64,000 bases of DNA, taken from positions 310,001 through 374,000 of the forward strand of contig OY282352.1 in the NCBI GenBank assembly GCA_958295495.1. The letters are read 5' to 3'. Below the pieces are notes generated by a model. That model ran no database searches, was not told the origin of the DNA, and saw nothing but the letters and a program-made list of their open reading frames with translations. Of the stretch, positions 1 through 64,000 are shown in pieces (the first letter of the stretch is position 1; each line of letters starts with the position of its first letter). The DNA is from an uncultured Latescibacterota bacterium (GTDB lineage: Bacteria > Latescibacterota > UBA2968 > UBA8231). Made by a program: the position numbers and the translations under genes.

Positions 1-232
1 CGATAGCTGCGTCCACAGGCAGTGGAGGGACGAAGGCATTGCAGGCTTCGCGTGCGACCTCGACGATCACCGCGTCTCCCTCGCGCAGGGCCGCCCAAGT
101 CGCACAAATCTCGGCTTCGCCCATAGGCTCTAGACGCTCGTCGAGGTCTTGGGTGAGGTGCAATATCTGGCCGCGGAACGGCTCAATGCACTGCGAGAGC
201 ACTACGGTGCCCACCACCTTGGCTAACTTCAC
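1..232 (-). CDS. BMC-P (EutN/CcmL) microcompartment vertex protein, 3' end beyond window
   Basis: The first 77 residues of an EutN/CcmL-type protein, which forms pentamers capping the vertices of a bacterial microcompartment shell. It reads VKLAKVVGTVVLSQ at its N-terminus, the usual beta strand opening (K-x-VGTVV) of this roughly 90-residue family, and continues off the left edge. The start is a GTG at 232 that overlaps the TGA of the upstream vertex gene (GTGA), so the two are translationally coupled. It is the third of three consecutive vertex genes. Three BMC-P paralogues together are known from Planctomycetes-Verrucomicrobia-type fucose/rhamnose compartments. The shell hexamers and enzymes would have to lie to the left of this window. 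Confidence 0.8.
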   Translation of the reverse strand, partial: MKLAKVVGTVVLSQCIEPFRGQILHLTQDLDERLEPMGEAEICATWAALREGDAVIVEVAREACNAFVPPLPVDAAI

Positions 233-489
233 GCGGCGGCCCCTTCGTCGATAATTCCCACGATCACGCTCCTGCACGGCGGCCGCTCGGCTCTGGTCAC
301 CTCGGTCCCAGCAGCCCCCGACTGCACGACCAGCACTTTGCTGCCGATCCCCGCTTGGACCCCATCCACTGCCACCTGCAAAGCACCGCCCTCTTCGTCT
401 TCAGGGCGGACCACCATGATCTTCTGCCCGGCGAGCAAGGGGTGTTTGCTGCTGGCGACTACGTGGCCAATGACGCGGCAGACCCTCAT
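229..489 (-). CDS. BMC-P (EutN/CcmL) microcompartment vertex protein
   Basis: An 86-residue protein of the EutN/CcmL family, complete and of the usual length. It begins MRVCRVIGHVVASSKHPLL, followed by the GQKIMVVRP strand, a D-G-VQAG-G-x-KVLVVQ-G segment and a C-terminal SVIVGIID strand, all typical of pentameric shell-vertex proteins. ATG at 489 overlaps the stop of the preceding vertex gene (ATGA), and its own TGA overlaps the next GTG, giving a tightly coupled run. Family membership is clear; which compartment it serves cannot be told from this window. Confidence 0.88.
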   Translation of the reverse strand: MRVCRVIGHVVASSKHPLLAGQKIMVVRPEDEEGGALQVAVDGVQAGIGSKVLVVQSGAAGTEVTRAERPPCRSVIVGIIDEGAAA

Positions 490-788
490 GCGACGTGCTT
501 TTCTAGGGTGTGTCCAAACGCCTGTAGCGAATCCACGATGCCAACGATCAGCGCATCTACGGGTATTTGATCCATGCCCGGGGCCTGCCGCGCCGAGCTG
601 CCCTGCACGACGACGACGAGCTCCCCTTCGCCTGCTTGCACGGCGTCGATGCAGACGAGGTGCTTCTGGGTGCGCTGCAAGCCCTCGGGCGTGGCGGCGA
701 GGATCTCGACGATCAAGAGTTTCTCGCCCGCGAGGGCATCTACCTTGGCACTGGAGACCAGATGCCCTTTGACGAGGCCGAGTATCAC
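486..788 (-). CDS. BMC-P (EutN/CcmL) microcompartment vertex protein
   Basis: A 100-residue EutN/CcmL-type vertex protein starting at a GTG (VILGLVKGHLVSSAKVDAL). It has the conserved GEKLLIVEI, VCIDAVQAGEGELVVVVQGSSAR and ALIVGIVD segments; the Q-G-SSAR loop is common in this family. It is the first of three tandem vertex genes, and its GTG overlaps the TGA of ispH by four bases, so a housekeeping isoprenoid gene leads a shell-protein operon. The three vertex proteins differ clearly in sequence, so they are diverged paralogues rather than a recent duplication. Confidence 0.88.
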   Translation of the reverse strand: MILGLVKGHLVSSAKVDALAGEKLLIVEILAATPEGLQRTQKHLVCIDAVQAGEGELVVVVQGSSARQAPGMDQIPVDALIVGIVDSLQAFGHTLEKHVA

Positions 789-2041
789 GGGCTTTCCTCA
801 AAGAGCTGCAAGCTGCCGGCGTCGATTTCTTGCGCGCCGTACCCGTACAAGCCGGCGACCTTTTCCAACACTTGGTTCATGAGGATGTCCGGGCAGGACG
901 CGCCCGAGGTAATGATCAGCCGCACGGGCAAGGGGCGCGGTAGCCAGCCCTCGCTCTCGGTTATTTTTTTAGCGTGGACATCGAAATGGCGAATGCGCTG
1001 GTCTGATAAGATCTCGTCGCTGTTGGCGATGAGGAAGCTCGGCATGGATTGGAGGCACAGCTCGACTAAATGCGAGGTGTTCGAGCTGTTGTAACCGCCG
1101 ACGATCAGCGCCAAATCAGCACCGGAGCTTAGCAGCGTACGCGTGGCGTTCTGGTTTTGGTGGGTGGCGTAGCACAGGGTGTCGTTGGTGTCGGCGCAGT
1201 GGTAGTCGAGGTTTTCCTCGCCGTAGCGCTGGCGCATGGCGCGGCGCAAAATTGCGGCCACTTCCTGTGTTTCCTCGGCGAGCATGGTCGTCTGGTTGAC
1301 CACGGCCACCCGCTCTAGGTCCTTTTGTGGGTCGAAGCCTTCTGAGCTTTTGCCGGCAAAGGCGTGCTCGAAGTCGGCGAGCGGCAGCGCACCCGTGATG
1401 TACGCGGCCACCTTCTCGGCTTCGGCGGAGTCGAATACCACTAGGGTCTTGGTGTGTTCCTCGGTGTGCGAATGAGTCGCTTGGGTCTCTGCGTGGTTGT
1501 ACTTGCCGTGGATGATGATGGTATAGCCTTGGCGGCCTAGATCCTCGCCGCGCTTCCACACCTTGGACACAAAGGGGCAGGTGGTATCGTAGTTTTCCCG
1601 GTATTCCTCGGACTCGATGTCGATGCCGCTTTGGCGGAGCGATTCCTCGATCTGCACCGTGGTGCCGAAGGCCGGGATCAGCGCGATGTCGTCGCTGTTC
1701 AGGTCCTCCGCGGAGACTTGGCGGTCCCCCTCGGGGTCGTAGATAAAGCGGACGCCTTGCTTTTTGAGGTCGTTGTTGACCAAGGGGTTGTGGATGATCT
1801 CGCTGACGAGGTACGCGTTGCGGTCCGGGTTTTCCTTTAGGGCTGAAAAGGCCATGTGAATGGCCCGCTCGACCCCGAAGCAAAAGCCAAAGTGCCGGGG
1901 GATTAAGACCTGTAGCTGGCCGACTTTCAAGAGCGTTGGGCACAGCGAACGCTTGCCATTTTTCAGGCGGTAGTCCTTGACGCGCTGGATGATGGGGCCG
2001 GCGTAGTGATTGGGGACCCGGTCGAATTGTGGATACGCCAT
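785..2041 (-). CDS. ispH: 4-hydroxy-3-methylbut-2-enyl diphosphate reductase, plant/cyanobacterial-type
   Basis: Last enzyme of the MEP isoprenoid pathway: a 4Fe-4S cluster reduces HMBPP to IPP and DMAPP. Visible are the cluster cysteines in FGFCFGVERAIHMA, DTTCPFVSKVW and the later NDTLCYATHQ segment, the active-site EIIHNP and the substrate-binding GGYNSSNTSHLVEL. At 418 residues it is longer than the E. coli enzyme (about 315) and matches the long plant/cyanobacterial form, with HGKYNHAETQATHS and NQTTMLAEETQEV in place of the shorter core. ATG 2041 is chosen because GAGGAG lies 7 bases upstream; an in-frame upstream ATG at 2077 has no such site. The stop overlaps the first vertex gene. 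Confidence 0.93.
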   Translation of the reverse strand: MAYPQFDRVPNHYAGPIIQRVKDYRLKNGKRSLCPTLLKVGQLQVLIPRHFGFCFGVERAIHMAFSALKENPDRNAYLVSEIIHNPLVNNDLKKQGVRFIYDPEGDRQVSAEDLNSDDIALIPAFGTTVQIEESLRQSGIDIESEEYRENYDTTCPFVSKVWKRGEDLGRQGYTIIIHGKYNHAETQATHSHTEEHTKTLVVFDSAEAEKVAAYITGALPLADFEHAFAGKSSEGFDPQKDLERVAVVNQTTMLAEETQEVAAILRRAMRQRYGEENLDYHCADTNDTLCYATHQNQNATRTLLSSGADLALIVGGYNSSNTSHLVELCLQSMPSFLIANSDEILSDQRIRHFDVHAKKITESEGWLPRPLPVRLIITSGASCPDILMNQVLEKVAGLYGYGAQEIDAGSLQLFEESP

Positions 2042-2179
2042 GGGGAAGCTCCTCGTGGAATTGCCGTAGAAGTACATAGTACAGTGTCAGGTTAGACTGT
2101 CAATAGTGCGTCCTGCTAGGGGCCGAGCGATTGGTTATATTGCCCGGTGCTGAATTTACCTGTAAGGGAGTGTCAACCA

Positions 2180-3256
2180 ATGAAATTCGTCATTCGCGCC
2201 GGAGGGGTCGGTACGCGGTTGTGGCCCTATAGCCGCGCGCGCAAGCCCAAGCAGTTCCACTGCATGGCCGGCGAGCAAACCATGCTCCAAGACGCGGTCG
2301 CCCGCATCGGCACGATTGCCGCGCCAGCCGATGTGTACGTATCGACCGGGGGTCCGTTGCGGTCGCTGGTGAGCGAGCAGGTGCCAGCGCTGCGGCCCGA
2401 ACAGCTAATCGTCGAGCCAGCGCTGTGCAATACCGGGCCGGCCATCGGCTTGGAGTGTGCGCTGTTAGAGGCTCGCCATCCAGGCTGCACGGTCGCTAGC
2501 TTGGGATCGGACCACTACATAGGTCGGCCCGAGGAGTTCTGCCGCTTGTTGCAGGTCGCCGACCAAGCCCTAACCGACCGGCCCGACTACTTGCTCACGC
2601 TCGGAGTCAAGCCGACGCGCCCTGAGACTGGTTATGGCTACATCCGCCGCGGCCCCATGCTGGCATGGGTACACGGGACGCCGGTGTACGCAGTCGCCGA
2701 GTTTACTGAAAAGCCCGCCGCACAACAGGCCGCCGAATACGCAGCTAGCGGCCATTATTTGTGGAACAGCAACACGTTTGTCTGGAAGGCGGCGACCGTG
2801 CTGGAGCTTTTCGCCCGCTTTGAGCCGGAAATGTGCGCTGGATTGCGGCGCATCCAAGCCGCCGTTGGCACGCCAGAAGAGGAAGCGGTCATCGCCCGCG
2901 AGTATCCAAAACTCAAGCCGATTTCCATTGACCACGCCTTGGTCGAGCGCGCCCCCAAGGTGGCCACGCTAGAGGCGGATATCGACTGGGGCGATATCGG
3001 CTCTTGGGCGGCGCTGACGGACGTATTGCCGACGGACGCGGCGGGCAATTTGCTGTCGGGCGAGGTGGTGGCGTTGGACGCGGCCGGTTCGACGGTGTAC
3101 GGGCAGGCCGACAAAATCGTGCTGCTATTGGGAGTGGAGGACTTGGTGGTGGTGGATACTGAAGACGCGCTATTAGTGTGCGCGAAGGGGGCGGCTCAGC
3201 AGGTAAAGGACGCGGTGGATCATCTCAAAGAAAAGCAGTGCGAGAAATACCTCTAG
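2180..3256 (+). CDS. Mannose-1-phosphate guanylyltransferase
   Basis: Nucleotidyltransferase that makes GDP-mannose from mannose-1-phosphate and GTP, feeding mannosylated glycans and GDP-deoxysugars. The N-terminal signature is GGVGTRLWPYSRARKPKQF (residues about 7-25, normally LAGGxGTRLWP). Later come VAEFTEKP, YLWNSNTFVWK and DWGDIGSW, which form the sugar-phosphate and metal site of the GMP family. At 358 residues it is the short single-domain type without the isomerase half of AlgA/ManC. ATG 2180 has AGGGAG nine bases upstream; the open frame extends to 2147 but lacks a site there. The residue before the glycine loop (RAGG rather than LAGG) is slightly unusual. It converges on the PhyH gene with a two-base gap. 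Confidence 0.92.
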   Translation: MKFVIRAGGVGTRLWPYSRARKPKQFHCMAGEQTMLQDAVARIGTIAAPADVYVSTGGPLRSLVSEQVPALRPEQLIVEPALCNTGPAIGLECALLEARHPGCTVASLGSDHYIGRPEEFCRLLQVADQALTDRPDYLLTLGVKPTRPETGYGYIRRGPMLAWVHGTPVYAVAEFTEKPAAQQAAEYAASGHYLWNSNTFVWKAATVLELFARFEPEMCAGLRRIQAAVGTPEEEAVIAREYPKLKPISIDHALVERAPKVATLEADIDWGDIGSWAALTDVLPTDAAGNLLSGEVVALDAAGSTVYGQADKIVLLLGVEDLVVVDTEDALLVCAKGAAQQVKDAVDHLKEKQCEKYL

Positions 3257-3258
3257 GT

Positions 3259-4017
3259 TCACTCCGCGCCGAGGACGTAGCGGGCTAGCCGGGAGAGCCG
3301 CTGGGCGGTTGCCGGCCGCAAGTACTCGCGCTGGTTGGTCTGCTGCGGATGCTCGCGGGCGATAAAGGCGCAGTGCAGGGTGCGGCGGGGACTGCTGCTG
3401 AGGTTGCGATACGAGCTGTGCCAGAGGCTGCCATTGAACGCGGCGACCGAGCCAGCGCGGCCCGTCAGATGCACTTGCTCAGGGTGGTCGGCCAAGGGAT
3501 CGGCCACATAGTCGGCGACCTTGCCGGGTTTGTGGTGGCTGCTAGGGACGCAACGGGTCGCGCCGTTGGCTTGGGTGAAATCGTCGAGCATCCAGATGGA
3601 GTTGACGACGTGGTACGGCCCGCCGGGCACGGTGGGCTGCCCCCAATCCGCGTGCAGGGCCTGTAAGCCGCTGCCGGGCAGTGGATCGTGCCCGTTGAGC
3701 GAGTGCAGCTTAAACGGCCGCTGCAAGACGTGGAAGACCGCCATCAGTAGCGCCGGCTGTAAGTACACGGCGTCGAAGACCGTCCCCTTGTTGACCAAAT
3801 CGGCGAGGCGGCGTACGCCCTTCATTTGGGCTACCTCAGCACCGGCTTTGTCGCCCTCGCGGGCAAAAATCGCGTCAAAAGCACGGCGCAACTCAGCCAG
3901 CCAGTCGGGCGCGATGACTTCTTCCAAGATGGTGAAGCCGTTGGTGTCCAGCTCGCTGTATTGAGCGGGCGTCAGCGGTTGGGGGACGAATCCCCGTTGC
4001 AACAATTCGCTGTCCAA
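3259..4017 (-). CDS. Phytanoyl-CoA dioxygenase (PhyH) family oxygenase
   Basis: A 252-residue Fe(II)/2-oxoglutarate-dependent oxygenase of the PhyH family. The iron-binding H-x-D is in LQALHADWG and the distal histidine in NGSLWHSSYRN, with the 2OG-binding arginine expected in the following SSSPRRTLH. The N-terminal YSELDTNGFTILEEVI is the typical opening. Substrates in this family are diverse and the gene alone does not reveal one. The start is a TTG at 4017 with GAGGGA upstream, just after the stop of the aminotransferase gene, so it is probably the last gene of that minus-strand operon. Confidence 0.85.
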   Translation of the reverse strand: MDSELLQRGFVPQPLTPAQYSELDTNGFTILEEVIAPDWLAELRRAFDAIFAREGDKAGAEVAQMKGVRRLADLVNKGTVFDAVYLQPALLMAVFHVLQRPFKLHSLNGHDPLPGSGLQALHADWGQPTVPGGPYHVVNSIWMLDDFTQANGATRCVPSSHHKPGKVADYVADPLADHPEQVHLTGRAGSVAAFNGSLWHSSYRNLSSSPRRTLHCAFIAREHPQQTNQREYLRPATAQRLSRLARYVLGAE

Positions 4018-4034
4018 AACGGATTTTCCCTCGC

Positions 4035-5198
4035 TTAGCTACCGACTTGTTGCGCGAATTCGCAAAGGGCGGTCACGCCGCGGCGGATGTGCTCTTCCGA
4101 GGCGGCGATGGAGATGCGCACGTGGTCGCGGCACATCTGGCCGAAGGTGCTGCCCGGAGCCACGGCCACGCGCTTTTCTTTTAGCAGCCGGACGGCGAAT
4201 TCGCCGGAGTCCATGCCGGCCGCGGAGATGTCGATCATCAGGTAGATGGCGCCGCCCGGGGTGTAGCGGTACAAGTCGTATTCTCTCAGGATATCGAGGG
4301 CGATGTCGCGGCGGCGCGCATAGGCGCGGCACATGGCGGCCACGTCGGCTTGCGGGCCGTCGAGCGCGTCGGCCGAGGCCAACTGCGAAAAGCCCGTGCC
4401 GCACGATACGAAAGGCTCTTGCAGCTTGGCGGCCAGTTCAATGTACTCGGGATTGGCGCGGGTAAAGCCCACTCGGTAGCCGGTCATGGCATAGCTTTTG
4501 GACATGCCAGAGACGACGATAGCGCGTCCGTCGGCGTCGTGTGGCAGTGCGCTCTGATGCGGTTGGTCGAAGACGAGCTGACCGTAGATTTCGTCGGAGA
4601 GTACCCACAAGTTGTGGCGTTGGGCCAAGTCCATGAACTGGCGCATTAGGCTCTCGTCGTACACTTGGCCGGTGGGGTTGGAGGGCGTGCAGAGGAGCAG
4701 GAGCTTGGTGCGGGGGCTGACTAGGCGGTCGAGCTCGTCGAGGTCGGGCAGAAAGCGGTTTTCCGCCCGCAGATTATAAAAGACGGGTTGGCCGTGGGCG
4801 ATGGAGACGGCCATCTCGTAGTTGGGCCAGCCTGGGTCGGGCAACAGGACCTCGTCGCCCGGTTCGAGCAGGGCGAGGAAAGCGGTCGCCACACTCATGA
4901 CCGCGCCGGGGGTGGCGAGGATGTTTTCGCTGGTGGTCGGTACGCCGGTGCAGCGCTCAAAGTGGCGAGCTGCGGCCGCGCGCAACGCATCGACTCCGGC
5001 GTTGGGCACGTAGCGGGTGTGGCCGGCGCGCACGTAGCGGCAGGTGGCTTCGACGATGGGCGCTGGCGTAGCAAAATCGGGTTGCCCGACTTCGAGGTGG
5101 ATGACCTCGCCCGTCTTCTCGACGTCCCAAGCCAAGTCCATGATCTCGCGGATGCCCGAGCGGGGAATGGACGCGGGGATACGGGCGAAGGGCTTCAT
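4035..5198 (-). CDS. Class I/II PLP-dependent aminotransferase
   Basis: Fold type I aminotransferase of the aspartate-aminotransferase superfamily, 387 residues. The PLP lysine is in SGMSKSYAMTGYRVGF, preceded by CTPSNPTGQVYD and LSDEIYGQLVFD, with the carboxylate-binding arginine in HVRISIA near the C-terminus. Start ATG 5198 overlaps the TGA of the aspartate-dehydrogenase-like gene (ATGA), so the two are coupled. The pair suggests interconversion of an amino acid and its oxo acid by linked dehydrogenase and transaminase steps, but the substrate cannot be read from sequence. Confidence 0.88.
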   Translation of the reverse strand: MKPFARIPASIPRSGIREIMDLAWDVEKTGEVIHLEVGQPDFATPAPIVEATCRYVRAGHTRYVPNAGVDALRAAAARHFERCTGVPTTSENILATPGAVMSVATAFLALLEPGDEVLLPDPGWPNYEMAVSIAHGQPVFYNLRAENRFLPDLDELDRLVSPRTKLLLLCTPSNPTGQVYDESLMRQFMDLAQRHNLWVLSDEIYGQLVFDQPHQSALPHDADGRAIVVSGMSKSYAMTGYRVGFTRANPEYIELAAKLQEPFVSCGTGFSQLASADALDGPQADVAAMCRAYARRRDIALDILREYDLYRYTPGGAIYLMIDISAAGMDSGEFAVRLLKEKRVAVAPGSTFGQMCRDHVRISIAASEEHIRRGVTALCEFAQQVGS

Positions 5199-5992
5199 CG
5201 GATGTGGATGCCCGGGCCGGTCGCGCCAATCATCTGCACGGTGTTGTAGATGGAGACCGGCGTCGAGGCGCCGGTGACTCCGGTGATTCCCTCGCTGCGT
5301 GCGACCTTGAGGTCGAGGCCCGGGCCTTGGGCGTGGATTTCGACGACGGCTTCGCTCCACTTAGGGCTTACCAGCAGCAGCGAGTGCGTGCGGTCGAAGC
5401 CGATGCCGGCGTATGCGATGGCCGCGTGGGTGTTGACGTTGCGCGGGAAGAGCGGGCAGATGCCGCGCGTCGGGCCGTCGTAGAGGACCGTTTCTTCTTT
5501 GATGTCGTCGGGATTGAGGCCAGCGGCTGCGCAATCGACGTTGTGCGGAGGCTTCTTCATCACCACATCGACCGACTCCCACACGTCGCGGTTTTCCAAC
5601 AGCGCGTCCATGCCGACCACGCCTCCGTGCGGGACGAAGGCGCGGGTGCCGGCGCGGCGGGTCGTCTCCTCAATGAAGGCTTCGACGGCTGGGTCGGCGA
5701 GGGCGGTCACCGAGATGAACATGTAGTTGGTTTTTTCGAGGATCGTCTGTCCCCACTCGCGGGTGACGGCTGGGTGAGCCATCTCGACGACGAGGTCGGG
5801 CTGCCGCGACTCAAAGTTGCCCAAATCCGCTAGACAGAGGTCGGCGGGGAGGTCTTGGAGGGCAGCGGCTATTTGATCGTGGACAAAGACGACCTCCATG
5901 CCGTTGTCTGCGTCCGCGTCTATCATCTTGTGGACAGCTTGGCCGATCTGGCCGTAGCCGATCAGGCCGATGCGGGTCAGTTTTTGGCGCAT
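5195..5992 (-). CDS. Aspartate dehydrogenase-like (NadX/DUF108 family) protein
   Basis: A 265-residue NAD(P)-dependent dehydrogenase. The N-terminal Rossmann motif is RIGLIGYGQIGQAV. The middle has DLVVEMAHPAVTREWG and the C-terminal domain has FVPHGGVVGMDALLENRD, matching the SGA-x-x-G-L/M-DAL signature of aspartate dehydrogenases (NadX). Aspartate dehydrogenase makes iminoaspartate for NAD synthesis or oxidises aspartate. Start ATG 5992 follows a stretch without coding signal. Pairing with an aminotransferase rather than nadA/nadC makes a catabolic or non-aspartate role possible. Confidence 0.75.
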   Translation of the reverse strand: MRQKLTRIGLIGYGQIGQAVHKMIDADADNGMEVVFVHDQIAAALQDLPADLCLADLGNFESRQPDLVVEMAHPAVTREWGQTILEKTNYMFISVTALADPAVEAFIEETTRRAGTRAFVPHGGVVGMDALLENRDVWESVDVVMKKPPHNVDCAAAGLNPDDIKEETVLYDGPTRGICPLFPRNVNTHAAIAYAGIGFDRTHSLLLVSPKWSEAVVEIHAQGPGLDLKVARSEGITGVTGASTPVSIYNTVQMIGATGPGIHIR

Positions 5993-6094
5993 GGTCTGGC
6001 TCCTCAAAACGGGGTAAAATCGGAAGTAGCGAATATATGCACTCGCCAAGGATATGGCGAACAAAGGCCGCGTTTTGGCTGGAGAGAAGATGTT

Positions 6095-6136
6095 CCCGCC
6101 GCAGCGTTCAGAAGCGCAGCGTGGCGACGGCGGACA
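6095..6136. repeat. 42-bp direct repeat, copy 1 (downstream of hicB)
   Basis: This 42-base sequence is identical to 6955-6996. It begins CCCGCCGCAGCG and ends GACGGCGGACA, so short CCGCCG/CGGCGG arms face each other near the ends. The two copies are in the same orientation and bracket the hicAB pair. It lies in the 259-base stretch 5993-6251, where I see no gene. Confidence 0.85.
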
Positions 6137-6251
6137 CGTGTCTTTTGGGGTTGGGTCCCAGACCGACGGAGAAACGGCGGGCGTCAGGCTAGGGCGTACC
6201 TGCCTCGTCGCGGGCATCCCAGACGACGGGGAACTGCAAGGAGTATGATGG

Positions 6252-6680
6252 TCAAGCGGCCCTGTCGCCGATCACGAGGCTGCGGCCAAGTGCGCGGAGG
6301 GCGGCTTCCACGCTGCCAATATGAGACCGATGATTGGGATTGCACAGCTTGCACACATAGCTTGCGCCCATGCCTAGCTTGGCGGCAAGTTCGACCTTGG
6401 TGACGCCTTGAATCCGCATAGCTGTATAGAGCGCTAGCTTGGCGGCGAGGAGTGGCGGGACCGCTACCATTTGCTGCCCAAGACCAGCGGCACTCGGGAC
6501 CGGAATGTCCTCGCAGTTGCTGGCGTATGCGCTTAGTGCGACAACCAAGGCGTCCTCGGCCATTTCCAAAGCTTCGGCTTGGTTGTCGCCACACGTCAAG
6601 GCTGCGGGAACATCTGGAAAGAAGACGGAAAACCCGCCTTCTTCCTCGGGCGTCAATACACAGGGGTAAATATAATGCAT
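6252..6680 (-). CDS. hicB: HicB family antitoxin
   Basis: Antitoxin of a type II HicAB module, 142 residues. The N-terminal HicB fold reads MHYIYPCVLTPEEEGGFSV, then FPDVPAALTCGDNQAEALEMAEDAL. The C-terminal part has a helix-turn-helix (VTKVELAAKLGMGASYVCKL), which would bind the operon's own promoter. It neutralises HicA, an RNA-cleaving toxin. The gene starts at 6680, sharing one base with the hicA stop (TGATG), so toxin precedes antitoxin, the usual order. The conserved core ends about 20 residues before the stop. Confidence 0.88.
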   Translation of the reverse strand: MHYIYPCVLTPEEEGGFSVFFPDVPAALTCGDNQAEALEMAEDALVVALSAYASNCEDIPVPSAAGLGQQMVAVPPLLAAKLALYTAMRIQGVTKVELAAKLGMGASYVCKLCNPNHRSHIGSVEAALRALGRSLVIGDRAA

Positions 6681-6886
6681 CAGAAATCCTCCTTAGGGAT
6701 ACCGAGTTGTTTCAGCATAGCGCGAAAGGTTCCCGGCTTCAACTCGCCGCGCTGTACGACGGTACGACGGTTTCCAAGGTAGATCATCCCATGGCTACCC
6801 TTGCCGTGGCTGCTATCGAAACGGTATTCCCGACCAGTTTTCCTCGCGTAACGCTTGACTTGCCGGATGAATTCCGTTCCGTTCAT
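6680..6886 (-). CDS. hicA: HicA family mRNA interferase toxin
   Basis: Small double-stranded-RNA-binding-fold toxin that cleaves mRNA. The 68-residue form begins MNGTEFIRQVKRYARKTG; the catalytic histidine is expected in DSSHGKGSHGMIYLG, and the end LKPGTFRAMLKQLGIPKEDF is the typical HicA tail. The frame is open further upstream to 6934, but the ATG at 6886 matches the family start. It is coupled to hicB. Confidence 0.88.
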   Translation of the reverse strand: MNGTEFIRQVKRYARKTGREYRFDSSHGKGSHGMIYLGNRRTVVQRGELKPGTFRAMLKQLGIPKEDF

Positions 6887-6954
6887 GGCAAAAATATACA
6901 CCAAAACGGGCGATTTGTTGGACGATTTCAACAAAAAGCGGAAGCGGGCCTTCC

Positions 6955-6996
6955 CCCGCCGCAGCGTTCAGAAGCGCAGCGTGGCGACGGCGGACA
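6955..6996. repeat. 42-bp direct repeat, copy 2 (upstream of hicA)
   Basis: Identical over 42 bases to 6095-6136 and in the same orientation. It lies between the hicA start and the end of the downstream dehydrogenase gene at 7006, where the hicAB promoter should be. Recombination between the two copies would delete the toxin-antitoxin module. Confidence 0.85.
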
Positions 6997-7005
6997 AGCG
7001 GCCCC

Positions 7006-8022
7006 TCAATCCCGCCAATCGACGACCACCCCGACGATATCCCCATCCCGCTCCCGCTTAATGCGCTCGTACATCGCCGGCATCTGGGCGCACCCTATCC
7101 GATGGGTAATGCAGTGTTCCCACTTGAGCACTCCCATCGCCATGTTTTTGATCACAGCGCGGCGGCAGGGCTGCCAGCCGTCGTCGCAGGGAAAAAACAT
7201 CTGTAGCCGCTTGCCGTGCGGCGTAGGGAAGTTTAGGGCGACCGGCTCGTCCCCGTAGTGGCCCTGCCAGACGAAAGACCCAAATCGCCGACAGAGAGCA
7301 ATCGCCGGATCGATGCACTGCGGATGCCCGGTACACTCGAATACCACATCGGCACCTTCGGACGCGACCTCCCGTACTACAGCGGCCACGTCCTGCTCTT
7401 TGCCATTGATTGCATAATCCGCTCCCAACGCCTTGGCGACTGCCAGCGGTTTTTCGTCAATATCCACCGCCACCACCATGCACCCCCGCTGAGCACAAGC
7501 CGCCACCACCCCTAAGCCAATCATCCCCACCCCGTGTACCACCACCGTATCTCCCATCCGCGGATTGGCCATATCGACGCCATAGAGCCCCACTGCCGGC
7601 ATCACAAATAAACTCGCCACATCCATTCCCGCCCCGGGCACCATCTTCGCCACGCCATGCGTGGTATTGGGCCGAGTCACGACGCGACTGCAATGCCCGC
7701 CGGAAATGCACCCGACCTCCGTCCCGTCGGCCAGCCTCATCGCGTCATTGCCGCGAAAGTACACTTCGTCGCCGACCGCAAAATTGCCGACAGCGGCCCC
7801 GACGGCTTCTATGGTGCCCGTGCCCTGATAGCCGGTACACAACGGAAAGGGGTTGTGGTCCATCTTGCTGATCTTGCCGCTGATCAGTCCGAACTCGGTG
7901 CCGATACTGACCCCGGTGAAATGTGTGCGGATCGCGACTTGGTCGGGGGCGGGATCGTTCAGTACGACCGCAGTCAGCGCGAAACTTTGCTGTTCGTCGC
8001 AGATGAGCGCTTTGGCATCCAT
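7006..8022 (-). CDS. Medium-chain dehydrogenase/reductase without the usual zinc cysteines
   Basis: A 338-residue MDR-superfamily protein. The GroES-like N-terminal half contains GVSIGTEFGLISGK where zinc alcohol dehydrogenases have C-G-S/T-D, so the catalytic cysteine is absent. The four-cysteine structural zinc lobe is also missing. The Rossmann half has VVHGVGMIGLGVVAACAQRG and VVAVDIDEKPLAVAKALGAD, then VVFECTGHP. The SIGTE motif is shared with BchC-like and related sugar/cyclitol dehydrogenases, so an NAD(P)-dependent polyol or hydroxy-acid dehydrogenase is likely. It has no obvious operon partner. Confidence 0.8.
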   Translation of the reverse strand: MDAKALICDEQQSFALTAVVLNDPAPDQVAIRTHFTGVSIGTEFGLISGKISKMDHNPFPLCTGYQGTGTIEAVGAAVGNFAVGDEVYFRGNDAMRLADGTEVGCISGGHCSRVVTRPNTTHGVAKMVPGAGMDVASLFVMPAVGLYGVDMANPRMGDTVVVHGVGMIGLGVVAACAQRGCMVVAVDIDEKPLAVAKALGADYAINGKEQDVAAVVREVASEGADVVFECTGHPQCIDPAIALCRRFGSFVWQGHYGDEPVALNFPTPHGKRLQMFFPCDDGWQPCRRAVIKNMAMGVLKWEHCITHRIGCAQMPAMYERIKRERDGDIVGVVVDWRD

Positions 8023-8091
8023 GAAAAATCCTTTCGGGTGTTTTGTAGAAGGGCATAAAATAGTCGATTTGGACTTGGTAGCGCGTAGTGC

Positions 8092-10494
8092 TTATTTGCG
8101 CTCGGCGATTTTGCAGACCCAGATGCTAATTTCGTAGAGCAGGAGCAGGGGCAGGGCCATGAGGATCTGGGAGACCGGGTCGGGAGGCGTGAAGATCGCG
8201 CCGAGGACGAAGATGCCGATGATGGCATAGCGGCGGATATGGCGCATCCGTGCGGCAGTCAGCACCCCGACCTTGGCCAAAAAGAGCGACAGCACGGGCA
8301 TCTCAAAGACAATGCCAAAGCCGGCTATGAGCCGCAGCACAAAGCCGATGTACTCGTCAGCCGCCCATTGGGAGGTCATGTCGGGCGGCTCTAACGCGAG
8401 GAAAAAGCGCAGCCCGAGCGGGAGGACGATGTAATAAGCGAGTAGTGCGCCGACCGAGAAGCAGAGGACGCTCAGCGAGATAATGGGTAGCATGAGCCGT
8501 TTCTCGCGCTGCAAAAGCCCCGGGGCCACAAAGCTCCAGGCTTGGTAAAAGATGGCCGGCAGCGCGAGCAGCAACCCGCCGACAAAGGCGATTTGCAGGC
8601 TGATGAAGAAGTAGGTCATGGGCCGCAGGGCTTGCAGCCGGCGCGCCGGGGGTAGGTCGGCGAGGGGCGCGTCCGGCTCCGGCGCAGCACGGGGCTGGCC
8701 CAACCACTGGCTCACCAGCTTTTTGACCGCCCGCACAGCACCCGAGGATTGCTGGTTTTCCAAGCTGAGGACGGCTTCTTCGTACGGCCGGGTCAAGATC
8801 TGCACAATCGAGTCGGAGAGGGCAAAGCAGATCACCGCACCCACGGCGAGCGCGCCTAGGGCCTTGAGAATGCGCCAACGAAGTTCTTCGAGGTGGTCGA
8901 GAAAGGGCATGTTGTCTGCTCGGGGCGGGTCTGGTTCGCGGTCAGTTACCGCTGGCTCGCGGGCGAGTTGCGGGTTGCGGAAACGGGCGGCGAGGGCGGC
9001 AAGGGCGATCAGCAGGCAGCCATAGGCGAAGAAGTCGCCGTGCCGAGTGTAGAAGGTAGCGGGTTGGCCGACCGGCACGGTGGCAACCGCGACCGCGGGA
9101 GTGAAGAGGTCGGTCGCCTCGTAGGTGCGGCCAAACGGGTCGATGAACAGGGAGATGCCGGTGGTGGCAGCGCGGGCGATGGCCGTGCGGTTTTCAACGG
9201 CACGCATGGCGTTGATGAGCGCGTGTTGGTAGGGCCCCGCGCTGCGGCCAAACCACGAGTCATTGGTGATGTTGACCAGCACGCGCGCCCCGGCCGCCAC
9301 GTGCTGGCGGACGAGATCGGGAAAGATGGACTCAAAGCAGATGAGCACGGCAAAGGGATGCCGGGGATGGGCAAAAACCGCGTGCTCTGTGCCACGTGCG
9401 AATTCTGCCGGGCCGAGGTCGCCGGTCAGGCGGGTCCAGTCGATGTCGCGCAGTAGGGGGATGGCGTCTCGGTAGGGAGTCCGCTCGCCAAAGGGCACTA
9501 AGTGCATCTTGGCGTACGAAGGCAGGGCCCCGGCCCCGACCCCGGGCTGTACGAAGAAGGCCGCGTTGTAGTTCGCCTGCGGCGCACCGGTCAGCAAGGA
9601 AATGCCCAACTCCTCGACGAGTGCTTGGACGCGACCTCGGCAACCGGCCCGGCGCACGGGATCGCACGGCAGGGCGGTTTCGGGCCAGACCAGCAACTCG
9701 GGATCGCGCTTGGCCGCTTGGCGCGAGAGCGCGGCGAGGGCTGTGAAACTGCGCTCCAGCCCATTGGGTCCCCACTTGTCGGCGTACGTGGTGTTTGGCT
9801 GGATCAGGCCGATGCGCAGGCTCTCGGCCGGAACGGCCGCAGCCAGTGCGCTCTGAGCGTGGAGCCAAGGCAAGAGATAGCCCAAGGCAATGCCCGCGAG
9901 AAAGACGCGCCGCTCGACGAGCACCAAGTAGAACAGCGCGTTGAGGCCAACGACCCAACAGGAGACGCCAAAGACGCCGGTCCAAGTGGCGTACTGGATG
10001 AAGTGGGGCAGGGCCGCTTGGCTGTGCCCCAGCAAGAGCCAGGGAAACCCCAACTCCCCGAGGGAGAGCAGGTATTCCTGCCCGGTCCACAATAAAGGCA
10101 GCAGTGCAAGCGCCTTCGCACCCCACCGCGCGGCGAGCACGTTGAACAGCCCGATGCAGAGGCCGGTAAAAAGGCCCAAGTACGCGGCCATCAGCCCAGT
10201 GCCCCCAACGACGGCGGGCCCCCCGCCTTGGGTATAGGCCACCCAGTACAGGGACAGCAGATTCCAGACCAAACCGCTGATCCAGCCCGCGGCAAAGCCG
10301 CTTTTGAATCCGCGGCCCTGCAGCGCAAGCAGCAAAGGTACTAGCGCACAATGGGCCCAGAGCGGATGATAGAGAAAGGCGAGAGGGTGATCCGGGTGGC
10401 TGGGAAAGGCCAGCGCGAGTAAGGCCCCGCTCAGGGCGGCGAGCAGCAGGCGGTAGAGCGGGGTTAGGGCCAGAACAAAGCGCGGATTAGACAT
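8092..10494 (-). CDS. Apolipoprotein N-acyltransferase - TatC fusion protein
   Basis: One 800-residue frame joins two membrane proteins. Residues 1-528 are Lnt, which N-acylates lipoproteins. A multi-helix N-terminus is followed by a nitrilase-type domain with the expected Glu in LLVWPETALP, Lys in SYAKMHLVPFGERTPY and Cys in VLICFESIFPDLV, then a last helix. Residues 529-800 are TatC, the twin-arginine translocase receptor: MPFLDHLEELRWRIL, later FVAPGLLQREKR and a final GAIFTPPDPVSQILMALPLL. The TatC part has an extended periplasmic loop (RAVKKLVSQWLGQPR and following) between helices 1 and 2. No stop separates the halves. An in-frame ATG at 8910 could also start TatC alone, though without a strong ribosome site. 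Start ATG 10494. Confidence 0.88.
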   Translation of the reverse strand: MSNPRFVLALTPLYRLLLAALSGALLALAFPSHPDHPLAFLYHPLWAHCALVPLLLALQGRGFKSGFAAGWISGLVWNLLSLYWVAYTQGGGPAVVGGTGLMAAYLGLFTGLCIGLFNVLAARWGAKALALLPLLWTGQEYLLSLGELGFPWLLLGHSQAALPHFIQYATWTGVFGVSCWVVGLNALFYLVLVERRVFLAGIALGYLLPWLHAQSALAAAVPAESLRIGLIQPNTTYADKWGPNGLERSFTALAALSRQAAKRDPELLVWPETALPCDPVRRAGCRGRVQALVEELGISLLTGAPQANYNAAFFVQPGVGAGALPSYAKMHLVPFGERTPYRDAIPLLRDIDWTRLTGDLGPAEFARGTEHAVFAHPRHPFAVLICFESIFPDLVRQHVAAGARVLVNITNDSWFGRSAGPYQHALINAMRAVENRTAIARAATTGISLFIDPFGRTYEATDLFTPAVAVATVPVGQPATFYTRHGDFFAYGCLLIALAALAARFRNPQLAREPAVTDREPDPPRADNMPFLDHLEELRWRILKALGALAVGAVICFALSDSIVQILTRPYEEAVLSLENQQSSGAVRAVKKLVSQWLGQPRAAPEPDAPLADLPPARRLQALRPMTYFFISLQIAFVGGLLLALPAIFYQAWSFVAPGLLQREKRLMLPIISLSVLCFSVGALLAYYIVLPLGLRFFLALEPPDMTSQWAADEYIGFVLRLIAGFGIVFEMPVLSLFLAKVGVLTAARMRHIRRYAIIGIFVLGAIFTPPDPVSQILMALPLLLLYEISIWVCKIAERK

Positions 10495-10667
10495 CGGCAG
10501 TGGGGGTGATGTGCAAAAATATAGGAGGGAGGCCAAGGCGGAGCAAGGTGCTGGCACAGATTCTGCTTATTTACGTCGGTTGCGTCTAGTGCCCAGTGGC
10601 TTGTGGGGGCTAGACGCTACATTCGCGTGGTCTTTTTACTACAGCTTTGCCCAAGGAGGAAAGCGCC

Positions 10668-11387
10668 GTGCCAACGCAAACTCAGCCCATTGACTACGAC
10701 TTTGCCGCCCGCACTGTGGGCGAAGGGACCCCCTTCCACCGCGACGAACTGCCGCGAGAGCGGCTCGCGCGCTTGGGACCGCAGGCACTCAAGGACCAAG
10801 AGCTGTTGGCCGTGGCCTTGGGGACGGGGTATCGCGGTCGGCACGTAATGGACTTGGCCGAGGGCATCCTCGCCGATTACCCCAAGGAATCGCTGGTGGA
10901 TATGGATATAGGGGAATTGAGCCGGATCAAGGGGCTGGGCAAGGCCAAAGCCGGGGTCTTAGTCGCGGCGTTTGAACTGGCGCGTCGTGGGTTGCACAAG
11001 GGCTTGGGGGTGCGCCCGGTGATTAGCGCGCCCGGCGACGCGCTGTCCATGCTTTCCGACATCAAGGATCAGCAGCGCGAGCACTTTCTCTGCCTGTATC
11101 TCAACGCCCGCAATCAGGTGATCCACAAGGAGATCGTGTCCATCGGCAGTCTATCTTCGGCCATCGTGCATCCGCGCGAGGTCTTTCGCACGGCCGTATC
11201 GCAGGCTGCGGCCAGCGTGATCTTGGCGCACAACCATCCCTCCGGCGACGTGTCGCCCAGCCAGGACGACATCAACCTGACGCGGCGCTTGGTGCAGGCC
11301 GGCGAAATCATGGGCATTGACGTGCTCGACCACCTCATCATCGGTAGCGACGATTTTCTCAGTTTGAAGGAGCGCGGCTTGATCTGA
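10668..11387 (+). CDS. radC: RadC family (UPF0758) JAMM-domain protein
   Basis: A 239-residue RadC-family protein: an N-terminal helix-hairpin-helix region (LSRIKGLGKAKAGVLVAAFELARR), then an MPN+/JAMM domain with the metal site HNHPSGDVSPSQDD. Despite the name, a DNA-repair role is not established for this family. The GTG at 10668 is preferred because AAGGAGG lies eight bases upstream at 10653-10659; the frame is open back to a TTG at 10647. The gene is divergent from lnt-tatC, and the 173 bases between (10495-10667) should hold both promoters. Confidence 0.92.
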   Translation: MPTQTQPIDYDFAARTVGEGTPFHRDELPRERLARLGPQALKDQELLAVALGTGYRGRHVMDLAEGILADYPKESLVDMDIGELSRIKGLGKAKAGVLVAAFELARRGLHKGLGVRPVISAPGDALSMLSDIKDQQREHFLCLYLNARNQVIHKEIVSIGSLSSAIVHPREVFRTAVSQAAASVILAHNHPSGDVSPSQDDINLTRRLVQAGEIMGIDVLDHLIIGSDDFLSLKERGLI

Positions 11388-11464
11388 AGGAAGAAAATTG
11401 TATTTGCTCGGCAAAAGCATATATTACTGACGAGCACAGCAATCTATACGAGGGTACGCGAGCG

Positions 11465-12142
11465 ATGAAAGACGAAGACAGTCATCTAATTCGGGTGTAC
11501 ATTTTCAACATGTATCCCTACCCAGACGCGGAGCAGGGCTTGGGCATACCGCAGAAATTTTTGGCTTTGCTCAAGGGCACAGAAAACAGCGTGGTGCCCA
11601 TCACGATCGGCCACTTTGAGGGCCAAGCCCTCGCCATGGCTCTCCGCAAAATTGCCTTGCCGCGGCCTTTGCCGCACGATCTGTTGTGCAACCTGCTCAA
11701 GCGAATCGACGCCGTGGTCCACAAACTGGTGGTCCACACACTCAAAGAGGATGTTTTCCACGCGTACCTGCTGGTCCAAGCCGAGGGCCAGTCCTTCTAT
11801 CTCGACTGCCGCCCCAGCGACGGCATGATCTTGGCCACGCTCTTGGACGTACCACTCTTCATGACTCCAGAGGTAATGGAGGCGGCCGGCCAGCCGCTGG
11901 AGCACTCCGACCAGCGCGAAGCGGACAAGGGCGAACAAGCCGCTGCGCTCGCAGAGGACAAAGCGGCTGAGCGCGAAGGTGCTGCGAAGAAGTCGGAGGC
12001 GTTCGTGGATCCGCAGACGGGCGAGCCGATAAGCCAGTTGGAACAGCTCAAGGCACACTTGGACTGGCTCATCGCCCAAGAGGCCTACGAGCAGGCGGCC
12101 AAGGTCCGCGACCGCATCAGCAAGCTAGAGTCCGAAGGCTGA
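11465..12142 (+). CDS. Bifunctional nuclease (BFN) domain protein with C-terminal UVR motif
   Basis: A 225-residue protein with an N-terminal BFN/DUF151 domain (VVPITIGHFEGQALAMAL, then VHKLVVHTLKEDVFHAYL and DCRPSDGMILATLLDVPLF). A charged linker of about 50 residues follows, then a UvrB/UvrC-type UVR motif (QLEQLKAHLDWLIAQEAYEQAAKVRDRI). BFN-domain proteins are reported to have RNase and DNase activity; the UVR motif mediates protein contacts. BFN plus UVR is a recurrent architecture in Bacteroidetes/Chlorobi relatives, which fits an FCB host. It follows radC by 77 bases on the same strand. Confidence 0.88.
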   Translation: MKDEDSHLIRVYIFNMYPYPDAEQGLGIPQKFLALLKGTENSVVPITIGHFEGQALAMALRKIALPRPLPHDLLCNLLKRIDAVVHKLVVHTLKEDVFHAYLLVQAEGQSFYLDCRPSDGMILATLLDVPLFMTPEVMEAAGQPLEHSDQREADKGEQAAALAEDKAAEREGAAKKSEAFVDPQTGEPISQLEQLKAHLDWLIAQEAYEQAAKVRDRISKLESEG

Positions 12143-12182
12143 GGGGCACACTCGCCGCGCCGCGCTTGGACGCTCACGCTCT

Positions 12183-12215
12183 TGCACTGTTGTTGCCGTG
12201 CAGGGGCGTTTTTTT
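12183..12215 (+). terminator. Possible weak terminator between converging genes
   Basis: TGCAC (12183-12187) can pair with GTGCA (12198-12202), and a run of seven T follows at 12209-12215. The stem is short and a few bases separate it from the T-run, so this is only a candidate end for the plus-strand transcript, just before the convergent mnmG stop. Confidence 0.3.
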
Positions 12216-12220
12216 GTGCG

Positions 12221-14104
12221 CTAGCTAGCGGCTTGAGTGCGGGCGTGCAAGAAGACCATGAGCGAAGCGAGGTCGGCGGGCGAGACCCCGGAAATGCGCG
12301 AAGCCTGTCCTAGGGTCTGCGGGCGAATCGCCGCGAGCTTTTGGCGCGCCTCGGTCGAAATGTTCAGTCCGGGAGCGGCGAAGTCAAAATCGGTCGGTAA
12401 CCGCAGGGATTCGAGGCGCTTGAGCTTTTGCGCTTGGGTTTCTTGACGCTTGATGTACCCCGCGTATTTGATCTCGGCTTCGACGTGTTCGGCCGCGTCT
12501 GGGGAGAGGGGCTGTGGAGGCGGGGCGAATTCGCAGAGGTGGTCGTAGGTGAGTTGGGGGCGGCGCAGCAACTCGGCGAGCGAGGTCGATTCGGTGATGG
12601 GAGCAGTGCCCTGCCGCCCCAAGACCTCCCGCACCTTTTCGGTCGGTTTGACGCGCTCGTGCTGTAGGCGTGTGCGCTCGGCAGCGACCTGTTGCTGCTT
12701 GGTTTGAAATTGATGCCACAGGTCGTCGCCGACCAACCCCAGCGCTCGGCCCTTGGCCATCAGTCGGTCGTCGGCGTTGTCCTCGCGCAAGAGCAGGCGA
12801 TGCTCGGCGCGCGAGGTGAAGATGCGGTACGGTTCGAGCGTGCCTTTGGTCACGAGGTCGTCGATTAGGACGCCGATGTACGCATCGGCGCGCGTGAGCA
12901 CGAGCGGGTCGTCGCCGCGAGCCTTGAGCACGGCGTTGATGCCGGCCATAATCCCCTGGGCCGCAGCTTCTTCGTAGCCGGTGGTGCCGTTGATCTGGCC
13001 GGCGAAGAAGAGATGGGCCACGCGCTTGGTCTCTAGATGTGGGTAGAGTTGGGTCGGCGGGGCGTAATCGTATTCGACCGCGTACGCCGGGCGCATGATC
13101 TCAGCCCGTTCGAGGCCGGGCAGGGAGCGCACGATCTGGGGTTGCAGGGCCTCCGGCAGGCTCATCGACAGGCCGTTGAGATAAAACTCAAGGGTGCGCC
13201 GTCCTTCTGGCTCGACGAAAACTTGGTGCCGCTCCTTGTCGGCAAAGCGTGCGATTTTGTCCTCTATGGAGGGACAGTAGCGCGGGCCGATGCCCTCGAT
13301 GCGCCCGCTGTACATGGCCGAGCACGACAGATTGTCTTGGACGATCTGGTGGGTGTGGGCGTTGGTGTAGGTGATCCAGCAGGGCATTTGCGGCTGGGTA
13401 ATTTTTTGCACCGCATAGGAAAAGGGACGCGGTGGGTCGTCCCCGGGCTGTTCTTCAAACGCGGCAAAGTCGAGGGTGCGGCCATTGACGCGCGGTGGGG
13501 TGCCGGTTTTGAGACGGCCGGTCTCAAAGCCGAGCGCGACCAAGCCCTCGGCGGCCTTTTCGGCGGCGGTCTCGCCGGCGCGCCCGGCGCTATAAGAGAA
13601 ATCGCCGACGTGGATCTTGCCTCGGAGGAAGGTGCCGGTCGTGAGGATGACGGTGCGCCCGCGGTAGGCGATGCCGCCCTTGACGCCGACGCCTTGGACG
13701 GCTCCGTCCTCGATCAGCAAGCTCTCCATCAGGCCCTGGCGGATGTCGAGATGCTCCTGCTGTTCGCAGGTGTACTTCAATTCAAATTGATAGTCCTTTT
13801 TGTCGGCTTGGGCCCGCGAGGCACGCACGGCTGGTCCGCGCGAGGTGTTGAGGCGGCGGAATTGGATGCCGGTGCGGTCAATGTTGATGGCCATCTGGCC
13901 GCCGAGCGCGTCGATTTCCTTGACGATGTGCCCCTTGCCGATCCCGCCGATAGCCGGGTTGCAGGACAGCTGGCCAATGGTGTCCAGATTCATGGTCAGG
14001 AGCAGGGTCTCGGCCCCCATGCGCGCCGCGGCGAGCGCGGCCTCAGTGCCGGCGTGGCCGCCGCCGACGACGATGACTTGGTACGCTTTCTCGCAGAAAA
14101 TCAC
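12221..14104 (-). CDS. mnmG: tRNA uridine-5-carboxymethylaminomethyl(34) synthesis enzyme MnmG
   Basis: FAD-dependent partner of MnmE in modifying U34 of tRNAs; 627 residues, the family length. The FAD-binding [17 protein letters not shown] is at the N-terminus. The family signatures [26 protein letters not shown] (in part) and [16 protein letters not shown] follow, then [12 protein letters not shown] and a [18 protein letters not shown] segment. Start is a GTG at 14104 overlapping the TGA of the upstream 'virulence factor' gene, so this tRNA-modification gene ends a C1-metabolism operon. A plus-strand frame of about 1.2 kb opposite it is an antisense shadow. Confidence 0.96.
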
Positions 14105-14382
14105 GATCGTTTATACTCGGCGAGAATGCGGTCGCCTTCCTCTTGGGTTTCGCGCAAGAGCATTTGTAGCACGTCTTCGGGGGTGCCGGCGCACTCTTGC
14201 TTTTCGGACCAGTGCCACTGCTCCAAATAGGCGTCGGTGCCCACCAGCCCCTCCTGCATGGCGATGCGGTCGATCGCGAGCTGGAAGCGGGCGGGCAGGG
14301 TGTGTGAGCGCGGCCGGCGGCCGGCAAAGAGCTTGATTTGCGCGGGAATGTCGCGCCAGTAGAGGACTTGGTATTGAATCAT
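14101..14382 (-). CDS. Small 'virulence factor' (PF13769-type) family protein
   Basis: A 93-residue protein matching my memory of the family labelled 'virulence factor': [18 protein letters not shown], then [18 protein letters not shown] and [10 protein letters not shown]. The label is historical and no biochemical function is established. As I recall, homologues sit beside methylenetetrahydrofolate reductase and corrinoid-methyltransferase genes, and here it is coupled by a four-base overlap to a homocysteine methyltransferase gene (ATGA at 14382). It is soluble, with no signal peptide. The context argues for an accessory role in C1 or methyl transfer. Confidence 0.7.
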
Positions 14383-15368
14383 GAGTCGAGTGCTTGGCGA
14401 AAGGCGCGGATGTGGTCGGGCGTGGTGCCACAGCAGCCGCCGATGATTTGGACGCCGGCAGCCGCTAAGCTTGGGATGTGCGCGGCCATTTCCTCGGGGC
14501 TTTGCGAGTAGATGGTGCGGAGGGCACTGTTGAGCCGCGGCATGCCGGCGTTGGGATAGGTCATCAGCTTCTTGGCGAAGCCGCGCTCCTGCATGGCGGC
14601 CTTAAACTGCTCGACGCCGCAAAGGGCGTACGGCATGCCAGTGTGCTCGCTGCGCCGGGTTTCGGCGCCGCAGTTGACCCCGACGAGGTGGACATGGTCG
14701 AGGAGGTTGTCGCCGCCGGAGTATTGGCCCGAGGCGAGTACGTCCAACAGGTCGGCGGCCGAGTGCCCCCAATCGGTGCGATAGACGACCTGCTTGCTTT
14801 TGCGGTCCCGCGTGTATTTGAGCGCGAGGTTGACGGCAATGGGCAGGCCGGTCTGGCGGGCGATGTCGCAGACCATGGCCGCTTCGACTGCGGAAAACTG
14901 AGTCTCAACGGAGAAGAAATCGACCCCGCCTTCGCAGAGCGCGTCGATGATGCGCTGATGCGCGGCGCGGACCTTGTGGTTGGCAATGCCGAAATCCGTA
15001 CTACCCGCGTCGGCTTCGATGGCTCCGGGGGAGGGGCCGATGGAGCCGGCGATGAAGACGTCCCGCTCGCCGAGTTCCCGGGCGCGCTGCGCCAATGCGG
15101 CCCCGCGCCGGGCCAGCGCACCGGCTTGGGACGGGTCTTTGCCGGCCATGGCGAGATGCAGCTCAGAGGCGACAAAGGTGTTGGTGCCAATGCAGTCGGC
15201 ACCCGCGGCAATGTAGTCGGTATGAATAGCGACGACCGCCTCCGGGTGGCTTTCGTTGGCGAGGGTGGAGTTGGTCAGCTCGATTTGGCGGGCGAAAAGC
15301 TGGGAGCCAAAGCCGCCATCGTACAAGAGGGGGCGCGGGTCGTCGAGGCGCTGGAGGAAAGAGGACAC
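14379..15368 (-). CDS. Homocysteine S-methyltransferase family protein
   Basis: A 329-residue TIM-barrel methyltransferase that moves a methyl group to a thiol such as homocysteine. The zinc ligands are visible as the cysteine in LVGVNCGAET and the CC pair in IIGGCCGTTPDHIRA; the N-terminal LLYDGGFGSQLF and GTNTF are also typical. It lacks the cobalamin and folate modules of MetH, so the donor is either a small methylated compound (S-methylmethionine or betaine type) or a separate corrinoid protein like that at 32.5 kb. It is followed in the same operon by the 'virulence factor' gene. Confidence 0.9.
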   Translation of the reverse strand: MSSFLQRLDDPRPLLYDGGFGSQLFARQIELTNSTLANESHPEAVVAIHTDYIAAGADCIGTNTFVASELHLAMAGKDPSQAGALARRGAALAQRARELGERDVFIAGSIGPSPGAIEADAGSTDFGIANHKVRAAHQRIIDALCEGGVDFFSVETQFSAVEAAMVCDIARQTGLPIAVNLALKYTRDRKSKQVVYRTDWGHSAADLLDVLASGQYSGGDNLLDHVHLVGVNCGAETRRSEHTGMPYALCGVEQFKAAMQERGFAKKLMTYPNAGMPRLNSALRTIYSQSPEEMAAHIPSLAAAGVQIIGGCCGTTPDHIRAFRQALDS

Positions 15369-15383
15369 GGGGTTTGTCTCCGT

Positions 15384-16298
15384 CTAGGGCAGGGTGTCGG
15401 CGCGGGAGTCGCTGAACAGCCATTCGAGCAAGCGTTGGCCAAAGTCCGGCGCGAAGTGCGGTATGTGTGCGCCTTGCTCAATGGTCCACAGGTCGATGGT
15501 GACGTCGTTGCGGCAGCCCGTGCGGTAGCGGGTGCGGACCGTCTCGGGGCCGTCGAGGTCTTGGTCGAGGTCGAGCGATGGGAGGGTTTCTGGATCGGTG
15601 AGGTTGCAGCGGGCGAGCGCGGCCCAGCGCAGCGCGACTTCTTCTGCGCCCGCGTACTCGTGCTCACCCGTGCTCCCGTCGTAGGCTACGACCTCGTCGG
15701 CCGTGCCGTGGATTTGCAGCACCGAGACCGGGGATGCGAAGGCACAACGGGAGGGATCGCTAAAGGAAGTGCCGGCGAGGCTGGCAATGGCGACCAAGCC
15801 CGGGATGCCTTCACAGGCGAGTCGGTAGGACATAAAGCCGCCGTTGGAGTGCCCGAGAGCGAAGATGCGCTCTACGGCGATGTGCGTGGCGGCCTCTTCG
15901 AGCAGTCCGGAAAGGTACTTCACGTCATCGACTTGGGTGTTGTGGAGGTCGCAGCAGAAGTCCGTGGCGTTCCAGAAGCGATGGCCATCGGGGTCGCGCG
16001 TGCCGTTGGCCATAATGAGGGCGAAGCGAGCGTCGTTCACTCGCTTTGAGAGGCCGAAATAGCGGTCGTGCTGGGCCAAATGGCTGGTGAAGCCGTGCAG
16101 GCTGAGCACGAGCGGGATAGGTGTTTCGGGGTCGTGAGCGGCTGGGAGGACCAAGAGGGCCGGGCGTTGGCCGCCCAACGTGTGGACTATGTGATTCTTA
16201 CTCAGATCGGCGACCAACTCGGTATGGGATATTTCGCCGCAGGCGGCGAGGGTCAACGACAGCAGAGCAGCAAAGATACAGATTTTGTCGTGCCGCAT
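15384..16298 (-). CDS. PHB-depolymerase/feruloyl-esterase-like lipoprotein
   Basis: A 304-residue alpha/beta hydrolase anchored as a lipoprotein. The N-terminus MRHDKICIFAALLSLTLAAC ends in a lipobox. The oxyanion region is VLSLHGFTSH, the nucleophile elbow FALGHSNGGFMSYRLA (G-x-S-x-G), the acid in HGTADEVV and the final His near GAHIPHFA. This is the LpqC/esterase-PHB family acting on aryl or polyhydroxyacid esters. ATG 16298 has GGAAAGGAGGG just upstream; the open frame continues a little further without a site. It lies between the C1 methyltransferase genes in the same direction. Confidence 0.85.
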   Translation of the reverse strand: MRHDKICIFAALLSLTLAACGEISHTELVADLSKNHIVHTLGGQRPALLVLPAAHDPETPIPLVLSLHGFTSHLAQHDRYFGLSKRVNDARFALIMANGTRDPDGHRFWNATDFCCDLHNTQVDDVKYLSGLLEEAATHIAVERIFALGHSNGGFMSYRLACEGIPGLVAIASLAGTSFSDPSRCAFASPVSVLQIHGTADEVVAYDGSTGEHEYAGAEEVALRWAALARCNLTDPETLPSLDLDQDLDGPETVRTRYRTGCRNDVTIDLWTIEQGAHIPHFAPDFGQRLLEWLFSDSRADTLP

Positions 16299-16400
16299 AT
16301 CGACCCTCCTTTCCGTTGGCGATCTACAAGCCGACGGCAACAAAGCCCGTCCTAAGCTCAGTTTTTAATCTACGGGATAAGGCCAATAATGACCAACGCG

Positions 16401-17429
16401 CTAGGCGGCGAGCTCGCCCTTGCGATAGGCGCGGAGGAAAGCGGCGCAGTACTCGTCTCGGCCCAATAGCATATCCTCGGCTAGTTGGTAGGGGCGGGCT
16501 TGCCGGTCGGTGGCAAAGAGGTCGGCCAGTGAGGTGGTCGTCGGGTCCATGATCGCGCTGTCGGCACCGGCTTCGACGGCCAGCAGCAGGAAGGCATCGT
16601 TGATCAAGTGGCGGCAGGGCAGGCCGAAGGAGACATTGGAGAAGCCACCGGTGATGTGAATTTCGGCACCCAACTCGCCGCGCAATTGGCGGATGGCGTC
16701 AAAGGCGTGGTGGCCGAATTGCGCGTCAACCGAGATGGGGAAAATTAGGGGATCGATGTAGAGGTCAGAAAGCGGCAGGTCCAATGCTTGGGCCTTATCG
16801 ACCATGCGCCGAGCATGGTCAATTCGTTCCTCGGCGCTTTGCGGCATACCGGACTCACCCGCCGCGGTGATAATGACTTGGGCGTTGTACCGTTTGGCCA
16901 GCTCTAGGGCTTCGGGCCGCTCTAAAGACGCGGAGTTGAGCAGTAGGCGCTGGGGGTGGTCGGCACCGGTTTCGAGGCCGACGGCAAGGGTGTCTAGCTG
17001 GGAGGAGTCGATGGCTAGTGCCGTCTGCGACATGGCCGATACCGTCTGCACCAACCAGCGCATGGCCTCTTGTCGCTCTGCCGGCTTGAGGGATATCTCA
17101 TCGACATTGAGGTCGAGAAAATCAGTGCCGGCCGCTTCTTGGCGCTGTACTTGGCGGCGGAGGTAGCCGAGGGCATCCACGTTGCCGAGCATGGCTTGTT
17201 GCACGGCGATCTTGAGATGTTTGACGCGGCCTTCCTCGTAGTCTTGGGTTGTTTTAACTGCCGCGGGAATCTGGAGGAAACGGCGCTTGTTGTTGGCGTC
17301 GCGGAAGCGCACCGATTCGACGCCTTGAGGATCTGCGCCGATGAGCTTGCCTTTGCGCAAGATGACGCGGGTGGTGTGGATGTTTTCGCCGATGACGACG
17401 AAGGGACGGTCCGTACCGGGGATGTTCAT
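16401..17429 (-). CDS. Pterin-binding (DHPS-like) methyltetrahydrofolate:corrinoid methyltransferase
   Basis: A 342-residue TIM-barrel protein of the dihydropteroate-synthase superfamily, like AcsE/MtgA and the methyltetrahydrofolate domain of MetH. Signatures are VVIGENIHTTR at the N-terminus, AAGTDFLDLNVDEIS, ALAIDSSQLDTL, LLLNSAS, LYIDPLIFPIS and ITGGFSNVSFGLP. These enzymes move a methyl group between a corrinoid protein and tetrahydrofolate. It is the first gene of the minus-strand operon that runs to mnmG. Its probable partner corrinoid protein is at 32483-33226, on the other side of the accessory block. Confidence 0.88.
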   Translation of the reverse strand: MNIPGTDRPFVVIGENIHTTRVILRKGKLIGADPQGVESVRFRDANNKRRFLQIPAAVKTTQDYEEGRVKHLKIAVQQAMLGNVDALGYLRRQVQRQEAAGTDFLDLNVDEISLKPAERQEAMRWLVQTVSAMSQTALAIDSSQLDTLAVGLETGADHPQRLLLNSASLERPEALELAKRYNAQVIITAAGESGMPQSAEERIDHARRMVDKAQALDLPLSDLYIDPLIFPISVDAQFGHHAFDAIRQLRGELGAEIHITGGFSNVSFGLPCRHLINDAFLLLAVEAGADSAIMDPTTTSLADLFATDRQARPYQLAEDMLLGRDEYCAAFLRAYRKGELAA

Positions 17430-17521
17430 TGGGATTCCGTATCGGGGTGAATTGGCGATTAGGACGGGCGTTGTTGGATGAAGTTGAATAATTGGATAAT
17501 AAAGATAGGCTTCTTCAATAG

Positions 17522-19285
17522 ATGGGGGAGCGATTCACTACTAAGAAAATCACTGCCATCTCGTCCAAGAAACTAACCTTTTATATTATTGCCTCCCCCT
17601 TCCTTGGTCAACCCCCGTCGTCCATCGTCGAGGAGACCTCAGAATCCGAGTCAATCTGATTGTCAGAAAAAGAAAAATCGAGATATAGCTTGACGAGGGT
17701 GCCCCCCTTAGTAAACGGTGATCCGGATGAATCGGCTAACAGGCCACCCGTAATTGTTCCCGGAATCTTGCCGGATGACTCATCTCCAACCCAGTTTTTT
17801 GACTTGATTGGGAAGAGTGGGAAGATCAGTATGAATGATCTCTACTTGCTGTCCCGGAGAGCCGATAACGTTGTTGCAGGCTGGGATAACTACATGACGC
17901 TAACTGCCGATTCGATATCGCTGAAACTCCGTGACATTGTATTTGATAGCGGTGGCGGATTTGGCATACTCATAGCTGGCCACTGGAGCAAAATCGATAT
18001 GCAGGATTGCGTATTTCGCAATAATCATCACAGTCTAGCGTGGATTGCGGGCGGTTCACCCATGATTGCGTCCCCGGGGGTCCATATGGATACGCTGAAA
18101 GTGATTAACAACACTTTCTTTGCCGTTAATGGGTATATCTGGTCGGTGAGAGGCTACGACCATCATTCGGTATTCGAGCACAACACCCTAGTTTACACCC
18201 ATGTTAATCCCTTCCTAGCCCACCATGGCTCCAATGTTCACATCAAGAACAATCTGTTCTACTCGGTACATTCCTTGGGTTGGTGGACGAAGTTTGTCCT
18301 GGAAGACCCCGGTTTCTCCAATTGGCCAGATACTACATCCACTAGCCTGATCCACTTTACGGCACGGGATTCTGTCAGCAAGTGGAGCACGGATATTTGG
18401 AACCAGACTATCCCTGGGCCGGAGGTATATATCGATCCGGATCGAGGGGTCACCGCTGAAATGCTGGATCCAACGAGGCGCGTAATAGATGTCCAGAACA
18501 ACGCGTATTTCTGGCCCAAGAAACTGTTTGATTATTACGATACCTATAACGCTAACATCACGCTTACTGATAGCGTCAAGGTCCCCGATGGATCGATACA
18601 GGTACTCCCCAGAAGATTGCATAAGCCGAGGTGGATTACGGAATACACGCAATGGACGTTCGACAATCTGTTCCCAGCAATCGGCGTTCAGTCAACTCTA
18701 GCGGGCAACATGGAGGCAGATCCTATGTTTGATCCGGATATCGAAGGACATGTGGACGCCTTGGTCGAGTATATGGACAAGACCATACATGAACGGCTTG
18801 ATCTGAATTCACGATGGTCCTACGATCCGGGAGGAGAAGGTATCCACTATCCACCTCCGTGGCCTCTGCCAGAGAACTTGGCGTTTTCAAATCCGGCATT
18901 GCAGAATGCCGGTACAGATGGATTCGCGGTGGGGGATTTGAACTGGTTCCCTGAACAGAAAGAGCAGTGGCTGAATCAGAATACGGCAACCGCTATCGAA
19001 CACTTGGAAGGGCAGGTACCAACCGGCTATCGACTTGCGGAAAACTATCCCAATCCGTTTAACCCGTCTACCACCATCGAATTCGAGGTGCCTAAAGCGG
19101 AGTTGGTTACGCTCAAAGTTTACAATACCTTGGGCCAATTAGTGAGTACTTTGGTTAATCAGCATCTTACAGCCGGTGCGTACAAATTCCGTTTCGATGC
19201 TTCTAACTTAAGCAGTGGCATATACTTTTACGCATTAGATGCAGGAGACGTTACGCTGTGGAGGAAAATGATATTTCTCAAGTAG
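17522..19285 (+). pseudogene. T9SS-sorted parallel beta-helix protein with in-frame TGA
   Basis: An ATG at 17522 opens a 45-codon leader that looks like a signal peptide (KK...KKLTFYIIASPFLGQ). It stops at TGA 17657-17659; the same frame then runs open from TTG 17660 to 19285 (541 codons). The body has beta-helix-like turns (FRNNHH, VFEHNTLVYTH, HIKNNLFYS). The C-terminus is a type A T9SS sorting domain (ENYPNPFNPSTTIEFEVP, then VYNTLGQLV, SGIYFYALDA, RKMIFLK). Without the leader the product has no export signal, so a nonsense mutation is the simplest reading. Base use is A/T-richer than the flanking C1 genes. No T9SS machinery gene lies in this window. Confidence 0.65.
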
Positions 19286-22070
19286 CCAGTGTAACTTCTT
19301 GGTGGCATGGGCATGGGAGGACTTCAGAAGCCTATATGCGTAAGAACAGATGTAGGCATGTTGGCTTGCTGGCGGCGTGGCTAGCCGTACTTATCACAAG
19401 TACGGCTAGCGCGCAGTCGGCAATGGTACGTGGGACCATATTGGATGCGGTTACCAGTGAGCCATTACCGTGGGCAAATGTAATCATAGTTGGCACGAGT
19501 ATTGGGGGCGCAAGTGATATAGAGGGCAAATTTGCAATCAGGAACGTCCCGGTTGGATCCTACACTATAAGAGCGACCTATATTGGCTACGAGACACGTG
19601 AGCTTGAAGTAGTGCTGGCGGTTGACCAAGTGCTGGAATTAGAGCTGCTGTTAGATCCGGTGAGCCTTATCGGAGAAGAAATCACTGTTACGGCACAGGC
19701 AAGTGGCCAAACGGAGGCGATAAATCGGCAACTGTCGTCGTTGGCGATTACGAATGTTGTATCTGGTGCACGAATACAGGAGCTCCCCGATGCAAATGCA
19801 GCTGAATCAGTAGCAAGACTTCCCGGTGTGTCGATTATCCGGGAAGGAGGCGAAGGTGCCAAAGTCGTTGTTCGTGGCCTATCGCCGCAGTATAACCAGA
19901 TTGCGATAGACGGTGTTCAACTTCCAGGTAACGTCGTATCTAATGACCCCAATGAGCAAGCGTCATTAGTCGGGGACAGGGCTACCGATCTCAGCATGAT
20001 ATCTTCAAGCATCCTTGGGGGTATTGATGTGGTAAAGGCGATTACTCCGGATATGGATGCTGAGGTTATCGGCGGCGTAGTAAATTTCGGCTTACGGAAA
20101 GCGAAGGCCAGCGACACTGGCCCTGTCTTTGGCCTTACCTCACAAGGAAGTTATAACGATCTAAAAGGAACGTATGCCGACTATAGATTGGTTGGTTCAT
20201 TTGAACATAGAGTCTTCAATCAGCGACTGGGTCTGTTCTTACAGGGCACCACTGAAAAGCGCAATCGGAGTGCTAATCGATTGGGGGCTCATTATGTGCT
20301 AAACGACAAGTCGAACGGGGATGACGGTATTCCCGATTTAACGAGTGTCGACCTAGGTGACGTCTTCAGCGAAAAACAGCGTCACGGTGCGACGCTTGTG
20401 TCAGATTATAATCATGATTTGGGCGAAGTGGGGATTCTCAATTTTTTTAGTACATCGGCGACGGAGTCTTTGCATCGAGGACAGTCATTCGTACATGCCA
20501 TTGACGATATTACTTACTCGGGCGGGCGGTCCAATAATGATTTAATGTCTATCACTAATCTACTCAGTGTACGGCAGGAAGTACCGCTGTTTGATATTGA
20601 CCTGAAGCTCTCCCATACCTATTCGAGGAGCCAGAATCCAGAAGATTTCACACTCATGTTTCTGCAAGAAGACAGGGCAGGATATGCTGGCCAAGGAGAC
20701 TTATCTAAAGCACATCCTTCAGCTATAGCCGCTTTAGGAACACCTGACGCGACAGGCGCTAAGCTGAAAACGATTAATAGCTCGGAAAACATTGCTAGAG
20801 ACAGGTCGCTGGCGGGATCTGTGGGTCTGGAAAGAAGTCTTGTGATCGCTGATGTTCTTACATCTAGGCTCAAGCTTGGCGGCTCTTATCAGTATCGCAA
20901 GCGATCCTACGACATCGATGACAGAGTAGGAGTACATTTCGACCTAGGCGGTAGACAACTATACGCAAGAATATTCGAACAGTATCCCGAATTGGACATG
21001 TACAATGGCGATGTCGTCTTAGCTCTATTCACGAATGATCCATATTCATATCGAAATTTTCTCGCGGGTGACTATTCACTGTCATACCCGATGAATATTG
21101 ATTTCATGGAAGAGATTATAGGAATTGCCATAGCAAGAGATGTAGGCTTCAGAGAGAATGAGTATAGGTCTCTCGGCTTTGATTACGATGGATCAGAGGC
21201 GAGGAGCGCAGCCTATGGGATGCTCACGGTTAATGTAGGAGAGAGGATTACTCTATTGCCCGGGGTACGTTTCCAGAACCTTAGAACAAGCTATACGGGT
21301 AATCGCGGTGTGCAGTTGCCAGATGCTGGCGGTGGGATAGCATTCATTGCTAGGGATACGACCGCAATTAATTCTCAGGGCTTTCTACTTCCTATGGTAC
21401 ATGCGCGATACAAGCCGCTGCGGTGGCTGCAAATTCATTTTGCGTATACCAATACATTAAACTACCCAGACTATAGCGCAATTGTCCCACGGTATGACGT
21501 GTCACTGGCGACGATCATTTACAATAATTATTCGCTAAGGACGGCTTCGTCGGAGAATATCGATCTCGCTGTGTCGATCTATGGAAATGCAGTAGGATTG
21601 TTTACTGTCAATGCTTTTCAAAAACGTATAGAGGACTTGATCTTCCCGTCAACAACATTCCTTAGCGATCTCAGTGTGTATCCGGATCTGCCACAAGACG
21701 GCCAGCAGAATACGCAACTGTATAATTTCAGTACGTTTATTAACAATCCGAACCCGACCGACGTTCGAGGTATTGAAATTGACTGGCAAACGCATCCATG
21801 GTATCTACCTGGTCTCCTGTCTAATCTGGTCTTTAATATCAACTATACGCGAGTGTTTTCGGAAGCAAATTATCCGCGAACGGAATTGGATATATCGTAT
21901 GATGAACTCGGAACGCTGTACAGAACGGTGGTGGATACGTTTTATACGAGCCGCTTATTGCACCAGCCCAATGACATCTTTAATCTAGCAGTCGGATTCG
22001 ATTATCGTGGATTCTCAGCCAGAGTGTCTGCCTTGTACCAAGATAATATTTTCAAGAAACCCGACTTCTG

Positions 22071-22077
22071 GTTGCAA
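22071..22077 (+). repeat. Target-site duplication, left copy (GTTGCAA)
   Basis: Seven bases immediately left of the inserted element, repeated directly at 23246-23252 just beyond its right end. It lies within the TonB receptor coding sequence and contains the palindrome TTGCAA. Confidence 0.85.
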
Positions 22078-22106
22078 CCTAAGTACACGACAGTAATCTA
22101 AGTTGT

Positions 22107-22179
22107 GGTACAGCCCCGATTTAGGTTTATTTGTAATCGCCGAAGATTGCATCTAAATCCTAAACACAGGAGCTGTACC
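22107..22179 (+). promoter_or_regulatory. Long-range RNA hairpin masking the transposase start
   Basis: GGTACAGC (22107-22114) is the reverse complement of GCTGTACC (22172-22179), which sits exactly between the AGGAG ribosome site (22168-22172) and the GTG start (22180). Inside it, TTTAGG (22120-22125) pairs with CCTAAA (22159-22164). An mRNA read into the element from outside would fold this stem and hide the start. A transcript begun within the loop would lack the left arm. This is the arrangement known from IS10 and IS50; here it is read from sequence only. Confidence 0.65.
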
Positions 22180-23244
22180 GTGCTTATTCATACGCTAAAG
22201 AAAGCCCTCACGCAAGGGTCGGTATCCCTCACGCGCCACCGTATCGACCTGATCAGTCGCTTGGTGTGTGCGCTGATTCAAGTGCGTTCGGTCCATATGA
22301 AAAAACTCGCGTGTAGCCTATCGGGGATGGCCCAGATTGACAGTCACTATCGCCGTCTCCAGCGTTTTTTCAGTAGTGCTGTTTCGCCGTCGGTGTTTAC
22401 CCAGTTGATTGTATCCAAGTTAGTTCGCCCCGGCCAACAACAACTCTTAGTTATGGATCGCACCCATTGGCGATTGGGGCGCACCGATCAGAATGTGTTG
22501 TGTGTCGGCTTAGTCTATCAGGGGGTCTCGATTCCGTTGGTATATCAGTCGTTGCAAAAGCCGGGTACCTCCAACACCTCAGAGCGCAAGCGTCTCCTGA
22601 CGAAGGTATTGGCCTACCTTGATCCCCGCGTATGCTGTTTAGTCGCCGATCGCGAGTTTATCGGTCGAGCGTGGTTCGCCTTTTTGCTGGAGCAGCAGGT
22701 CGATTTTGTCATCCGCCTGCGCGGCAATACATCGCTCATACTCAACGACGGTCGGCGGCGCTATGGGGCTACTTTTAATGAACGGATGCCGAGAGGTACG
22801 ACCCGATCCTACCCACAGACCACCCTCTATGACGGCTTGACCCTGAATTTGGTGTGTCACCGCCCCATCCGCGGCGAGCGCATCCTACTCATCACCAACC
22901 GAACTGACCTCAAGCAGGTGCTGGCCGTCTATGGACAACGCTGGGCTATTGAAACGACGTTTGCCTGTTTGAAATCGAGAGGATTTAACCTCGAAGACAC
23001 CCATTTGACCCACCCCCAACGCTTGCACCTACTGCTGGGGCTGCTGGCATGGACGCTGCTATGGGCGCTGTTGGTAGGACGGCGGTTGCATCAGAGAAAA
23101 CCCATCCCCATAAAAAAACATGGACGACGAGCCATAAGCCTCTTTCGAAAAGGATTAGACCAACTCACACAAATCATACACCAAGCACGAGACCAACCTA
23201 AACGCGACCGACAATATCAACACATTTTACTGTCGTGTACTTAG
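22180..23244 (+). CDS. IS4-family DDE transposase
   Basis: A 354-residue transposase. Catalytic residues are visible as Asp in LLVMDRTHWRLG, Asp in CCLVADREFIG and Glu in YGQRWAIETTFACLKSRGF, the last being the Y-(2)-R-(3)-E-(6)-K signature of the IS4 family. An N-terminal helical region (LTRHRIDLISRLVCALIQV) precedes the core, and a basic tail ends in the right terminal repeat. The start is a GTG at 22180 with CAGGAGC upstream. The gene looks intact, so the element may still be active. Confidence 0.92.
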   Translation: MLIHTLKKALTQGSVSLTRHRIDLISRLVCALIQVRSVHMKKLACSLSGMAQIDSHYRRLQRFFSSAVSPSVFTQLIVSKLVRPGQQQLLVMDRTHWRLGRTDQNVLCVGLVYQGVSIPLVYQSLQKPGTSNTSERKRLLTKVLAYLDPRVCCLVADREFIGRAWFAFLLEQQVDFVIRLRGNTSLILNDGRRRYGATFNERMPRGTTRSYPQTTLYDGLTLNLVCHRPIRGERILLITNRTDLKQVLAVYGQRWAIETTFACLKSRGFNLEDTHLTHPQRLHLLLGLLAWTLLWALLVGRRLHQRKPIPIKKHGRRAISLFRKGLDQLTQIIHQARDQPKRDRQYQHILLSCT

Positions 23245-23245
23245 G

Positions 23246-23252
23246 GTTGCAA
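23246..23252 (+). repeat. Target-site duplication, right copy (GTTGCAA)
   Basis: Direct copy of 22071-22077 at the right end of the element; the TonB receptor frame continues immediately after it with CAG CGA ATT. Confidence 0.85.
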
Positions 23253-23640
23253 CAGCGAATTCACTCGGACAAGTATACACGGTGGGATCTCGCGATCAGC
23301 CAGCGGCTTCCGTGGTTTGGAATGCAGGCGTTTTTTAACCTAAATAATATTACAGGCGCGGATGATATTGATCTCAATCAGAAAACTAGCTTTCCGGCGT
23401 TGCAGGAACGTTATGGTATGACGGCGGATATTGGATTGAGAGTGATGCTCTAGTGGCACGATGAGGGTCTTGGCAGATACCTTGCAGACAGCATCAAACC
23501 TAGCGAAAGTCCCACAAGATCGCGTCACCATTAAAAGAAATCGCTGCAATTTGCAAGGTCTTCACCTCTCCTCTCGGTTGCGCAATAGACAGAATTAGTG
23601 GCCGCCGCGACAAGGCCTAAGTCTTCAGGCTTGGGAGGCA

Positions 23641-25848
23641 TCACCTATCTATATTTCGCACCAGTACTCTCATTCTTTTGGCAGAGTAGCTCTGTGCATT
23701 GCCGGAAAAAGTCCAATCGGAGTGTTTATCAGCCCGATTGCCAATGCCGATATCGGCGCGTTCACCCCGACGCCAGTGGTTGATGGCAAATAGCGTCTGT
23801 TCTGTAGTGGCGTTGTGTATCTGCATACTGCCATAGCCGTCGGCGGGATCTATAGGCTGGTCGCCAAAGTCGTAGCTATGCTGAGAGGCATTGGGCACAT
23901 CGGCGGTGTTGGCAGGGGCGTAGTTGTTGGGCCAGAATTCGATGTGGCCTCCTGCTAGGCCGATGCCGTTGTGTACTCCCGTGTTGGACCAGGTGTTCAT
24001 CCGGGCAACGGGTTGTTGGAAGTGGGCTCCCGAGGCCAAGGTGGGCACGCCGATCATTTTGAGGTTATCGGTAAAGGCATCCAGTGAAACGTAGAGAAAG
24101 CGCGTTTCGCCATCACTGCGTTGCAATTCCACAAAATAGGCGATGCGGTCAAAAGGCGCGGTAATCGCAGCGCTATTGTCGACATCGTAGTGAATATCCA
24201 CGCCGAGGTTGGCCAGATCGAGGTCGTACACGAGGCGATAATCTTCCGCTTCAGGCACTTCCATTTCGAGCCGATCGCGTTGGGGTACGGCACCAGCACG
24301 GAATGGGGCAGCGGGTAGGCCGGCGGCGTTAACTAGATTGGGTTCAGCCAGCTTGTGCCAGGCAAAACGCACCGCCACGGGGTGTTCGACACCCGGGGCC
24401 GAAACTACGACCTCATCACCTACAATCTTGGCATTTGCCCTGATAAATCCGCCGTGTTCTCGGTCGATCACTGCAAAGTGATCTGGTGCTGCGCCGTCGC
24501 GTGTTTTCAGGCCGCCGCCGTAATCAAAGCGCAAGTGAATCTTGTCGCCTTGGATCCGCATCGAACGATAGAGCGGACCTGAATAGCTCACCTCTTGGTT
24601 ATAGGTCTTGGCCAGCGCCACCAGTGCCAAGCGTCGCCCGACCTCCTGCTTGTTTTTGGGGTGGATATCATTGGGGTCGCCGACATCGTGGATGATGACC
24701 ATGCCGGTGTGGGGAATTTCCAGCGCGGCCGTTTGCGCTTCCCAGAATTTGGGCAGCACATCAGACGCTTCGTCGCCGTAGGAATAAGGGGCGATCTGCA
24801 CGTAGTAAAACGGAAACTCGCCGCTTGGCCAAAGGCGGCGCCAGCCTCCGATGAGTGCCTTCATTTTCTCGGTATAGCGCATGCCCTCGGTGTGGTTGGA
24901 CTCGCCCTGGTACCAGATAGCGCCGCGCAATGCAAAGGGGACGAGGGGGTGGATCATGGCGTTGTAGAGCACTGTGGGTTGCTGCGGGTCGTTTGGCGGC
25001 AGGAGTTCGGGGGGATAGGTCGGCATTTTCGGTACTGGCTCCTCGCTTTGTCGCGCCGCCCAGGCGGCGTTAAGCCAGGCTTCGACTTCGTCTAATACGC
25101 CTCCTAAACGCTCTTTGTACAGAGCACTGCGGGGATTTTGCAATTGTAGTTGCTCGTAGATATCGCGCACAGCAGGTACTGCGGCAAAACCAGCGGGAGG
25201 GATCCAAGGTTCGATGCGGGTGCCACCCCAAGCGGCCTGAATCAGGCCGATGGGCACGTCGAGTTCGCGCTGCAAGTGGCGACCGAAATAGTAGGTAGTG
25301 GCTGAGAATCCACCCCAGCCGCCCTTGGCGATGGTCTCCGGGGTACAGAGGTGCCAATCGGACTCGATGTCCGTTTGTGGTTCAGCGCTGAGTTTTTTGG
25401 GAATCTGGAAGAGACGGATTTGTGGATGATTGGCTGCGGCGATCTCCGCTTCTGGGTTGAGGCAGAGACTGATGCCCATTTCCATATTCGATTGCCCCGA
25501 GCAGAGCCAGACTTCGCCGACGAGCACGTTTTGCAGTTCAATGCTATTGGTGCCTGTCACCGTCAGCACATGGGGGCCACCGGCTTGGGCTGGTGGCAAT
25601 TCCACCTTCCACTCGCCCTGTGCATTGGCACTGGTAGTGTCGATTTGCCCAAGAAATTCGACGATGACCTGCTCGCTAGGCCCAGCCCAGCCCCAGATAG
25701 GCAGGGGGCTATCGCGCTGCAATACCATGTGATCGCCGAATATCTTGGGCAGACGCACGTCGGCAAAGGTCGGTGGAGCGAGGGCAGACGCGAGGATCAG
25801 GACGATCGGATACAGGGGATTGGGGGGAAGGAAAGATAGAGGTTTTCG
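23641..25848 (-). CDS. Sialate O-acetylesterase-like SGNH hydrolase, secreted
   Basis: A 735-residue exported esterase. After a signal peptide (FLPPNPLYPIVLILASALAP) comes a beta domain beginning VRLPKIFGDHMVLQRDSPLPIWGWA. The SGNH/GDSL core has the nucleophile in GEVWLCSGQSNMEM, then AAWGGTRIEPWIP and AIWYQGESN, with the catalytic D-x-x-H expected in GDPNDIHPKNK. Past the usual end there is an extra C-terminal region of roughly 200 residues (from about LGVDIHYDVDNSAAI) containing NTWSNTGVHNGIG and YGSMQIHN segments that I cannot name. The family removes O-acetyl groups from sialic acid or plant glycans. ATG 25848 is preferred over 25878 because it gives a clean signal peptide. The 187 bases between this stop and the receptor remnant show nothing coding. 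Confidence 0.85.
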   Translation of the reverse strand, partial: RKPLSFLPPNPLYPIVLILASALAPPTFADVRLPKIFGDHMVLQRDSPLPIWGWAGPSEQVIVEFLGQIDTTSANAQGEWKVELPPAQAGGPHVLTVTGTNSIELQNVLVGEVWLCSGQSNMEMGISLCLNPEAEIAAANHPQIRLFQIPKKLSAEPQTDIESDWHLCTPETIAKGGWGGFSATTYYFGRHLQRELDVPIGLIQAAWGGTRIEPWIPPAGFAAVPAVRDIYEQLQLQNPRSALYKERLGGVLDEVEAWLNAAWAARQSEEPVPKMPTYPPELLPPNDPQQPTVLYNAMIHPLVPFALRGAIWYQGESNHTEGMRYTEKMKALIGGWRRLWPSGEFPFYYVQIAPYSYGDEASDVLPKFWEAQTAALEIPHTGMVIIHDVGDPNDIHPKNKQEVGRRLALVALAKTYNQEVSYSGPLYRSMRIQGDKIHLRFDYGGGLKTRDGAAPDHFAVIDREHGGFIRANAKIVGDEVVVSAPGVEHPVAVRFAWHKLAEPNLVNAAGLPAAPFRAGAVPQRDRLEMEVPEAEDYRLVYDLDLANLGVDIHYDVDNSAAITAPFDRIAYFVELQRSDGETRFLYVSLDAFTDNLKMIGVPTLASGAHFQQPVARMNTWSNTGVHNGIGLAGGHIEFWPNNYAPANTADVPNASQHSYDFGDQPIDPADGYGSMQIHNATTEQTLFAINHWRRGERADIGIGNRADKHSDWTFSGNAQSYSAKRMRVLVRNIDR

Positions 25849-25896
25849 CATGAGTTCTGTGCAGTTATAGGAATACATATACTGCCGTTTTCTGGT

Positions 25897-26309
25897 TTAC
25901 TCAAGGGTGTAGGTTATTTCGAGCTTGATGCCGTCAGGGTCGAAGAAGAATGTCGCGTAGTATCCCTCGCCGTACTCTGGACAGTCGCTCGGCGGGTCTT
26001 CGACATCCACGTGCTCTAGGGTCTTGATCACCTCTTCGTAGATTCTTTCGACTTTCTGCCCGTGAATCTACAGAAAAGGCGAGATGGTGCAGTCCCGGCT
26101 TTCCCCTCTCGTGTCGACCCGCTTCCATAGTGTGGCCAATCAACAGGATCATCCCATCCTTCTCGAATCGCAATCTGTCGATTTCTCCCGTCTCTGTCAG
26201 CCGCGGGGGCAATCCTCGGAATCCAAGCTCTTCCTAGCAAGGGCGAGTAGAATCTCGTCGAAGTATCTAGATCGGAGACTGATAACCGGATGTGATGGAT
26301 GGCGGCCAT
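25897..26309 (-). pseudogene. Frameshifted VOC (glyoxalase/bleomycin-resistance) family gene
   Basis: Three frames on the minus strand together make one VOC-fold protein. The first has MAAIHHIRLSVSDLDTSTRF, the second FEKDGMILLIGHT...GLHHLAFSVDSR, and the third VEDPPSDCPEYGEGYY then FFFDPDGIKLEITYTLE before TAA at 25897. The pieces appear in the right order for one vicinal-oxygen-chelate domain, so at least two frameshifts have broken the gene. It cannot make a full protein without them. The 132 bases to the next gene (26310-26441) show no feature. Confidence 0.8.
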
Positions 26310-26441
26310 CTATTCTTAGGTGTTTGTCATTTGATGGTTGGTGCTACTTCAATCCCGCGTGAAGGCTCACTGTCTGCCCTATTAGGTAGCATCATCGAAC
26401 GGGTTTCCGCGAGATGTGGCGGGGTGGTTGATAATTCAGTA

Positions 26442-28001
26442 TTACTGCGAATCTTTCTTCTTTCCGCGGTGATCTTTTTGCAAAAAGGCGTTGGCCCAGG
26501 CGCTAGTCCCCTGTAAAGCCGCGTCCTTGATGACGGCTGCGTCGCCGAGCATTTGTTCCTCTTGGCCGCAAGCCTTGAGGCGGTCGTACGCGCGCGCCCA
26601 GATGCAGTCCTTGTCGCCGATTTCGCATTTGCCTTGGCGCGTACCGCCGCAGGGGCCGTTGCGCTGGTTTTTGACGCACTGCGATTCCGGGCACAAATAG
26701 GCGATGTCCGGCAGCGAGCAGTCGCCGCAGTCGCGGCAGTCAAAGGCAGCGATTTTGAGCGCGTGCTCCACGGTGTGCAAGGGCTTTTGCAATTTCCCGC
26801 CCTCGACTTTGCGCGACAGGGCCGCTCCGAGGCGGAAGAGGGCCTTGCTTGGCTCAAAGACGCGGTCGTGGATTTGGCGATTTATTCTGTACGTTAGGGG
26901 GGCTTGGCGACGGCCGTTGGGCGTCTTTGAGTCGAGATAGGCTTGGTTGACTTGGGCAGAGGCCAAGCCGGTGTCGGGGTCTTCTTCAAAGTAGAAGAAT
27001 TCGCCGGGGCGCGAGTAGCGGATCTGGCGGGCGAAATCGCGCCAGTCGTCTGCGCCGTACTGTGCGGCTAGTTCCAAGATGCGGCCGTATTCCTCGGCCC
27101 CGATGTGCCCCCCCAAGTACGCGCCGCGGTAGCCCAAGCCTTGGGCAATGGCGCACTGTTGGGCGGCGAATTCGAGGAAGAAGGCCCGGCCCTTATCCGG
27201 GGAGGCGGCTTGCTTTTGCGCCACGGCGAGCAATTCGTCGGTGACTTCGACGCCGGGGATGCGGCCGGCGTGGAAGAAACGGGCCACGCCCCCGGACAAG
27301 ACGAAAACATTGGCAATGACCGGAACTTGGAGGCCGTGCAGGGCCATGTACTTGAGCAGCTCGTCCTGCTTGCGGGCGTCGTAGCCGATTTGGTTGATGA
27401 TGAAGCGAGCGCCGGTGCGGATTTTTTGGGCCAGCTTGAAATACTGCGGCATGACCTCGGCTTCGAGCCGCTTGTGGTTGTTGACTACGGCGCCGAGAAA
27501 AAAGCGGGTGGGTTTTAAGGGACGCGGCTTGCGACCCGGCGAGGCATCCTCGATGCGCCCCTCATTCATGTCGGCGAGCAATTGCAACAGGCCGACTGAA
27601 TCGATGTCGAACACGCCGCCGGCCTGGCCTTGGTACCCGGCGATGGGGTAATCGCCCGACAGGGTGAGAATGTTGTCGAAGCCCCCATTGGCCAGCTTCC
27701 AGGCTTGGCCCAGCAGCCCGTTGCGGTTGAAATCCTTGCAGGAGAGGTGGATGATGACTTCTTGGCCGCCTTCTTTGAGCGGAGTGCCCAGCGCGTCCGC
27801 GGTGATCATGGGATTGCCGCCGGGATTGTCGGTAATCGAGAGGGCGTCAAAGCGCGGATCGGCGGATAGGATGCGGGCCATCTCCAGCACCCGCTTGCCA
27901 CTGCGGTCGGCCAAGGTACCCCGAGAAGTGACCAACTCGACGCAGGTGATAAAGCGGTCGGTCTCTTCTAGCAGATGGCGCAGAGTGGCGGTTTTCTGCA
28001 T
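26442..28001 (-). CDS. Methylenetetrahydrofolate reductase with Cys-rich C-terminal (MTHFR_C) domain
   Basis: A 519-residue protein. Residues about 1-320 are a MetF-type flavin barrel interconverting methylene- and methyl-tetrahydrofolate (ITCVELVTSRG, LSITDNPGG, VIIHLSCKDFNRNGL, NILTLSGDYP, FIINQIGYD). The C-terminal part has a cysteine cluster, CRDCGDCSLPDIAYLCPESQ then GPCGGTRQGKCEIGDKDC, likely an Fe-S or metal site. This MTHFR_C domain is known from corrinoid-linked C1 clusters, where the enzyme may run in the oxidative direction. It starts seven bases after the RACo gene, in one operon. Confidence 0.9.
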   Translation of the reverse strand: MQKTATLRHLLEETDRFITCVELVTSRGTLADRSGKRVLEMARILSADPRFDALSITDNPGGNPMITADALGTPLKEGGQEVIIHLSCKDFNRNGLLGQAWKLANGGFDNILTLSGDYPIAGYQGQAGGVFDIDSVGLLQLLADMNEGRIEDASPGRKPRPLKPTRFFLGAVVNNHKRLEAEVMPQYFKLAQKIRTGARFIINQIGYDARKQDELLKYMALHGLQVPVIANVFVLSGGVARFFHAGRIPGVEVTDELLAVAQKQAASPDKGRAFFLEFAAQQCAIAQGLGYRGAYLGGHIGAEEYGRILELAAQYGADDWRDFARQIRYSRPGEFFYFEEDPDTGLASAQVNQAYLDSKTPNGRRQAPLTYRINRQIHDRVFEPSKALFRLGAALSRKVEGGKLQKPLHTVEHALKIAAFDCRDCGDCSLPDIAYLCPESQCVKNQRNGPCGGTRQGKCEIGDKDCIWARAYDRLKACGQEEQMLGDAAVIKDAALQGTSAWANAFLQKDHRGKKKDSQ

Positions 28002-28008
28002 GGCCTTC

Positions 28009-29901
28009 TCAGACGGAGGCAGTGGTCAGTTTGCCGGGCATGGGTTTGAATTGGCAGCCCTCGACGAAGAGCTCAAAAAAGTCGGGGGTCGTCTCCAGTT
28101 CGACGTGCTCAATGCGCTTGGCCAGCGCTTCGATGCGGGCGCGTTTGCCGGCGGAGAGCAACACTTCGCGCGCGCCTTGAACGGCGGCATTGCCCACCTT
28201 GGCGATGCGCGTGGTGGGCACGGGGGCCAAAAAGCCGATGTCTATGGCGGCTTGGACATTGACAAAGTTGGCAAAGCCGCCGGCGAGATAGAGCTGTTGC
28301 ACTTCGCCCGGATCTAGGCCCAAGGCCCGCAAGACGATGTACTGGCCGCAGAAATTGGCGGCTTTGGCTTGGGCTAGGTTTGAAGCGTCGAGGCGCGAGA
28401 AGGTGATGCCGCGCTCGGGAACTAGCTCAAACTGGCGCTTTTTGGCGGCGAAGACGCCCTTGGGGGTCATTAAATCGTGGCGGCGCAATTCGGCGAGGAG
28501 ATCGATTAGCCCGGAGCCGCACAGCCCGGCCGGCGCGGTGTGGCCGATGGTTTCCCACTGCCAGCGCGTACCATCCCAGCGGATGGACTCAATGGCCCCG
28601 TCGCAGCCGGGCATACCATAGGTGATGCCGCCTCCTTCAAAGGCCGGGCCGGCCGGGCAGGAGGCCGCGACGAGACGGCCTTGGTGCGCGACTACTACTT
28701 CGGTATTGGTGCCCACATCGACCAGCATGGCGCTGGCACTGGCGAGGTCCATATCGACAGCGACTAAGTCCGCGGCCACGTCTGCGCCGACGTGGCTGGC
28801 GATCAGCGGTAGCGAGTACGCGCGCGCTTTGGGATTGGCCTTCAGACCGAGGCGGCGGGTCTTTTCGACCAAGCTGGTCGCAGGGCGCTCGCCGCTTAGA
28901 TATTCGTGCTCAATGCGCGATTTGTAGGGCTTTTGGCCAATGCTCTGCACGTCGAGACGGAAGAGGATGTCGCGCATCGTGGAGTTGCCGGCGACCGCGA
29001 TTTCATAGATCTCCTGCCGCACAAAGCCGCCGCGCCGGCAGAGGCTCTCGATCTCGTGGTTGAGCGCCTTGACGAGGGCTTGGCGCAATTCGCCGGGGTG
29101 TTGCCCATCGTAGGAAATGCGGTGCATGATGTCGCTGCCGCCAAAGCGCTGTGGGTTTTCAAACGCGCTCAAATGTGCGCTCTCGCCCGTCTCCAGATCG
29201 ACTAAGTCGAGGACGATAGTGGTGGTGCCCAAGTCGATGGCTAGCCCGTAGAGGTGGCCGCGGTATTGGTCGATTTCCTCGTCGCCGTAGTAGATGGCTC
29301 GTCCGCGCCGCTGGACTAGGGGGTCGATCTCGGCGGGGCGATCCACGGTCTGGGTCAGAATCCGGGGCGTGCGAAAAAGCGGGGCGAACTCGATATCGAC
29401 ATCGGCGTCTTCGACTTTGGCTTGGCAGGCGAGCCGGAACTCGTCGCGGAGGAAGTCCTCGGCCAGCGTCGGCGCGTTGAGGGCTTGGGCCCCGCTTGTG
29501 ACCTCGACGATGCACTCGTGGCAGTGACCAGTGCGCCCGCAGGAGGTGGGCACTCGGGCACCGAGCTGATCTGCGTAGTCGAAGAGGGTGCCGCCGGTGG
29601 ACAGCGGGTAGGAGGTGCCGTCGCAGCGGATTTGCCCGCGGCCGGGCGCGGCCGGGCGTTGGGCCGACTCCCAGGCCGAGCGGTAGTCGAGCTGGTCGTC
29701 GCCGCCGCACTGGAACAGCCCGCCCGGCTTTTGCGGCTTGCGCTGGTTGCGGCAGCCGAAGTGGGCGGTGCATTGGTCGAAGCGGTTCTTATAAGGGCAG
29801 CGAAAGGTCGCCTGTTCATCGGCATGGGTGGCGATGCCCGCGAGGATGCCCGACAGGCGGTCGAGGCTTTTTTGGTACTCTTGGGGGTCGATTGGGGTCA
29901 T
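28009..29901 (-). CDS. RACo-type corrinoid activation protein (2Fe-2S + ASKHA ATPase)
   Basis: A 630-residue protein that would reduce inactive Co(II)-corrinoid back to Co(I) using ATP. The N-terminal module (residues about 30-80) has four cysteines (RCPYKNRFDQCTAHFGC, LFQCGG). A plant-type 2Fe-2S ferredoxin domain follows (SCGRTGHCHEC, later RLACQAK). The rest is the ASKHA ATPase: YGLAIDLGTTTIVLDLVD, AVAGNSTMRDI, LVDVGTNTEVVV, GPAFEGGGITYGMPG, LCGSGLIDLLAELRR and LYLAGGFANFVN. Its first 241 bases are duplicated at 30830-31070. ATG 29901 now lies 14 bases after the higA stop with no clear ribosome site, so expression may depend on the toxin-antitoxin transcript. Confidence 0.88.
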   Translation of the reverse strand: MTPIDPQEYQKSLDRLSGILAGIATHADEQATFRCPYKNRFDQCTAHFGCRNQRKPQKPGGLFQCGGDDQLDYRSAWESAQRPAAPGRGQIRCDGTSYPLSTGGTLFDYADQLGARVPTSCGRTGHCHECIVEVTSGAQALNAPTLAEDFLRDEFRLACQAKVEDADVDIEFAPLFRTPRILTQTVDRPAEIDPLVQRRGRAIYYGDEEIDQYRGHLYGLAIDLGTTTIVLDLVDLETGESAHLSAFENPQRFGGSDIMHRISYDGQHPGELRQALVKALNHEIESLCRRGGFVRQEIYEIAVAGNSTMRDILFRLDVQSIGQKPYKSRIEHEYLSGERPATSLVEKTRRLGLKANPKARAYSLPLIASHVGADVAADLVAVDMDLASASAMLVDVGTNTEVVVAHQGRLVAASCPAGPAFEGGGITYGMPGCDGAIESIRWDGTRWQWETIGHTAPAGLCGSGLIDLLAELRRHDLMTPKGVFAAKKRQFELVPERGITFSRLDASNLAQAKAANFCGQYIVLRALGLDPGEVQQLYLAGGFANFVNVQAAIDIGFLAPVPTTRIAKVGNAAVQGAREVLLSAGKRARIEALAKRIEHVELETTPDFFELFVEGCQFKPMPGKLTTASV

Positions 29902-29903
29902 GG
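29663..29903. repeat. 241-bp direct repeat, copy 1 (5' end of RACo gene)
   Basis: Matches 30830-31070 over 241 bases with four single-base differences by eye and no gaps. It covers the first roughly 80 codons of the RACo-type gene, that is, the four-cysteine N-terminal module up to the ferredoxin domain, plus two bases before the ATG. Beyond both ends the sequences diverge at once. Confidence 0.92.
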
Positions 29904-29915
29904 ACGAAGGCGTCG

Positions 29916-30242
29916 TTATCGCTCAGAAGTGTACTGTGGCAATGGCTCGATCTGAGCCAATTCGTCTCGATATTGCTGCTCCAACTCCCAAATATCTCTG
30001 GCGTGTTGGGCTCTCAGCCAAAACTCAGGAGAGTTCCTGAATAAACGGGATAGTTTCAAGGCCATGATGGACGAAATAGCGCACTGCTCTTGCAAGAGTT
30101 CGCGGATGGTCTGTCGAGATTCGCCCAACTCATTGGCCAAAGAGTCCGCCGTCAGTGCGTAGTCGGGAAGAAAATCTTCTCTTAGCATCGCCCCAGGATG
30201 CGTGGGCGGGATGGTGCGTTTTTGAGCATTCGCGATAGCCAT
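29916..30242 (-). CDS. higA: HigA-type antitoxin (XRE helix-turn-helix)
   Basis: A 108-residue antitoxin of the HigA/VapI family. The opening IPPTHPGAMLREDFLPDYAL is the family hallmark; the helix-turn-helix is LTADSLANELGESRQTIRELL, then SSIMALKLSRLFRNSPEFWLR. It lies 12 bases behind the toxin gene, the toxin-first order typical of higBA, and would both neutralise HigB and repress the operon. It is followed immediately by the RACo gene. Confidence 0.92.
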   Translation of the reverse strand: MAIANAQKRTIPPTHPGAMLREDFLPDYALTADSLANELGESRQTIRELLQEQCAISSIMALKLSRLFRNSPEFWLRAQHARDIWELEQQYRDELAQIEPLPQYTSER

Positions 30243-30254
30243 TATAGCACCTCT

Positions 30255-30536
30255 TTAATGATAATCTATGATCTCCACGTCGTAGGCGTCACCGTTGACA
30301 AAGCGAAAGCAGATACGCCACTGATCGTTGATGGATATGGAGTGTTGGCCTTGGCGATTCCCCTTCAAGGAATGTAGGCGATTGCTGAGCGGTACGCGCA
30401 AGTCGTTCAAGGTCTGAGCAAGATCAATGTACTCTAATCGCCTCATGGCTCTTTGAATTAGATCGGGTGGTAAACGTCTGGATTGTCCTTCTGTATAGAC
30501 CCGTTGGGTTTCTCCATCGGCGAATGTTTTTATCAT
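30255..30536 (-). CDS. higB: HigB-type (RelE superfamily) toxin
   Basis: A 93-residue ribosome-dependent mRNase of the HigB/RelE fold: MIKTFADGETQRVYTEGQS, LPPDLIQRAMRRLEYIDLA, RLHSLKGNRQGQHSISINDQ and WRICFRFVNGDAYDVEIIDYH. The G-x-R/W...SI-x-I-N-x-QWRI-x-F segment holds the catalytic residues of this group. It forms a complete type II module with higA downstream. The whole module lies between the two copies of the 241-bp repeat. Confidence 0.92.
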   Translation of the reverse strand: MIKTFADGETQRVYTEGQSRRLPPDLIQRAMRRLEYIDLAQTLNDLRVPLSNRLHSLKGNRQGQHSISINDQWRICFRFVNGDAYDVEIIDYH

Positions 30537-30829
30537 AGTCGCTGGAGAGCATCACTTCTCATTCAGCAGTTCCGGTTATTATAGGATCGCTCTAAACTAC
30601 ACCGTAGGTAGCAGAATGGTTACAGCCAAGGGCCATACTGCCCCGTGCCAACGGCCTTTCTCATCCCTAACTTCGCTGCTGAGTTTTTCTCGGATATGTG
30701 CATCCTGGAAAGAAACCTCATTAAGGAAGCTCTGCTCCAAGTCAGGGATAGCGAGTTCCGTATTGTCCTTCCTAAGGTTCGTCCAGATAATGTGTTCGAC
30801 CAGTTCCCCATCGTTTGGTCCGAGTTGTT
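30537..30829 (-). other. Stretch between higB and the repeat: possible gene remnant
   Basis: These 293 bases contain no complete gene. On the minus strand a frame entering from the repeat reads DGELVEHIIWTNLRKDNTEL and ends VTILLPTV at 30597. It has a plausible amino-acid mix but no start of its own, because its upstream part is out-of-frame repeat sequence. It may be the 3' remnant of a lost gene brought in with higBA. The rest should hold the higBA promoter. Confidence 0.35.
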
Positions 30830-31070
30830 GCCGACTCCCAAGCCGAGCGGTAGTCGAGCTGGTCGTCGCCGCCGCACTGGAACAGCCCGCCCGGCTTTTG
30901 CGGCTTGCGCTGGTTGCGGCAGCCGAAGTGGGCGGTGCATTGGTCGAAGCGGTTCTTATAAGGGCAGCGAAAGGTCGCCTGTTCGTCGGCATGGGTGGCG
31001 ATGCCCGCGAGGATGCCCGACAGGCGGTCGAGGCTCTTTTGGTACTCTTGGGGGTCAATTGGGGTCATGG
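30830..31070 (-). pseudogene. Duplicated 5' fragment of the RACo-type gene (repeat copy 2)
   Basis: Contains an ATG at 31068 and about 80 codons nearly identical to the start of the gene at 28009-29901 (MTPIDPQEYQKSLDRLSG onward), then departs into unrelated sequence and stops soon after (30772). Only the four-cysteine module is present, without ferredoxin or ATPase domains, so it is a truncated copy. It lies 21 bases downstream of the 249-residue unknown gene, the position expected for the original operon junction. Confidence 0.88.
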
Positions 31071-31089
31071 GGTGCGCGAGGCCGCTGGC

Positions 31090-31839
31090 CTATAGTTCCT
31101 TTAATTCAGGCCATTTGATTTTTTTTTGGCTCGACGAATCGCAAAGAATCAATCCGCCTTGTGATGCAATCTGTTCGAGGGTTAAATCGGTTAAAATCGG
31201 TGCAATATGCTGTATCAGATCGCCGTGTATGAGTTCGATGTTGTGCTTTGTGTGGCGATCTACTGAAACCCTCGCGGGGACCCAAGGCTCATCATGTACC
31301 TGTCGGAGCTTCTCTGCCGTTGCTGGTGCTAGACTAAAGGTCTGCTGGCGATCAGAACTATCGCAATAAATCTCTATCCACGGGTTTTCAGAGCGCCACT
31401 TGGGAGGCTCCGGCGACTCAAACAGACGCAGGGCTCGTTTTGCGAGTGCTCTGTATTCTCTTATTTCGTACCCCTGCAAACCATAAGCGATACCAAATTT
31501 AATGGCCATGTCTGGCGCAGATTTGGTAATCGGGTAGTGAATTCTTTTGATATCCGGCTCCATTTGATTGATGAATTCTTGGATGCGCTCTTTGTCGAGG
31601 TTTTCCCCGCCAACTATATCAATAAAGCTGAGAACTGAGCTACCACCCGGTACTAGATCCACGGATTCGGCGACGAGTTTTCCTATATTCTCATGGACTA
31701 TCTGATTAACGGTTTCTTCCCTATCAAACCGCATGTTTTTGGGCAGATCACTCTCGAGGTGCCGATGTAGGAAGGCATTGATGCCAACTTCGGCCTTGTT
31801 GCCTTTTATTCGCCGAATTCTGTGAGCAGTGAGATACAT
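31090..31839 (-). CDS. Uncharacterised protein, third gene of a coupled three-gene cassette
   Basis: A 249-residue soluble protein I do not recognise. It begins MYLTAHRIRRIKGNKAEVGI; later segments include VPGGSSVLSFIDIVGG, ITKSAPDMAIKFGIAYGLQG and HGDLIQHIAPILTDL. No signal peptide or membrane helix is seen. Its ATG shares one base with the stop of the preceding 87-residue gene (TAATG), so the three genes 32478-31090 are translated as a unit. The cassette is inserted between the corrinoid-protein gene and the duplicated RACo fragment. Its codon and base use are less GC-rich than the flanking C1 genes, suggesting acquisition. Confidence 0.75.
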   Translation of the reverse strand: MYLTAHRIRRIKGNKAEVGINAFLHRHLESDLPKNMRFDREETVNQIVHENIGKLVAESVDLVPGGSSVLSFIDIVGGENLDKERIQEFINQMEPDIKRIHYPITKSAPDMAIKFGIAYGLQGYEIREYRALAKRALRLFESPEPPKWRSENPWIEIYCDSSDRQQTFSLAPATAEKLRQVHDEPWVPARVSVDRHTKHNIELIHGDLIQHIAPILTDLTLEQIASQGGLILCDSSSQKKIKWPELKEL

Positions 31840-32102
31840 TAGGCCACATCCTTAAAGACTAAACTTCGAATCTCGCTTAATGTCTCCATCGGTGATTCGT
31901 CGTTATCGTCATTATCGCGAATGAGAGACTTTGTTCCTTCGCGGTACAGTACCTGCTGTTCTTCTTCACTCAGTTCGTACCAGATATCTTCCATGGCGTC
32001 GAGGATGGGGTCCTCTGCCTCGGATTCCAAGCCTGCATATTGCCAACGGATATAAATGAGATCCGCTTCTAGGGATCGGTATCGTTGGAGGGCATCACTC
32101 AT
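31839..32102 (-). CDS. Small acidic uncharacterised protein, second gene of the cassette
   Basis: An 87-residue, strongly acidic protein (MSDALQRYRSLEADLIYIRW, then DPILDAMEDIWYELSEEEQQ and RDNDDNDES). It overlaps the preceding gene by eight bases and the next by one. I recognise no family. Its small size, acidity and position between two larger unknown genes would suit an antitoxin or immunity protein, which is inference only. ATG 32102 is the first start after the upstream stop region; the frame is open further upstream. Confidence 0.7.
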   Translation of the reverse strand: MSDALQRYRSLEADLIYIRWQYAGLESEAEDPILDAMEDIWYELSEEEQQVLYREGTKSLIRDNDDNDESPMETLSEIRSLVFKDVA

Positions 32103-32478
32103 ATTTCGCCCATTTCTCTTTAGTGTCGTGTAAGTTCTGTTCAAACTCCTCGAACAAACAGCACTGTGCTGGCTCAATAAGCGCGTGAGTCGGCGTATCT
32201 CTACGCAGGTTCAAAGCAGGAGACAAGTTCGGTACTTGCAGATAAAAGACAGGATCGCGTCCTTCACCTCCCAAGGATTTGGGCAATCGCATCGGCGGTA
32301 GCCGCATAGGATCATCAGGGGTTACGGACATTCCGCCTGTTTGGGGATGGACCTTTCCGGCACGAATGGGGATGTCGATTCGCGGCCCGCAGATGCGGAC
32401 TCCTAATGTTCTCGCCGACCGTCCCGTTAGAGGCTTGCCATTAGGATCTTCTTTCATTGCCCGAAAGACAATTCGCAC
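32095..32478 (-). CDS. Uncharacterised protein, possible ADP-ribosyltransferase-type toxin; first gene of the cassette
   Basis: A 127-residue protein: VRIVFRAMKEDPNGKPLTG, SARTLGVR, then TGGMSVTPDDPMRLPP, SLGGEGRDPVFYL, HALIEPAQ and a C-terminal helix. The GGMSVTPDD...LGGxGRDPVF pattern recurs, from memory, in small proteins near toxin loci and may relate to Tse2-like ADP-ribosyltransferase folds; I cannot confirm this. The GTG at 32478 is four bases after the corrinoid-protein stop, and the ribosome site GGAGGAG is the last two codons plus context of that gene, so it is physically coupled to the C1 operon. Confidence 0.6.
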   Translation of the reverse strand: MRIVFRAMKEDPNGKPLTGRSARTLGVRICGPRIDIPIRAGKVHPQTGGMSVTPDDPMRLPPMRLPKSLGGEGRDPVFYLQVPNLSPALNLRRDTPTHALIEPAQCCLFEEFEQNLHDTKEKWAKYE

Positions 32479-32482
32479 GTCG

Positions 32483-33226
32483 CTACTCCTCCAGCAAGTC
32501 CTTGGCCAAGGCCACGCAGGCGAGGGCGTCCTTGCCGTAGCCGTCGGCGCCCATATCGTCGGCAAATTCTTGGGTCACGGGCGCACCGCCGACCATGATT
32601 TTGACGTCGTCGCGCAAATCGGCGTCGATGAAGGCCTCGATGGTCTTGCCCATGTTCGGCATGGTGGTGGTCAACAGGGCCGACATGCCCAAGAGCGGGG
32701 CTTGGTGCTCTTCGACTGCGTCGATGAACTCGTCTTCGGAGGTATCTACGCCTAGGTCGTGGACGACGAAACCGGCCCCGCGCAGCATCATAATGCACAA
32801 GTTCTTGCCGATGTCGTGGAGGTCGCCCTTGACCGTGCCCATGATCACAATGCCGATGGGATCGACGCCCGAGGCCGAGAGAATCGGCTCGACGTGGGCC
32901 ATGCCGGCCTTCATGGCGCGGGCGCAGGCGAGGACTTCGGGAACGAAGATGAAGTTTTCGCGGAATTTGATGCCGACGATGGCCATGCCAGCGATCAGCC
33001 CGTCGTCCATGACTTCGAGGGCCTCCACACCCGCGGCAATGGCTTGGCCGGTCAGCTCATGGACCGTTAGGTGGTTGCCGTCAATGAGGGCGGCGGCGAT
33101 GTCCTGCATGTCCGCACTCGCTTGGACAAAGAGGCTGATGATGCGCTCGCGCTCGTCGTCGCGCTCGATGAACTCTTCGATCTCGTCGCGGATAAATTCG
33201 TTGGCGATGTCGGTGATGTCTGCCAT
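32483..33226 (-). CDS. Corrinoid (B12-binding) methyl-carrier protein
   Basis: A 247-residue methyl-carrying corrinoid protein of the MtaC/MtbC/MtgC type. The N-terminal helical cap (IISLFVQASADMQDIAAALI and following) precedes the Rossmann-like B12 domain with the cobalt-ligand motif GDLHDIGKN (D-x-H-x-x-G), LLGMSALLTTTMPNMGKTI and VGGAPVTQEFADDMGADGYG. It shuttles methyl groups between a substrate methyltransferase and the pterin methyltransferase and needs RACo for repair, both of which are encoded nearby. It starts 13 bases after the UroD-type gene. Confidence 0.93.
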   Translation of the reverse strand: MADITDIANEFIRDEIEEFIERDDERERIISLFVQASADMQDIAAALIDGNHLTVHELTGQAIAAGVEALEVMDDGLIAGMAIVGIKFRENFIFVPEVLACARAMKAGMAHVEPILSASGVDPIGIVIMGTVKGDLHDIGKNLCIMMLRGAGFVVHDLGVDTSEDEFIDAVEEHQAPLLGMSALLTTTMPNMGKTIEAFIDADLRDDVKIMVGGAPVTQEFADDMGADGYGKDALACVALAKDLLEE

Positions 33227-33239
33227 AGGATCTCTTCTT

Positions 33240-34274
33240 TTAGTTGCGAGCTTGGTCCCGGTGCCACTCGTGTACCGTGCGGGGGATGGCCTTGAGGTTT
33301 TCGATGGAGGTCTGCAAGGGGATGGCGCACTCCGGGCCGATGAGCTGGACGCCGGCTTCGAGGTTGCGCACGACTTCGGCGCCGACGACTTCCGGCCCTT
33401 TGGAAAAGAGGGTCTCGGGGTTGTTGATGTTGCCTACTAGCGAGATGCGGTCGCGCACGATTTGGGTGGATTCCTCGGGCGTATTCTTAGAGTCGTAGTG
33501 GAAGGCTGCCATGCCGGTTTGGGCGATGTACTCCATGCGGTCAACCGTGCGGCCGCAGATGTGGAGAATGATGGGCACGGACAGCCGCTCGGCAAACTCG
33601 ATGTGCAGGTCGCGCAGGTAGCGCTCGTAGTACTCGCCGCTGACGAGGTCGCCGGTGGCGTGGTCGGGCAGGGTCAAGGCGTCGGCACCGGCCTCGATCT
33701 GCGCCTGCCCGAACTCAATGGTGATCTCTTTCATGCGGTCGAGGCAGAGCTTGGTCTTGCCGGGGTCGTCGAGCGACAGCAGCAGAAAAGGCTCGACTCC
33801 GAAGCAGTGGTAGCCCAATGACCAAGGCCCCATGGTCTTGCCGACGATGGCGACTTCGTCGCCGTATTCCTGGCGCAAAATCTTGATGGCTTCAGTGACG
33901 CAGGCGGTGTCGGGGTGGGTGCAGAGATCGGCGGGGATTGTGATGTCGTCTGGCTCGTGCCAAATTGGCTCGTTCATGCGGACGGTGGGCCAGTTGTCCT
34001 TTTGCTCCCACTGGATTTTGCACCCGAGGGCCGAGGACTCTTGGATGATGGTGAAAACCGGCATGATGGTGTCAAAGCCCAGTTCGGTGTAGCCGGTGGC
34101 GGCCAGCCGCGCCATGAGCTCGGGCTCGCGGTTGGCTGCGGGGAAAGGGGCATCGACGAGGTCCATCAATTCGACGGTGGCCAACGAGGTCGGGTTGCAG
34201 AGCGGGGTGCGATCCACGGACTGGCGGGCGAGGGCGGCGAGGACGCGCTCGCGACTGGTCATCGAAGAGGGCAT
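33240..34274 (-). CDS. Uroporphyrinogen-decarboxylase-family (MtaA/CmuA-type) methyltransferase
   Basis: A 344-residue TIM barrel of the UroD superfamily. The zinc motif of the methyltransferase branch is visible: H-x-C in ILHICGRTVDRM and the distal cysteine in GPECAIPLQTS. The N-terminal TSRERVLAALARQSVDRTP is the usual opening, and LTLPDHATGDLVSGEYYERYL marks the barrel. Members move methyl groups between a substrate or thiol and a corrinoid protein; the adjacent corrinoid gene supports this over porphyrin synthesis. The substrate is not revealed. Confidence 0.88.
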   Translation of the reverse strand: MPSSMTSRERVLAALARQSVDRTPLCNPTSLATVELMDLVDAPFPAANREPELMARLAATGYTELGFDTIMPVFTIIQESSALGCKIQWEQKDNWPTVRMNEPIWHEPDDITIPADLCTHPDTACVTEAIKILRQEYGDEVAIVGKTMGPWSLGYHCFGVEPFLLLSLDDPGKTKLCLDRMKEITIEFGQAQIEAGADALTLPDHATGDLVSGEYYERYLRDLHIEFAERLSVPIILHICGRTVDRMEYIAQTGMAAFHYDSKNTPEESTQIVRDRISLVGNINNPETLFSKGPEVVGAEVVRNLEAGVQLIGPECAIPLQTSIENLKAIPRTVHEWHRDQARN

Positions 34275-34286
34275 GATAGGACTCCT

Positions 34287-34922
34287 TTATTCCTGGGCGC
34301 TAGGGGCTGAGAGTACGCCGCGGCTGGCCATGGCTTCGGCCTCGCGCACGGCGGCGCGCACGTTGGGAGCGCGGATGAGCAAGAGGCCGAGCAAGGCGTC
34401 GTGTGCGAAGCCGCAGCCGAAGCGAGCTTGGTTGGGTTGGTCGGCGACCTCGTCCATTTCGCCGAGGCGGATTAGGCCGCGGGCGATGGTGACAACGCGG
34501 CGTTCCACGCCTCGGACTTGTTCGGTAGTGTGGGCCTCGTACAGGCCCTGCCCGAGGCTGGCAACGGCAATAGTGGCGTGGGCCTTTTTGTCGAAAATGT
34601 GCAGCGGACGCGGCTTGATGGGCTGCTCCGGCGGCAGCTTACAAGCCTCTAGGAAGAGCCGCTTGACCGCGAGCCGATGGGCGTGGCCGCAGGAAAAGCT
34701 GAGCGATCCGGCGCTCGTTTGTTCCATGCCCCCGAGCACCTGCATGGCGCGAGCGACTCCGGCGATGCGCTCGTCCGCCCCGGGACGACGGCTGTAGGTG
34801 TGGGCTTGGTAACAGGGCCGTCCGGGGCCGTCCGGGCAATAGAGGGCGATAGAAATGTCGTCGAAGTGGGGATCCATGGAGACCAATTCGACGCGCGAGC
34901 CAAGGTCCAAAGTCTGTGCCAT
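34287..34922 (-). CDS. Uncharacterised protein with two tandem CG-x-AH domains
   Basis: About 211 residues, no named family that I recognise. The two halves resemble each other. The first has CYQAHTYSRRPG, GVARAMQVLGGM and LSFSCGHAHRLAVKRLFLEA; the second has LYEAHTTEQVRG, TIARGLIRLGEM and ARFGCGFAHDALLGLLLIRA. Each half thus has Y-x-AHT, an ARx(M/L)xxLGxM helix and an F-x-CG-x-AH motif whose Cys and His could bind metal. It heads the operon of UroD-type methyltransferase, corrinoid protein and activator, 12 bases upstream of the first. ATG 34922 has AGAGGA seven bases before it; an ATG at 34928 is an alternative. Confidence 0.75.
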   Translation of the reverse strand: MAQTLDLGSRVELVSMDPHFDDISIALYCPDGPGRPCYQAHTYSRRPGADERIAGVARAMQVLGGMEQTSAGSLSFSCGHAHRLAVKRLFLEACKLPPEQPIKPRPLHIFDKKAHATIAVASLGQGLYEAHTTEQVRGVERRVVTIARGLIRLGEMDEVADQPNQARFGCGFAHDALLGLLLIRAPNVRAAVREAEAMASRGVLSAPSAQE

Positions 34923-34928
34923 CTGCAT

Positions 34929-35335
34929 TTCCTCTTGACAGCAAAGCGCGGGGTTAAGTATTGTTCATTAGAAAATAGCTGATGGTCAGACCATCGGCAA
35001 ATAAAATATTCAATATAAGAGATTTTATTTCGGTAAGTTGCTGAATGGATTGCCATCTTGGTCGGGCTACTCTCGGAATTTTCAGGCAGCTCTAACTTTC
35101 TATCCTAGGCGACAGTGGCAACGGCTAGCGAAACCGGCAGTAGATATAGCAGTCCTACATGACTTGAAAGCATGGCATGTTCATCGGCCCGGTCTTTTCT
35201 GCCTATAAGAAGTCATTCCCGTGAAAGCGGGCTTCACCGCGCCTTTAGGCGTGACATCCAGGCTTGAATGATGCAGGATTGCTATATGAGCTATCTCTAC
35301 GAACTACGCACGAGGCGAGAAAGTAAGGGAGACAG
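34929..35335. other. Intergenic region between divergent genes
   Basis: About 400 bases without a convincing gene. It is A/T-rich near 34950-35040, where the promoter of the C1 operon is expected, and contains the dispersed repeat at 35212-35261. Promoters for both the minus-strand C1 operon and the plus-strand lipoprotein should lie here; I could not define exact boxes. Confidence 0.5.
35212..35261. repeat. Dispersed palindromic repeat, copy A
   Basis: Fifty bases that match 63008-63057 at 49 positions. It begins GTCATTCCCG; CCCGTGAAAGCGGG and CGCCTTTAGGCG can each form a small hairpin. The same GTCATTCCCG-hairpin opening is common in REP-like elements of many bacteria. Confidence 0.85.
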
Positions 35336-36706
35336 GTGAAAAAAACACCAGATACCTGTGTTTCGACACGCCTTGTATTCTCTATCGCCACAACAATCGC
35401 GCTTGCGCTGTTCGCTGCGCTTGGGGGATGCACGAGCAGAGAATCGATCGCTAGCTTGGACTACGAACCTAGCCCACTGGCGATTGGACCCCTGACAATC
35501 GGCGTTTGGTTGCCGGCCGGGCTAGACGAGTACCGCTTCGGCCCGGGAGACCAGAAGCAGCTTGCGGAGCTAGGGATAAACTACTTAGAGTGGCTGCAGC
35601 CAGCTATCTTGGAGGATGGCTCCACGGCTGAAGAAGCTGCCATGGAGTTCTGCAATCGCACTGGTATAAGCATGCCGGTCTACTATGCGCCCTTAGGGTA
35701 CGCGAAGCACGACAAGCTCCACGATTGGGCGACTCAAACCAGATCCACCGCAGAGTTGGACAAAATAGTGGAGGCGCTCTTTACCCAGTGGGAAGGGAAT
35801 CGTGGATTCAGCGGCTATTTGGTAGGGCACGAGGATTATTCCAAGTCATTCTACTCGTCATTGCGCCAGACAGTCAAAGTGCTGCGATCCCAGGATCCCA
35901 ACCGTTCGGCAGTCACCGTGGGTAACATCGTCGATTATCAATCCGTCGAGGACTTTATGGACTCCTTTTTTGTACTAGGAGGTCCGCCCAACATCTTCCA
36001 GCACGAATGCTACGTGTTTCGCAACGATACGCCTTATGGTGGCAAGAAGCTGCAGCACCAGTTGAACCGGCTGCTTGAAACCTATGATCAGGTCGCGCAC
36101 CACATGCAAGGCCGCTACGGCCGGTGGCACGCAATCGTGCAGACGATGAGTGTAGGGCGTGAAGGGCGACTGAATTGGCGCAAACCCACGGCCAGTGAAA
36201 TAGATCTCCAGGTTGGGATGGCGTTGACGCGGGGAGCGGCGGGCATCATTTACTTTCTCTACAGTTCCGGTCTCGAAAAAGTATTCGATGAACGGGGAGC
36301 CCTAGTGCGGCGCCGGACCTACGAAGGGCTGGTAAATGAGCAGGGAGAGCCGACGGCCAGCTACCGTGCGGTGCAGGAATTGAATGGTTTACTGCGTCGC
36401 TTGAGCCCGGTGTTAGAGGACTTGCACTACCACGGTGGATTTTCCTCGTGCGAATTCCGCCGCAATCCACTCGTGTTTGAGCCGCAGGTTGATTTGGAGT
36501 TTGGACTTTTCGGCAACGGCGTGATGCCCAGTCACGTACTCATCGTAAATCGTCAGACGCAGAACGCCAGAGATGTGCAATTGTCGGTGGGTGGTGATCG
36601 CGTACAGGATACATTAACGGGCGACATGCTCGAAGTTGTGGACGGGAAGGTGGTCGTTCCCCTCAATGCTGGTGGCTTGAGATTGTTGGAGATTCGGAAT
36701 GGTTAG
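35336..36706 (+). CDS. Lipoprotein with glycoside-hydrolase-like TIM barrel (uncharacterised)
   Basis: A 456-residue lipoprotein. The signal sequence IATTIALALFAALGGC ends in a lipobox. The body resembles TIM-barrel glycosidase-like proteins (LGINYLEWLQPAILEDG, GFSGYLVGHEDYS, HAIVQTMSVGREGRLNWRKP, ALTRGAAGIIYFLYS), and a C-terminal beta domain follows (HVLIVNRQTQNARDVQLSVG). No catalytic pair can be assigned. The start is a GTG at 35336 after AGGGAG. The gene is followed 11 bases later by a GntR regulator, which may control it. Confidence 0.75.
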   Translation: MKKTPDTCVSTRLVFSIATTIALALFAALGGCTSRESIASLDYEPSPLAIGPLTIGVWLPAGLDEYRFGPGDQKQLAELGINYLEWLQPAILEDGSTAEEAAMEFCNRTGISMPVYYAPLGYAKHDKLHDWATQTRSTAELDKIVEALFTQWEGNRGFSGYLVGHEDYSKSFYSSLRQTVKVLRSQDPNRSAVTVGNIVDYQSVEDFMDSFFVLGGPPNIFQHECYVFRNDTPYGGKKLQHQLNRLLETYDQVAHHMQGRYGRWHAIVQTMSVGREGRLNWRKPTASEIDLQVGMALTRGAAGIIYFLYSSGLEKVFDERGALVRRRTYEGLVNEQGEPTASYRAVQELNGLLRRLSPVLEDLHYHGGFSSCEFRRNPLVFEPQVDLEFGLFGNGVMPSHVLIVNRQTQNARDVQLSVGGDRVQDTLTGDMLEVVDGKVVVPLNAGGLRLLEIRNG

Positions 36707-36717
36707 CTTTGATCACA

Positions 36718-37491
36718 ATGGGGTCGCTTAGTGCCGGATTGAATGCCTTGACCGACTCTGCTAAGAAAGCCGCGGCCATGCGCCCGGTGCAGCGCACGTC
36801 CGTAAGCGACGCGATCGTCGCGCAGATAACGGACTTGATCGAGCGCAACGTGCTCAAGCCCGGCGATAGGCTGCCGCCGGAACGGGAGCTGTGCAAGCGC
36901 TTTCAGGTTGGGCGCTCCTCCCTGCGCGAAGCCCTGCGCTCGCTGGCCATGATGGGCCTGCTCAAAGGCCGCGTGGGCGAGGGCACCTTTGTCTGCGACA
37001 AGGGCCAATACGTGGAGCGGGCGTTGCAGTGGGGGTTTTTGCTCGACGGCAAGAAGCTGCAAGACCTGAGCGAGACGCGGATGATGCTCGAGTCGCAAAA
37101 CGCCTATTTGGCGGCCGAGCGGGCCACGCCCGCTGACTTGGAGGCCATTGCCGATGCACTGGCCGGCATGGCCGGGGGGCTGGCCGACGCAGGGCGCTTT
37201 CTCGCCAGCGATTTGCAATTCCACCTACTCATTGCTCGGGCTACGCACAATTCCATTCTCTACAGCTTGCTCGAAACTACGCGCAGCTATCTACAAGAAT
37301 GGATCAAGGAGAGCTTGGCAGAGCCGTCGCTGGCTGGCCCCCGCGCCGAACTGTCGCTGGCAGAACACCACCAGATCTTGGAGGCATTGCAGCGGCGGGA
37401 TGCGGCGGCCGCACGGCAGGCCATGGCGGCGCACATCCGCTCTAGCAGTGGGGATTTACAGCGGACTAGCCGTCGATCAGGGTCCGGTTGA
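36718..37491 (+). CDS. FadR-type GntR-family transcriptional regulator
   Basis: A 257-residue repressor-type regulator. The N-terminal winged helix-turn-helix is SVSDAIVAQITDLIERNVLK, then PPERELCKRFQVGRSSLREA, LRSLAMMGLLKGRVGEGTFV. The C-terminal FCD helical ligand domain has LSETRMMLESQNAYLAAERA, ASDLQFHLLIARATHN (metal-binding D and H) and AEHHQILEALQRRDAAAARQ. Ligands of this subfamily are usually carboxylic or sugar acids. ATG 36718 is taken as start, with 36778 possible. Its 3' end overlaps the convergent kinase gene by 26 bases. Confidence 0.92.
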   Translation: MGSLSAGLNALTDSAKKAAAMRPVQRTSVSDAIVAQITDLIERNVLKPGDRLPPERELCKRFQVGRSSLREALRSLAMMGLLKGRVGEGTFVCDKGQYVERALQWGFLLDGKKLQDLSETRMMLESQNAYLAAERATPADLEAIADALAGMAGGLADAGRFLASDLQFHLLIARATHNSILYSLLETTRSYLQEWIKESLAEPSLAGPRAELSLAEHHQILEALQRRDAAAARQAMAAHIRSSSGDLQRTSRRSGSG

Positions 37492-38470
37492 CGAACTCGG
37501 TGACGTCCTCGATTTTCCCCAACCCCGTCAAAATCAGGCTCTGGGCAATGCGCCGCGACAGCCCGATGATGCGCTCGTCGTTGAGCGCGGCCGGCTGGCG
37601 ACCGTCGGTCGCACTCAACAGCAGGCAGCCGAGGTCGCGCACGGCTTGGTGTTTGACTTCCTCGGCCTGCTCGTAGCTCGCATTCTGAAAATAGCTGTTC
37701 CAGAACACATTGACGGCCTCCAAATAGGCGGCTTTTTGGGCGGTGTTCTGCATGGCCTTGACGCACATATCGGCCGTGTAGAAGGCGAGGTCAAAGGTGG
37801 GGTATCCGTAGTGGGCGGTGGCGAAATCGACCCAGTAGGGGTGGCCGTCGGCGACCCAGACGTTGCGGGGCCGCACGTCGCCCCAGACGAGGCAAAATCC
37901 CTCGTTGAGCAGGCGGTTGGTGTGGATGGCAATGGCCTTTTGGAGGTCGGGATAGGCGTTGGCGATGTAGGTGTAATGAGGGTCGATGCGCAGTTGCTCA
38001 AATGCCTTGGTGGCGGCAAATGTGGCCGCGACCTCGGGCGAGCCGGCCGTCTCGTTGTGGACGGTGGCCAGCAGCTCGCCGCATTGCACGGCGATTTGCA
38101 GGTCAATGCGGCCGTTGAGCAAGTCGCCCTCCCAAGACAGGGCGTTGCGCGGCGGCGGGGTCGTCACGAGGATGAAGTCCGTGCGGTCTTCGAGCAGGAC
38201 TTGCGGGAGAATCTCGGGAGCGAGAAATCGCGCCAAGAGTTCGATGCAGCTTTTCTCGGCGAAGATGCGCCGCCGGTCAATCCACCAGCGCTCCTTGATT
38301 TGGACGCGCGAGTGCGCTTGCTTGACGATCCAAGTCTGATTGGAAGACTCCACGTAGTACACTCGGTTTTTCAGCCCGTCACTCAAGTTTTGGACGCGGA
38401 TCGGCCCCCCGTCGGCGAGCAGTTTCTTGCGTTGCAGATACTCAGGTATAGCCTGTTTCTCTAGGTTCAT
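37466..38470 (-). CDS. APH/choline-kinase-family phosphotransferase
   Basis: A 334-residue small-molecule kinase of the aminoglycoside phosphotransferase fold. ATP-site features include VQNLSDGLKNRVYYVESSNQ and WIVKQA; the catalytic loop reads LVWGDVRPRNVWV (usual H-G-D replaced by W-G-D) and the metal-binding segment WVDFATAHYGYPTFDLAF. The D-x-RPRN-V pattern and the RWWIDRRRIFAE segment resemble methylthioribose kinase (MtnK) relatives, but the substrate is uncertain. It lies just upstream of lipA on the same strand. Confidence 0.8.
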   Translation of the reverse strand: MNLEKQAIPEYLQRKKLLADGGPIRVQNLSDGLKNRVYYVESSNQTWIVKQAHSRVQIKERWWIDRRRIFAEKSCIELLARFLAPEILPQVLLEDRTDFILVTTPPPRNALSWEGDLLNGRIDLQIAVQCGELLATVHNETAGSPEVAATFAATKAFEQLRIDPHYTYIANAYPDLQKAIAIHTNRLLNEGFCLVWGDVRPRNVWVADGHPYWVDFATAHYGYPTFDLAFYTADMCVKAMQNTAQKAAYLEAVNVFWNSYFQNASYEQAEEVKHQAVRDLGCLLLSATDGRQPAALNDERIIGLSRRIAQSLILTGLGKIEDVTEFVNRTLIDG

Positions 38471-38479
38471 CGGCTTCTC

Positions 38480-39370
38480 TCAGGGTAGTGTAGTGGCGGT
38501 GGCGGCCCGCACTTGTTCGACTTGGCTGGCGGCGTGGTACGAGCTGCGCACCAGCGGGCCGGACTCAACGTGGCGAAAGCCCAAGCCGAGGGCGAAGCAC
38601 CGCCACTGGGCGAACTCGTCTGGGTGGACGAAGCGCTCTACGGGCACGTGGTGGGCGGACGGGCTTAGGTATTGGCCCAAGGTCAGGATGGCGCAGCCGA
38701 CATCCGCTAGGTCTTGGATGCTCTGGGCTATTTCTCTTTTGGTCTCGCCAGCCCCCAGCATCATGCCGGACTTGGTGGGGGCCGGCCCCAGCTTGCGGGC
38801 GCGGTCGAGGAGCTCCAGCGAGCGGCCGTACTGGGCTTGGGGGCGCATGGTGGGGTAGAGTCGAGGCGGAGTCTCAATGTTGTGGTTGAGGATGTCCGGG
38901 CCGGCCGCAAGCACGGTCGTCAGGGCCTGCCAGTCGCCCTTGAAGTCCGGGATCAGGACTTCGACGCTCGTCTCGGGGCACAGGTGGTGAACTGCCGAGA
39001 GCGTCCGGGCGAAGATGCGCGCCCCGCCGTCTGGCAGTTCGTCGCGATTGACCGAGGTAATCACCGCGTGGTCTAGCCCGAGGCGAGCAATGGCGGCGGC
39101 GACTCGCTCCGGCTCGCCCTCGTCGAGCCTTTGAGGGCGGCCGGTCTTGATCGCGCAAAACCCGCAGCTGCGGGTGCAGACATCGCCCAAAATCATAAAG
39201 GTCGCCGTGCGCTGGCTCCAGCACTCGCCGATGTTGGGGCACTGGGCACTCTCGCACACCGTGTTTAGCTGTAAATCGGCGAGCAGATTTTTTAGGGCGA
39301 TGTAGTTGGGATGGCCCGGGGCTTTGGCCTTGAGCCAGGGTGGGAGTCGACGCTTGGAGTCAGATGCCAT
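38480..39370 (-). CDS. lipA: Lipoyl synthase
   Basis: Radical-SAM enzyme inserting two sulfurs into octanoyl-ACP-derived lipoyl domains; 296 residues. It has both cluster motifs: the auxiliary CESAQCPNIGECW and the radical-SAM CTRSCGFCAI, as well as ATFMILGD, TSVNRDELPDGGA and NHNIETPPRLYPTMRP; the auxiliary-cluster serine is in VRSSYHA at the C-terminus. The family length and all ligands are present. It is probably co-transcribed with the kinase gene ten bases downstream. Confidence 0.96.
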   Translation of the reverse strand: MASDSKRRLPPWLKAKAPGHPNYIALKNLLADLQLNTVCESAQCPNIGECWSQRTATFMILGDVCTRSCGFCAIKTGRPQRLDEGEPERVAAAIARLGLDHAVITSVNRDELPDGGARIFARTLSAVHHLCPETSVEVLIPDFKGDWQALTTVLAAGPDILNHNIETPPRLYPTMRPQAQYGRSLELLDRARKLGPAPTKSGMMLGAGETKREIAQSIQDLADVGCAILTLGQYLSPSAHHVPVERFVHPDEFAQWRCFALGLGFRHVESGPLVRSSYHAASQVEQVRAATATTLP

Positions 39371-39430
39371 AAGACAGACGGGGAAAGACTATAAAAGAAT
39401 AAAATATAATACGGCTCCGGTACGCTAATA

Positions 39431-40666
39431 TCAAGACTTGGTGGGTGCAGCGGCCAAGCATGTGCGGTACAGCCCGTACCACAGGCAGCCTAGGGGAATG
39501 AGTTTGGTGCTGCGATAGACGATGGAAACGACCGGCCCCCACGTGCGTTCAGGGTCGATTGGCCCATAGACTCCAGGCTCGATGTCGAATAATACAAAGG
39601 GCGTCGGCAAAGCGATAAAAGCAAATATGCACAAGAGCTTGGGAGAGCCTGAAAGCGCGTACAAACCCACGAGTACGGGCTGGACAAAGACGTAGTGGTG
39701 CTCCCAAACGTCTTTGTAAACGAGAAAAAAGGTACACATCCATAGCGCGACTAGCGGCAGGGCATCGCGGCCACGCCAAGTGGCCACCAGTGCCGCGACG
39801 AGGATGGCAGCCTGCGAGCAGTAGATGACTGCGCGGCCCACGAGAGGGAGGTCGGCGAGGGTCGTCAATTCGGCTAGTGGCCGCCCGGCTAGCTGGGCCG
39901 CGACGCTGACCAGCCCGCCTTGCAGCCCGAGATTGCCCGCGTGGGTGAGGGTGCCTTGGACGGGCGAGCCGTGGATATTGGCGGCGAAAAAGGCCGCCAA
40001 GCTATCTGGATGCAGGAGGAAGTAAGGCAGCGAGGTGAACAAGCCGGCCAACAGCCCCAAGACAAGGACGCGCCGGGCGCGGAGCTTGAGGAGCGCGGGC
40101 GCGAGGATTAAGGCGTTGGGTTTGACTAAGAGAGCACCCACCCAACAGAAGCTGGCCGTCCATTGCCGAGCGTTGTGGAGGCCAATGATGAGCCAAAAGA
40201 GCAGCGAGGCCGCCCAGAAGCTGACCTGCCCCATGTAGAGCTCGAGAAAATAAGGCGAGTACGCCAGCCACATAAACAGGGCTAGGCCCCGGCGCGGCCC
40301 TTCGACCCACCGCCAAGTCAGATAGAGGTTGGCCGCGAGGAAGAGCTCCGTGCAGCACAGGTGCAGGAGGTATGCGGTGAGGGGCTGGAAGTGGGCGAAA
40401 AGGCTGGCCACTAAGGCGAAGGCCGGCAGGTAGCGGAAGCCGAAGGCACCCGACACCGAGTAGATGTCGCGGCCTTCGGCTAGGGCTTGGCCGGCCAAAT
40501 AGAAAACCCCGAAATCAAAGCCGCGGCGGGTGTGGGAGGCGTCGTTGAAGAGGGGCCGGAGGAGGTCGGTGCCGAGCGCGGCGAGGAAAAAGGCGTGGAT
40601 TAAAAGGCCCGCTACGAGGTAGAGAACAGGCCCTCTAAAGCGATGCACGCCGCGGCAAAAATACAA
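39431..40666 (-). CDS. GT87-type (DUF2029) polyprenyl-linked glycosyltransferase, membrane protein
   Basis: A 411-residue polytopic membrane protein with roughly ten hydrophobic segments. Features of the GT-C/GT87 family include FDFGVFYLAGQALAEGRDIY (the acidic loop after the first helix), FGFRYLPAFALV and LLVKPNALILAPALL. The family uses polyprenyl-phosphate sugars for cell-envelope glycans. The start codon is not certain: the frame opens at a TTG at 40666, and a GTG seven codons in is possible. It begins four bases after the Ctp-protease stop. Confidence 0.78.
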   Translation of the reverse strand: MYFCRGVHRFRGPVLYLVAGLLIHAFFLAALGTDLLRPLFNDASHTRRGFDFGVFYLAGQALAEGRDIYSVSGAFGFRYLPAFALVASLFAHFQPLTAYLLHLCCTELFLAANLYLTWRWVEGPRRGLALFMWLAYSPYFLELYMGQVSFWAASLLFWLIIGLHNARQWTASFCWVGALLVKPNALILAPALLKLRARRVLVLGLLAGLFTSLPYFLLHPDSLAAFFAANIHGSPVQGTLTHAGNLGLQGGLVSVAAQLAGRPLAELTTLADLPLVGRAVIYCSQAAILVAALVATWRGRDALPLVALWMCTFFLVYKDVWEHHYVFVQPVLVGLYALSGSPKLLCIFAFIALPTPFVLFDIEPGVYGPIDPERTWGPVVSIVYRSTKLIPLGCLWYGLYRTCLAAAPTKS

Positions 40667-40670
40667 GCTC

Positions 40671-42545
40671 CTACTGGAGATCGCCGCGGCCGTCTTCTTG
40701 GGCGATGGAGTCTTCTTCTGGTGCGCCTATTTCCTCCTTGTCGAACCACATCTGGTACTCGCTCGGGTCGGCGATGATGCGGCGCGCCTCCAGCACTTGG
40801 GGATCCACGGTGACATTGTACGCTTCGGCCGCTTGCTTCCCGAATGCTTTTTCGAGGATGTCGTAGGTAAGCCGCCAAGCGATGAGCTCTTCGTTCTCCT
40901 GCCAGTGTTTTTCTTCGATCTTGTCGATTTCGTCGATCAGGTGGCTGAGCGGCTTGGCGAGTTGGTTGTACTCCTCGCTTTCGGCGACCTTGTCCAATTC
41001 CTCGACTTGAGCTTCGAGCTCGCTGATGTAGTCAAAGCCCCGGTTTTCGGCAAAGGCGCGGAAGGCCGCTAGGTCCTCTGCGCCGACGACGAAGTCTGGA
41101 GTTAGTGCTGGGTAGTTGAGCCGATGCTCGCGGGCGTAGTAGAAGAATTGGTTGTTGAGGTCATATAAGCCGCTGAGCTGCGCGAAGAGGCGGCTGCCGC
41201 TGCGCCCAAGCATCTCGATGTCTGGGGAGACGCCGCCGCCGCCGTGGACGATGCGCTCGAGCCGGAGGGTCTTGAACGCCTTGTCGTACCCGCGGACGAG
41301 GGTGGAGTCCTTGCGCATGCGCTTGTCGATGGAGCGGCCCGAAGGTGTGTGCCAAGCGGCCATGGTCAGCTTGAGATCGGCGCGGTCGTCGATGTGGACG
41401 ATTTGCTGAACAGATCCCTTGCCCACGGTCGTAGTCCCCAGCACCAGCCCGCGGTCCCAGTCTTGAATGGCACCGGCGACGATCTCGGACGCCGAAGCGG
41501 ACAGGCGGTTGACCAAGACGATGAGGGGCGTGTCGTGCAGCAGGGCCTCCTCGCGGGTTGCGTACTTGACGGTGTCTTCGAAGGCGCGGCCCGCGGTAAA
41601 GACCACGAGGCGGTCGTGGGGCAGGAATAGGTCGGCGATCTGCACGGCTTCTTCGAGGTACCCGCCGCCGTTGCCACGCAGATCGAAGATCAGCCGCTCC
41701 ATGCCTTGTTCCTCTAATTCGACGATGGCTTTGAACATCTCCCGGCTCGACCCCTTTTGGAAGCTGCCGAGCTTGATGTAGCCGGTGTCGCCGGGGAAGA
41801 GGGTGGCCAAGGAGACGCTGTTCATCTGCACTTCTTGGCGTTCGATCGTCAGGTCAAAGGGGGTGGGGCGGTCGGCGCGCTCTAGGGTTAGGGTCACGGA
41901 GGTGCCAGGCTCGCCGCGCATGCTGTCGGCGGCCACGCCAGCCGACATGCCCTTGGTGGAAGTGTTGTTGATCGCGGTGATGAGGTCGCCCGACTTGACG
42001 CCAGCTTGGGCCGCCGGAGTGTGGTTGTGTACGAGGCTCCACACGGCAATCGCGCTGTCGGGATAGACGACTTGGATGCGAAAGCCCAGCCCCCCGTATT
42101 TGCCTTGGGTCTGAATGTTGAAATTGTCGAGGTTGCGCTTTTCCAAAAACACCGAATAGGGGTCGAGAATTTCCATCATCCCGGCGATGCCAAGGCGGAT
42201 GAGGGTATCTGCGGTAACGGGATAAAAGGCATCTTCGTCGATGGCTTGGGCCATCTGCATGAGGGTGTCGAAGCGGTGGTTTAGCTGCCTTGTAGTGCTC
42301 TCGCCATCGACTTGGGCGCGGCCCTTGAACGCGTATTCCGAGGCTGGATCCAAGGTGTTGAACATCCCGTGCGCCGCCGCCTGTACGAGAGAATCGGGAT
42401 GCACCTCTTCAAAGTAGTACTGGTGAATGATCTGGGCCGTCTTCCACAACAGAGCTTTGTATTCGTCTTCAACGGAGCGCTCGGCCCGCAGGGCGGATGC
42501 GGACGCGATGAGGGCGAGCAATAGCGAAATTCGCAAAATGGACAA
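40671..42545 (-). CDS. C-terminal-processing peptidase (S41 family, PDZ domain)
   Basis: About 624 residues. After a signal peptide (LRISLLLALIASASALRA) and a helical N-terminal region comes a PDZ domain (YGGLGFRIQVVYPD, AAQAGVKSGDLITAINNTST). The S41 protease core follows, with LIFDLRGNGGGYLEEAVQIA, the nucleophile in RLSASASEIVAGAIQDW and the base lysine in TVGKGSVQQIV. Such proteases trim or degrade periplasmic proteins. The C-terminal region of about 170 residues is charged and helical. A TTG at 42545 follows AAGGAG by six bases and gives a clean signal peptide; an in-frame ATG at 42590 is the alternative. Confidence 0.9.
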   Translation of the reverse strand: MSILRISLLLALIASASALRAERSVEDEYKALLWKTAQIIHQYYFEEVHPDSLVQAAAHGMFNTLDPASEYAFKGRAQVDGESTTRQLNHRFDTLMQMAQAIDEDAFYPVTADTLIRLGIAGMMEILDPYSVFLEKRNLDNFNIQTQGKYGGLGFRIQVVYPDSAIAVWSLVHNHTPAAQAGVKSGDLITAINNTSTKGMSAGVAADSMRGEPGTSVTLTLERADRPTPFDLTIERQEVQMNSVSLATLFPGDTGYIKLGSFQKGSSREMFKAIVELEEQGMERLIFDLRGNGGGYLEEAVQIADLFLPHDRLVVFTAGRAFEDTVKYATREEALLHDTPLIVLVNRLSASASEIVAGAIQDWDRGLVLGTTTVGKGSVQQIVHIDDRADLKLTMAAWHTPSGRSIDKRMRKDSTLVRGYDKAFKTLRLERIVHGGGGVSPDIEMLGRSGSRLFAQLSGLYDLNNQFFYYAREHRLNYPALTPDFVVGAEDLAAFRAFAENRGFDYISELEAQVEELDKVAESEEYNQLAKPLSHLIDEIDKIEEKHWQENEELIAWRLTYDILEKAFGKQAAEAYNVTVDPQVLEARRIIADPSEYQMWFDKEEIGAPEEDSIAQEDGRGDLQ

Positions 42546-42613
42546 GCGGCACTCCTTGGTGGGTGGGGCGTACTGAGCTGTTAAGGACATACTATGGACG
42601 GGCCGGTATCGCG

Positions 42614-43363
42614 TCAAGCAGTGCGCCGCCTGTACGCGAGGGCCAAGCCGCGGAGTACGAGATCTGGATCGCAAGTGTGAACCGCGGCGATATGCGGCTG
42701 GAGCAGGGGGGCATCGCCGCCGGTGAGAAAGATCGCGACCGGGCTGTCTAAGGCCGCGGCCATTCGTGAGCAGAGGCCCTCGACGAGCGCGGCCGACCCA
42801 TGTAGTGCCCCCGAGCACAGACCGTCCGTGGCGTTCTTGCCTAGCAGGGGTGCTGTGGCCGCTAGCTCGACTTGAGGCAAGAAACTGGTGCCCGCGCTGA
42901 GGGCGTTTAATCCGAGGCGTAGCCCTGGGGCAATAGCACCGCCGCGAAAGGTGCCTTCGGCGTCGATGGCATCGACCGTTAGCGCGGTGCCGGCATCGAC
43001 GACTAGGGTCGCCCATCCGGCCGGAGTTGCGCGATGGGCGGCCGCGGCCGCGGCGAGGCGGTCAATGCCAATCCGTGCGGGATCGTCGTAGTCGATGTGC
43101 AGGCCCCAATCCCACGTACTACGCGCTTGGAGAACGGGACCTGAGGCGAAGGCGCGACACGCCTCTGCGTACGCAGCCCCCAATTCCGCGACGACTGACC
43201 CGATGACCGCGCCAACTGGGGGTGTGGCAAGCGATGCAAGCAGGCGTTGTAGATCGGCATCGGCCGGGGGAGCCGTGGGACATTTGCGGTGAAAAACGGG
43301 CGCGTCGCCGGCCAAAAGACCAATGTCAATACAGGTGTTGCCGATGTCGATAGCCAAAAGCAT
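42614..43363 (-). CDS. coaX: Type III pantothenate kinase
   Basis: First step of coenzyme A synthesis, phosphorylating pantothenate; 249 residues. Motifs: MLLAIDIGNTCIDIGLL (phosphate loop), ARIGIDRLAAAAAA (G-x-D-R pantothenate site), LVVDAGTALTVDAID and GTFRGGAIAPGLRL. The dimer-forming ASKHA fold and length are typical. The gene is divergent from the M23 peptidase gene. Confidence 0.95.
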   Translation of the reverse strand: MLLAIDIGNTCIDIGLLAGDAPVFHRKCPTAPPADADLQRLLASLATPPVGAVIGSVVAELGAAYAEACRAFASGPVLQARSTWDWGLHIDYDDPARIGIDRLAAAAAAHRATPAGWATLVVDAGTALTVDAIDAEGTFRGGAIAPGLRLGLNALSAGTSFLPQVELAATAPLLGKNATDGLCSGALHGSAALVEGLCSRMAAALDSPVAIFLTGGDAPLLQPHIAAVHTCDPDLVLRGLALAYRRRTA

Positions 43364-43498
43364 GGGAGAATTTGGCGATTGACTTTCCGCCGTGGCGTCT
43401 ATAACTTAATTAGGTTTAACTCAAACAATATCCAATACATACAATCTAATGAATGCCTCAAAATTTGCTATCAGACTAGCAGACAGAGGAATATGGTT

Positions 43499-44512
43499 AT
43501 GAATATATTAGGCAAGCGTTGTACTTTTATTGTCATTTTCCCGCGCGACGGTCAGATTCGGGAATGCGGTTTTTTTCCCCGCATTCTCTGGCTGATTCTG
43601 CTCGGAGGATTTGGTTTTGTGGGAGCGTTTGGTTACTACACCTATGCACAGGGTTTTTATAAGCCGGGCGATTATCAAGCTCTGCTGGCTTTGCAGGACG
43701 AAAACAAAAACCTCCTGCATAGCTTGGGGCAGACCCGCGAGGAAGTGCAGCAGCTCGGGGAGGCCATGGATCAGCTCAAGGCCACTGAAGATAGATTGCG
43801 CGCCCACCACGAGATGGAGCCGCTCGCCGCGAATGGGGAATTGGGCGGCGTCGGGGGCGTGGAGGATTTGTCCGGGGAGTTCACGTCCTTGCCGCCCCAA
43901 AAGCAGCTAATGATGCGCGAGTTGAGCGTGCGCATTGACCACCTGAAGCAGATGGTCAATCTACAGGCCGAGAGCTTTGAGGAAATCGAGCGGAAATTTG
44001 AAGCGACCAACGTCCAATACCTGCCCACGATTTCACCGGTCCACGAGGGGCGGACATGGCGGTCGTCGTCCTTTGGTTGGCGCATTGACCCCTTTACCGG
44101 GCGTCGGGCCTTCCACAGCGGCGTTGACTTGGCCGGCCGCAAGGGGATGCCCATCTACGCGACGGCCGATGGCTTTGTAAGCTACGCCGCGAAGGATAAA
44201 TACCTCGGCAATACGATTACTATCGATCATCGAAAAAAGGAACTCGACGAGCAGGGCCAACCCTATGCGCGCCAGGGCGGCTACCAGACCGAATACGGCC
44301 ACTTAGAAAAAATTATGGTCAAGCGGGGGCAACAAGTAAAGCGCGGGCAGCAGATCGGGACGATGGGCAACTCAGGGCGATCGACCGGCCCCCACTTGCA
44401 CTATGCGGTGCGCTTGCGGGATCGTCAGTTGGGCAAGCACCGAGGATACAAGAATCCAGAAAACTTCATATTCGACAACAGTGAGGGCGATAGGTGGGCC
44501 GCAGGCGAGTAA
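43499..44512 (+). CDS. M23-family metallopeptidase, membrane-anchored
   Basis: A 337-residue LytM/M23 endopeptidase-type protein. One N-terminal membrane helix (ILWLILLGGFGFVGAFGYYT) precedes a coiled-coil stalk (LLALQDENKNLLHSLGQTRE and following). The peptidase domain has the zinc ligands in FHSGVDLAGRKGMPIYAT and GPHLHYAVR plus YGHLEKIMVKRG. All ligands are present, so it may cut peptidoglycan cross-links or act as an activator. ATG 43499 is chosen because AGAGGA lies eight bases upstream; ATG 43493 is too close to it. Confidence 0.9.
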   Translation: MNILGKRCTFIVIFPRDGQIRECGFFPRILWLILLGGFGFVGAFGYYTYAQGFYKPGDYQALLALQDENKNLLHSLGQTREEVQQLGEAMDQLKATEDRLRAHHEMEPLAANGELGGVGGVEDLSGEFTSLPPQKQLMMRELSVRIDHLKQMVNLQAESFEEIERKFEATNVQYLPTISPVHEGRTWRSSSFGWRIDPFTGRRAFHSGVDLAGRKGMPIYATADGFVSYAAKDKYLGNTITIDHRKKELDEQGQPYARQGGYQTEYGHLEKIMVKRGQQVKRGQQIGTMGNSGRSTGPHLHYAVRLRDRQLGKHRGYKNPENFIFDNSEGDRWAAGE

Positions 44513-44537
44513 GTCAAATTTCTACCAAGCATATCGA

Positions 44538-44578
44538 GGCCGGTCCGCAGCTAGCGAGCGCGGGCCGGTTTCTTTTTT
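44538..44578 (+). terminator. Rho-independent terminator after the M23 gene
   Basis: GGCCGGTCCGC (44538-44548) pairs with GCGCGGGCCGG (44558-44568) around a nine-base loop, with one bulged position, followed by TTTCTTTTTT. It lies 26 bases after the M23 peptidase stop. Confidence 0.8.
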
Positions 44579-44592
44579 AGGAGCACAGCCGC

Positions 44593-45042
44593 ATGAGTAC
44601 ACCCATTGAAGGCAAGGTAGCCGCCATTATCGACGACACAACGCTGGTGCTCAACGTCGGTAGCGAACAGGGAGTTGAGGAGGGCATGGCCTTTGCCATT
44701 TTCGCCTTGCACGGGGAGATTGAGGACCCAGACAGCGGGCAGCCGCTAGGTCGCTGGGAAGTGGTCAAGGCGCGGGTGGTCGCCACCCACGTGCAGGCAC
44801 GCTTGTGTACAGTGCGCGCTCCGGTCATCGGCGAGGTGCCGGTAGTAGGCGATACCCGGCCGTTGAGCGCGATGATGGTCGAGCACTCGGTGGCCCGCGC
44901 CCCGGGTCAAGAGCAGTGGCAGCGGCTGGAGGTGCGGGGGACCGATGTCCGGGGACGGCCCCAGAATCAGCCTATCGCCGTGGGCGACGGAGCGCGGTCG
45001 CTGGCGGCGGCTGAGGACGATGCAAGCGAGTCAGACGATTAG
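44593..45042 (+). CDS. Uncharacterised small protein with FlgT-C-like beta domain
   Basis: A 149-residue soluble protein: IEGKVAAIIDDTTLVLNVGS, EQGVEEGMAFAIFALHGEIE, DPDSGQPLGRWEVVKARVVA, then a variable acidic tail (AAAEDDASESDD). The VNVGS-x-x-GV-x-x-GM pattern is the small beta domain seen in FlgT C-termini and in many hypothetical proteins that bind partners; no enzyme motif is seen. It follows the terminator and overlaps the start of lptE by 23 bases. Confidence 0.7.
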   Translation: MSTPIEGKVAAIIDDTTLVLNVGSEQGVEEGMAFAIFALHGEIEDPDSGQPLGRWEVVKARVVATHVQARLCTVRAPVIGEVPVVGDTRPLSAMMVEHSVARAPGQEQWQRLEVRGTDVRGRPQNQPIAVGDGARSLAAAEDDASESDD

Positions 45043-45520
45043 AGCCGCGCTGGCCGCGCTCTGCATCGGAGGATGCGCTTACTACTCGACCTCCGGAGGC
45101 CTACTGGGCGGCATCCGCAGCATTGGCATCCCCGTGGCCGACAACCAGACCTCGGAGTTTGCCGTGGCCGAGCGCCTGACTGAACGCGCCATTGATGCCT
45201 ATGCTGAGGATGGCCAGCTGCGGGTGGTTGACGAAGAGAGCGCCGATGCTCTCTTGCAGCTCAACGTGATCTCGATTGAGGATCGCCCCTTTACCTATAC
45301 GACAGCCGAGCAGACCGAGCAGTACCGATTTGCGGTCTTGGTGGCGGCCGAACTGGTGAGGGTGGAGGATGGGGAGGTGTTGTTGGCGTTGGCCGAGCTA
45401 GAGGGATGGGGAACCTATGATGCAGCGTTGGCCGAGGAAGAGGGGCGGGATCCGGCGATGGAGCGGGCGTTGGACATGGTTCTAGAGGAATTGGTGGATC
45501 GGACGACAGCGGGGTGGTAG
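45020..45520 (+). CDS. lptE: LPS-assembly lipoprotein LptE
   Basis: A 166-residue lipoprotein that plugs LptD during LPS insertion into the outer membrane. The signal sequence IRAALAALCIGGC ends in a lipobox, followed by AYYSTSGGLLGGIRSIGIPV, FAVAERLTERAIDAYAEDGQ and ADALLQLNVISIEDRPFTYT, which are typical of the LptE family of FCB bacteria. ATG 45020 lies inside the preceding gene. It is direct evidence for an LPS-bearing outer membrane. Confidence 0.85.
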   Translation: MQASQTIRAALAALCIGGCAYYSTSGGLLGGIRSIGIPVADNQTSEFAVAERLTERAIDAYAEDGQLRVVDEESADALLQLNVISIEDRPFTYTTAEQTEQYRFAVLVAAELVRVEDGEVLLALAELEGWGTYDAALAEEEGRDPAMERALDMVLEELVDRTTAGW

Positions 45521-45573
45521 TCAGTTCCTTACAGTAGCCGATGGCTAGTCCCAATCCCCCGCGGCCTAGCGGT

Positions 45574-47271
45574 TCAATCGGCGTCCGTTTTCTTTCCTAC
45601 TACAAAGATCACTGCGACAATCAGGCATAGCCCCACGGCCAAGCCAGTGGTTGGAGACCACAGCAGGGTGCTGCCCAAGTAGCCGCACAGCCCGGCTATC
45701 GCCATCGTCGTCAGGGCGTAGGGTATCTGGGTGCGAACGTGGGCTAGGTGGTCGCAGGCGGCGGCAATGCTGGAGAGGACGGTGGTGTCGCTGATGGGGG
45801 AGCAATGGTCGCCGAAGATCGCGCCGTCCAATACGGCGGCAGCGACGAGGACCGTCAGCGTCAGACCGCCTAAGTCGTAGGCTACGGGGATCATGGTCGG
45901 CAACAGTACGGCCATAGTCGTCCACGAGGTGCCGATGGAGAAGGCGACTACCGCGGCAAGTAGGAAGACGAGGAGGGGGAAAAAGTGCGGGTTGAGGAAG
46001 CCGGAAAGCGCACCGACGATATAGGCCGAAGTCTCGACGGCCTCGCAGGTTTCCTTGAGTGCCCAGGCCAAGATCAATATCGCCAGAGCATAGGAAAAGC
46101 CCGTAATGCCGCTCGCATAGGTTTTGCCCACTTCCGCTAGGCCGAGTGGGCGTTTGGGGCTTGCTTTTTCGCGGCGGGTTAGGGCCAAGACCGCTGCGAG
46201 GGCCGAACCGGCTAAGGAGGATAGGAACATCACTTTGGCGCTGTCGGCGTGGGAGAAAACTTGGATCCAGTAGAGCCGGGCGAAAAAGCCGTGTTCGGCG
46301 CGGGCGGCCACCACGGCCGGTGCTTGGCTGGCGTCTAGGTGCATTCCGCCGAGTACGCCAACGACGACGACGAGGACGGGGCCTACGGCCACGGCCCAAT
46401 GGGCGCGGAGGCCGCGGTGCTCGGGGAGTTGGGATGCGCCGCCGGTCATCGGGCGGTCTCCCGGCGCGAGGACTTGGCCCGTTTGCCGGGCGCGGCGCTC
46501 GGCTTTGAGCATGGGGCCGAAATCGCGGCCGGCGACGGTGGAGCACAGCACGAAGGTTAGGGTTAGCAGGCAGTAGAAGCGGGCCGGCAGGGCGCGGAAG
46601 AACAGTTCGTAGCCGGAGATACCAGCACCGACTTGCTCCATCGCGCTGTCGAACAGACCCACCTCAAAGCCGATCCAAGTGCTGATAAGGGCGATACCGG
46701 CCACGGGGGCGGCGGTGGAATCGACGAGAAAGGCCAGCTTTTCGCGCGAGATGCGGAAGCCATCGGCAATGGGGCGCATGGTGGTGCCGACGACGAGCGT
46801 GTTGGCGTAGTCGTCGAAAAAGACAGCCAGCCCCAAGAGCGCGGTGGCCAACCGGGCCGAGCGCACACCGGCGGCTCGGGCGACTAACAGATCGGCGATG
46901 CCGCGGGTGCCGCCGGCCAGCGAGATGACGCGGATCATGCCGATCAGTGAGGCGGTGAAGCCGAGGATAAAGAGCTGGAAGGAGTCGCGCAGCGGGGTCC
47001 AGACAAAACTTAGGAGGGCCCGCTCTAAGCCGCGGAACGGGATCGCGTAGAGCGGCACGTCGGCCGGCAGGGAAATGAGCGCACCGCCGACGATTGCCAA
47101 CCCTAGTCCCAAGATCAGGCGGCCGGTGGCGACGGCGACGAGGATGGCCACGGCCGGCGGAAAGAGGCTCAGGCCGCTCGTTGCGCCCTGGTCGGGCAGG
47201 AGCAACGTGCCGAGCAGGGCCGCGCCGAGTGCCAGCACGAGGCGGAGAAAGGGAAAGGTGGAACGCGTCAA
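45574..47271 (-). CDS. NhaC-family Na+/H+ antiporter
   Basis: A polytopic membrane protein of about 565 residues with roughly a dozen hydrophobic segments, two halves of which carry the family signatures: VFFDDYANTLVVGTTMRPIA and the second FSIGTSWTTMAVLLPTMIPV, then AVLDGAIFGDHCSPISDTTV. These acidic and serine-rich signatures are typical of NhaC-type sodium/proton antiporters and relatives carrying organic acids. The start is unclear: the frame opens at a TTG (47271) overlapping the end of a kinase remnant. Confidence 0.85.
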   Translation of the reverse strand: MTRSTFPFLRLVLALGAALLGTLLLPDQGATSGLSLFPPAVAILVAVATGRLILGLGLAIVGGALISLPADVPLYAIPFRGLERALLSFVWTPLRDSFQLFILGFTASLIGMIRVISLAGGTRGIADLLVARAAGVRSARLATALLGLAVFFDDYANTLVVGTTMRPIADGFRISREKLAFLVDSTAAPVAGIALISTWIGFEVGLFDSAMEQVGAGISGYELFFRALPARFYCLLTLTFVLCSTVAGRDFGPMLKAERRARQTGQVLAPGDRPMTGGASQLPEHRGLRAHWAVAVGPVLVVVVGVLGGMHLDASQAPAVVAARAEHGFFARLYWIQVFSHADSAKVMFLSSLAGSALAAVLALTRREKASPKRPLGLAEVGKTYASGITGFSYALAILILAWALKETCEAVETSAYIVGALSGFLNPHFFPLLVFLLAAVVAFSIGTSWTTMAVLLPTMIPVAYDLGGLTLTVLVAAAVLDGAIFGDHCSPISDTTVLSSIAAACDHLAHVRTQIPYALTTMAIAGLCGYLGSTLLWSPTTGLAVGLCLIVAVIFVVGKKTDAD

Positions 47272-47486
47272 GAGAGCAACCCGCCGCGAAAGTTGCTGGC
47301 TTGCGGGGCGACGCTGCGGTCGGCAATATCCGACGGCAGATATTCCTTGATGGCGACAGCTTGGTCCAAGTGGTGATCAAAGCCCAGATAGGTCATGCCG
47401 CCCACGCCCAACACGCGCCCCCGTTCGCATTCTTGCAGCCGATGGCCTTGAGGCAAGGCGTTGAGAGGTTGGGACGCTGCGCTCAT
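47268..47486 (-). pseudogene. N-terminal remnant of a serine/threonine protein kinase
   Basis: Seventy-two codons resembling the N-lobe of a bacterial eukaryotic-like kinase: LPQGHRLQE, a shortened glycine loop (RVLGVGGMTYLGFDHHL, normally G-x-GGFGITYL) and the lysine strand AVAIKEYLPSDIADR. The frame then stops. No catalytic or activation loop lies downstream, so it is a truncated and slightly deleted fragment. It sits between the SSS and NhaC transporter genes. Confidence 0.75.
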
Positions 47487-47509
47487 CCGCCGTATTCCGG
47501 GCGTCGCCC

Positions 47510-49384
47510 TCAGGCGTCTTGCGGCGGGGATTCGACCTCGCGGGCGGGGACGGTGGACATTTCCAGCTTAAAGGCCAGCAAGTACAGCATAAAACAGCCG
47601 ATGATCCACCAAGCGATCTGCCATACCCACAGCGAGGGGATGCCCCAAGGCCACTGGGCGGGATCGGTCTGATTGCCGAGGACGGCAAAGGGGCCGATGG
47701 CACAGAGGAACCAAACTACCGTCAGAATCCAGACCGGCGTTTTCCATTTCTTTTTCGCCTCGGGCAGGGCCGTGTGCGCTTTGAGGAAGTGGTGGTAGCG
47801 GTCGCGGTGGGTCCGGTGGCTGGCTTCCTTGGGCTGGGTGAAAAAACTGACGACAACGACGATGCCCATATTAAAGAAGATGCCCCAACCGGCGCTGTGG
47901 AGCGTGAGCGGATAGCGGCCAATGCCGATGAGGCCGCCCAGCTCGGTTATATAGGTAAAGGTAACGGCGATCAGGCCGGCGATCAGGCCGGCGACGATGC
48001 CCTTGGGAGTGAAGAAGCGGATGTAGCAGATGCCCAGCAGGGCCGGCCACATCTGAAATCCATAGGAAACGGCCAACCCCCCCAGCAAGACGAGCAGGTC
48101 GCCGGAGGCCAAGCCGACTAGCAGGGCTAGGCTGACGACGATGGCCACGCTCAAGCGGCCGACAAAGACTTGGGCCGAGTGCGATGCCTCTTTGTTGAAG
48201 AAATGGCGATAGAGGTCGCGGGTGATAATGCCGCTGGCCGTGGACATATAGGCGGCACCGGTCGATTGCATTGCGGCCAGCGCGCAGACAGCGAGAAGCC
48301 CCAAGAGGAAAGGGAAGCTGTCGGCCAAGGTGTCGATCAGGTAGGGAACCAAGTGGTCGGATGCCGGCAGGCCGAGGGGCTTAGCCCCGGCGATCAGTTC
48401 CATATCGAGGAGCCGGACGCCCAAGCCTTGGAAGGCGGTGAAGAAGAACAGGATACCGCCGATGACCAGCGAAGAGGCGAAAACCTGCTGATAGGGAAAA
48501 GGCCGGGGGTCGCGGTTGGCAAAGGCCCACATGGAAAAGGCCGGTGCCGACTGGATGCCCATCAAGGCGAACATATAGGTCAGGATCATCAGGCCGGTCC
48601 AAGGGCCGCCGGCGCTGTCGAAGAACAGGGTGCCGGTGCGCTCTAGGAAGGAGTCCGACTCCGGCCGGGTCGGAATGGCGACCATCTCGGGTTTTTGCTC
48701 GGCGAGGGCGGCCAACCCCCCCTTGAAGGCCGTCCAGCCGCCGACCAAGTCGAGGGCAATAAAGCCGAGGACCACGATGCCGAAGGCGAGCAGGATGCAC
48801 TGGGCGCAGTCAACGTAGGCAACCGAGCGCAACCCGCCAGATGCTACGTAAACAAAGACGATGACCGAAAGCAGAATCGCCCCACCTTCGACAGAGCCGA
48901 TGAAGCTGCCCTCCAGCGGGGTGCTGGTCGTCAGGCGATTGAAAAGCAGGCCCGAGGCCTTGAGCTGGATGCCGAGGTAGGGCACGCTGAATACGAGAGC
49001 GACGATAACGGTGAGGAAGCGCATCGCATCTGTGCGATAGTAGGAGCTGAACATTTCGCCCGGGGTGATATAGCCGAAACGGTGGCCCAAAAGCCATTGT
49101 CGCTTGAGGAACAACACCCCAGTGAAGGGGATGGTGATGGCGTAGAAGGAGGCAAAGGCGTAGGGCAAGCCGACGTTGTAGATGGTGCCGGGGTGGCCGA
49201 CGAAGGTCCAGCCGCTAAAGGAGGTGGCGGTGGCGGCCAGCACGAAGACCCACAAGCCGATACCGCGGCCGGCGATAAAGTAATCCGAGGCCGTCTTAGC
49301 TTGGCGGGCCCCTTTGATGCCCCAGAAGATGCAGTAAGACCAGTAGCCGACGGTAAACAGCAGTAGCCAGACCAGTTTTTCCAT
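47510..49384 (-). CDS. Sodium:solute symporter (SSS family)
   Basis: A 624-residue permease with about 13 hydrophobic segments. Family features include SDYFIAGRGIGLWVFVLAAT, ATSFSGWTFVGHPGTIYNVG, GYITPGEMFSSYYRTDAMRF, SVAYVDCAQCILLAFG and ALAAMQSTGAAYMSTASGII. The C-terminal hydrophilic tail and a final pair of helices extend it. Substrates of SSS proteins range from sugars to acetate and proline and cannot be assigned here. It is preceded 15 bases upstream by a secreted unknown, probably in one operon with the HEAT lipoprotein. Confidence 0.9.
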   Translation of the reverse strand: MEKLVWLLLFTVGYWSYCIFWGIKGARQAKTASDYFIAGRGIGLWVFVLAATATSFSGWTFVGHPGTIYNVGLPYAFASFYAITIPFTGVLFLKRQWLLGHRFGYITPGEMFSSYYRTDAMRFLTVIVALVFSVPYLGIQLKASGLLFNRLTTSTPLEGSFIGSVEGGAILLSVIVFVYVASGGLRSVAYVDCAQCILLAFGIVVLGFIALDLVGGWTAFKGGLAALAEQKPEMVAIPTRPESDSFLERTGTLFFDSAGGPWTGLMILTYMFALMGIQSAPAFSMWAFANRDPRPFPYQQVFASSLVIGGILFFFTAFQGLGVRLLDMELIAGAKPLGLPASDHLVPYLIDTLADSFPFLLGLLAVCALAAMQSTGAAYMSTASGIITRDLYRHFFNKEASHSAQVFVGRLSVAIVVSLALLVGLASGDLLVLLGGLAVSYGFQMWPALLGICYIRFFTPKGIVAGLIAGLIAVTFTYITELGGLIGIGRYPLTLHSAGWGIFFNMGIVVVVSFFTQPKEASHRTHRDRYHHFLKAHTALPEAKKKWKTPVWILTVVWFLCAIGPFAVLGNQTDPAQWPWGIPSLWVWQIAWWIIGCFMLYLLAFKLEMSTVPAREVESPPQDA

Positions 49385-49399
49385 GGGATTGCGCCCGTG

Positions 49400-50308
49400 C
49401 TAGTCGGCAAGTCCCAAGTCGAAGAGCATGTTGGTGATCTTCCACGAGCCGGAGCGGCGGCTCAGCGTCCAGAATACGTAGCGTTCCTTGTGGTGTTTGG
49501 CCGGCCCTTTGACGTGCTCGACAGCCACTTTTTCGCGCGTGACGGCCAAGGCTTCGTCGCCGGCCGGGCCTACGGCCGTGTGGAGTACTTTGCGGTCGAG
49601 GTCGTACTGCACGTAAGGCAACCGCTTGTCGAGCCACTTTTCTAGTTCCTCGCTGCCGCTGAAGGCGATTTTGTAGGAGGCCGGCTTGAAAGTGCCCAAG
49701 GCGTCGTAGCCAGTGAAGTTTGCGTCGAAGAAGCCGAGGATGCCGCTGCCCGCTTTCCACGCTTGGCTTTCGCGTTGCAACAGCTCGGCTATTTCGCCGT
49801 TGGCGGGCGCACCGGCCGCGGGCAAGAGCGCGTCGCCCAAATCGGCGACCATGGCCGTGGCCAGCCAGTTGTCCTCTTCCTTGAGAAAGGTCCAGAAGCG
49901 GTGGACGGCGACCGGCGTGGCCTTGCTAGTCTGGCGATCGACGACGCGCCCGGAGTCTAAGCTGGTGGCAATGGCGTGGGTTGCGCGCACCGCGATAAAG
50001 GGAACCGTGCGCACGACCTCGTAGCGCTGGGCGCTGAGGTCTGCGGCTAGCTGGTCGGCGAACGCATCGCGGTTTTCGTGCAGGACCGTCCAAGCGCGAG
50101 GGTCGCCGTTGGCGTGCCCCTGATAGGCGACGAAGTGCGCGTGGTACGCCTTGAGGGCCAGCTCGACATCGGCCCGGCGATACCCGGAGATGTCGTTGGC
50201 GAGTGCTTGGCGGATGAGGAGGGTCTCGGGCGTTTCGCCGGCGCGGCTGGGCGCGGCAAACGGCGGCAGGGCCAAGAGGACGAACAACAGGCAGATTGCA
50301 TTTTGCAT
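49400..50308 (-). CDS. Uncharacterised secreted protein
   Basis: A 302-residue exported protein: a signal peptide (MQNAICLLFVLLALPPFAAP) and a body with two similar-looking segments (ADVELALKAYHAHFVAYQG, and later SYKIAFSGSEELEKWLDKRL) that may be NTF2/SnoaL-like domains. WKITNMLFDLGLAD at the end also fits such a fold. I cannot name a family with confidence. ATG 50308 is the start of the signal peptide; the frame is open far upstream, but that part is shadow of the HEAT gene. Confidence 0.65.
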   Translation of the reverse strand: MQNAICLLFVLLALPPFAAPSRAGETPETLLIRQALANDISGYRRADVELALKAYHAHFVAYQGHANGDPRAWTVLHENRDAFADQLAADLSAQRYEVVRTVPFIAVRATHAIATSLDSGRVVDRQTSKATPVAVHRFWTFLKEEDNWLATAMVADLGDALLPAAGAPANGEIAELLQRESQAWKAGSGILGFFDANFTGYDALGTFKPASYKIAFSGSEELEKWLDKRLPYVQYDLDRKVLHTAVGPAGDEALAVTREKVAVEHVKGPAKHHKERYVFWTLSRRSGSWKITNMLFDLGLAD

Positions 50309-50330
50309 GGCGCGAAAAAGGGGGTTAGGG

Positions 50331-51545
50331 TCAACTAGATCCGAGCTGACCCAAGGCCCACTCGGCGTAGTAGGAAACGGTGGCGTCGCTGTCGTGGCGC
50401 AATTTTTCGAGTTGGGCGCGGCTTTGGTCGCCGCCGATTTGGCCGAGGGCAATGGCGGCATTGGCGCGCACATCGGCGACCTCGTCCATGGTGGCCGCCA
50501 GCAGGGCACTGACGGCGGATTGTACGCGCGCTTGGCCCAAGACTTGGGCCGCGCCCGCGCGAGCGAGCGGATTCTCGGCGTTGAGGGCGGCGATGAGTTG
50601 GGATTCGACCGCGCCGGATTGTTGCTGGACGTTGGTGAGGAACTTGACGGCATTGGCGCGGAGGATGGAGTCGGTGTTGCGCAGGGCCTCAAAGAGGAAC
50701 TCAATGCCTTGGCTACGCCCCATGGTAGCCAAGGCGGCAGCCGTGCTAAAGCGCACTTGATTGCTGGGGTCTGTTAGTAGATCGGCTAGGGCGATGGCAG
50801 CACTCTCGTCTCCGATGTAGCCGAGGGCTTGCGCGGCGCGCTGGCGGTGGCCTGGCTCTTCGGCCTCTAGCTGAGCGATGAGTTGGTCTTTGACCTCGGC
50901 TATCACTGAGCGCAGTTCTCCTTGGTGAGGGCCGGCGCGGCCGCTCAGCTCCACGAGTAGCGGGACGCCGAAGTAGCCAGCTTCCTCTAGCCCTTGCAGG
51001 GCGGTTTGGGCCAGCTCCGGATTGCTGCCGGTTAGGGCCGCTTCGATTTCGCTGGTGCCAAGCTCGTCGTCCATCTTGAGCAGGGCAATGGCCGCGTGGA
51101 TGCGGATGATGGGGTCGGGGTCGTCGAGCTGGACTTTGGCCGCATCCACGCCCTCTTGGACGTAGCCGACTTGGCCCATGGCCCACAGGCAGGCGATGCG
51201 CTCGCGGTCCGTGTAAGCGGTGGTGATCCGATCCTTGAGCGCGGCCGTGGCCCCCCGCGGCTTGATGTGGCCCAGTGCTAGGGCGCAGCCGATGCGGAGC
51301 TTTTCCTGTTCGTCGCGGAACTCGCGGTAGTTTTCGCCGAGGTACAGGTCGGGGTTGAGGCGGGCGATGAGCTGGCGGGCGGCTGGCCGGCCAATGGCGG
51401 CCAATTCGTCGATGGATTGCTGATAGGCGGGCGAATCCACCGGGTTGGCAGCCATCTGTTCTAGGAGCTCGACGACCTGCTCTTCGGTGGTGCTACAGGC
51501 GCTGAGGCCCAAAAGAAGCAGGCAGGTTAGACGCTTGGCGATCAT
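50331..51545 (-). CDS. HEAT-repeat lipoprotein
   Basis: About 404 residues. The signal sequence RLTCLLLLGLSAC carries a lipobox; the rest is at least eight alpha-helical HEAT/PBS-type repeats (for example IRIHAAIALLKMDDELGTSE, RQRAAQALGYIGDESAAIAL, VRFSTAAALATMGRSQGIEF, VRANAAIALGQIGGDQSRAQ). Such repeats form a curved scaffold for protein contacts. It is first in a minus-strand set with the secreted unknown and the SSS transporter. ATG 51545 is taken because it opens the signal sequence. Confidence 0.85.
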   Translation of the reverse strand: MIAKRLTCLLLLGLSACSTTEEQVVELLEQMAANPVDSPAYQQSIDELAAIGRPAARQLIARLNPDLYLGENYREFRDEQEKLRIGCALALGHIKPRGATAALKDRITTAYTDRERIACLWAMGQVGYVQEGVDAAKVQLDDPDPIIRIHAAIALLKMDDELGTSEIEAALTGSNPELAQTALQGLEEAGYFGVPLLVELSGRAGPHQGELRSVIAEVKDQLIAQLEAEEPGHRQRAAQALGYIGDESAAIALADLLTDPSNQVRFSTAAALATMGRSQGIEFLFEALRNTDSILRANAVKFLTNVQQQSGAVESQLIAALNAENPLARAGAAQVLGQARVQSAVSALLAATMDEVADVRANAAIALGQIGGDQSRAQLEKLRHDSDATVSYYAEWALGQLGSS

Positions 51546-51605
51546 GGTATATGGCGGGTTAGAGGTGGCAGAATGCGGATAAGGTAAGCGGTGAGACGCC
51601 ATAAA

Positions 51606-53855
51606 TCAATTCTTAGACGCTGCACCCGCATTGCTTTCTTGCCGCCCTTCCGCCGCGATAAATACCTGAGGCGTCGTCCAAGTCACCGCGCGGTTGGCCA
51701 AGCTCTGCTCGAAGAGCTTGCGCACCTGCCGCAGTTCGCCTTCGTCGAGATGCTGGGTCAGATGGTGGGCGTACGTGTGCCGTTTCTCGCCGCCGGGATT
51801 GAACCAGTGCGCGAGATGGCGCGGCTCTAGGTGCCGCTGCGACTGCACTGCTTCCACCCGCACCTGCACCGCACCAAAGCCCGCATCCGCGAACATCTGT
51901 TCGAGATCCGCGGCATCCCAGTTGACTCGCGGGTTGTCAGGCGCGGCGTAGATGGCCTCTTCGGCGGCGATGAGTCGCTCGCCTAGGTCGCCGAGCCGCT
52001 GTAAGTCGAGTAGCTGGTACAGGCGTTGCGCCCGGCGTGCGAGAGCCTCGACCAAGCTGACGCGGCCCTGGGGGGCGAGGTGGCGATGCAGGGCCGCTAT
52101 TACTTCGGCCTTGTGCGCTAGCGCGCCGAGGGCGTTGCGCCCCACGATGGCGTCAAAGAGGATGTCGGGGTCGGCGGCGGCGATCTGGTCGGCGAGGGCG
52201 GCGAGCGGGCCTTGCAGCACTTGGGGCCGCTCGATCTCGGCTAGGTGGGCGGCGGTCTCGTGCAGGGCCACGGCCGCGATCTTGTCGCTGGTGTGCGCCC
52301 AGACGCCGCCTTCGGGCACGCGCCGCAGAGCTTCCCAAGTAAGCAGGCCCGTGCCGGCCTCCAAGTCGAGGACGAGGTGGTGGCGCGCCAGTGCGAGCGG
52401 GGCGAAGAGGCGTTGGCGCGTGTGCTCTAGTTGGGTGCCAACGTCGCCGCTGGCGCGCTTGAGCCATTGGTCGCGCACTTGGTCGGGTGGGGACAGGGAC
52501 AGAATCTCGGCCGGGGCGGACTCTGCTTCGAGCATGGCGGCGAGCTGTAGCTCGCGGCGTTGGCGGACGCGGTCGCCAGCTTCTTTTTCTCGGCCTTGGT
52601 CCGCGGGCTGGTAGAAAATGCGGCCCTGCAGACCGGCGGGCAGGTACTGCTGGGCAACCCAGTGCTCGCGGTAGGCGTGGGGGTAGAGATAACCGGCGCC
52701 GTGGCCAAAGCCCTCGCTGTCGCGGCTGGCGTCTTTGAGGTGGGTGGGCACCTCGCCTTCGCGCTCTTTTTCCACCGTCGCCAGCGCGTCGAAAAAGGCC
52801 ATAGTCGAGTTGCTCTTGGGCGCGGTGGCCAAGTACAAGGCGGCGTGGGCCAGTGGAAAGCGCCCCTCGGGCAGGCCGATGCGGTCAAACGATTCCGCAG
52901 CAGCGATGACCACCTGTAGGGCGCGCTCGTCGGCGAGGCCAATGTCCTCGCTGGCGAAGATGAGCATGCGGCGAAAGAGAAAGCGCGGGTCTTCGCCGGC
53001 GTACACCATCCGCGCCAGCCAGTAGAGGGTGGCGTCTGGATCTGAGCCGCGCATGGATTTGATAAAGGCGCTGATGGCGTCGAAGTGGTAGTCGCCCTCC
53101 TTGTCGTAGAGCAGGGCGCGCCGCTGGATGGACTCCTCGGCCACTGCTAGGTCAATGGCGATCCGTCCTTGGGTGTCTGGATCGGTGGTTTCGACCGCCA
53201 ACTCCAAGGCGTTGAGCAGGGCGCGGGCGTCGCCGTTGGCCACGTCGATCAGATGTGCGCGGGCGTCGGGGTGCAGGGCGACGCGGAGATGGCCGTAGCC
53301 GCGCGAGTCGGTAAGCGCCTGTTGGGCGATGTGCGCGAGGGCTTCAGAGTCAAGCCCTCGTAGCTGAAAAACCCGGCTGCGCGAGAGCAGGGGGCGGTTG
53401 ACCGAGAAGTATGGATTCTCGGTGGTCGCGCCGATGAGGATGATGGTGCCGTTTTCAACCCAGGGCAGGAGCGCGTCTTGCTGGGCCTTGTTGAAGCGGT
53501 GGACCTCGTCGATGAAGAGGATGGTTTTGCGGCTGTGCAGCTTGCGCAACTGGCCGGCCTCATCGACGGCCCGGCGAATGTCGGCGACCCCGGCCAAAAC
53601 GGCGTTGATGGAGATAAAATGGGCGCGGGTGGTGTGGGCGATGACCGCGGCGAGCGTGGTTTTTCCCGTGCCGGGTGGGCCGTAGAAAATCAGCGAGGAG
53701 AGTTGATCGGCCTCAATGGCGCGCCGCAGCAGACGGCCCGGCCCGAGAATGTGGTCTTGACCGACGTATTCGTCTAAAGTGTGCGGTCGCAGGCGGGCGG
53801 CTAGGGGTTGGTCCGCCGCTTGGCGATCCCTAAGTCCGGCGTCGAAGAGATCCAT
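51606..53855 (-). CDS. rarA: RarA-type AAA+ ATPase fused to a C-terminal methyltransferase-like domain
   Basis: A 749-residue protein. Residues 1 to about 430 are RarA/MgsA, a clamp-loader-like ATPase acting at stalled replication forks: [20 protein letters not shown], Walker [14 protein letters not shown], Walker [21 protein letters not shown], sensor [20 protein letters not shown], then [20 protein letters not shown] and the [10 protein letters not shown] end. Residues about 440-749 form a second domain with Rossmann-like strands ([35 protein letters not shown]) that looks like a degenerate SAM-methyltransferase. RarA fused to such a domain is known mainly from cyanobacteria. ATG 53855 follows GGAGG. 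Confidence 0.9.
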
Positions 53856-53994
53856 GCTTTAACCTCCGGGGAAAGAGGGAGCGAACTAAAAACATAACGA
53901 CTCCGTTGAACCGCGTGAACCCCTCTGCGCGTAGCGGCTAGGCCGCGTCTTCTTTATGTTTGCTGAGAGCGCAGTTTTACGCTGGAGAGACCGC

Positions 53995-55116
53995 ATGAAA
54001 ATTACTCGTTTGGAACTACATTCAGTGGCGGCGTCGCACCGCGGCAATTGGCTCTTCGTCCAAATCCACACCGACGCCGGGCTGAGTGGGCTGGGCGAGG
54101 CCAGCCAGAGCGGCAACGACGGCTTGGTCGCGGCCGCGCTGGAGCAATTGGGGCCGCGGTTGGTGGGCGCGGATCCGACCGCGGTAGAGGTGTTGTGGGA
54201 ACAGATGGCGCGGGGCGCGGCGATTTTCTCAGGCGACACCGGCCGCGTCGGGGCCACGGCGCGGAGCGCGATTGACCAAGCGCTGTGGGATTTGGCCGGC
54301 AAGGCGCTTGGGGTGCCGGCTTGGCGCCTGCTGGGCGGCAAACGGCGCGACTCTGTGCGCTTGTACGCCAATCTCAACCGCGGCACCCGCGACCGCAGCC
54401 CACAGGGGTTTGCCGATGCGGCGCGCCGGGCGGTCGATGCTGGCTTTAGTGCTGTCAAGAGCACGCCCTTTGACGAGGTGCATTGGCGGCGGATGGCGCG
54501 GGGTGGGGTCGAGCGCAGCGCGGACAAAGGAATCGCGCGGCTCGTGGCGACGCGGGAGGCCATTGGCGACGAAATCGAGCTGTTGGTGGATTGCCATCAG
54601 CGCTTTGATTTGGCCTTGGCGTTTAAGGTGGCCGAAAAGGTGCGTCCGCTCGATCTTTACTGGTTTGAGGAGCCAGTGCCGCGCGACCAAGTCGATGCGC
54701 TGCGCCAGTTGCGGCTGCACTCGGGCCAGACCATTGCCGGCGGCGAATCACTCGTCGGCCGCGAAGGCTTTTGGCCCTATATCGCCCAAGGAGCGGTGGA
54801 TGTGCTGATGCCAGATGTCAAACACGCCGGCGGCATTACCGAATGCCGGCGCATTGCCGCGCTGGCCGAGGTAGTGCAGATGCCGATCGCGCCCCATAGC
54901 CCGGCCGGTCCGGTATCGACGATGGCCGGGGTTCATCTAGCGGCGACGGTTGCCAACTTCACGGTGCTCGAATTCGCGTTTGGCGAGGTGGATTGGCGCG
55001 GCGAATTGGTGCGCCCGGCAGAAACCATACTAGACGGCCACATCCGGGTGCCGGACGCGCCCGGCTTGGGAATTGAACTCGCCGAAGCGGTGCTTATGGC
55101 ACGCGAGGTGAAATAA
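53995..55116 (+). CDS. Mandelate racemase/galactonate dehydratase-type enolase-superfamily enzyme
   Basis: A 373-residue acid-sugar dehydratase or racemase. The capping domain begins MKITRLELHSVAASHRGNWL. In the barrel the metal ligands appear as Asp in ELLVDCHQRFD, Glu in LYWFEEPVP and Glu in IAGGESLVGREG; the base lysine is expected in FSAVKSTPF and the general-acid His in MPIAPHSPAGPVST. The D-x-H arrangement is that of galactonate-type dehydratases. Start ATG 53995 is eight bases after GGAGAG. It is directly followed by ribB with no gap. Confidence 0.88.
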   Translation: MKITRLELHSVAASHRGNWLFVQIHTDAGLSGLGEASQSGNDGLVAAALEQLGPRLVGADPTAVEVLWEQMARGAAIFSGDTGRVGATARSAIDQALWDLAGKALGVPAWRLLGGKRRDSVRLYANLNRGTRDRSPQGFADAARRAVDAGFSAVKSTPFDEVHWRRMARGGVERSADKGIARLVATREAIGDEIELLVDCHQRFDLALAFKVAEKVRPLDLYWFEEPVPRDQVDALRQLRLHSGQTIAGGESLVGREGFWPYIAQGAVDVLMPDVKHAGGITECRRIAALAEVVQMPIAPHSPAGPVSTMAGVHLAATVANFTVLEFAFGEVDWRGELVRPAETILDGHIRVPDAPGLGIELAEAVLMAREVK

Positions 55117-55722
55117 ATGTTCTGTCGGCTCGACGAAGCGCTCGCAGATTTTCGCGCTGGACAGTTCCTAGTCTTAGTGGATGCGCGCGAGCGGGAAGAC
55201 GAAGGCGATCTGATCGTGGCCGCCGAATACGTTTCGGGTGCCGCGATCAATCAAATGCTCAAAGAGGCGCGTGGCATGCTGCACCTAGCCACGACCGAGA
55301 ACCACCTAGCGCGGCTCGGCGTCGGCTTAATTGAGCCGCACAACGCCGACTGGACGACGCCGCGCTTCGGCCTGCCGTTTGACGCGCTAGAAGGGATTGG
55401 AACCGGCGTCTCGGCTGAAGACCGCGCCACGTCCATCCGGCGCGTCCTCCAGCCGGATACCGGCCCCGACGATATCGTCATCCCCGGGCACGTATTGCCC
55501 TTAGCCGCCCGCCCAGAAGGGTTGCTCAGCCGCCAAGGGCACACCGAGGGCGCGGTGGAGTTGGCCCGTCAGGCCGAACTTTTTCCGGCGGCAGTAATGT
55601 CCGAAGTGATGGCGCCTGACGGCTCAATGGCCAAGGGCCAGCAGCTAATGGATTTCGCCCGCCGTTTGGGATGCCGCTTAATCGACATTGAGCAGATTCA
55701 TCGAGCCGTGCTGCGCGGGTGA
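55117..55722 (+). CDS. ribB: 3,4-Dihydroxy-2-butanone-4-phosphate synthase (RibB)
   Basis: Riboflavin-pathway enzyme converting ribulose-5-phosphate to the four-carbon unit; 201 residues, the single-domain form without the GTP-cyclohydrolase II half. Motifs: LVDAREREDEGDLIVAAEYV (acidic metal loop), ARGMLHLATTENHLARLG, GIGTGVSAEDRATSIRRVL, PGHVLPLAARPEGLLSRQGH and TEGAVELARQAELFPAAVM. ATG 55117 immediately follows the upstream stop (TAAATG), so the two genes are coupled, an unusual partner for ribB. Confidence 0.92.
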   Translation: MFCRLDEALADFRAGQFLVLVDAREREDEGDLIVAAEYVSGAAINQMLKEARGMLHLATTENHLARLGVGLIEPHNADWTTPRFGLPFDALEGIGTGVSAEDRATSIRRVLQPDTGPDDIVIPGHVLPLAARPEGLLSRQGHTEGAVELARQAELFPAAVMSEVMAPDGSMAKGQQLMDFARRLGCRLIDIEQIHRAVLRG

Positions 55723-55817
55723 CTTTGTGGGGGCGATCTTGGCGATTGCCCTAGTCTCCAAGAAAAGGTCGTCCCTACCCACCTATCCCCTTTCCCGATC
55801 TCTCCTGCGAGGTTCCC

Positions 55818-57944
55818 ATGTACAATCTCCTCTTCCTCCTCGCGTTAGTCCTCTGCGGGCGGCTCAACGCCGACGATCACCCGGTGCGGGCTAATTTTTT
55901 GGCCGATGTAGATGCCGTGGTTCCCGGCCAGCCCTTCCGGCTGGGAATCGAGCTGAAGATGGAGGAAGGGTGGCATACCTATTGGATTTTTAGCGGCGAC
56001 GCCGGCTTGCCGATCGAGGTCGAGTGGCAGCTACCTGCCGGTGTTGCAGCAGGGCCGCTGCAATGGCCCTTGCCCAACAAATTCGAGGAACAAGGGGAGC
56101 TAGTGGTCTATGGGTATGCCGACGAAGTGCTGCTCATGGCCGAAGCTACCGCGCCGCAGGCGTTGGTAGCGGGGGATACGCTGCGCCTTGCGGCCGAGGT
56201 CTCTTGGCTGGTGTGCCGCGAGCTGTGCATCCCCGGCGAGGCGTCGTTGGCGTTGGCACTGCCGGTGGCTGCCGCCGGCAAGCCGAGTGCCCAGCAGGCG
56301 CAATTTGACCGCTATGCGGCGCAGGTGCCGGGCGCATTGGACGAGCGCCTTGCGCTAGAACTCGCCGTGCGGGGCGAGGGGGCTATAGAGGTTGACGTGC
56401 GCCTTTCCCACGAGGGCAAGGCTTTTGAGCAGGGCGAGCAGGTGCCCGACTTCTATCCGCTGGCGGCCGACGATTTTGCGTTTTCCACCCGGCGGCTAGC
56501 CGCCGATCACCTCGTGCTTTCCGTCGAACCCTACGGCGACGCCGAAGTCGATACTTTGCGCGGAGTGCTCGTCTATGGGCTAGATGGCAAGGTACAAGCC
56601 GGGACGCTAGCGCTAAATTTGCGCGCTGCGCCGCGCCAGGGAGGGGGGCTCTTGGAGCGGGATTACCGCGCGGCTAGCGGACAGGTCGCCCGGTCGCTGT
56701 GGGTCTATATCGCTTTTGCGGCATTGGGTGGATTGATCCTCAACTTGATGCCCTGCGTGTTGCCGGTCATCTCGCTCAAGGTGCTCGGCTTTGTCAAGCA
56801 AGCCGGCGAGGAAACCAAGCGGGTACGGCAACTAGGGTGGGCGTTTTGCGCTGGTATTGTGGCCACTTTTTTGGTGCTGGCGCTAGCGGTACTCTTGGTC
56901 AAAAGCAGTGGTGAGCAGATCGGTTGGGGCTTTCAGTTCCAGTACCCGGGTTTTGTGGTAGCGATGAGTGCCTTGGTCTTCGCGTTGGCCCTAAGTCTGT
57001 TTGGCGTCTATGAAATCCTGCTTCCGGGGACCAGTGGCTTGGGGGGGCTAGGGGGACGCGAGGGGTTGACGGGCTCCTTTCTCAACGGCGTGCTAGCGAC
57101 GATTCTGGCCACGCCGTGTACCGCGCCCTTTTTGGGAACCGCCCTTGGGTTTGCCTTCGCCCAGCCGGCCGCCGTCGTCGTTGCGATCTTTTTGGCGATT
57201 GGCGCGGGTATGGCATTGCCATATATGGTACTGGCGATTGAGCCGGCGTGGATCGGGCGCTTACCCAAACCCGGCCCTTGGATGGTGCGGTTCAAGCAGC
57301 TAATGGGCTTTTTGCTGATGGCCACAATGCTGTGGTTACTCTGGGTCTTGGGCAATCAGGTCGGGGTCGAAGGCGTGGTGTGGACGGGTGCCTTTTTGCT
57401 GGGGCTGGGGCTGGCCTGCTGGGTCTGGGGTCAGTGGGGCAGCTTCCAGCATCCCAACCGTTCAAAGAGGGTGGCTCGAGTGGGGGCACTGGTGCTGGTT
57501 TTGGGTAGCTATGCGATCTTTGTCCATCCGTTGCTAGCTGCCGAGCAGACCTTGGCCGAACAGACGACTGCATCTGAACTAGACTGGCAGCCGTTTAGTG
57601 CCGCCCGCGTCGAGGAGTTGGTCGCGGGCGGGCAGATGGTCTTTATCGACTTTACAGCCGAGTGGTGCTGGACGTGCAAAGTCAACGAGCAGGTGGTGTT
57701 GGCGCAGCAAGTGGTACGCGAGCGGTTTGCCGCGCTCAATGTGGCTCTAATCAAAGCCGATTGGACCAACCGCAACCCCGAGATCACGCAGCTCTTGCGC
57801 GCTTTTGGTCGCTCCGGGGTGCCCCTGTACGTGATTTTTCCCGCCGGTCTTATCGACCAGCCGCTGGTGTTGCCCGAGGTTATTACGCCAGAAATGGTCG
57901 TTGAAAAACTAGACGCGGCCGTCGCGCTTATTGCCGGCAACTGA
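55818..57944 (+). CDS. Thiol:disulfide interchange protein DsbD-like
   Basis: A 708-residue protein carrying electrons across the inner membrane to periplasmic thiols. After a signal peptide, the N-terminal domain has the redox pair in VSWLVCRELCIPGEAS. Eight or so membrane helices follow, with LMPCVLPVISLKVLGFVKQA and ATPCTAPFLGTALGFAFAQP. The C-terminal thioredoxin domain has FIDFTAEWCWTCKVNEQVV. All three cysteine pairs are present. The N-terminal architecture is closer to ScsB/DsbD-like proteins than to E. coli DsbD. Its end overlaps a glycosyltransferase gene. Confidence 0.92.
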   Translation: MYNLLFLLALVLCGRLNADDHPVRANFLADVDAVVPGQPFRLGIELKMEEGWHTYWIFSGDAGLPIEVEWQLPAGVAAGPLQWPLPNKFEEQGELVVYGYADEVLLMAEATAPQALVAGDTLRLAAEVSWLVCRELCIPGEASLALALPVAAAGKPSAQQAQFDRYAAQVPGALDERLALELAVRGEGAIEVDVRLSHEGKAFEQGEQVPDFYPLAADDFAFSTRRLAADHLVLSVEPYGDAEVDTLRGVLVYGLDGKVQAGTLALNLRAAPRQGGGLLERDYRAASGQVARSLWVYIAFAALGGLILNLMPCVLPVISLKVLGFVKQAGEETKRVRQLGWAFCAGIVATFLVLALAVLLVKSSGEQIGWGFQFQYPGFVVAMSALVFALALSLFGVYEILLPGTSGLGGLGGREGLTGSFLNGVLATILATPCTAPFLGTALGFAFAQPAAVVVAIFLAIGAGMALPYMVLAIEPAWIGRLPKPGPWMVRFKQLMGFLLMATMLWLLWVLGNQVGVEGVVWTGAFLLGLGLACWVWGQWGSFQHPNRSKRVARVGALVLVLGSYAIFVHPLLAAEQTLAEQTTASELDWQPFSAARVEELVAGGQMVFIDFTAEWCWTCKVNEQVVLAQQVVRERFAALNVALIKADWTNRNPEITQLLRAFGRSGVPLYVIFPAGLIDQPLVLPEVITPEMVVEKLDAAVALIAGN

Positions 57945-57951
57945 GGTCGCC

Positions 57952-58773
57952 GTGTTCTCGGTTGTCATTCCCGTGTACAACCGCCGTGCGTTAGTCGGCC
58001 GGGCGATCCGTTCAGTACTGGCGCAGCAGGGGGCGGATTTTGAGGTGATCGTGGTGGATGACGCCTCCGACGATGGTACGCCCGAGCAGGTGCGCGAGGA
58101 ATTTGGCAGTGCAGTCAAAATAGTGATCTTAAAAGAAAACAGCGGTGTCTCCGCCGCGCGCAATCGCGGGATTGTGGCGGCTGAAGGCGAGTGGATCGCC
58201 CTGCTCGATTCGGACGACGAGTGGCTGCCCAATAAACTCACACGCCAAGCAGCGGCCCTGTGCGCGAGCGGGTTGTTGGTATGCCACACCGACGAGATTT
58301 GGATCCGCAATGGCGTGCGGGTCAATCCCCACAAACACCACCAGAAATACGGCGGCGACATTTTCTACAACGCCTTGCCCTTGTGTGTTATGTCGCCTTC
58401 GTCCATTGCGATTCACCGCCGGGTCTTTGCGGACGTTGGTATGTTTGACGAATGCCTGCCCGCTTGTGAGGACTACGAACTTTGGCTGCGGATTACCTGC
58501 CGCTATGAGGTGGTTTATTTGGCGGAGCAACTCATCCGCAAATACGGCGGCCACGCCGATCAACTATCGCAGGCTCACTACGCGATGGATCGCTTCCGAG
58601 TGTACGCACTCGACAAACTGCTGCGCGAGGAACCACAGCTTGCACCGGGCCGCATAGCAGCCGCGCGCGCCATGCTGTTGCGCAAGGCGCGGCTTGTCGA
58701 GCGCGGAGCCGCTAAGCGCGACAACGCGAAATTGCAGCAGCAGATGGGCGACTATATAGCACGCTGGCAGTGA
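57952..58773 (+). CDS. Family 2 glycosyltransferase
   Basis: About 273 residues. The GT-A nucleotide-sugar domain opens FSVVIPVYNRRALVGRAIRS, then FEVIVVDDASDDGTPEQV, NSGVSAARNRGIVAAEGEWI and the metal-binding LLDSDDEWLPNKL. The acceptor region has GMFDECLPACEDYELWLRI. It probably decorates LPS or another envelope glycan. The start could be this GTG or a TTG at 57931 that overlaps dsbD. A strong bidirectional terminator follows 11 bases after its stop. Confidence 0.92.
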   Translation: MFSVVIPVYNRRALVGRAIRSVLAQQGADFEVIVVDDASDDGTPEQVREEFGSAVKIVILKENSGVSAARNRGIVAAEGEWIALLDSDDEWLPNKLTRQAAALCASGLLVCHTDEIWIRNGVRVNPHKHHQKYGGDIFYNALPLCVMSPSSIAIHRRVFADVGMFDECLPACEDYELWLRITCRYEVVYLAEQLIRKYGGHADQLSQAHYAMDRFRVYALDKLLREEPQLAPGRIAAARAMLLRKARLVERGAAKRDNAKLQQQMGDYIARWQ

Positions 58774-58784
58774 TAGGTCGCAAT

Positions 58785-58818
58785 AAAAAATCCCTAGTCC
58801 GCAGACTAGGGATTTTTT
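58785..58818. terminator. Bidirectional rho-independent terminator
   Basis: TCCCTAGTC (58791-58799) pairs perfectly with GACTAGGGA (58804-58812) around a four-base loop, with six A before and six T after. It can end both the plus-strand glycosyltransferase transcript and the minus-strand transcript of the convergent XRE-like gene. Confidence 0.95.
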
Positions 58819-58839
58819 ATGACCGTTCTGTAAAGCCTG

Positions 58840-59295
58840 TTATTCGCCGAGTTGCTGCTTGAGGTCCCGCAGGCTCTTAGAGCGGAGTTGGGCAAGTGCT
58901 GGGAGGTGCTTGCTACGCGGTTTGGATGTGCCCGCTTCCCAGCGCAGAACGGTGTTGGTGCTAACGTTGAGTAGTTCGCCGAGTTGGGCTTGAGAGAGCT
59001 TGAGGCGCTTGCGATGCTTCTTGATCGTATCTGGAGAGATCCGGGGTTGTTTTCTCTTATCGTCTGCGGGTGCTTTGCTGACTTTAGCGGCTGGTTTGGC
59101 AGCGGCTGATTTGGCGGCTGGTTTGGCGGCTGGTTTGGCGGCTTTTGCCTTTGCTGGGCCGCTTTGCTTTTCTAAGCGAGCGAGCGCATCGCGCTGTTCG
59201 AGCACTGTTTTTTTCAGCTCGCGCACTTGGTCTTGCACTTCCTTGCGGACGATCTTGCTGATCTCTTCTTTCAAAAGGGCTGCGAGGTTAGGCAT
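58840..59295 (-). CDS. XRE-type DNA-binding protein with coiled coil and Ala/Lys/Pro-rich linker
   Basis: A 151-residue protein in three parts. The N-terminal coiled coil is MPNLAALLKEEISKIVRKEV then LKKTVLEQRDALARLEKQ. A linker of about 35 residues is made of repeated AKPAAK-like units. The C-terminal helix-turn-helix is IKKHRKRLKLSQAQLGELLN, VSTNTVLRWEAGTSKPR. The linker resembles histone-H1-like or nucleoid-associated tails. It may be a DNA-organising or regulatory protein; its target is unknown. ATG 59295 follows AAAGGA. Confidence 0.82.
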   Translation of the reverse strand: MPNLAALLKEEISKIVRKEVQDQVRELKKTVLEQRDALARLEKQSGPAKAKAAKPAAKPAAKSAAAKPAAKVSKAPADDKRKQPRISPDTIKKHRKRLKLSQAQLGELLNVSTNTVLRWEAGTSKPRSKHLPALAQLRSKSLRDLKQQLGE

Positions 59296-59802
59296 AAAAA
59301 ATCCTTTCACCGTGAGTAAGTGTATGTATGATATAACATAATTAAGCGAAAAATTTAATATTTAGCAAGTGCGCTTAAAATGGTATTGCGCGTCTATGGG
59401 AAAGGTAGCAAAAGGAGATGGAGCAGACCTTCTCGTCCGTCATTCGCGAAATAGGGATGAGGCCCTCGTGCTGGTCCAAACAAATAACCACAGGGGCTGT
59501 TCTTACACCTAAATGTGCTAGCGACTTTCTCGACGACATTTGACCCGATAAGCCATGTAAAATTTCGCGGAATTGGCGCGTTGGTTCGGCATGTCGTATA
59601 GGGAAAGTTTTGTCGTGGCAAAAGGGCAGGCGAGAAGCGCGAGTCTATCGGCGCATGGAATAGAAAAGCGCGTTTTGCCCTATTTACATAAGCGAAACAA
59701 TACAAAAGGGCGGGCGATTGCATCGGCACTTGTGCAGAAAACGCCGGCGGGATGCGATAAATTGAGTGCTAATGCAGCGTTTGCCAGATGATTTTTTGCG
59801 AA
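59296..59802. other. Intergenic region without a convincing gene
   Basis: About 500 bases between two minus-strand genes. Short open frames on both strands lack recognisable motifs or ribosome sites. An A/T-rich part at 59325-59365 probably holds the promoter of the XRE-like gene. Confidence 0.5.
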
Positions 59803-61257
59803 CTAGGCGTTATAAGCAGTCGATGCCGTCGTTCCCCCGCGTCCGGTCCAATTGGTGTGAAAGAACGTGCCGCGTGGCTTGTCAGTGCGCTCATAGGTGT
59901 GGGCACCGAAGTAGTCGCGCTGAGCTTGGAGCAGGTTGGCGGGCAGGCGGGCGGATCGGTAGCCGTCGTAGTACGCGAGGGCGCTGGCAAAGGTCGGCAC
60001 GGGGATGCCGAGGGTTGTGGCTGTGGCCACGACTCTGCGCCAAGACGCTTGGGTTTGCGCGAGTGCTGCACTGAAGTACGGTGCGAGCAGCAAATTGGCC
60101 AGCGTTGGATCCGCGTCAAAGGCTTCCTTGATGCGGCCCAAAAACTGGGCGCGAATGATGCAGCCGCCGCGCCACAGCAGGGCGATGTTTCCGTAGTTGA
60201 GTTCCCAGCCGTATTCGCCGGCGGCGAGGGCGAGTAACTGATAGCCTTGGGCGTAGGAGCAAATTTTGGCCGCGTATAGTGCGCGGCGGATGTCGGCGAC
60301 GAAAGCGTCTTTGTCCCCGGTAAACGAAGCGTCTGGTCCTTGGAGAACGCCGGCTGCCGCCACGCGCTCGTCTTTGAGGAAGGATAGGGCGCGGCTGAAG
60401 ACCGCCTCGGTAATGGCGGTTACTGGAGCACCCAATTGCAGGGCGTCGATGCCGGTCCACTTGCCGGTGCCCTTTTGGCCGGCCGCGTCGAGTATGACAT
60501 CGACGAGTGGCTGGCCGGTCTCGTCGTCGATCTTGGCGAGGATATCGCCGGTGATTTCGATGAGGTAGCTGTCGAGTTCGCCCTCGTTCCACTGCTTGAA
60601 AATTTCGCTCTGCGCCGGCGGCTCGATGCCGAGGGCCTCGCGCATCAGGGCGTAGGCCTCGGCGATCATCTGCATGTCGCCGTACTCGATGCCGTTGTGA
60701 ACCATCTTTACGTAGTGGCCGGCGCCGTCGCGGCCCACCCAATCGCAACACGGGCTGCCGTCTTCTACTTTGGCGGCAATGGCTTGGAAGAGGTCCTTGA
60801 TGTGGGGCCAGGCGGCGGGATTGCCCCCGGGCATGATGCTCGGGCCTTTGAGCGCCCCCTCCTCGCCGCCGGAGACGCCAGTGCCCACGTAGAGCAAGCC
60901 TTTGGTCGCTAGCTCTTGGGTGCGGCGGGCCGTGTCTTGGTAGTTGGAGTTGCCACCGTCGATGAGAATGTCGCCTGAGTCGAGCAGGGGCACGAGTTCG
61001 GCTATGACGCGGTCCACGGCTTGGCCGGCTTGCACCATCAGCATCACGCGGCGCGGCTTTTTGAGCTGGGCGAGCAGTTCGGCTGGCGAGTGGGTGCCGA
61101 TGATGGATTTGCCACGGGCGCGGCCGGCCATAAAGGCATCGACCTTGGCGGTTGTGCGGTTGTAAACGGCAACGGTGAGACCGCGGCTAGCCATGTTGAG
61201 GACGAGGTTTTCGCCCATCACGGCTAGGCCGATTAGGCCGATGTCTGCTCGGCTCAT
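59803..61257 (-). CDS. gnd: 6-Phosphogluconate dehydrogenase, decarboxylating
   Basis: Oxidative pentose-phosphate enzyme giving ribulose-5-phosphate, CO2 and NADPH; 484 residues, the long dimeric form. NADP-binding IGLIGLAVMGENLVLNMASR and VAVYNRTTAKVDAFMA are at the N-terminus. GTGVSGGEEGALKGPSIMPG, the catalytic-lysine segment GAGHYVKMVHNGIEYGDMQM and the C-terminal GTFFHTNWTG follow. ATG 61257 overlaps the stop of the isomerase gene (ATGA), so glucose-6-phosphate isomerase and this enzyme are coupled. Confidence 0.96.
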   Translation of the reverse strand: MSRADIGLIGLAVMGENLVLNMASRGLTVAVYNRTTAKVDAFMAGRARGKSIIGTHSPAELLAQLKKPRRVMLMVQAGQAVDRVIAELVPLLDSGDILIDGGNSNYQDTARRTQELATKGLLYVGTGVSGGEEGALKGPSIMPGGNPAAWPHIKDLFQAIAAKVEDGSPCCDWVGRDGAGHYVKMVHNGIEYGDMQMIAEAYALMREALGIEPPAQSEIFKQWNEGELDSYLIEITGDILAKIDDETGQPLVDVILDAAGQKGTGKWTGIDALQLGAPVTAITEAVFSRALSFLKDERVAAAGVLQGPDASFTGDKDAFVADIRRALYAAKICSYAQGYQLLALAAGEYGWELNYGNIALLWRGGCIIRAQFLGRIKEAFDADPTLANLLLAPYFSAALAQTQASWRRVVATATTLGIPVPTFASALAYYDGYRSARLPANLLQAQRDYFGAHTYERTDKPRGTFFHTNWTGRGGTTASTAYNA

Positions 61258-62942
61258 TGGACTTCTCCTGTGGGGTAGCTGATTGACTCTAGGGCGCGGC
61301 GCAATTGGGCAATGCCCACGTCGATATCCGCGCCTAGATGGATGCGGAGCACGGCCCGCCCGCGATTGACGAGGGCTTGGCGGTCGCCGAGGGCTTGGGC
61401 TTGAGCGAGGACGCCGAAGGTGATGTTCGAGTCCGAGGCCCCGGCTTGGTTGGGAATCGGCGCGTCCTCTGCTGAGTCGGCCGTTAGCTGAATAAAAAGC
61501 CCGCGGCCGGCGTCGCCCTTGTGTAGTTGCCCGGTCGAGTGCAGGAAGCGCGGGCCAAAGCCGAGGGTCGTGGCTAGGCCAGTGTGCGCTAGTAGCTGCT
61601 GGCGCAAGCCTTGTAGAGCGGCGGTGGTCTCCGGGGTCGGCGGGAGGTGCGCTTGTAGGGCGATGTACGCACGCCCTTGTTCGCCGAGAAAGTGCGCCAA
61701 GGCTTGGGGCAGGGCGGTACCCTGCACTGGTCCGTATAGCGCAAGACCATCGACGAGGTCGGGCGCGGGCGCGGGCAGCGCACCGCGTTGCTGGTAGGCG
61801 GCCACCATCTGGCGGGCTAGGTCCTTGGCTGCCTCGACATCGGGCTGGTCAAAGGGGTGGATGCCGAGGAAGAATCCGGCGATGGCCGCGGCAATTTCCC
61901 AGTGAAAGAAGGCCGCTCCGAGATCGTTGGCGTCCGCTAGCTGGAGGCCCAAGACCGGGTGTCCGGCCGCGGCAATGGCTTGGGCGCGGGCATCGGCTGG
62001 GTCGTCCAACCGCATATAGACGAAGAGCCGGTCAGGCCCGTAGGCGTGGGCTGCACACGCAGGCTCTAGATCGACTGGCAGCAGGCCCTTGCCGTCTTTG
62101 CCAGTGCTCTCGGCGATGAGTTGCTCGACCCAAGCACCAACCGCGCTGGCGGCTGGCGAAGCAATGAGGGTCAGCTTGTCGCGGCCGGCGAGGGCCCCAG
62201 CGCCGAGAAAGGCCCCGAGTTGGATGCCCGGTTGCGGGTCGGCAAGGGCTTGTTCGGCCCGCTCGAGCAGGCGGCCCAGATCCGCGCCAATGGCACCGGC
62301 TGCGACCAAGCCATAGTGCGACAGGGCCGAGTAGCGCCCGCCGATGTTGGGGTCGTTGCGGAAGATGTGGCGAAAGCCGAGGCGTTGCGCGAGGGCTTCG
62401 AGGCCGCTGCCCGGGTCAGTGATGGCGGCGAAGTGCCGTCCGGCTTCCGCTGGCCCGAGGGCGTCAGCCGCGTGGTTGTAGAAGTACTTGAGCAAGGACA
62501 GCGTCTCTACAGTGCCGCCAGACTTGGTAGCCGGGAGAAATAGGGTGCGGGTTGGGTCGAGGGTGCGGGCTTTGGCCAAGACCGCGTCGGGCTGGGTGCT
62601 GTCGAGCACTGAGAGGTCGAGAAATCCATCGGCCACGCCAAAAATTGCGCGGAAGACTTCCGGCGCGAGGCTAGAACCGCCCATGCCCAACAGCAGGGCG
62701 TGGGTGTAGCCATCGGCGCGGACGGCGTCGATACATTGGCGGATGGGGCCGATGGCATCCCGCATGACGCGCGGGCTGTCGAGCCACCCGAGCCGATTGG
62801 CGATCTCGGTTGGGTCGGGCCGCCAGACCGTGTGATCGCGTGCGAGGATGCGCTCATAGACGCGCTCGGCGCACAGGTGCTCGGCGGCTTGCTGTACCTG
62901 TGGGCCGAAAGGGGCCGCGGCCCCAAGGGCGGAAACCTGCAT
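61254..62942 (-). CDS. pgi: Glucose-6-phosphate isomerase (TAL-PGI-type)
   Basis: A 562-residue phosphosugar isomerase. Two SIS-type subdomains carry ALLLGMGGSSLAPEVFRAIF and FLPATKSGGTVETLSLLKYF, then FRNDPNIGGRYSALSHYGLV and GFGPRFLHSTGQLHKG. This is the form usually found as the second half of bifunctional transaldolase/isomerase proteins; here it stands alone, without the transaldolase half. It directly precedes gnd, a common pairing in which the isomerase feeds or drains the oxidative pathway. ATG 62942. Confidence 0.9.
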   Translation of the reverse strand: MQVSALGAAAPFGPQVQQAAEHLCAERVYERILARDHTVWRPDPTEIANRLGWLDSPRVMRDAIGPIRQCIDAVRADGYTHALLLGMGGSSLAPEVFRAIFGVADGFLDLSVLDSTQPDAVLAKARTLDPTRTLFLPATKSGGTVETLSLLKYFYNHAADALGPAEAGRHFAAITDPGSGLEALAQRLGFRHIFRNDPNIGGRYSALSHYGLVAAGAIGADLGRLLERAEQALADPQPGIQLGAFLGAGALAGRDKLTLIASPAASAVGAWVEQLIAESTGKDGKGLLPVDLEPACAAHAYGPDRLFVYMRLDDPADARAQAIAAAGHPVLGLQLADANDLGAAFFHWEIAAAIAGFFLGIHPFDQPDVEAAKDLARQMVAAYQQRGALPAPAPDLVDGLALYGPVQGTALPQALAHFLGEQGRAYIALQAHLPPTPETTAALQGLRQQLLAHTGLATTLGFGPRFLHSTGQLHKGDAGRGLFIQLTADSAEDAPIPNQAGASDSNITFGVLAQAQALGDRQALVNRGRAVLRIHLGADIDVGIAQLRRALESISYPTGEVQ

Positions 62943-63007
62943 TGAATATCCTAACTGACGTTGCGCCGCCTGATGTAGCGTCGGTCGCTTGCGGCGGTCG
63001 GTCGGTC

Positions 63008-63102
63008 GTCATTCCCGCGAAAGCGGGCTTCACCGCGCCTTTAGGCGTGACATCCAGCCTAACGCACGGCCTCAAACCGGCGTCTCTGGATGCCGGCATG
63101 AC
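63008..63102. repeat. Dispersed palindromic repeat, copy B (longer form)
   Basis: Bases 63008-63057 match copy A (35212-35261) at 49 of 50 positions. The element appears to continue to 63102, where ATGAC mirrors the opening GTCAT, and an inner ATCCAG/CTGGAT pair lies at 63052-63057 and 63086-63091. CCCGCGAAAGCGGG and CGCCTTTAGGCG are internal hairpins. It lies in the 319-base stretch 62943-63261 upstream of pgi, where I see no gene. Confidence 0.8.
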
Positions 63103-63261
63103 CGCCGATAGACCAAACGATCGTAGGGCGCGTAACATCGGATCCTAACTGACCTTACGCAGCTACTCTATATCTTGTAATTCACTTGAAACGGGATGTA
63201 CTAAGATATTGGGGTAAAATGAAGCATTTTCCGGTAAACTACGTAACATCAGAATCCTAAT

Positions 63262-63456
63262 TTAACGCCCTTTAGGGGCCGGCCGGGGCGGGATGCTCAA
63301 CAGCAAGCTGCCGATGGCTATTGGGCTGGCTGGCTGGCTGCCGATAATGCGGCGGCCCAACTCGCCAATCGCTCGCTCAACGCCCTCCAAGCGGCGGTCT
63401 AACTGGCGTCCTATGCGCCGGTCGTGGTCTTGGGCTTGCGTGCTGGGTTCGGCCAT
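63262..63456 (-). CDS. Possible small uncharacterised protein
   Basis: A 64-codon frame reading DHDRRIGRQLDRRLEGVERA then IGELGRRI and SPIAIGSLLLSIPPRP. An amphipathic helix followed by a short hydrophobic stretch is suggested, but no family is recognised. GGAGAC lies just upstream of its ATG. It may be real or may be chance; the downstream 126 bases to the next gene show nothing else. Confidence 0.35.
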   Translation of the reverse strand: MAEPSTQAQDHDRRIGRQLDRRLEGVERAIGELGRRIIGSQPASPIAIGSLLLSIPPRPAPKGR

Positions 63457-63582
63457 GGTCTTTTGTCTCCTAATGGGGAGGCCGGGGTTTCAAGATAATT
63501 TGTCGGCTGTGTTGGGAATGCTTAAAGAAAGTACGCGGTCGAGTGGGGAAAGCAAACGACGTGATTCAGCGAAAGGGGTGCT

Positions 63583-63795
63583 ATGCAAGCGACACTTTAC
63601 ACAGACGATGGGGCGTATTTCATCCGCTTGGGCAATGGTGTGGTAATCAGGTGGTGCCGAGCGGGAGAGGAGTGGATCAAAGAGCGTTGCGAGCTGCCCA
63701 GCGGGGCTACGCCGATCGGCTTCGCGGCCCTGCCAGAGGCCCTGCGCGAGGAGGTGCTGGCGGTTTTGGCGCGCGCTGCGGCCGTGTCGCGCTAG
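63583..63795 (+). CDS. Small uncharacterised protein
   Basis: A 70-residue soluble protein: MQATLYTDDGAYFIRLGNGV, VIRWCRAGEEWIKERCELPS, GATPIGFAALPEALREEVLA. Its codon use and amino-acid mix look like a real gene, and AAAGGGG is upstream of the ATG. No family is recognised. Its stop overlaps by four bases the end of the converging nuclease gene. Confidence 0.6.
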   Translation: MQATLYTDDGAYFIRLGNGVVIRWCRAGEEWIKERCELPSGATPIGFAALPEALREEVLAVLARAAAVSR

Positions 63796-64000
63796 GCTTT
63801 GGCCGCAATGAGCTGGGCGACGAGATCGTCGAGGCGGTGGCGGGCCGCGGCTAGATCGGCTGGTGTGAAGGCCACGAGACGCACTTCGTCTAAGTCGGTG
63901 AAGTACAGCATAGCGCGGTATTCGGCTTGGCTTGGGTGAAGGGCCTGTAAGCAGAGGGCGTACATTTCCAACTGGAGTCGGTAGTGCTGTACTGCCTCTT
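63792..64000 (-). CDS. 3' end of a probable PD-(D/E)XK nuclease (RecB/AddA-like)
   Basis: The last 69 or so residues of a gene entering from the right edge: EAVQHYRLQLEMYALCLQAL, then AEYRAMLYFTDLDEVRLVAF and a C-terminal helix ending LIAAKA. The HYRLQLEMYALCL segment is the Q-x-x-x-Y motif that ends PD-(D/E)XK nuclease domains of AddA/RecB-type proteins, and LYFTD the following strand. Whether a helicase part precedes it cannot be seen. Confidence 0.65.
   Translation of the reverse strand, partial: EAVQHYRLQLEMYALCLQALHPSQAEYRAMLYFTDLDEVRLVAFTPADLAAARHRLDDLVAQLIAAKA

Follow-up and report, generated by a model that had tools for sequence, protein, structure and literature searches.

Why should an enzyme of lipoprotein maturation and a subunit of a protein translocase be encoded as one polypeptide? 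Lipoprotein maturation is usually described as the work of free enzymes that meet their substrates after the Sec or Tat step. A reading frame that joins apolipoprotein N-acyltransferase (Lnt) to TatC therefore raises the questions of whether both halves are genuine, whether they stay together and what their union might serve. The frame lies in a stretch of 64,000 nucleotides (the window) from an uncultured Latescibacterota bacterium, whose genome is assembled as one contig of 5.97 Mb with 94.8% completeness and 8.9% contamination. Its close named relatives are Candidatus Latescibacterota metagenome-assembled genomes, some of which are labelled Gemmatimonadetes.

The fusion gene occupies positions 8092..10494 on the minus strand, with an ATG at 10494 and a stop codon at 8092-8094, and comprises 800 codons plus the stop; an in-frame GTG at 10557 is an alternative start that would give 821 codons. 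Three parts follow one another in the frame: a complete Lnt (the first 505 residues), a short polar linker and a complete TatC (residues 529-800). The Pfam domains over their cut-offs are LNT_N, the membrane domain of Lnt (PF20154, 96.7 bits; residues 22-187, 9934..10431, minus strand), CN_hydrolase, its catalytic nitrilase-like domain (PF00795, 91.7 bits; residues 246-475, 9070..9759, minus strand) and TatC (PF00902, 235.7 bits; residues 533-782, 8149..8898, minus strand). These are the only Pfam domains of the chain, and a polyprenol-phosphomannose synthase domain is absent from its C-terminus. The NCBIfam models for the two full-length proteins also score above their equivalog cut-offs, with 309-312 bits for TIGR00546 (lnt; cut-off 132.9) and 213 bits for TIGR00945 (tatC; cut-off 132.7). 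The gene is flanked by a divergent RadC gene (10647-11387) and a zinc alcohol dehydrogenase gene (7006-8022); at 6252-6934, in its vicinity, lies a toxin-antitoxin pair with a HicA-like member, just under the cut-off, and a HicB-like member.

The catalytic triad of Lnt is named E267-K335-C387 for the E. coli enzyme in the available text of PMC5500888. By alignment, its counterparts in the window protein are Glu272 (9679..9681), Lys329 (9508..9510) and Cys386 (9337..9339), all on the minus strand. Among 146 fused rows, drawn from the overlapping sets of 116 proteins and 30 genome frames, the lysine and the cysteine are kept in all 146 and the glutamate in 145, the one miss being a contig-cut row. 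Other Lnt sites are variable in these rows: what we take to be the E389 site is D in 73, the Y388 site is F in 130, and the presumed W237 site is unaligned in 74 of the 146. The six TatC core residues (E15, P48, F94, E103, E170 and D211), which we take to be the positions for signal-peptide binding and function in E. coli, are all present in the window protein, and each is kept in 141-146 of the 146 fused rows. The count is 142 for E103 and 141 for D211: both are lost in P0047-P0050, whose sequences look frameshifted, and D211 is also missing from the cut row of G028. The original prediction, of an uninterrupted 800-codon frame with a complete Lnt bearing all three catalytic residues and a complete-looking TatC, is thus borne out in each of these points by the Pfam and NCBIfam matches and by E272, K329 and C386.

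The same architecture recurs among database proteins. Two protein searches were made, each scoring roughly 8,000 candidates that shared the most words; the second took as its query an f3 protein from the last Lnt helix through the linker and TatC (residues 500-789), which biases it to Lnt partners. Lnt followed by TatC in one chain, which the original prediction proposed to search for, was found with all three domains together in 117 of 182 distinct listed proteins (the best 120 of 267 and the best 120 of 331). In the second search, the only TatC partner other than Lnt was NadA, in 4 proteins among the best 120 of 331.

We then asked how the two genes are arranged in 64 genomes of the phylum. 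In the window's family (f1), 10 of the 25 genomes are fused, 10 are tandem and 5 are unresolved; tandem genes are also seen in the sole f2 genome. Of the 21 genomes of f3 and f4, 20 are fused, counting the contig-cut G028, with G044, which has no TatC match, as the exception. Twelve of the 17 genomes of f5-f10 have TatC and Lnt over the cut-offs, always on different contigs of fragmented assemblies. In all, 41 junctions were read, those of the window and of 40 relatives, of which 30 are fused in frame and 11 are tandem genes. The original prediction was open to challenge from relatives in which separate, abutting genes are the rule: such genes occur in 10 of the 20 resolved f1 genomes, yet 30 genomes in four clades are fused. 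Farther away, the window's TatC matched none of 63 more distant Lnt loci (L018-L080; mostly from other phyla, with flanks of at most 6 kb, several ending at contig edges), so that adjacency of lnt and tatC as a general bacterial pattern is not supported by these loci. A different joining was seen in one genome of 57% completeness (G062), where TatC and an RnfB-like iron-sulfur protein, named by eye, share one open frame (L237/L162); the related f5 genomes G055 and G063 have a TatC frame without the RnfB-like part, and either faulty assembly or a recent fusion may account for the G062 frame.

The only TatC match lies in the fused frame in 29 of the 30 fused genomes; G028 carries TatC pieces at the ends of two contigs, one covering model positions 1-95 and the other 101-208, as expected of one cut gene. 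The fused frame is also the only Lnt over the cut-off in 21 of the 30 (20 of f3/f4, plus G012), including two single-contig, 99% complete genomes, with weaker nitrilase-like matches existing in these genomes. This sole occurrence of both proteins in the fused frame argues that both halves work. Other genes of the two pathways are present: Lgt and LspA were found once each per genome in the 4 genomes searched, and the window's genome has Lgt, LspA and a TatA/B-family gene, one each, located elsewhere, the last as a TatA_B_E gene at G000:C1:5569725-5569877. Five genomes of this class (G000, G004, G014, G027 and G030) each gave a single TatA/B-family match at E values up to 0.1, whereas G049, outside the class, has two over the cut-off; the Tat system of this class thus looks to be of the minimal TatA-TatC type.

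An AlphaFold2 model of the fusion, built from a 63-row alignment in which the window protein was joined by 62 of the other 181 listed proteins, has a mean pLDDT of 81 and a pTM of 0.67. It matches solved Lnt chains with target TM-scores of 0.78-0.86 and solved TatC with target TM-scores of up to 0.82. Model confidence is low in the linker (residues 509-527, pLDDT under 50), in the first periplasmic loop of TatC (583-587 and 600-626) and in three Lnt stretches (1-8, 336-342 and 351-365). The linker, which runs from the last Lnt helix to TatC (residues 506-528; 8911..8979, minus strand), is predicted to be disordered and cytoplasmic. Measured in 21 of the 30 fused frames, it is 21-77 residues long, and it differs in length and sequence among the fused junctions; in G004 this region includes 5.9 tandem copies of an 18-nt unit, a length that keeps the frame. 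The C-terminus of Lnt and the N-terminus of TatC are both expected to face the cytoplasm, which makes a fused chain workable.

The first periplasmic loop of TatC is lengthened in the window protein (residues about 583-626; 8617..8748, minus strand) and is mostly of low confidence in the model. The long extra loop that the original prediction pointed out is thus present, but it does not belong to the fusion. The TatC match is longer in f1 than in the other families and, judged by these lengths, unfused f1 members have the loop while the fused sister families are without most or all of it; a link between loop and fusion was rejected on these grounds.

The reading that we prefer, and to which we would give about an even chance, is that the gene encodes a single membrane protein in which an active Lnt would be tethered by a flexible cytoplasmic linker to each receptor TatC, probably for the sake of Tat-exported lipoproteins. 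The last Lnt helix would end inside the cell and TatC would start inside, making the linker cytoplasmic, and the halves would fold as in the solved structures. In solved Lnt, the nitrilase domain is periplasmic and lies between H7 and H8 (available part of PMC5500888); the structure of TatBC shows a trimer of heterodimers, and that of a TatAC complex is also available (available part of PMC13323110). A receptor of three TatC subunits would then bear three periplasm-facing Lnt modules, and lipoproteins leaving the Tat site would meet Lnt at once. The tether would raise the local concentration of Lnt and fix the ratio of the two proteins, without direct channelling of substrate; because the steps of Lgt and LspA precede that of Lnt, we go no further than local enrichment and a fixed stoichiometry. 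In genomes with no other Lnt over the cut-off, the fusion must also acylate lipoproteins exported by Sec.

Tat signals with a lipobox do exist in these genomes, as a minority of their Tat signals, and they indicate that fitting substrates are encoded. By a strict lipobox pattern devised for this analysis, six fused genomes have them in 7 of 46 Tat signals, two unfused tandem genomes in 3 of 9 (G014 and G020, one of the 3 matches being late and unlikely) and three unlinked genomes in 0 of 11; with a relaxed pattern ([GAS]C) the counts are 18 of 46, 3 of 9 and 2 of 11, respectively. The signals counted are 36 over the cut-off in one set, with 21 below it left out, and 30 of 93 in a second set, with 62 of G056 and one of G020 left out. 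A DctP-domain protein of G027 (f3) begins with RRDFIKK...LLAGC, and similar N-termini occur in G030 and in G046 (f4). A molybdopterin-enzyme-like protein in the window's genus also has a Tat signal and a lipobox; its best NCBIfam match is QrcB with 67.6 bits, far below the cut-off of 440, and it has no Pfam match. Three loci (L164, L166 and L217) combine a twin-arginine signal with a clear lipobox, LLAGC, and likely encode Tat-exported lipoproteins; a DctP domain was found in L164.

Since lipobox Tat signals also occur in unfused relatives, the purpose of the fusion is not proven by them. The original prediction had proposed a link between lipoprotein maturation and Tat export, for example for acylating Tat-exported lipoproteins. 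The first part is upheld by a conserved single-frame fusion with intact key residues, and on this sequence evidence a physical linkage of Lnt and TatC is strongly supported; that the linkage would serve Tat-exported lipoproteins goes a step beyond these data.

How the two genes came to be joined is suggested by their unfused relatives. Each of the 11 has a candidate start codon for tatC (TTG in two, otherwise ATG) at -14 to +4 nt relative to the lnt stop. Four of them (G006, G008, G018 and G022) have lnt and tatC in one frame, separated by a single stop. With 30 fused genomes falling into four clades, we take the fusion to have come from the tandem arrangement. The clades were defined on a tree of Lnt and TatC without linkers (44 rows, 702 columns) and consist of f3 with f4, G012 with G017, G023, and seven genomes of the window's genus; support for the deep branches of this tree is weak (55-71), and two outgroup rows with long branches stand beside f3/f4. 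A single clade of all fused rows (22 versus 14) was rejected with an AU p of 1.5e-6, and a single clade of the f1 fused rows (10 versus 26) with an AU p of 1.9e-46; the test used a quick tree from which eight near-identical g9 rows had been removed, leaving 36 of the 44, for groups named after the tree had been seen. Under equal costs, parsimony needs 4 changes from an unfused root and 6 from a fused one, and a second tree also gives four changes. When the gain of a fusion costs twice its loss, the two roots tie or differ by one, and when it costs three times as much the fused root is cheaper (8-9 versus 10). About four separate fusions would most simply describe this history under equal costs, while an old fusion that split repeatedly would be the cheaper history at a threefold cost of fusion; the direction depends on the costs.

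Alternatively, the joining may have been nearly neutral. In that case abutting, probably co-translated lnt and tatC would have lost the stop between them, and the domains would work independently, with at most their ratio fixed. We consider this well possible, although short of an even chance. The position of the tatC start in all 11 unfused relatives and the shared frame in 4 of them favour it, as does a linker that is predicted disordered and varies; its low complexity, too, is what a neutral joint would equally show. Fused and unfused states moreover coexist within single genera (g1 and g6), indicating that the fusion is not indispensable. However, the same pair was, under equal costs, fused about four times, which argues for a benefit, and the fused state is held across two whole families (20 of the 21 genomes of f3/f4). 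Taken to its full extent, the reading of a TatC-tethered Lnt would have each Tat receptor carry the enzyme, uniting the translocation of folded proteins with the final step of lipoprotein maturation in one complex that was selected about four times; we offer this extension tentatively and regard it as rather unlikely.

It is also conceivable, but improbable, that the halves are separated in the cell, either by internal initiation at the TatC methionine or by proteolysis of the linker, the common frame then being a device for co-expression. The possible internal start, Met529 (8908..8910, minus strand), opens the TatC core motif MPFLDHLEE and is kept in 145 of the 146 fused rows. In f3, a Shine-Dalgarno-like motif precedes it in 14 of 15 genomes (4 of 5 genera; loci L105-L111, L113, L146, L149, L150 and L152-L155), against 45 of 337 other internal ATGs there, and it is also found in the single g6 genome; f3 bacteria may thus produce free TatC alongside the fusion. 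In contrast, the motif is missing from the window, as from all seven genomes of its genus, from both g3 genomes and from four of the five f4 genomes (present in one), and the codon, ATG in 29 of the 30 fused genomes, is ATA in G012. The D/E-rich end of the linker makes chance occurrences of such motifs more likely, and the f3 rows are close relatives of one another. The window's lnt ATG itself has, by eye, no Shine-Dalgarno-like motif, so that such motifs may be rare here. Internal starts would, besides, add free TatC but cannot prevent the fused product; with no stop between the halves, a ribosome that finishes Lnt must continue into TatC.

A second Lnt is present in nine fused genomes, all of f1 and the window's genome among them; at least two Lnt matches over the cut-off occur in 17 of the 25 f1 genomes, compared with one in the fused genomes of f3/f4. 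The fused Lnt of such genomes might have lost its role as an enzyme and act as a scaffold or helper of TatC, which we hold to be very unlikely. The standalone Lnt of the window's genome (L236; G000:C1:4714757-4716250) does have an intact E-K-C triad and a higher score with the lnt model than the fused Lnt (341 versus 312 bits). Yet the three catalytic residues are kept throughout the fused rows save for the one contig-cut glutamate, and 21 of the 30 fused genomes have no other Lnt over the cut-off.

An assembly or sequencing artefact, by a lost stop or an indel, has hardly any probability left: two near relatives in the database (P0052 and P0053) break off within the linker, the former apparently out of frame, but the junction is open in frame in 29 of the 40 relatives, in separate assemblies that include three other single-contig genomes, which excludes a missed frameshift or stop in the window as the cause. 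P0052 and P0064, near relatives of the fused Lnt, have similar repeat-like tails, possibly out of frame, where TatC is expected, which are possibly due to natural splitting or to an assembly error within the repeat.

A recurrent covalent link between Lnt and a translocase suggests that both can profit from proximity. In 21 of the 30 fused genomes, TatC bears the only Lnt found to pass the cut-off. The fusion is also a natural construct for asking whether lipoprotein processing is organised around export sites. Annotations should be corrected, as the named records among the listed proteins say only Lnt, only TatC, or hypothetical. No description of an Lnt-TatC fusion was found among the titles and abstract openings listed from the open-access literature, a body of text outside which most subscription papers lie, and the words "fused" and "fusion" are absent from the available part of a survey of TatC diversity (PMC3827258). 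The protein thus consists of known parts in an architecture that we did not find described and that was, most simply, built several times.

With the Lnt and TatC of E. coli, the fusion shares the fold, the catalytic triad and the TatC core residues. In E. coli, Lnt and TatC are two proteins from two unlinked genes; here they are one chain. The TatC-NadA proteins (P0179-P0182) are similar in that a TatC chain is combined with a second enzyme domain, but there TatC comes first (P0179 and P0181) and the partner is a quinolinate synthase. Inserts in the first periplasmic region of TatC are known from M. xanthus and N. salsuginis (available part of PMC13323110); the likeness to the f1 loop is one of position, extra residues in that region, and the insert here is common to fused and unfused f1 members. 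The closest parallel is Ppm1 of M. tuberculosis (Rv2051c), where Lnt and Ppm1 form one chain, while other mycobacteria and corynebacteria have adjacent separate genes, and where the functions are coupled: in C. glutamicum, a lipoprotein acylated by Lnt depends on the Ppm1 partner for its glycosylation (available part of PMC3460810). In both systems Lnt is the N-terminal half of a two-part chain whose parts are adjacent genes in relatives; the partner in M. tuberculosis, however, is a sugar-phosphate synthase, and that of the Latescibacterota is a protein translocase.
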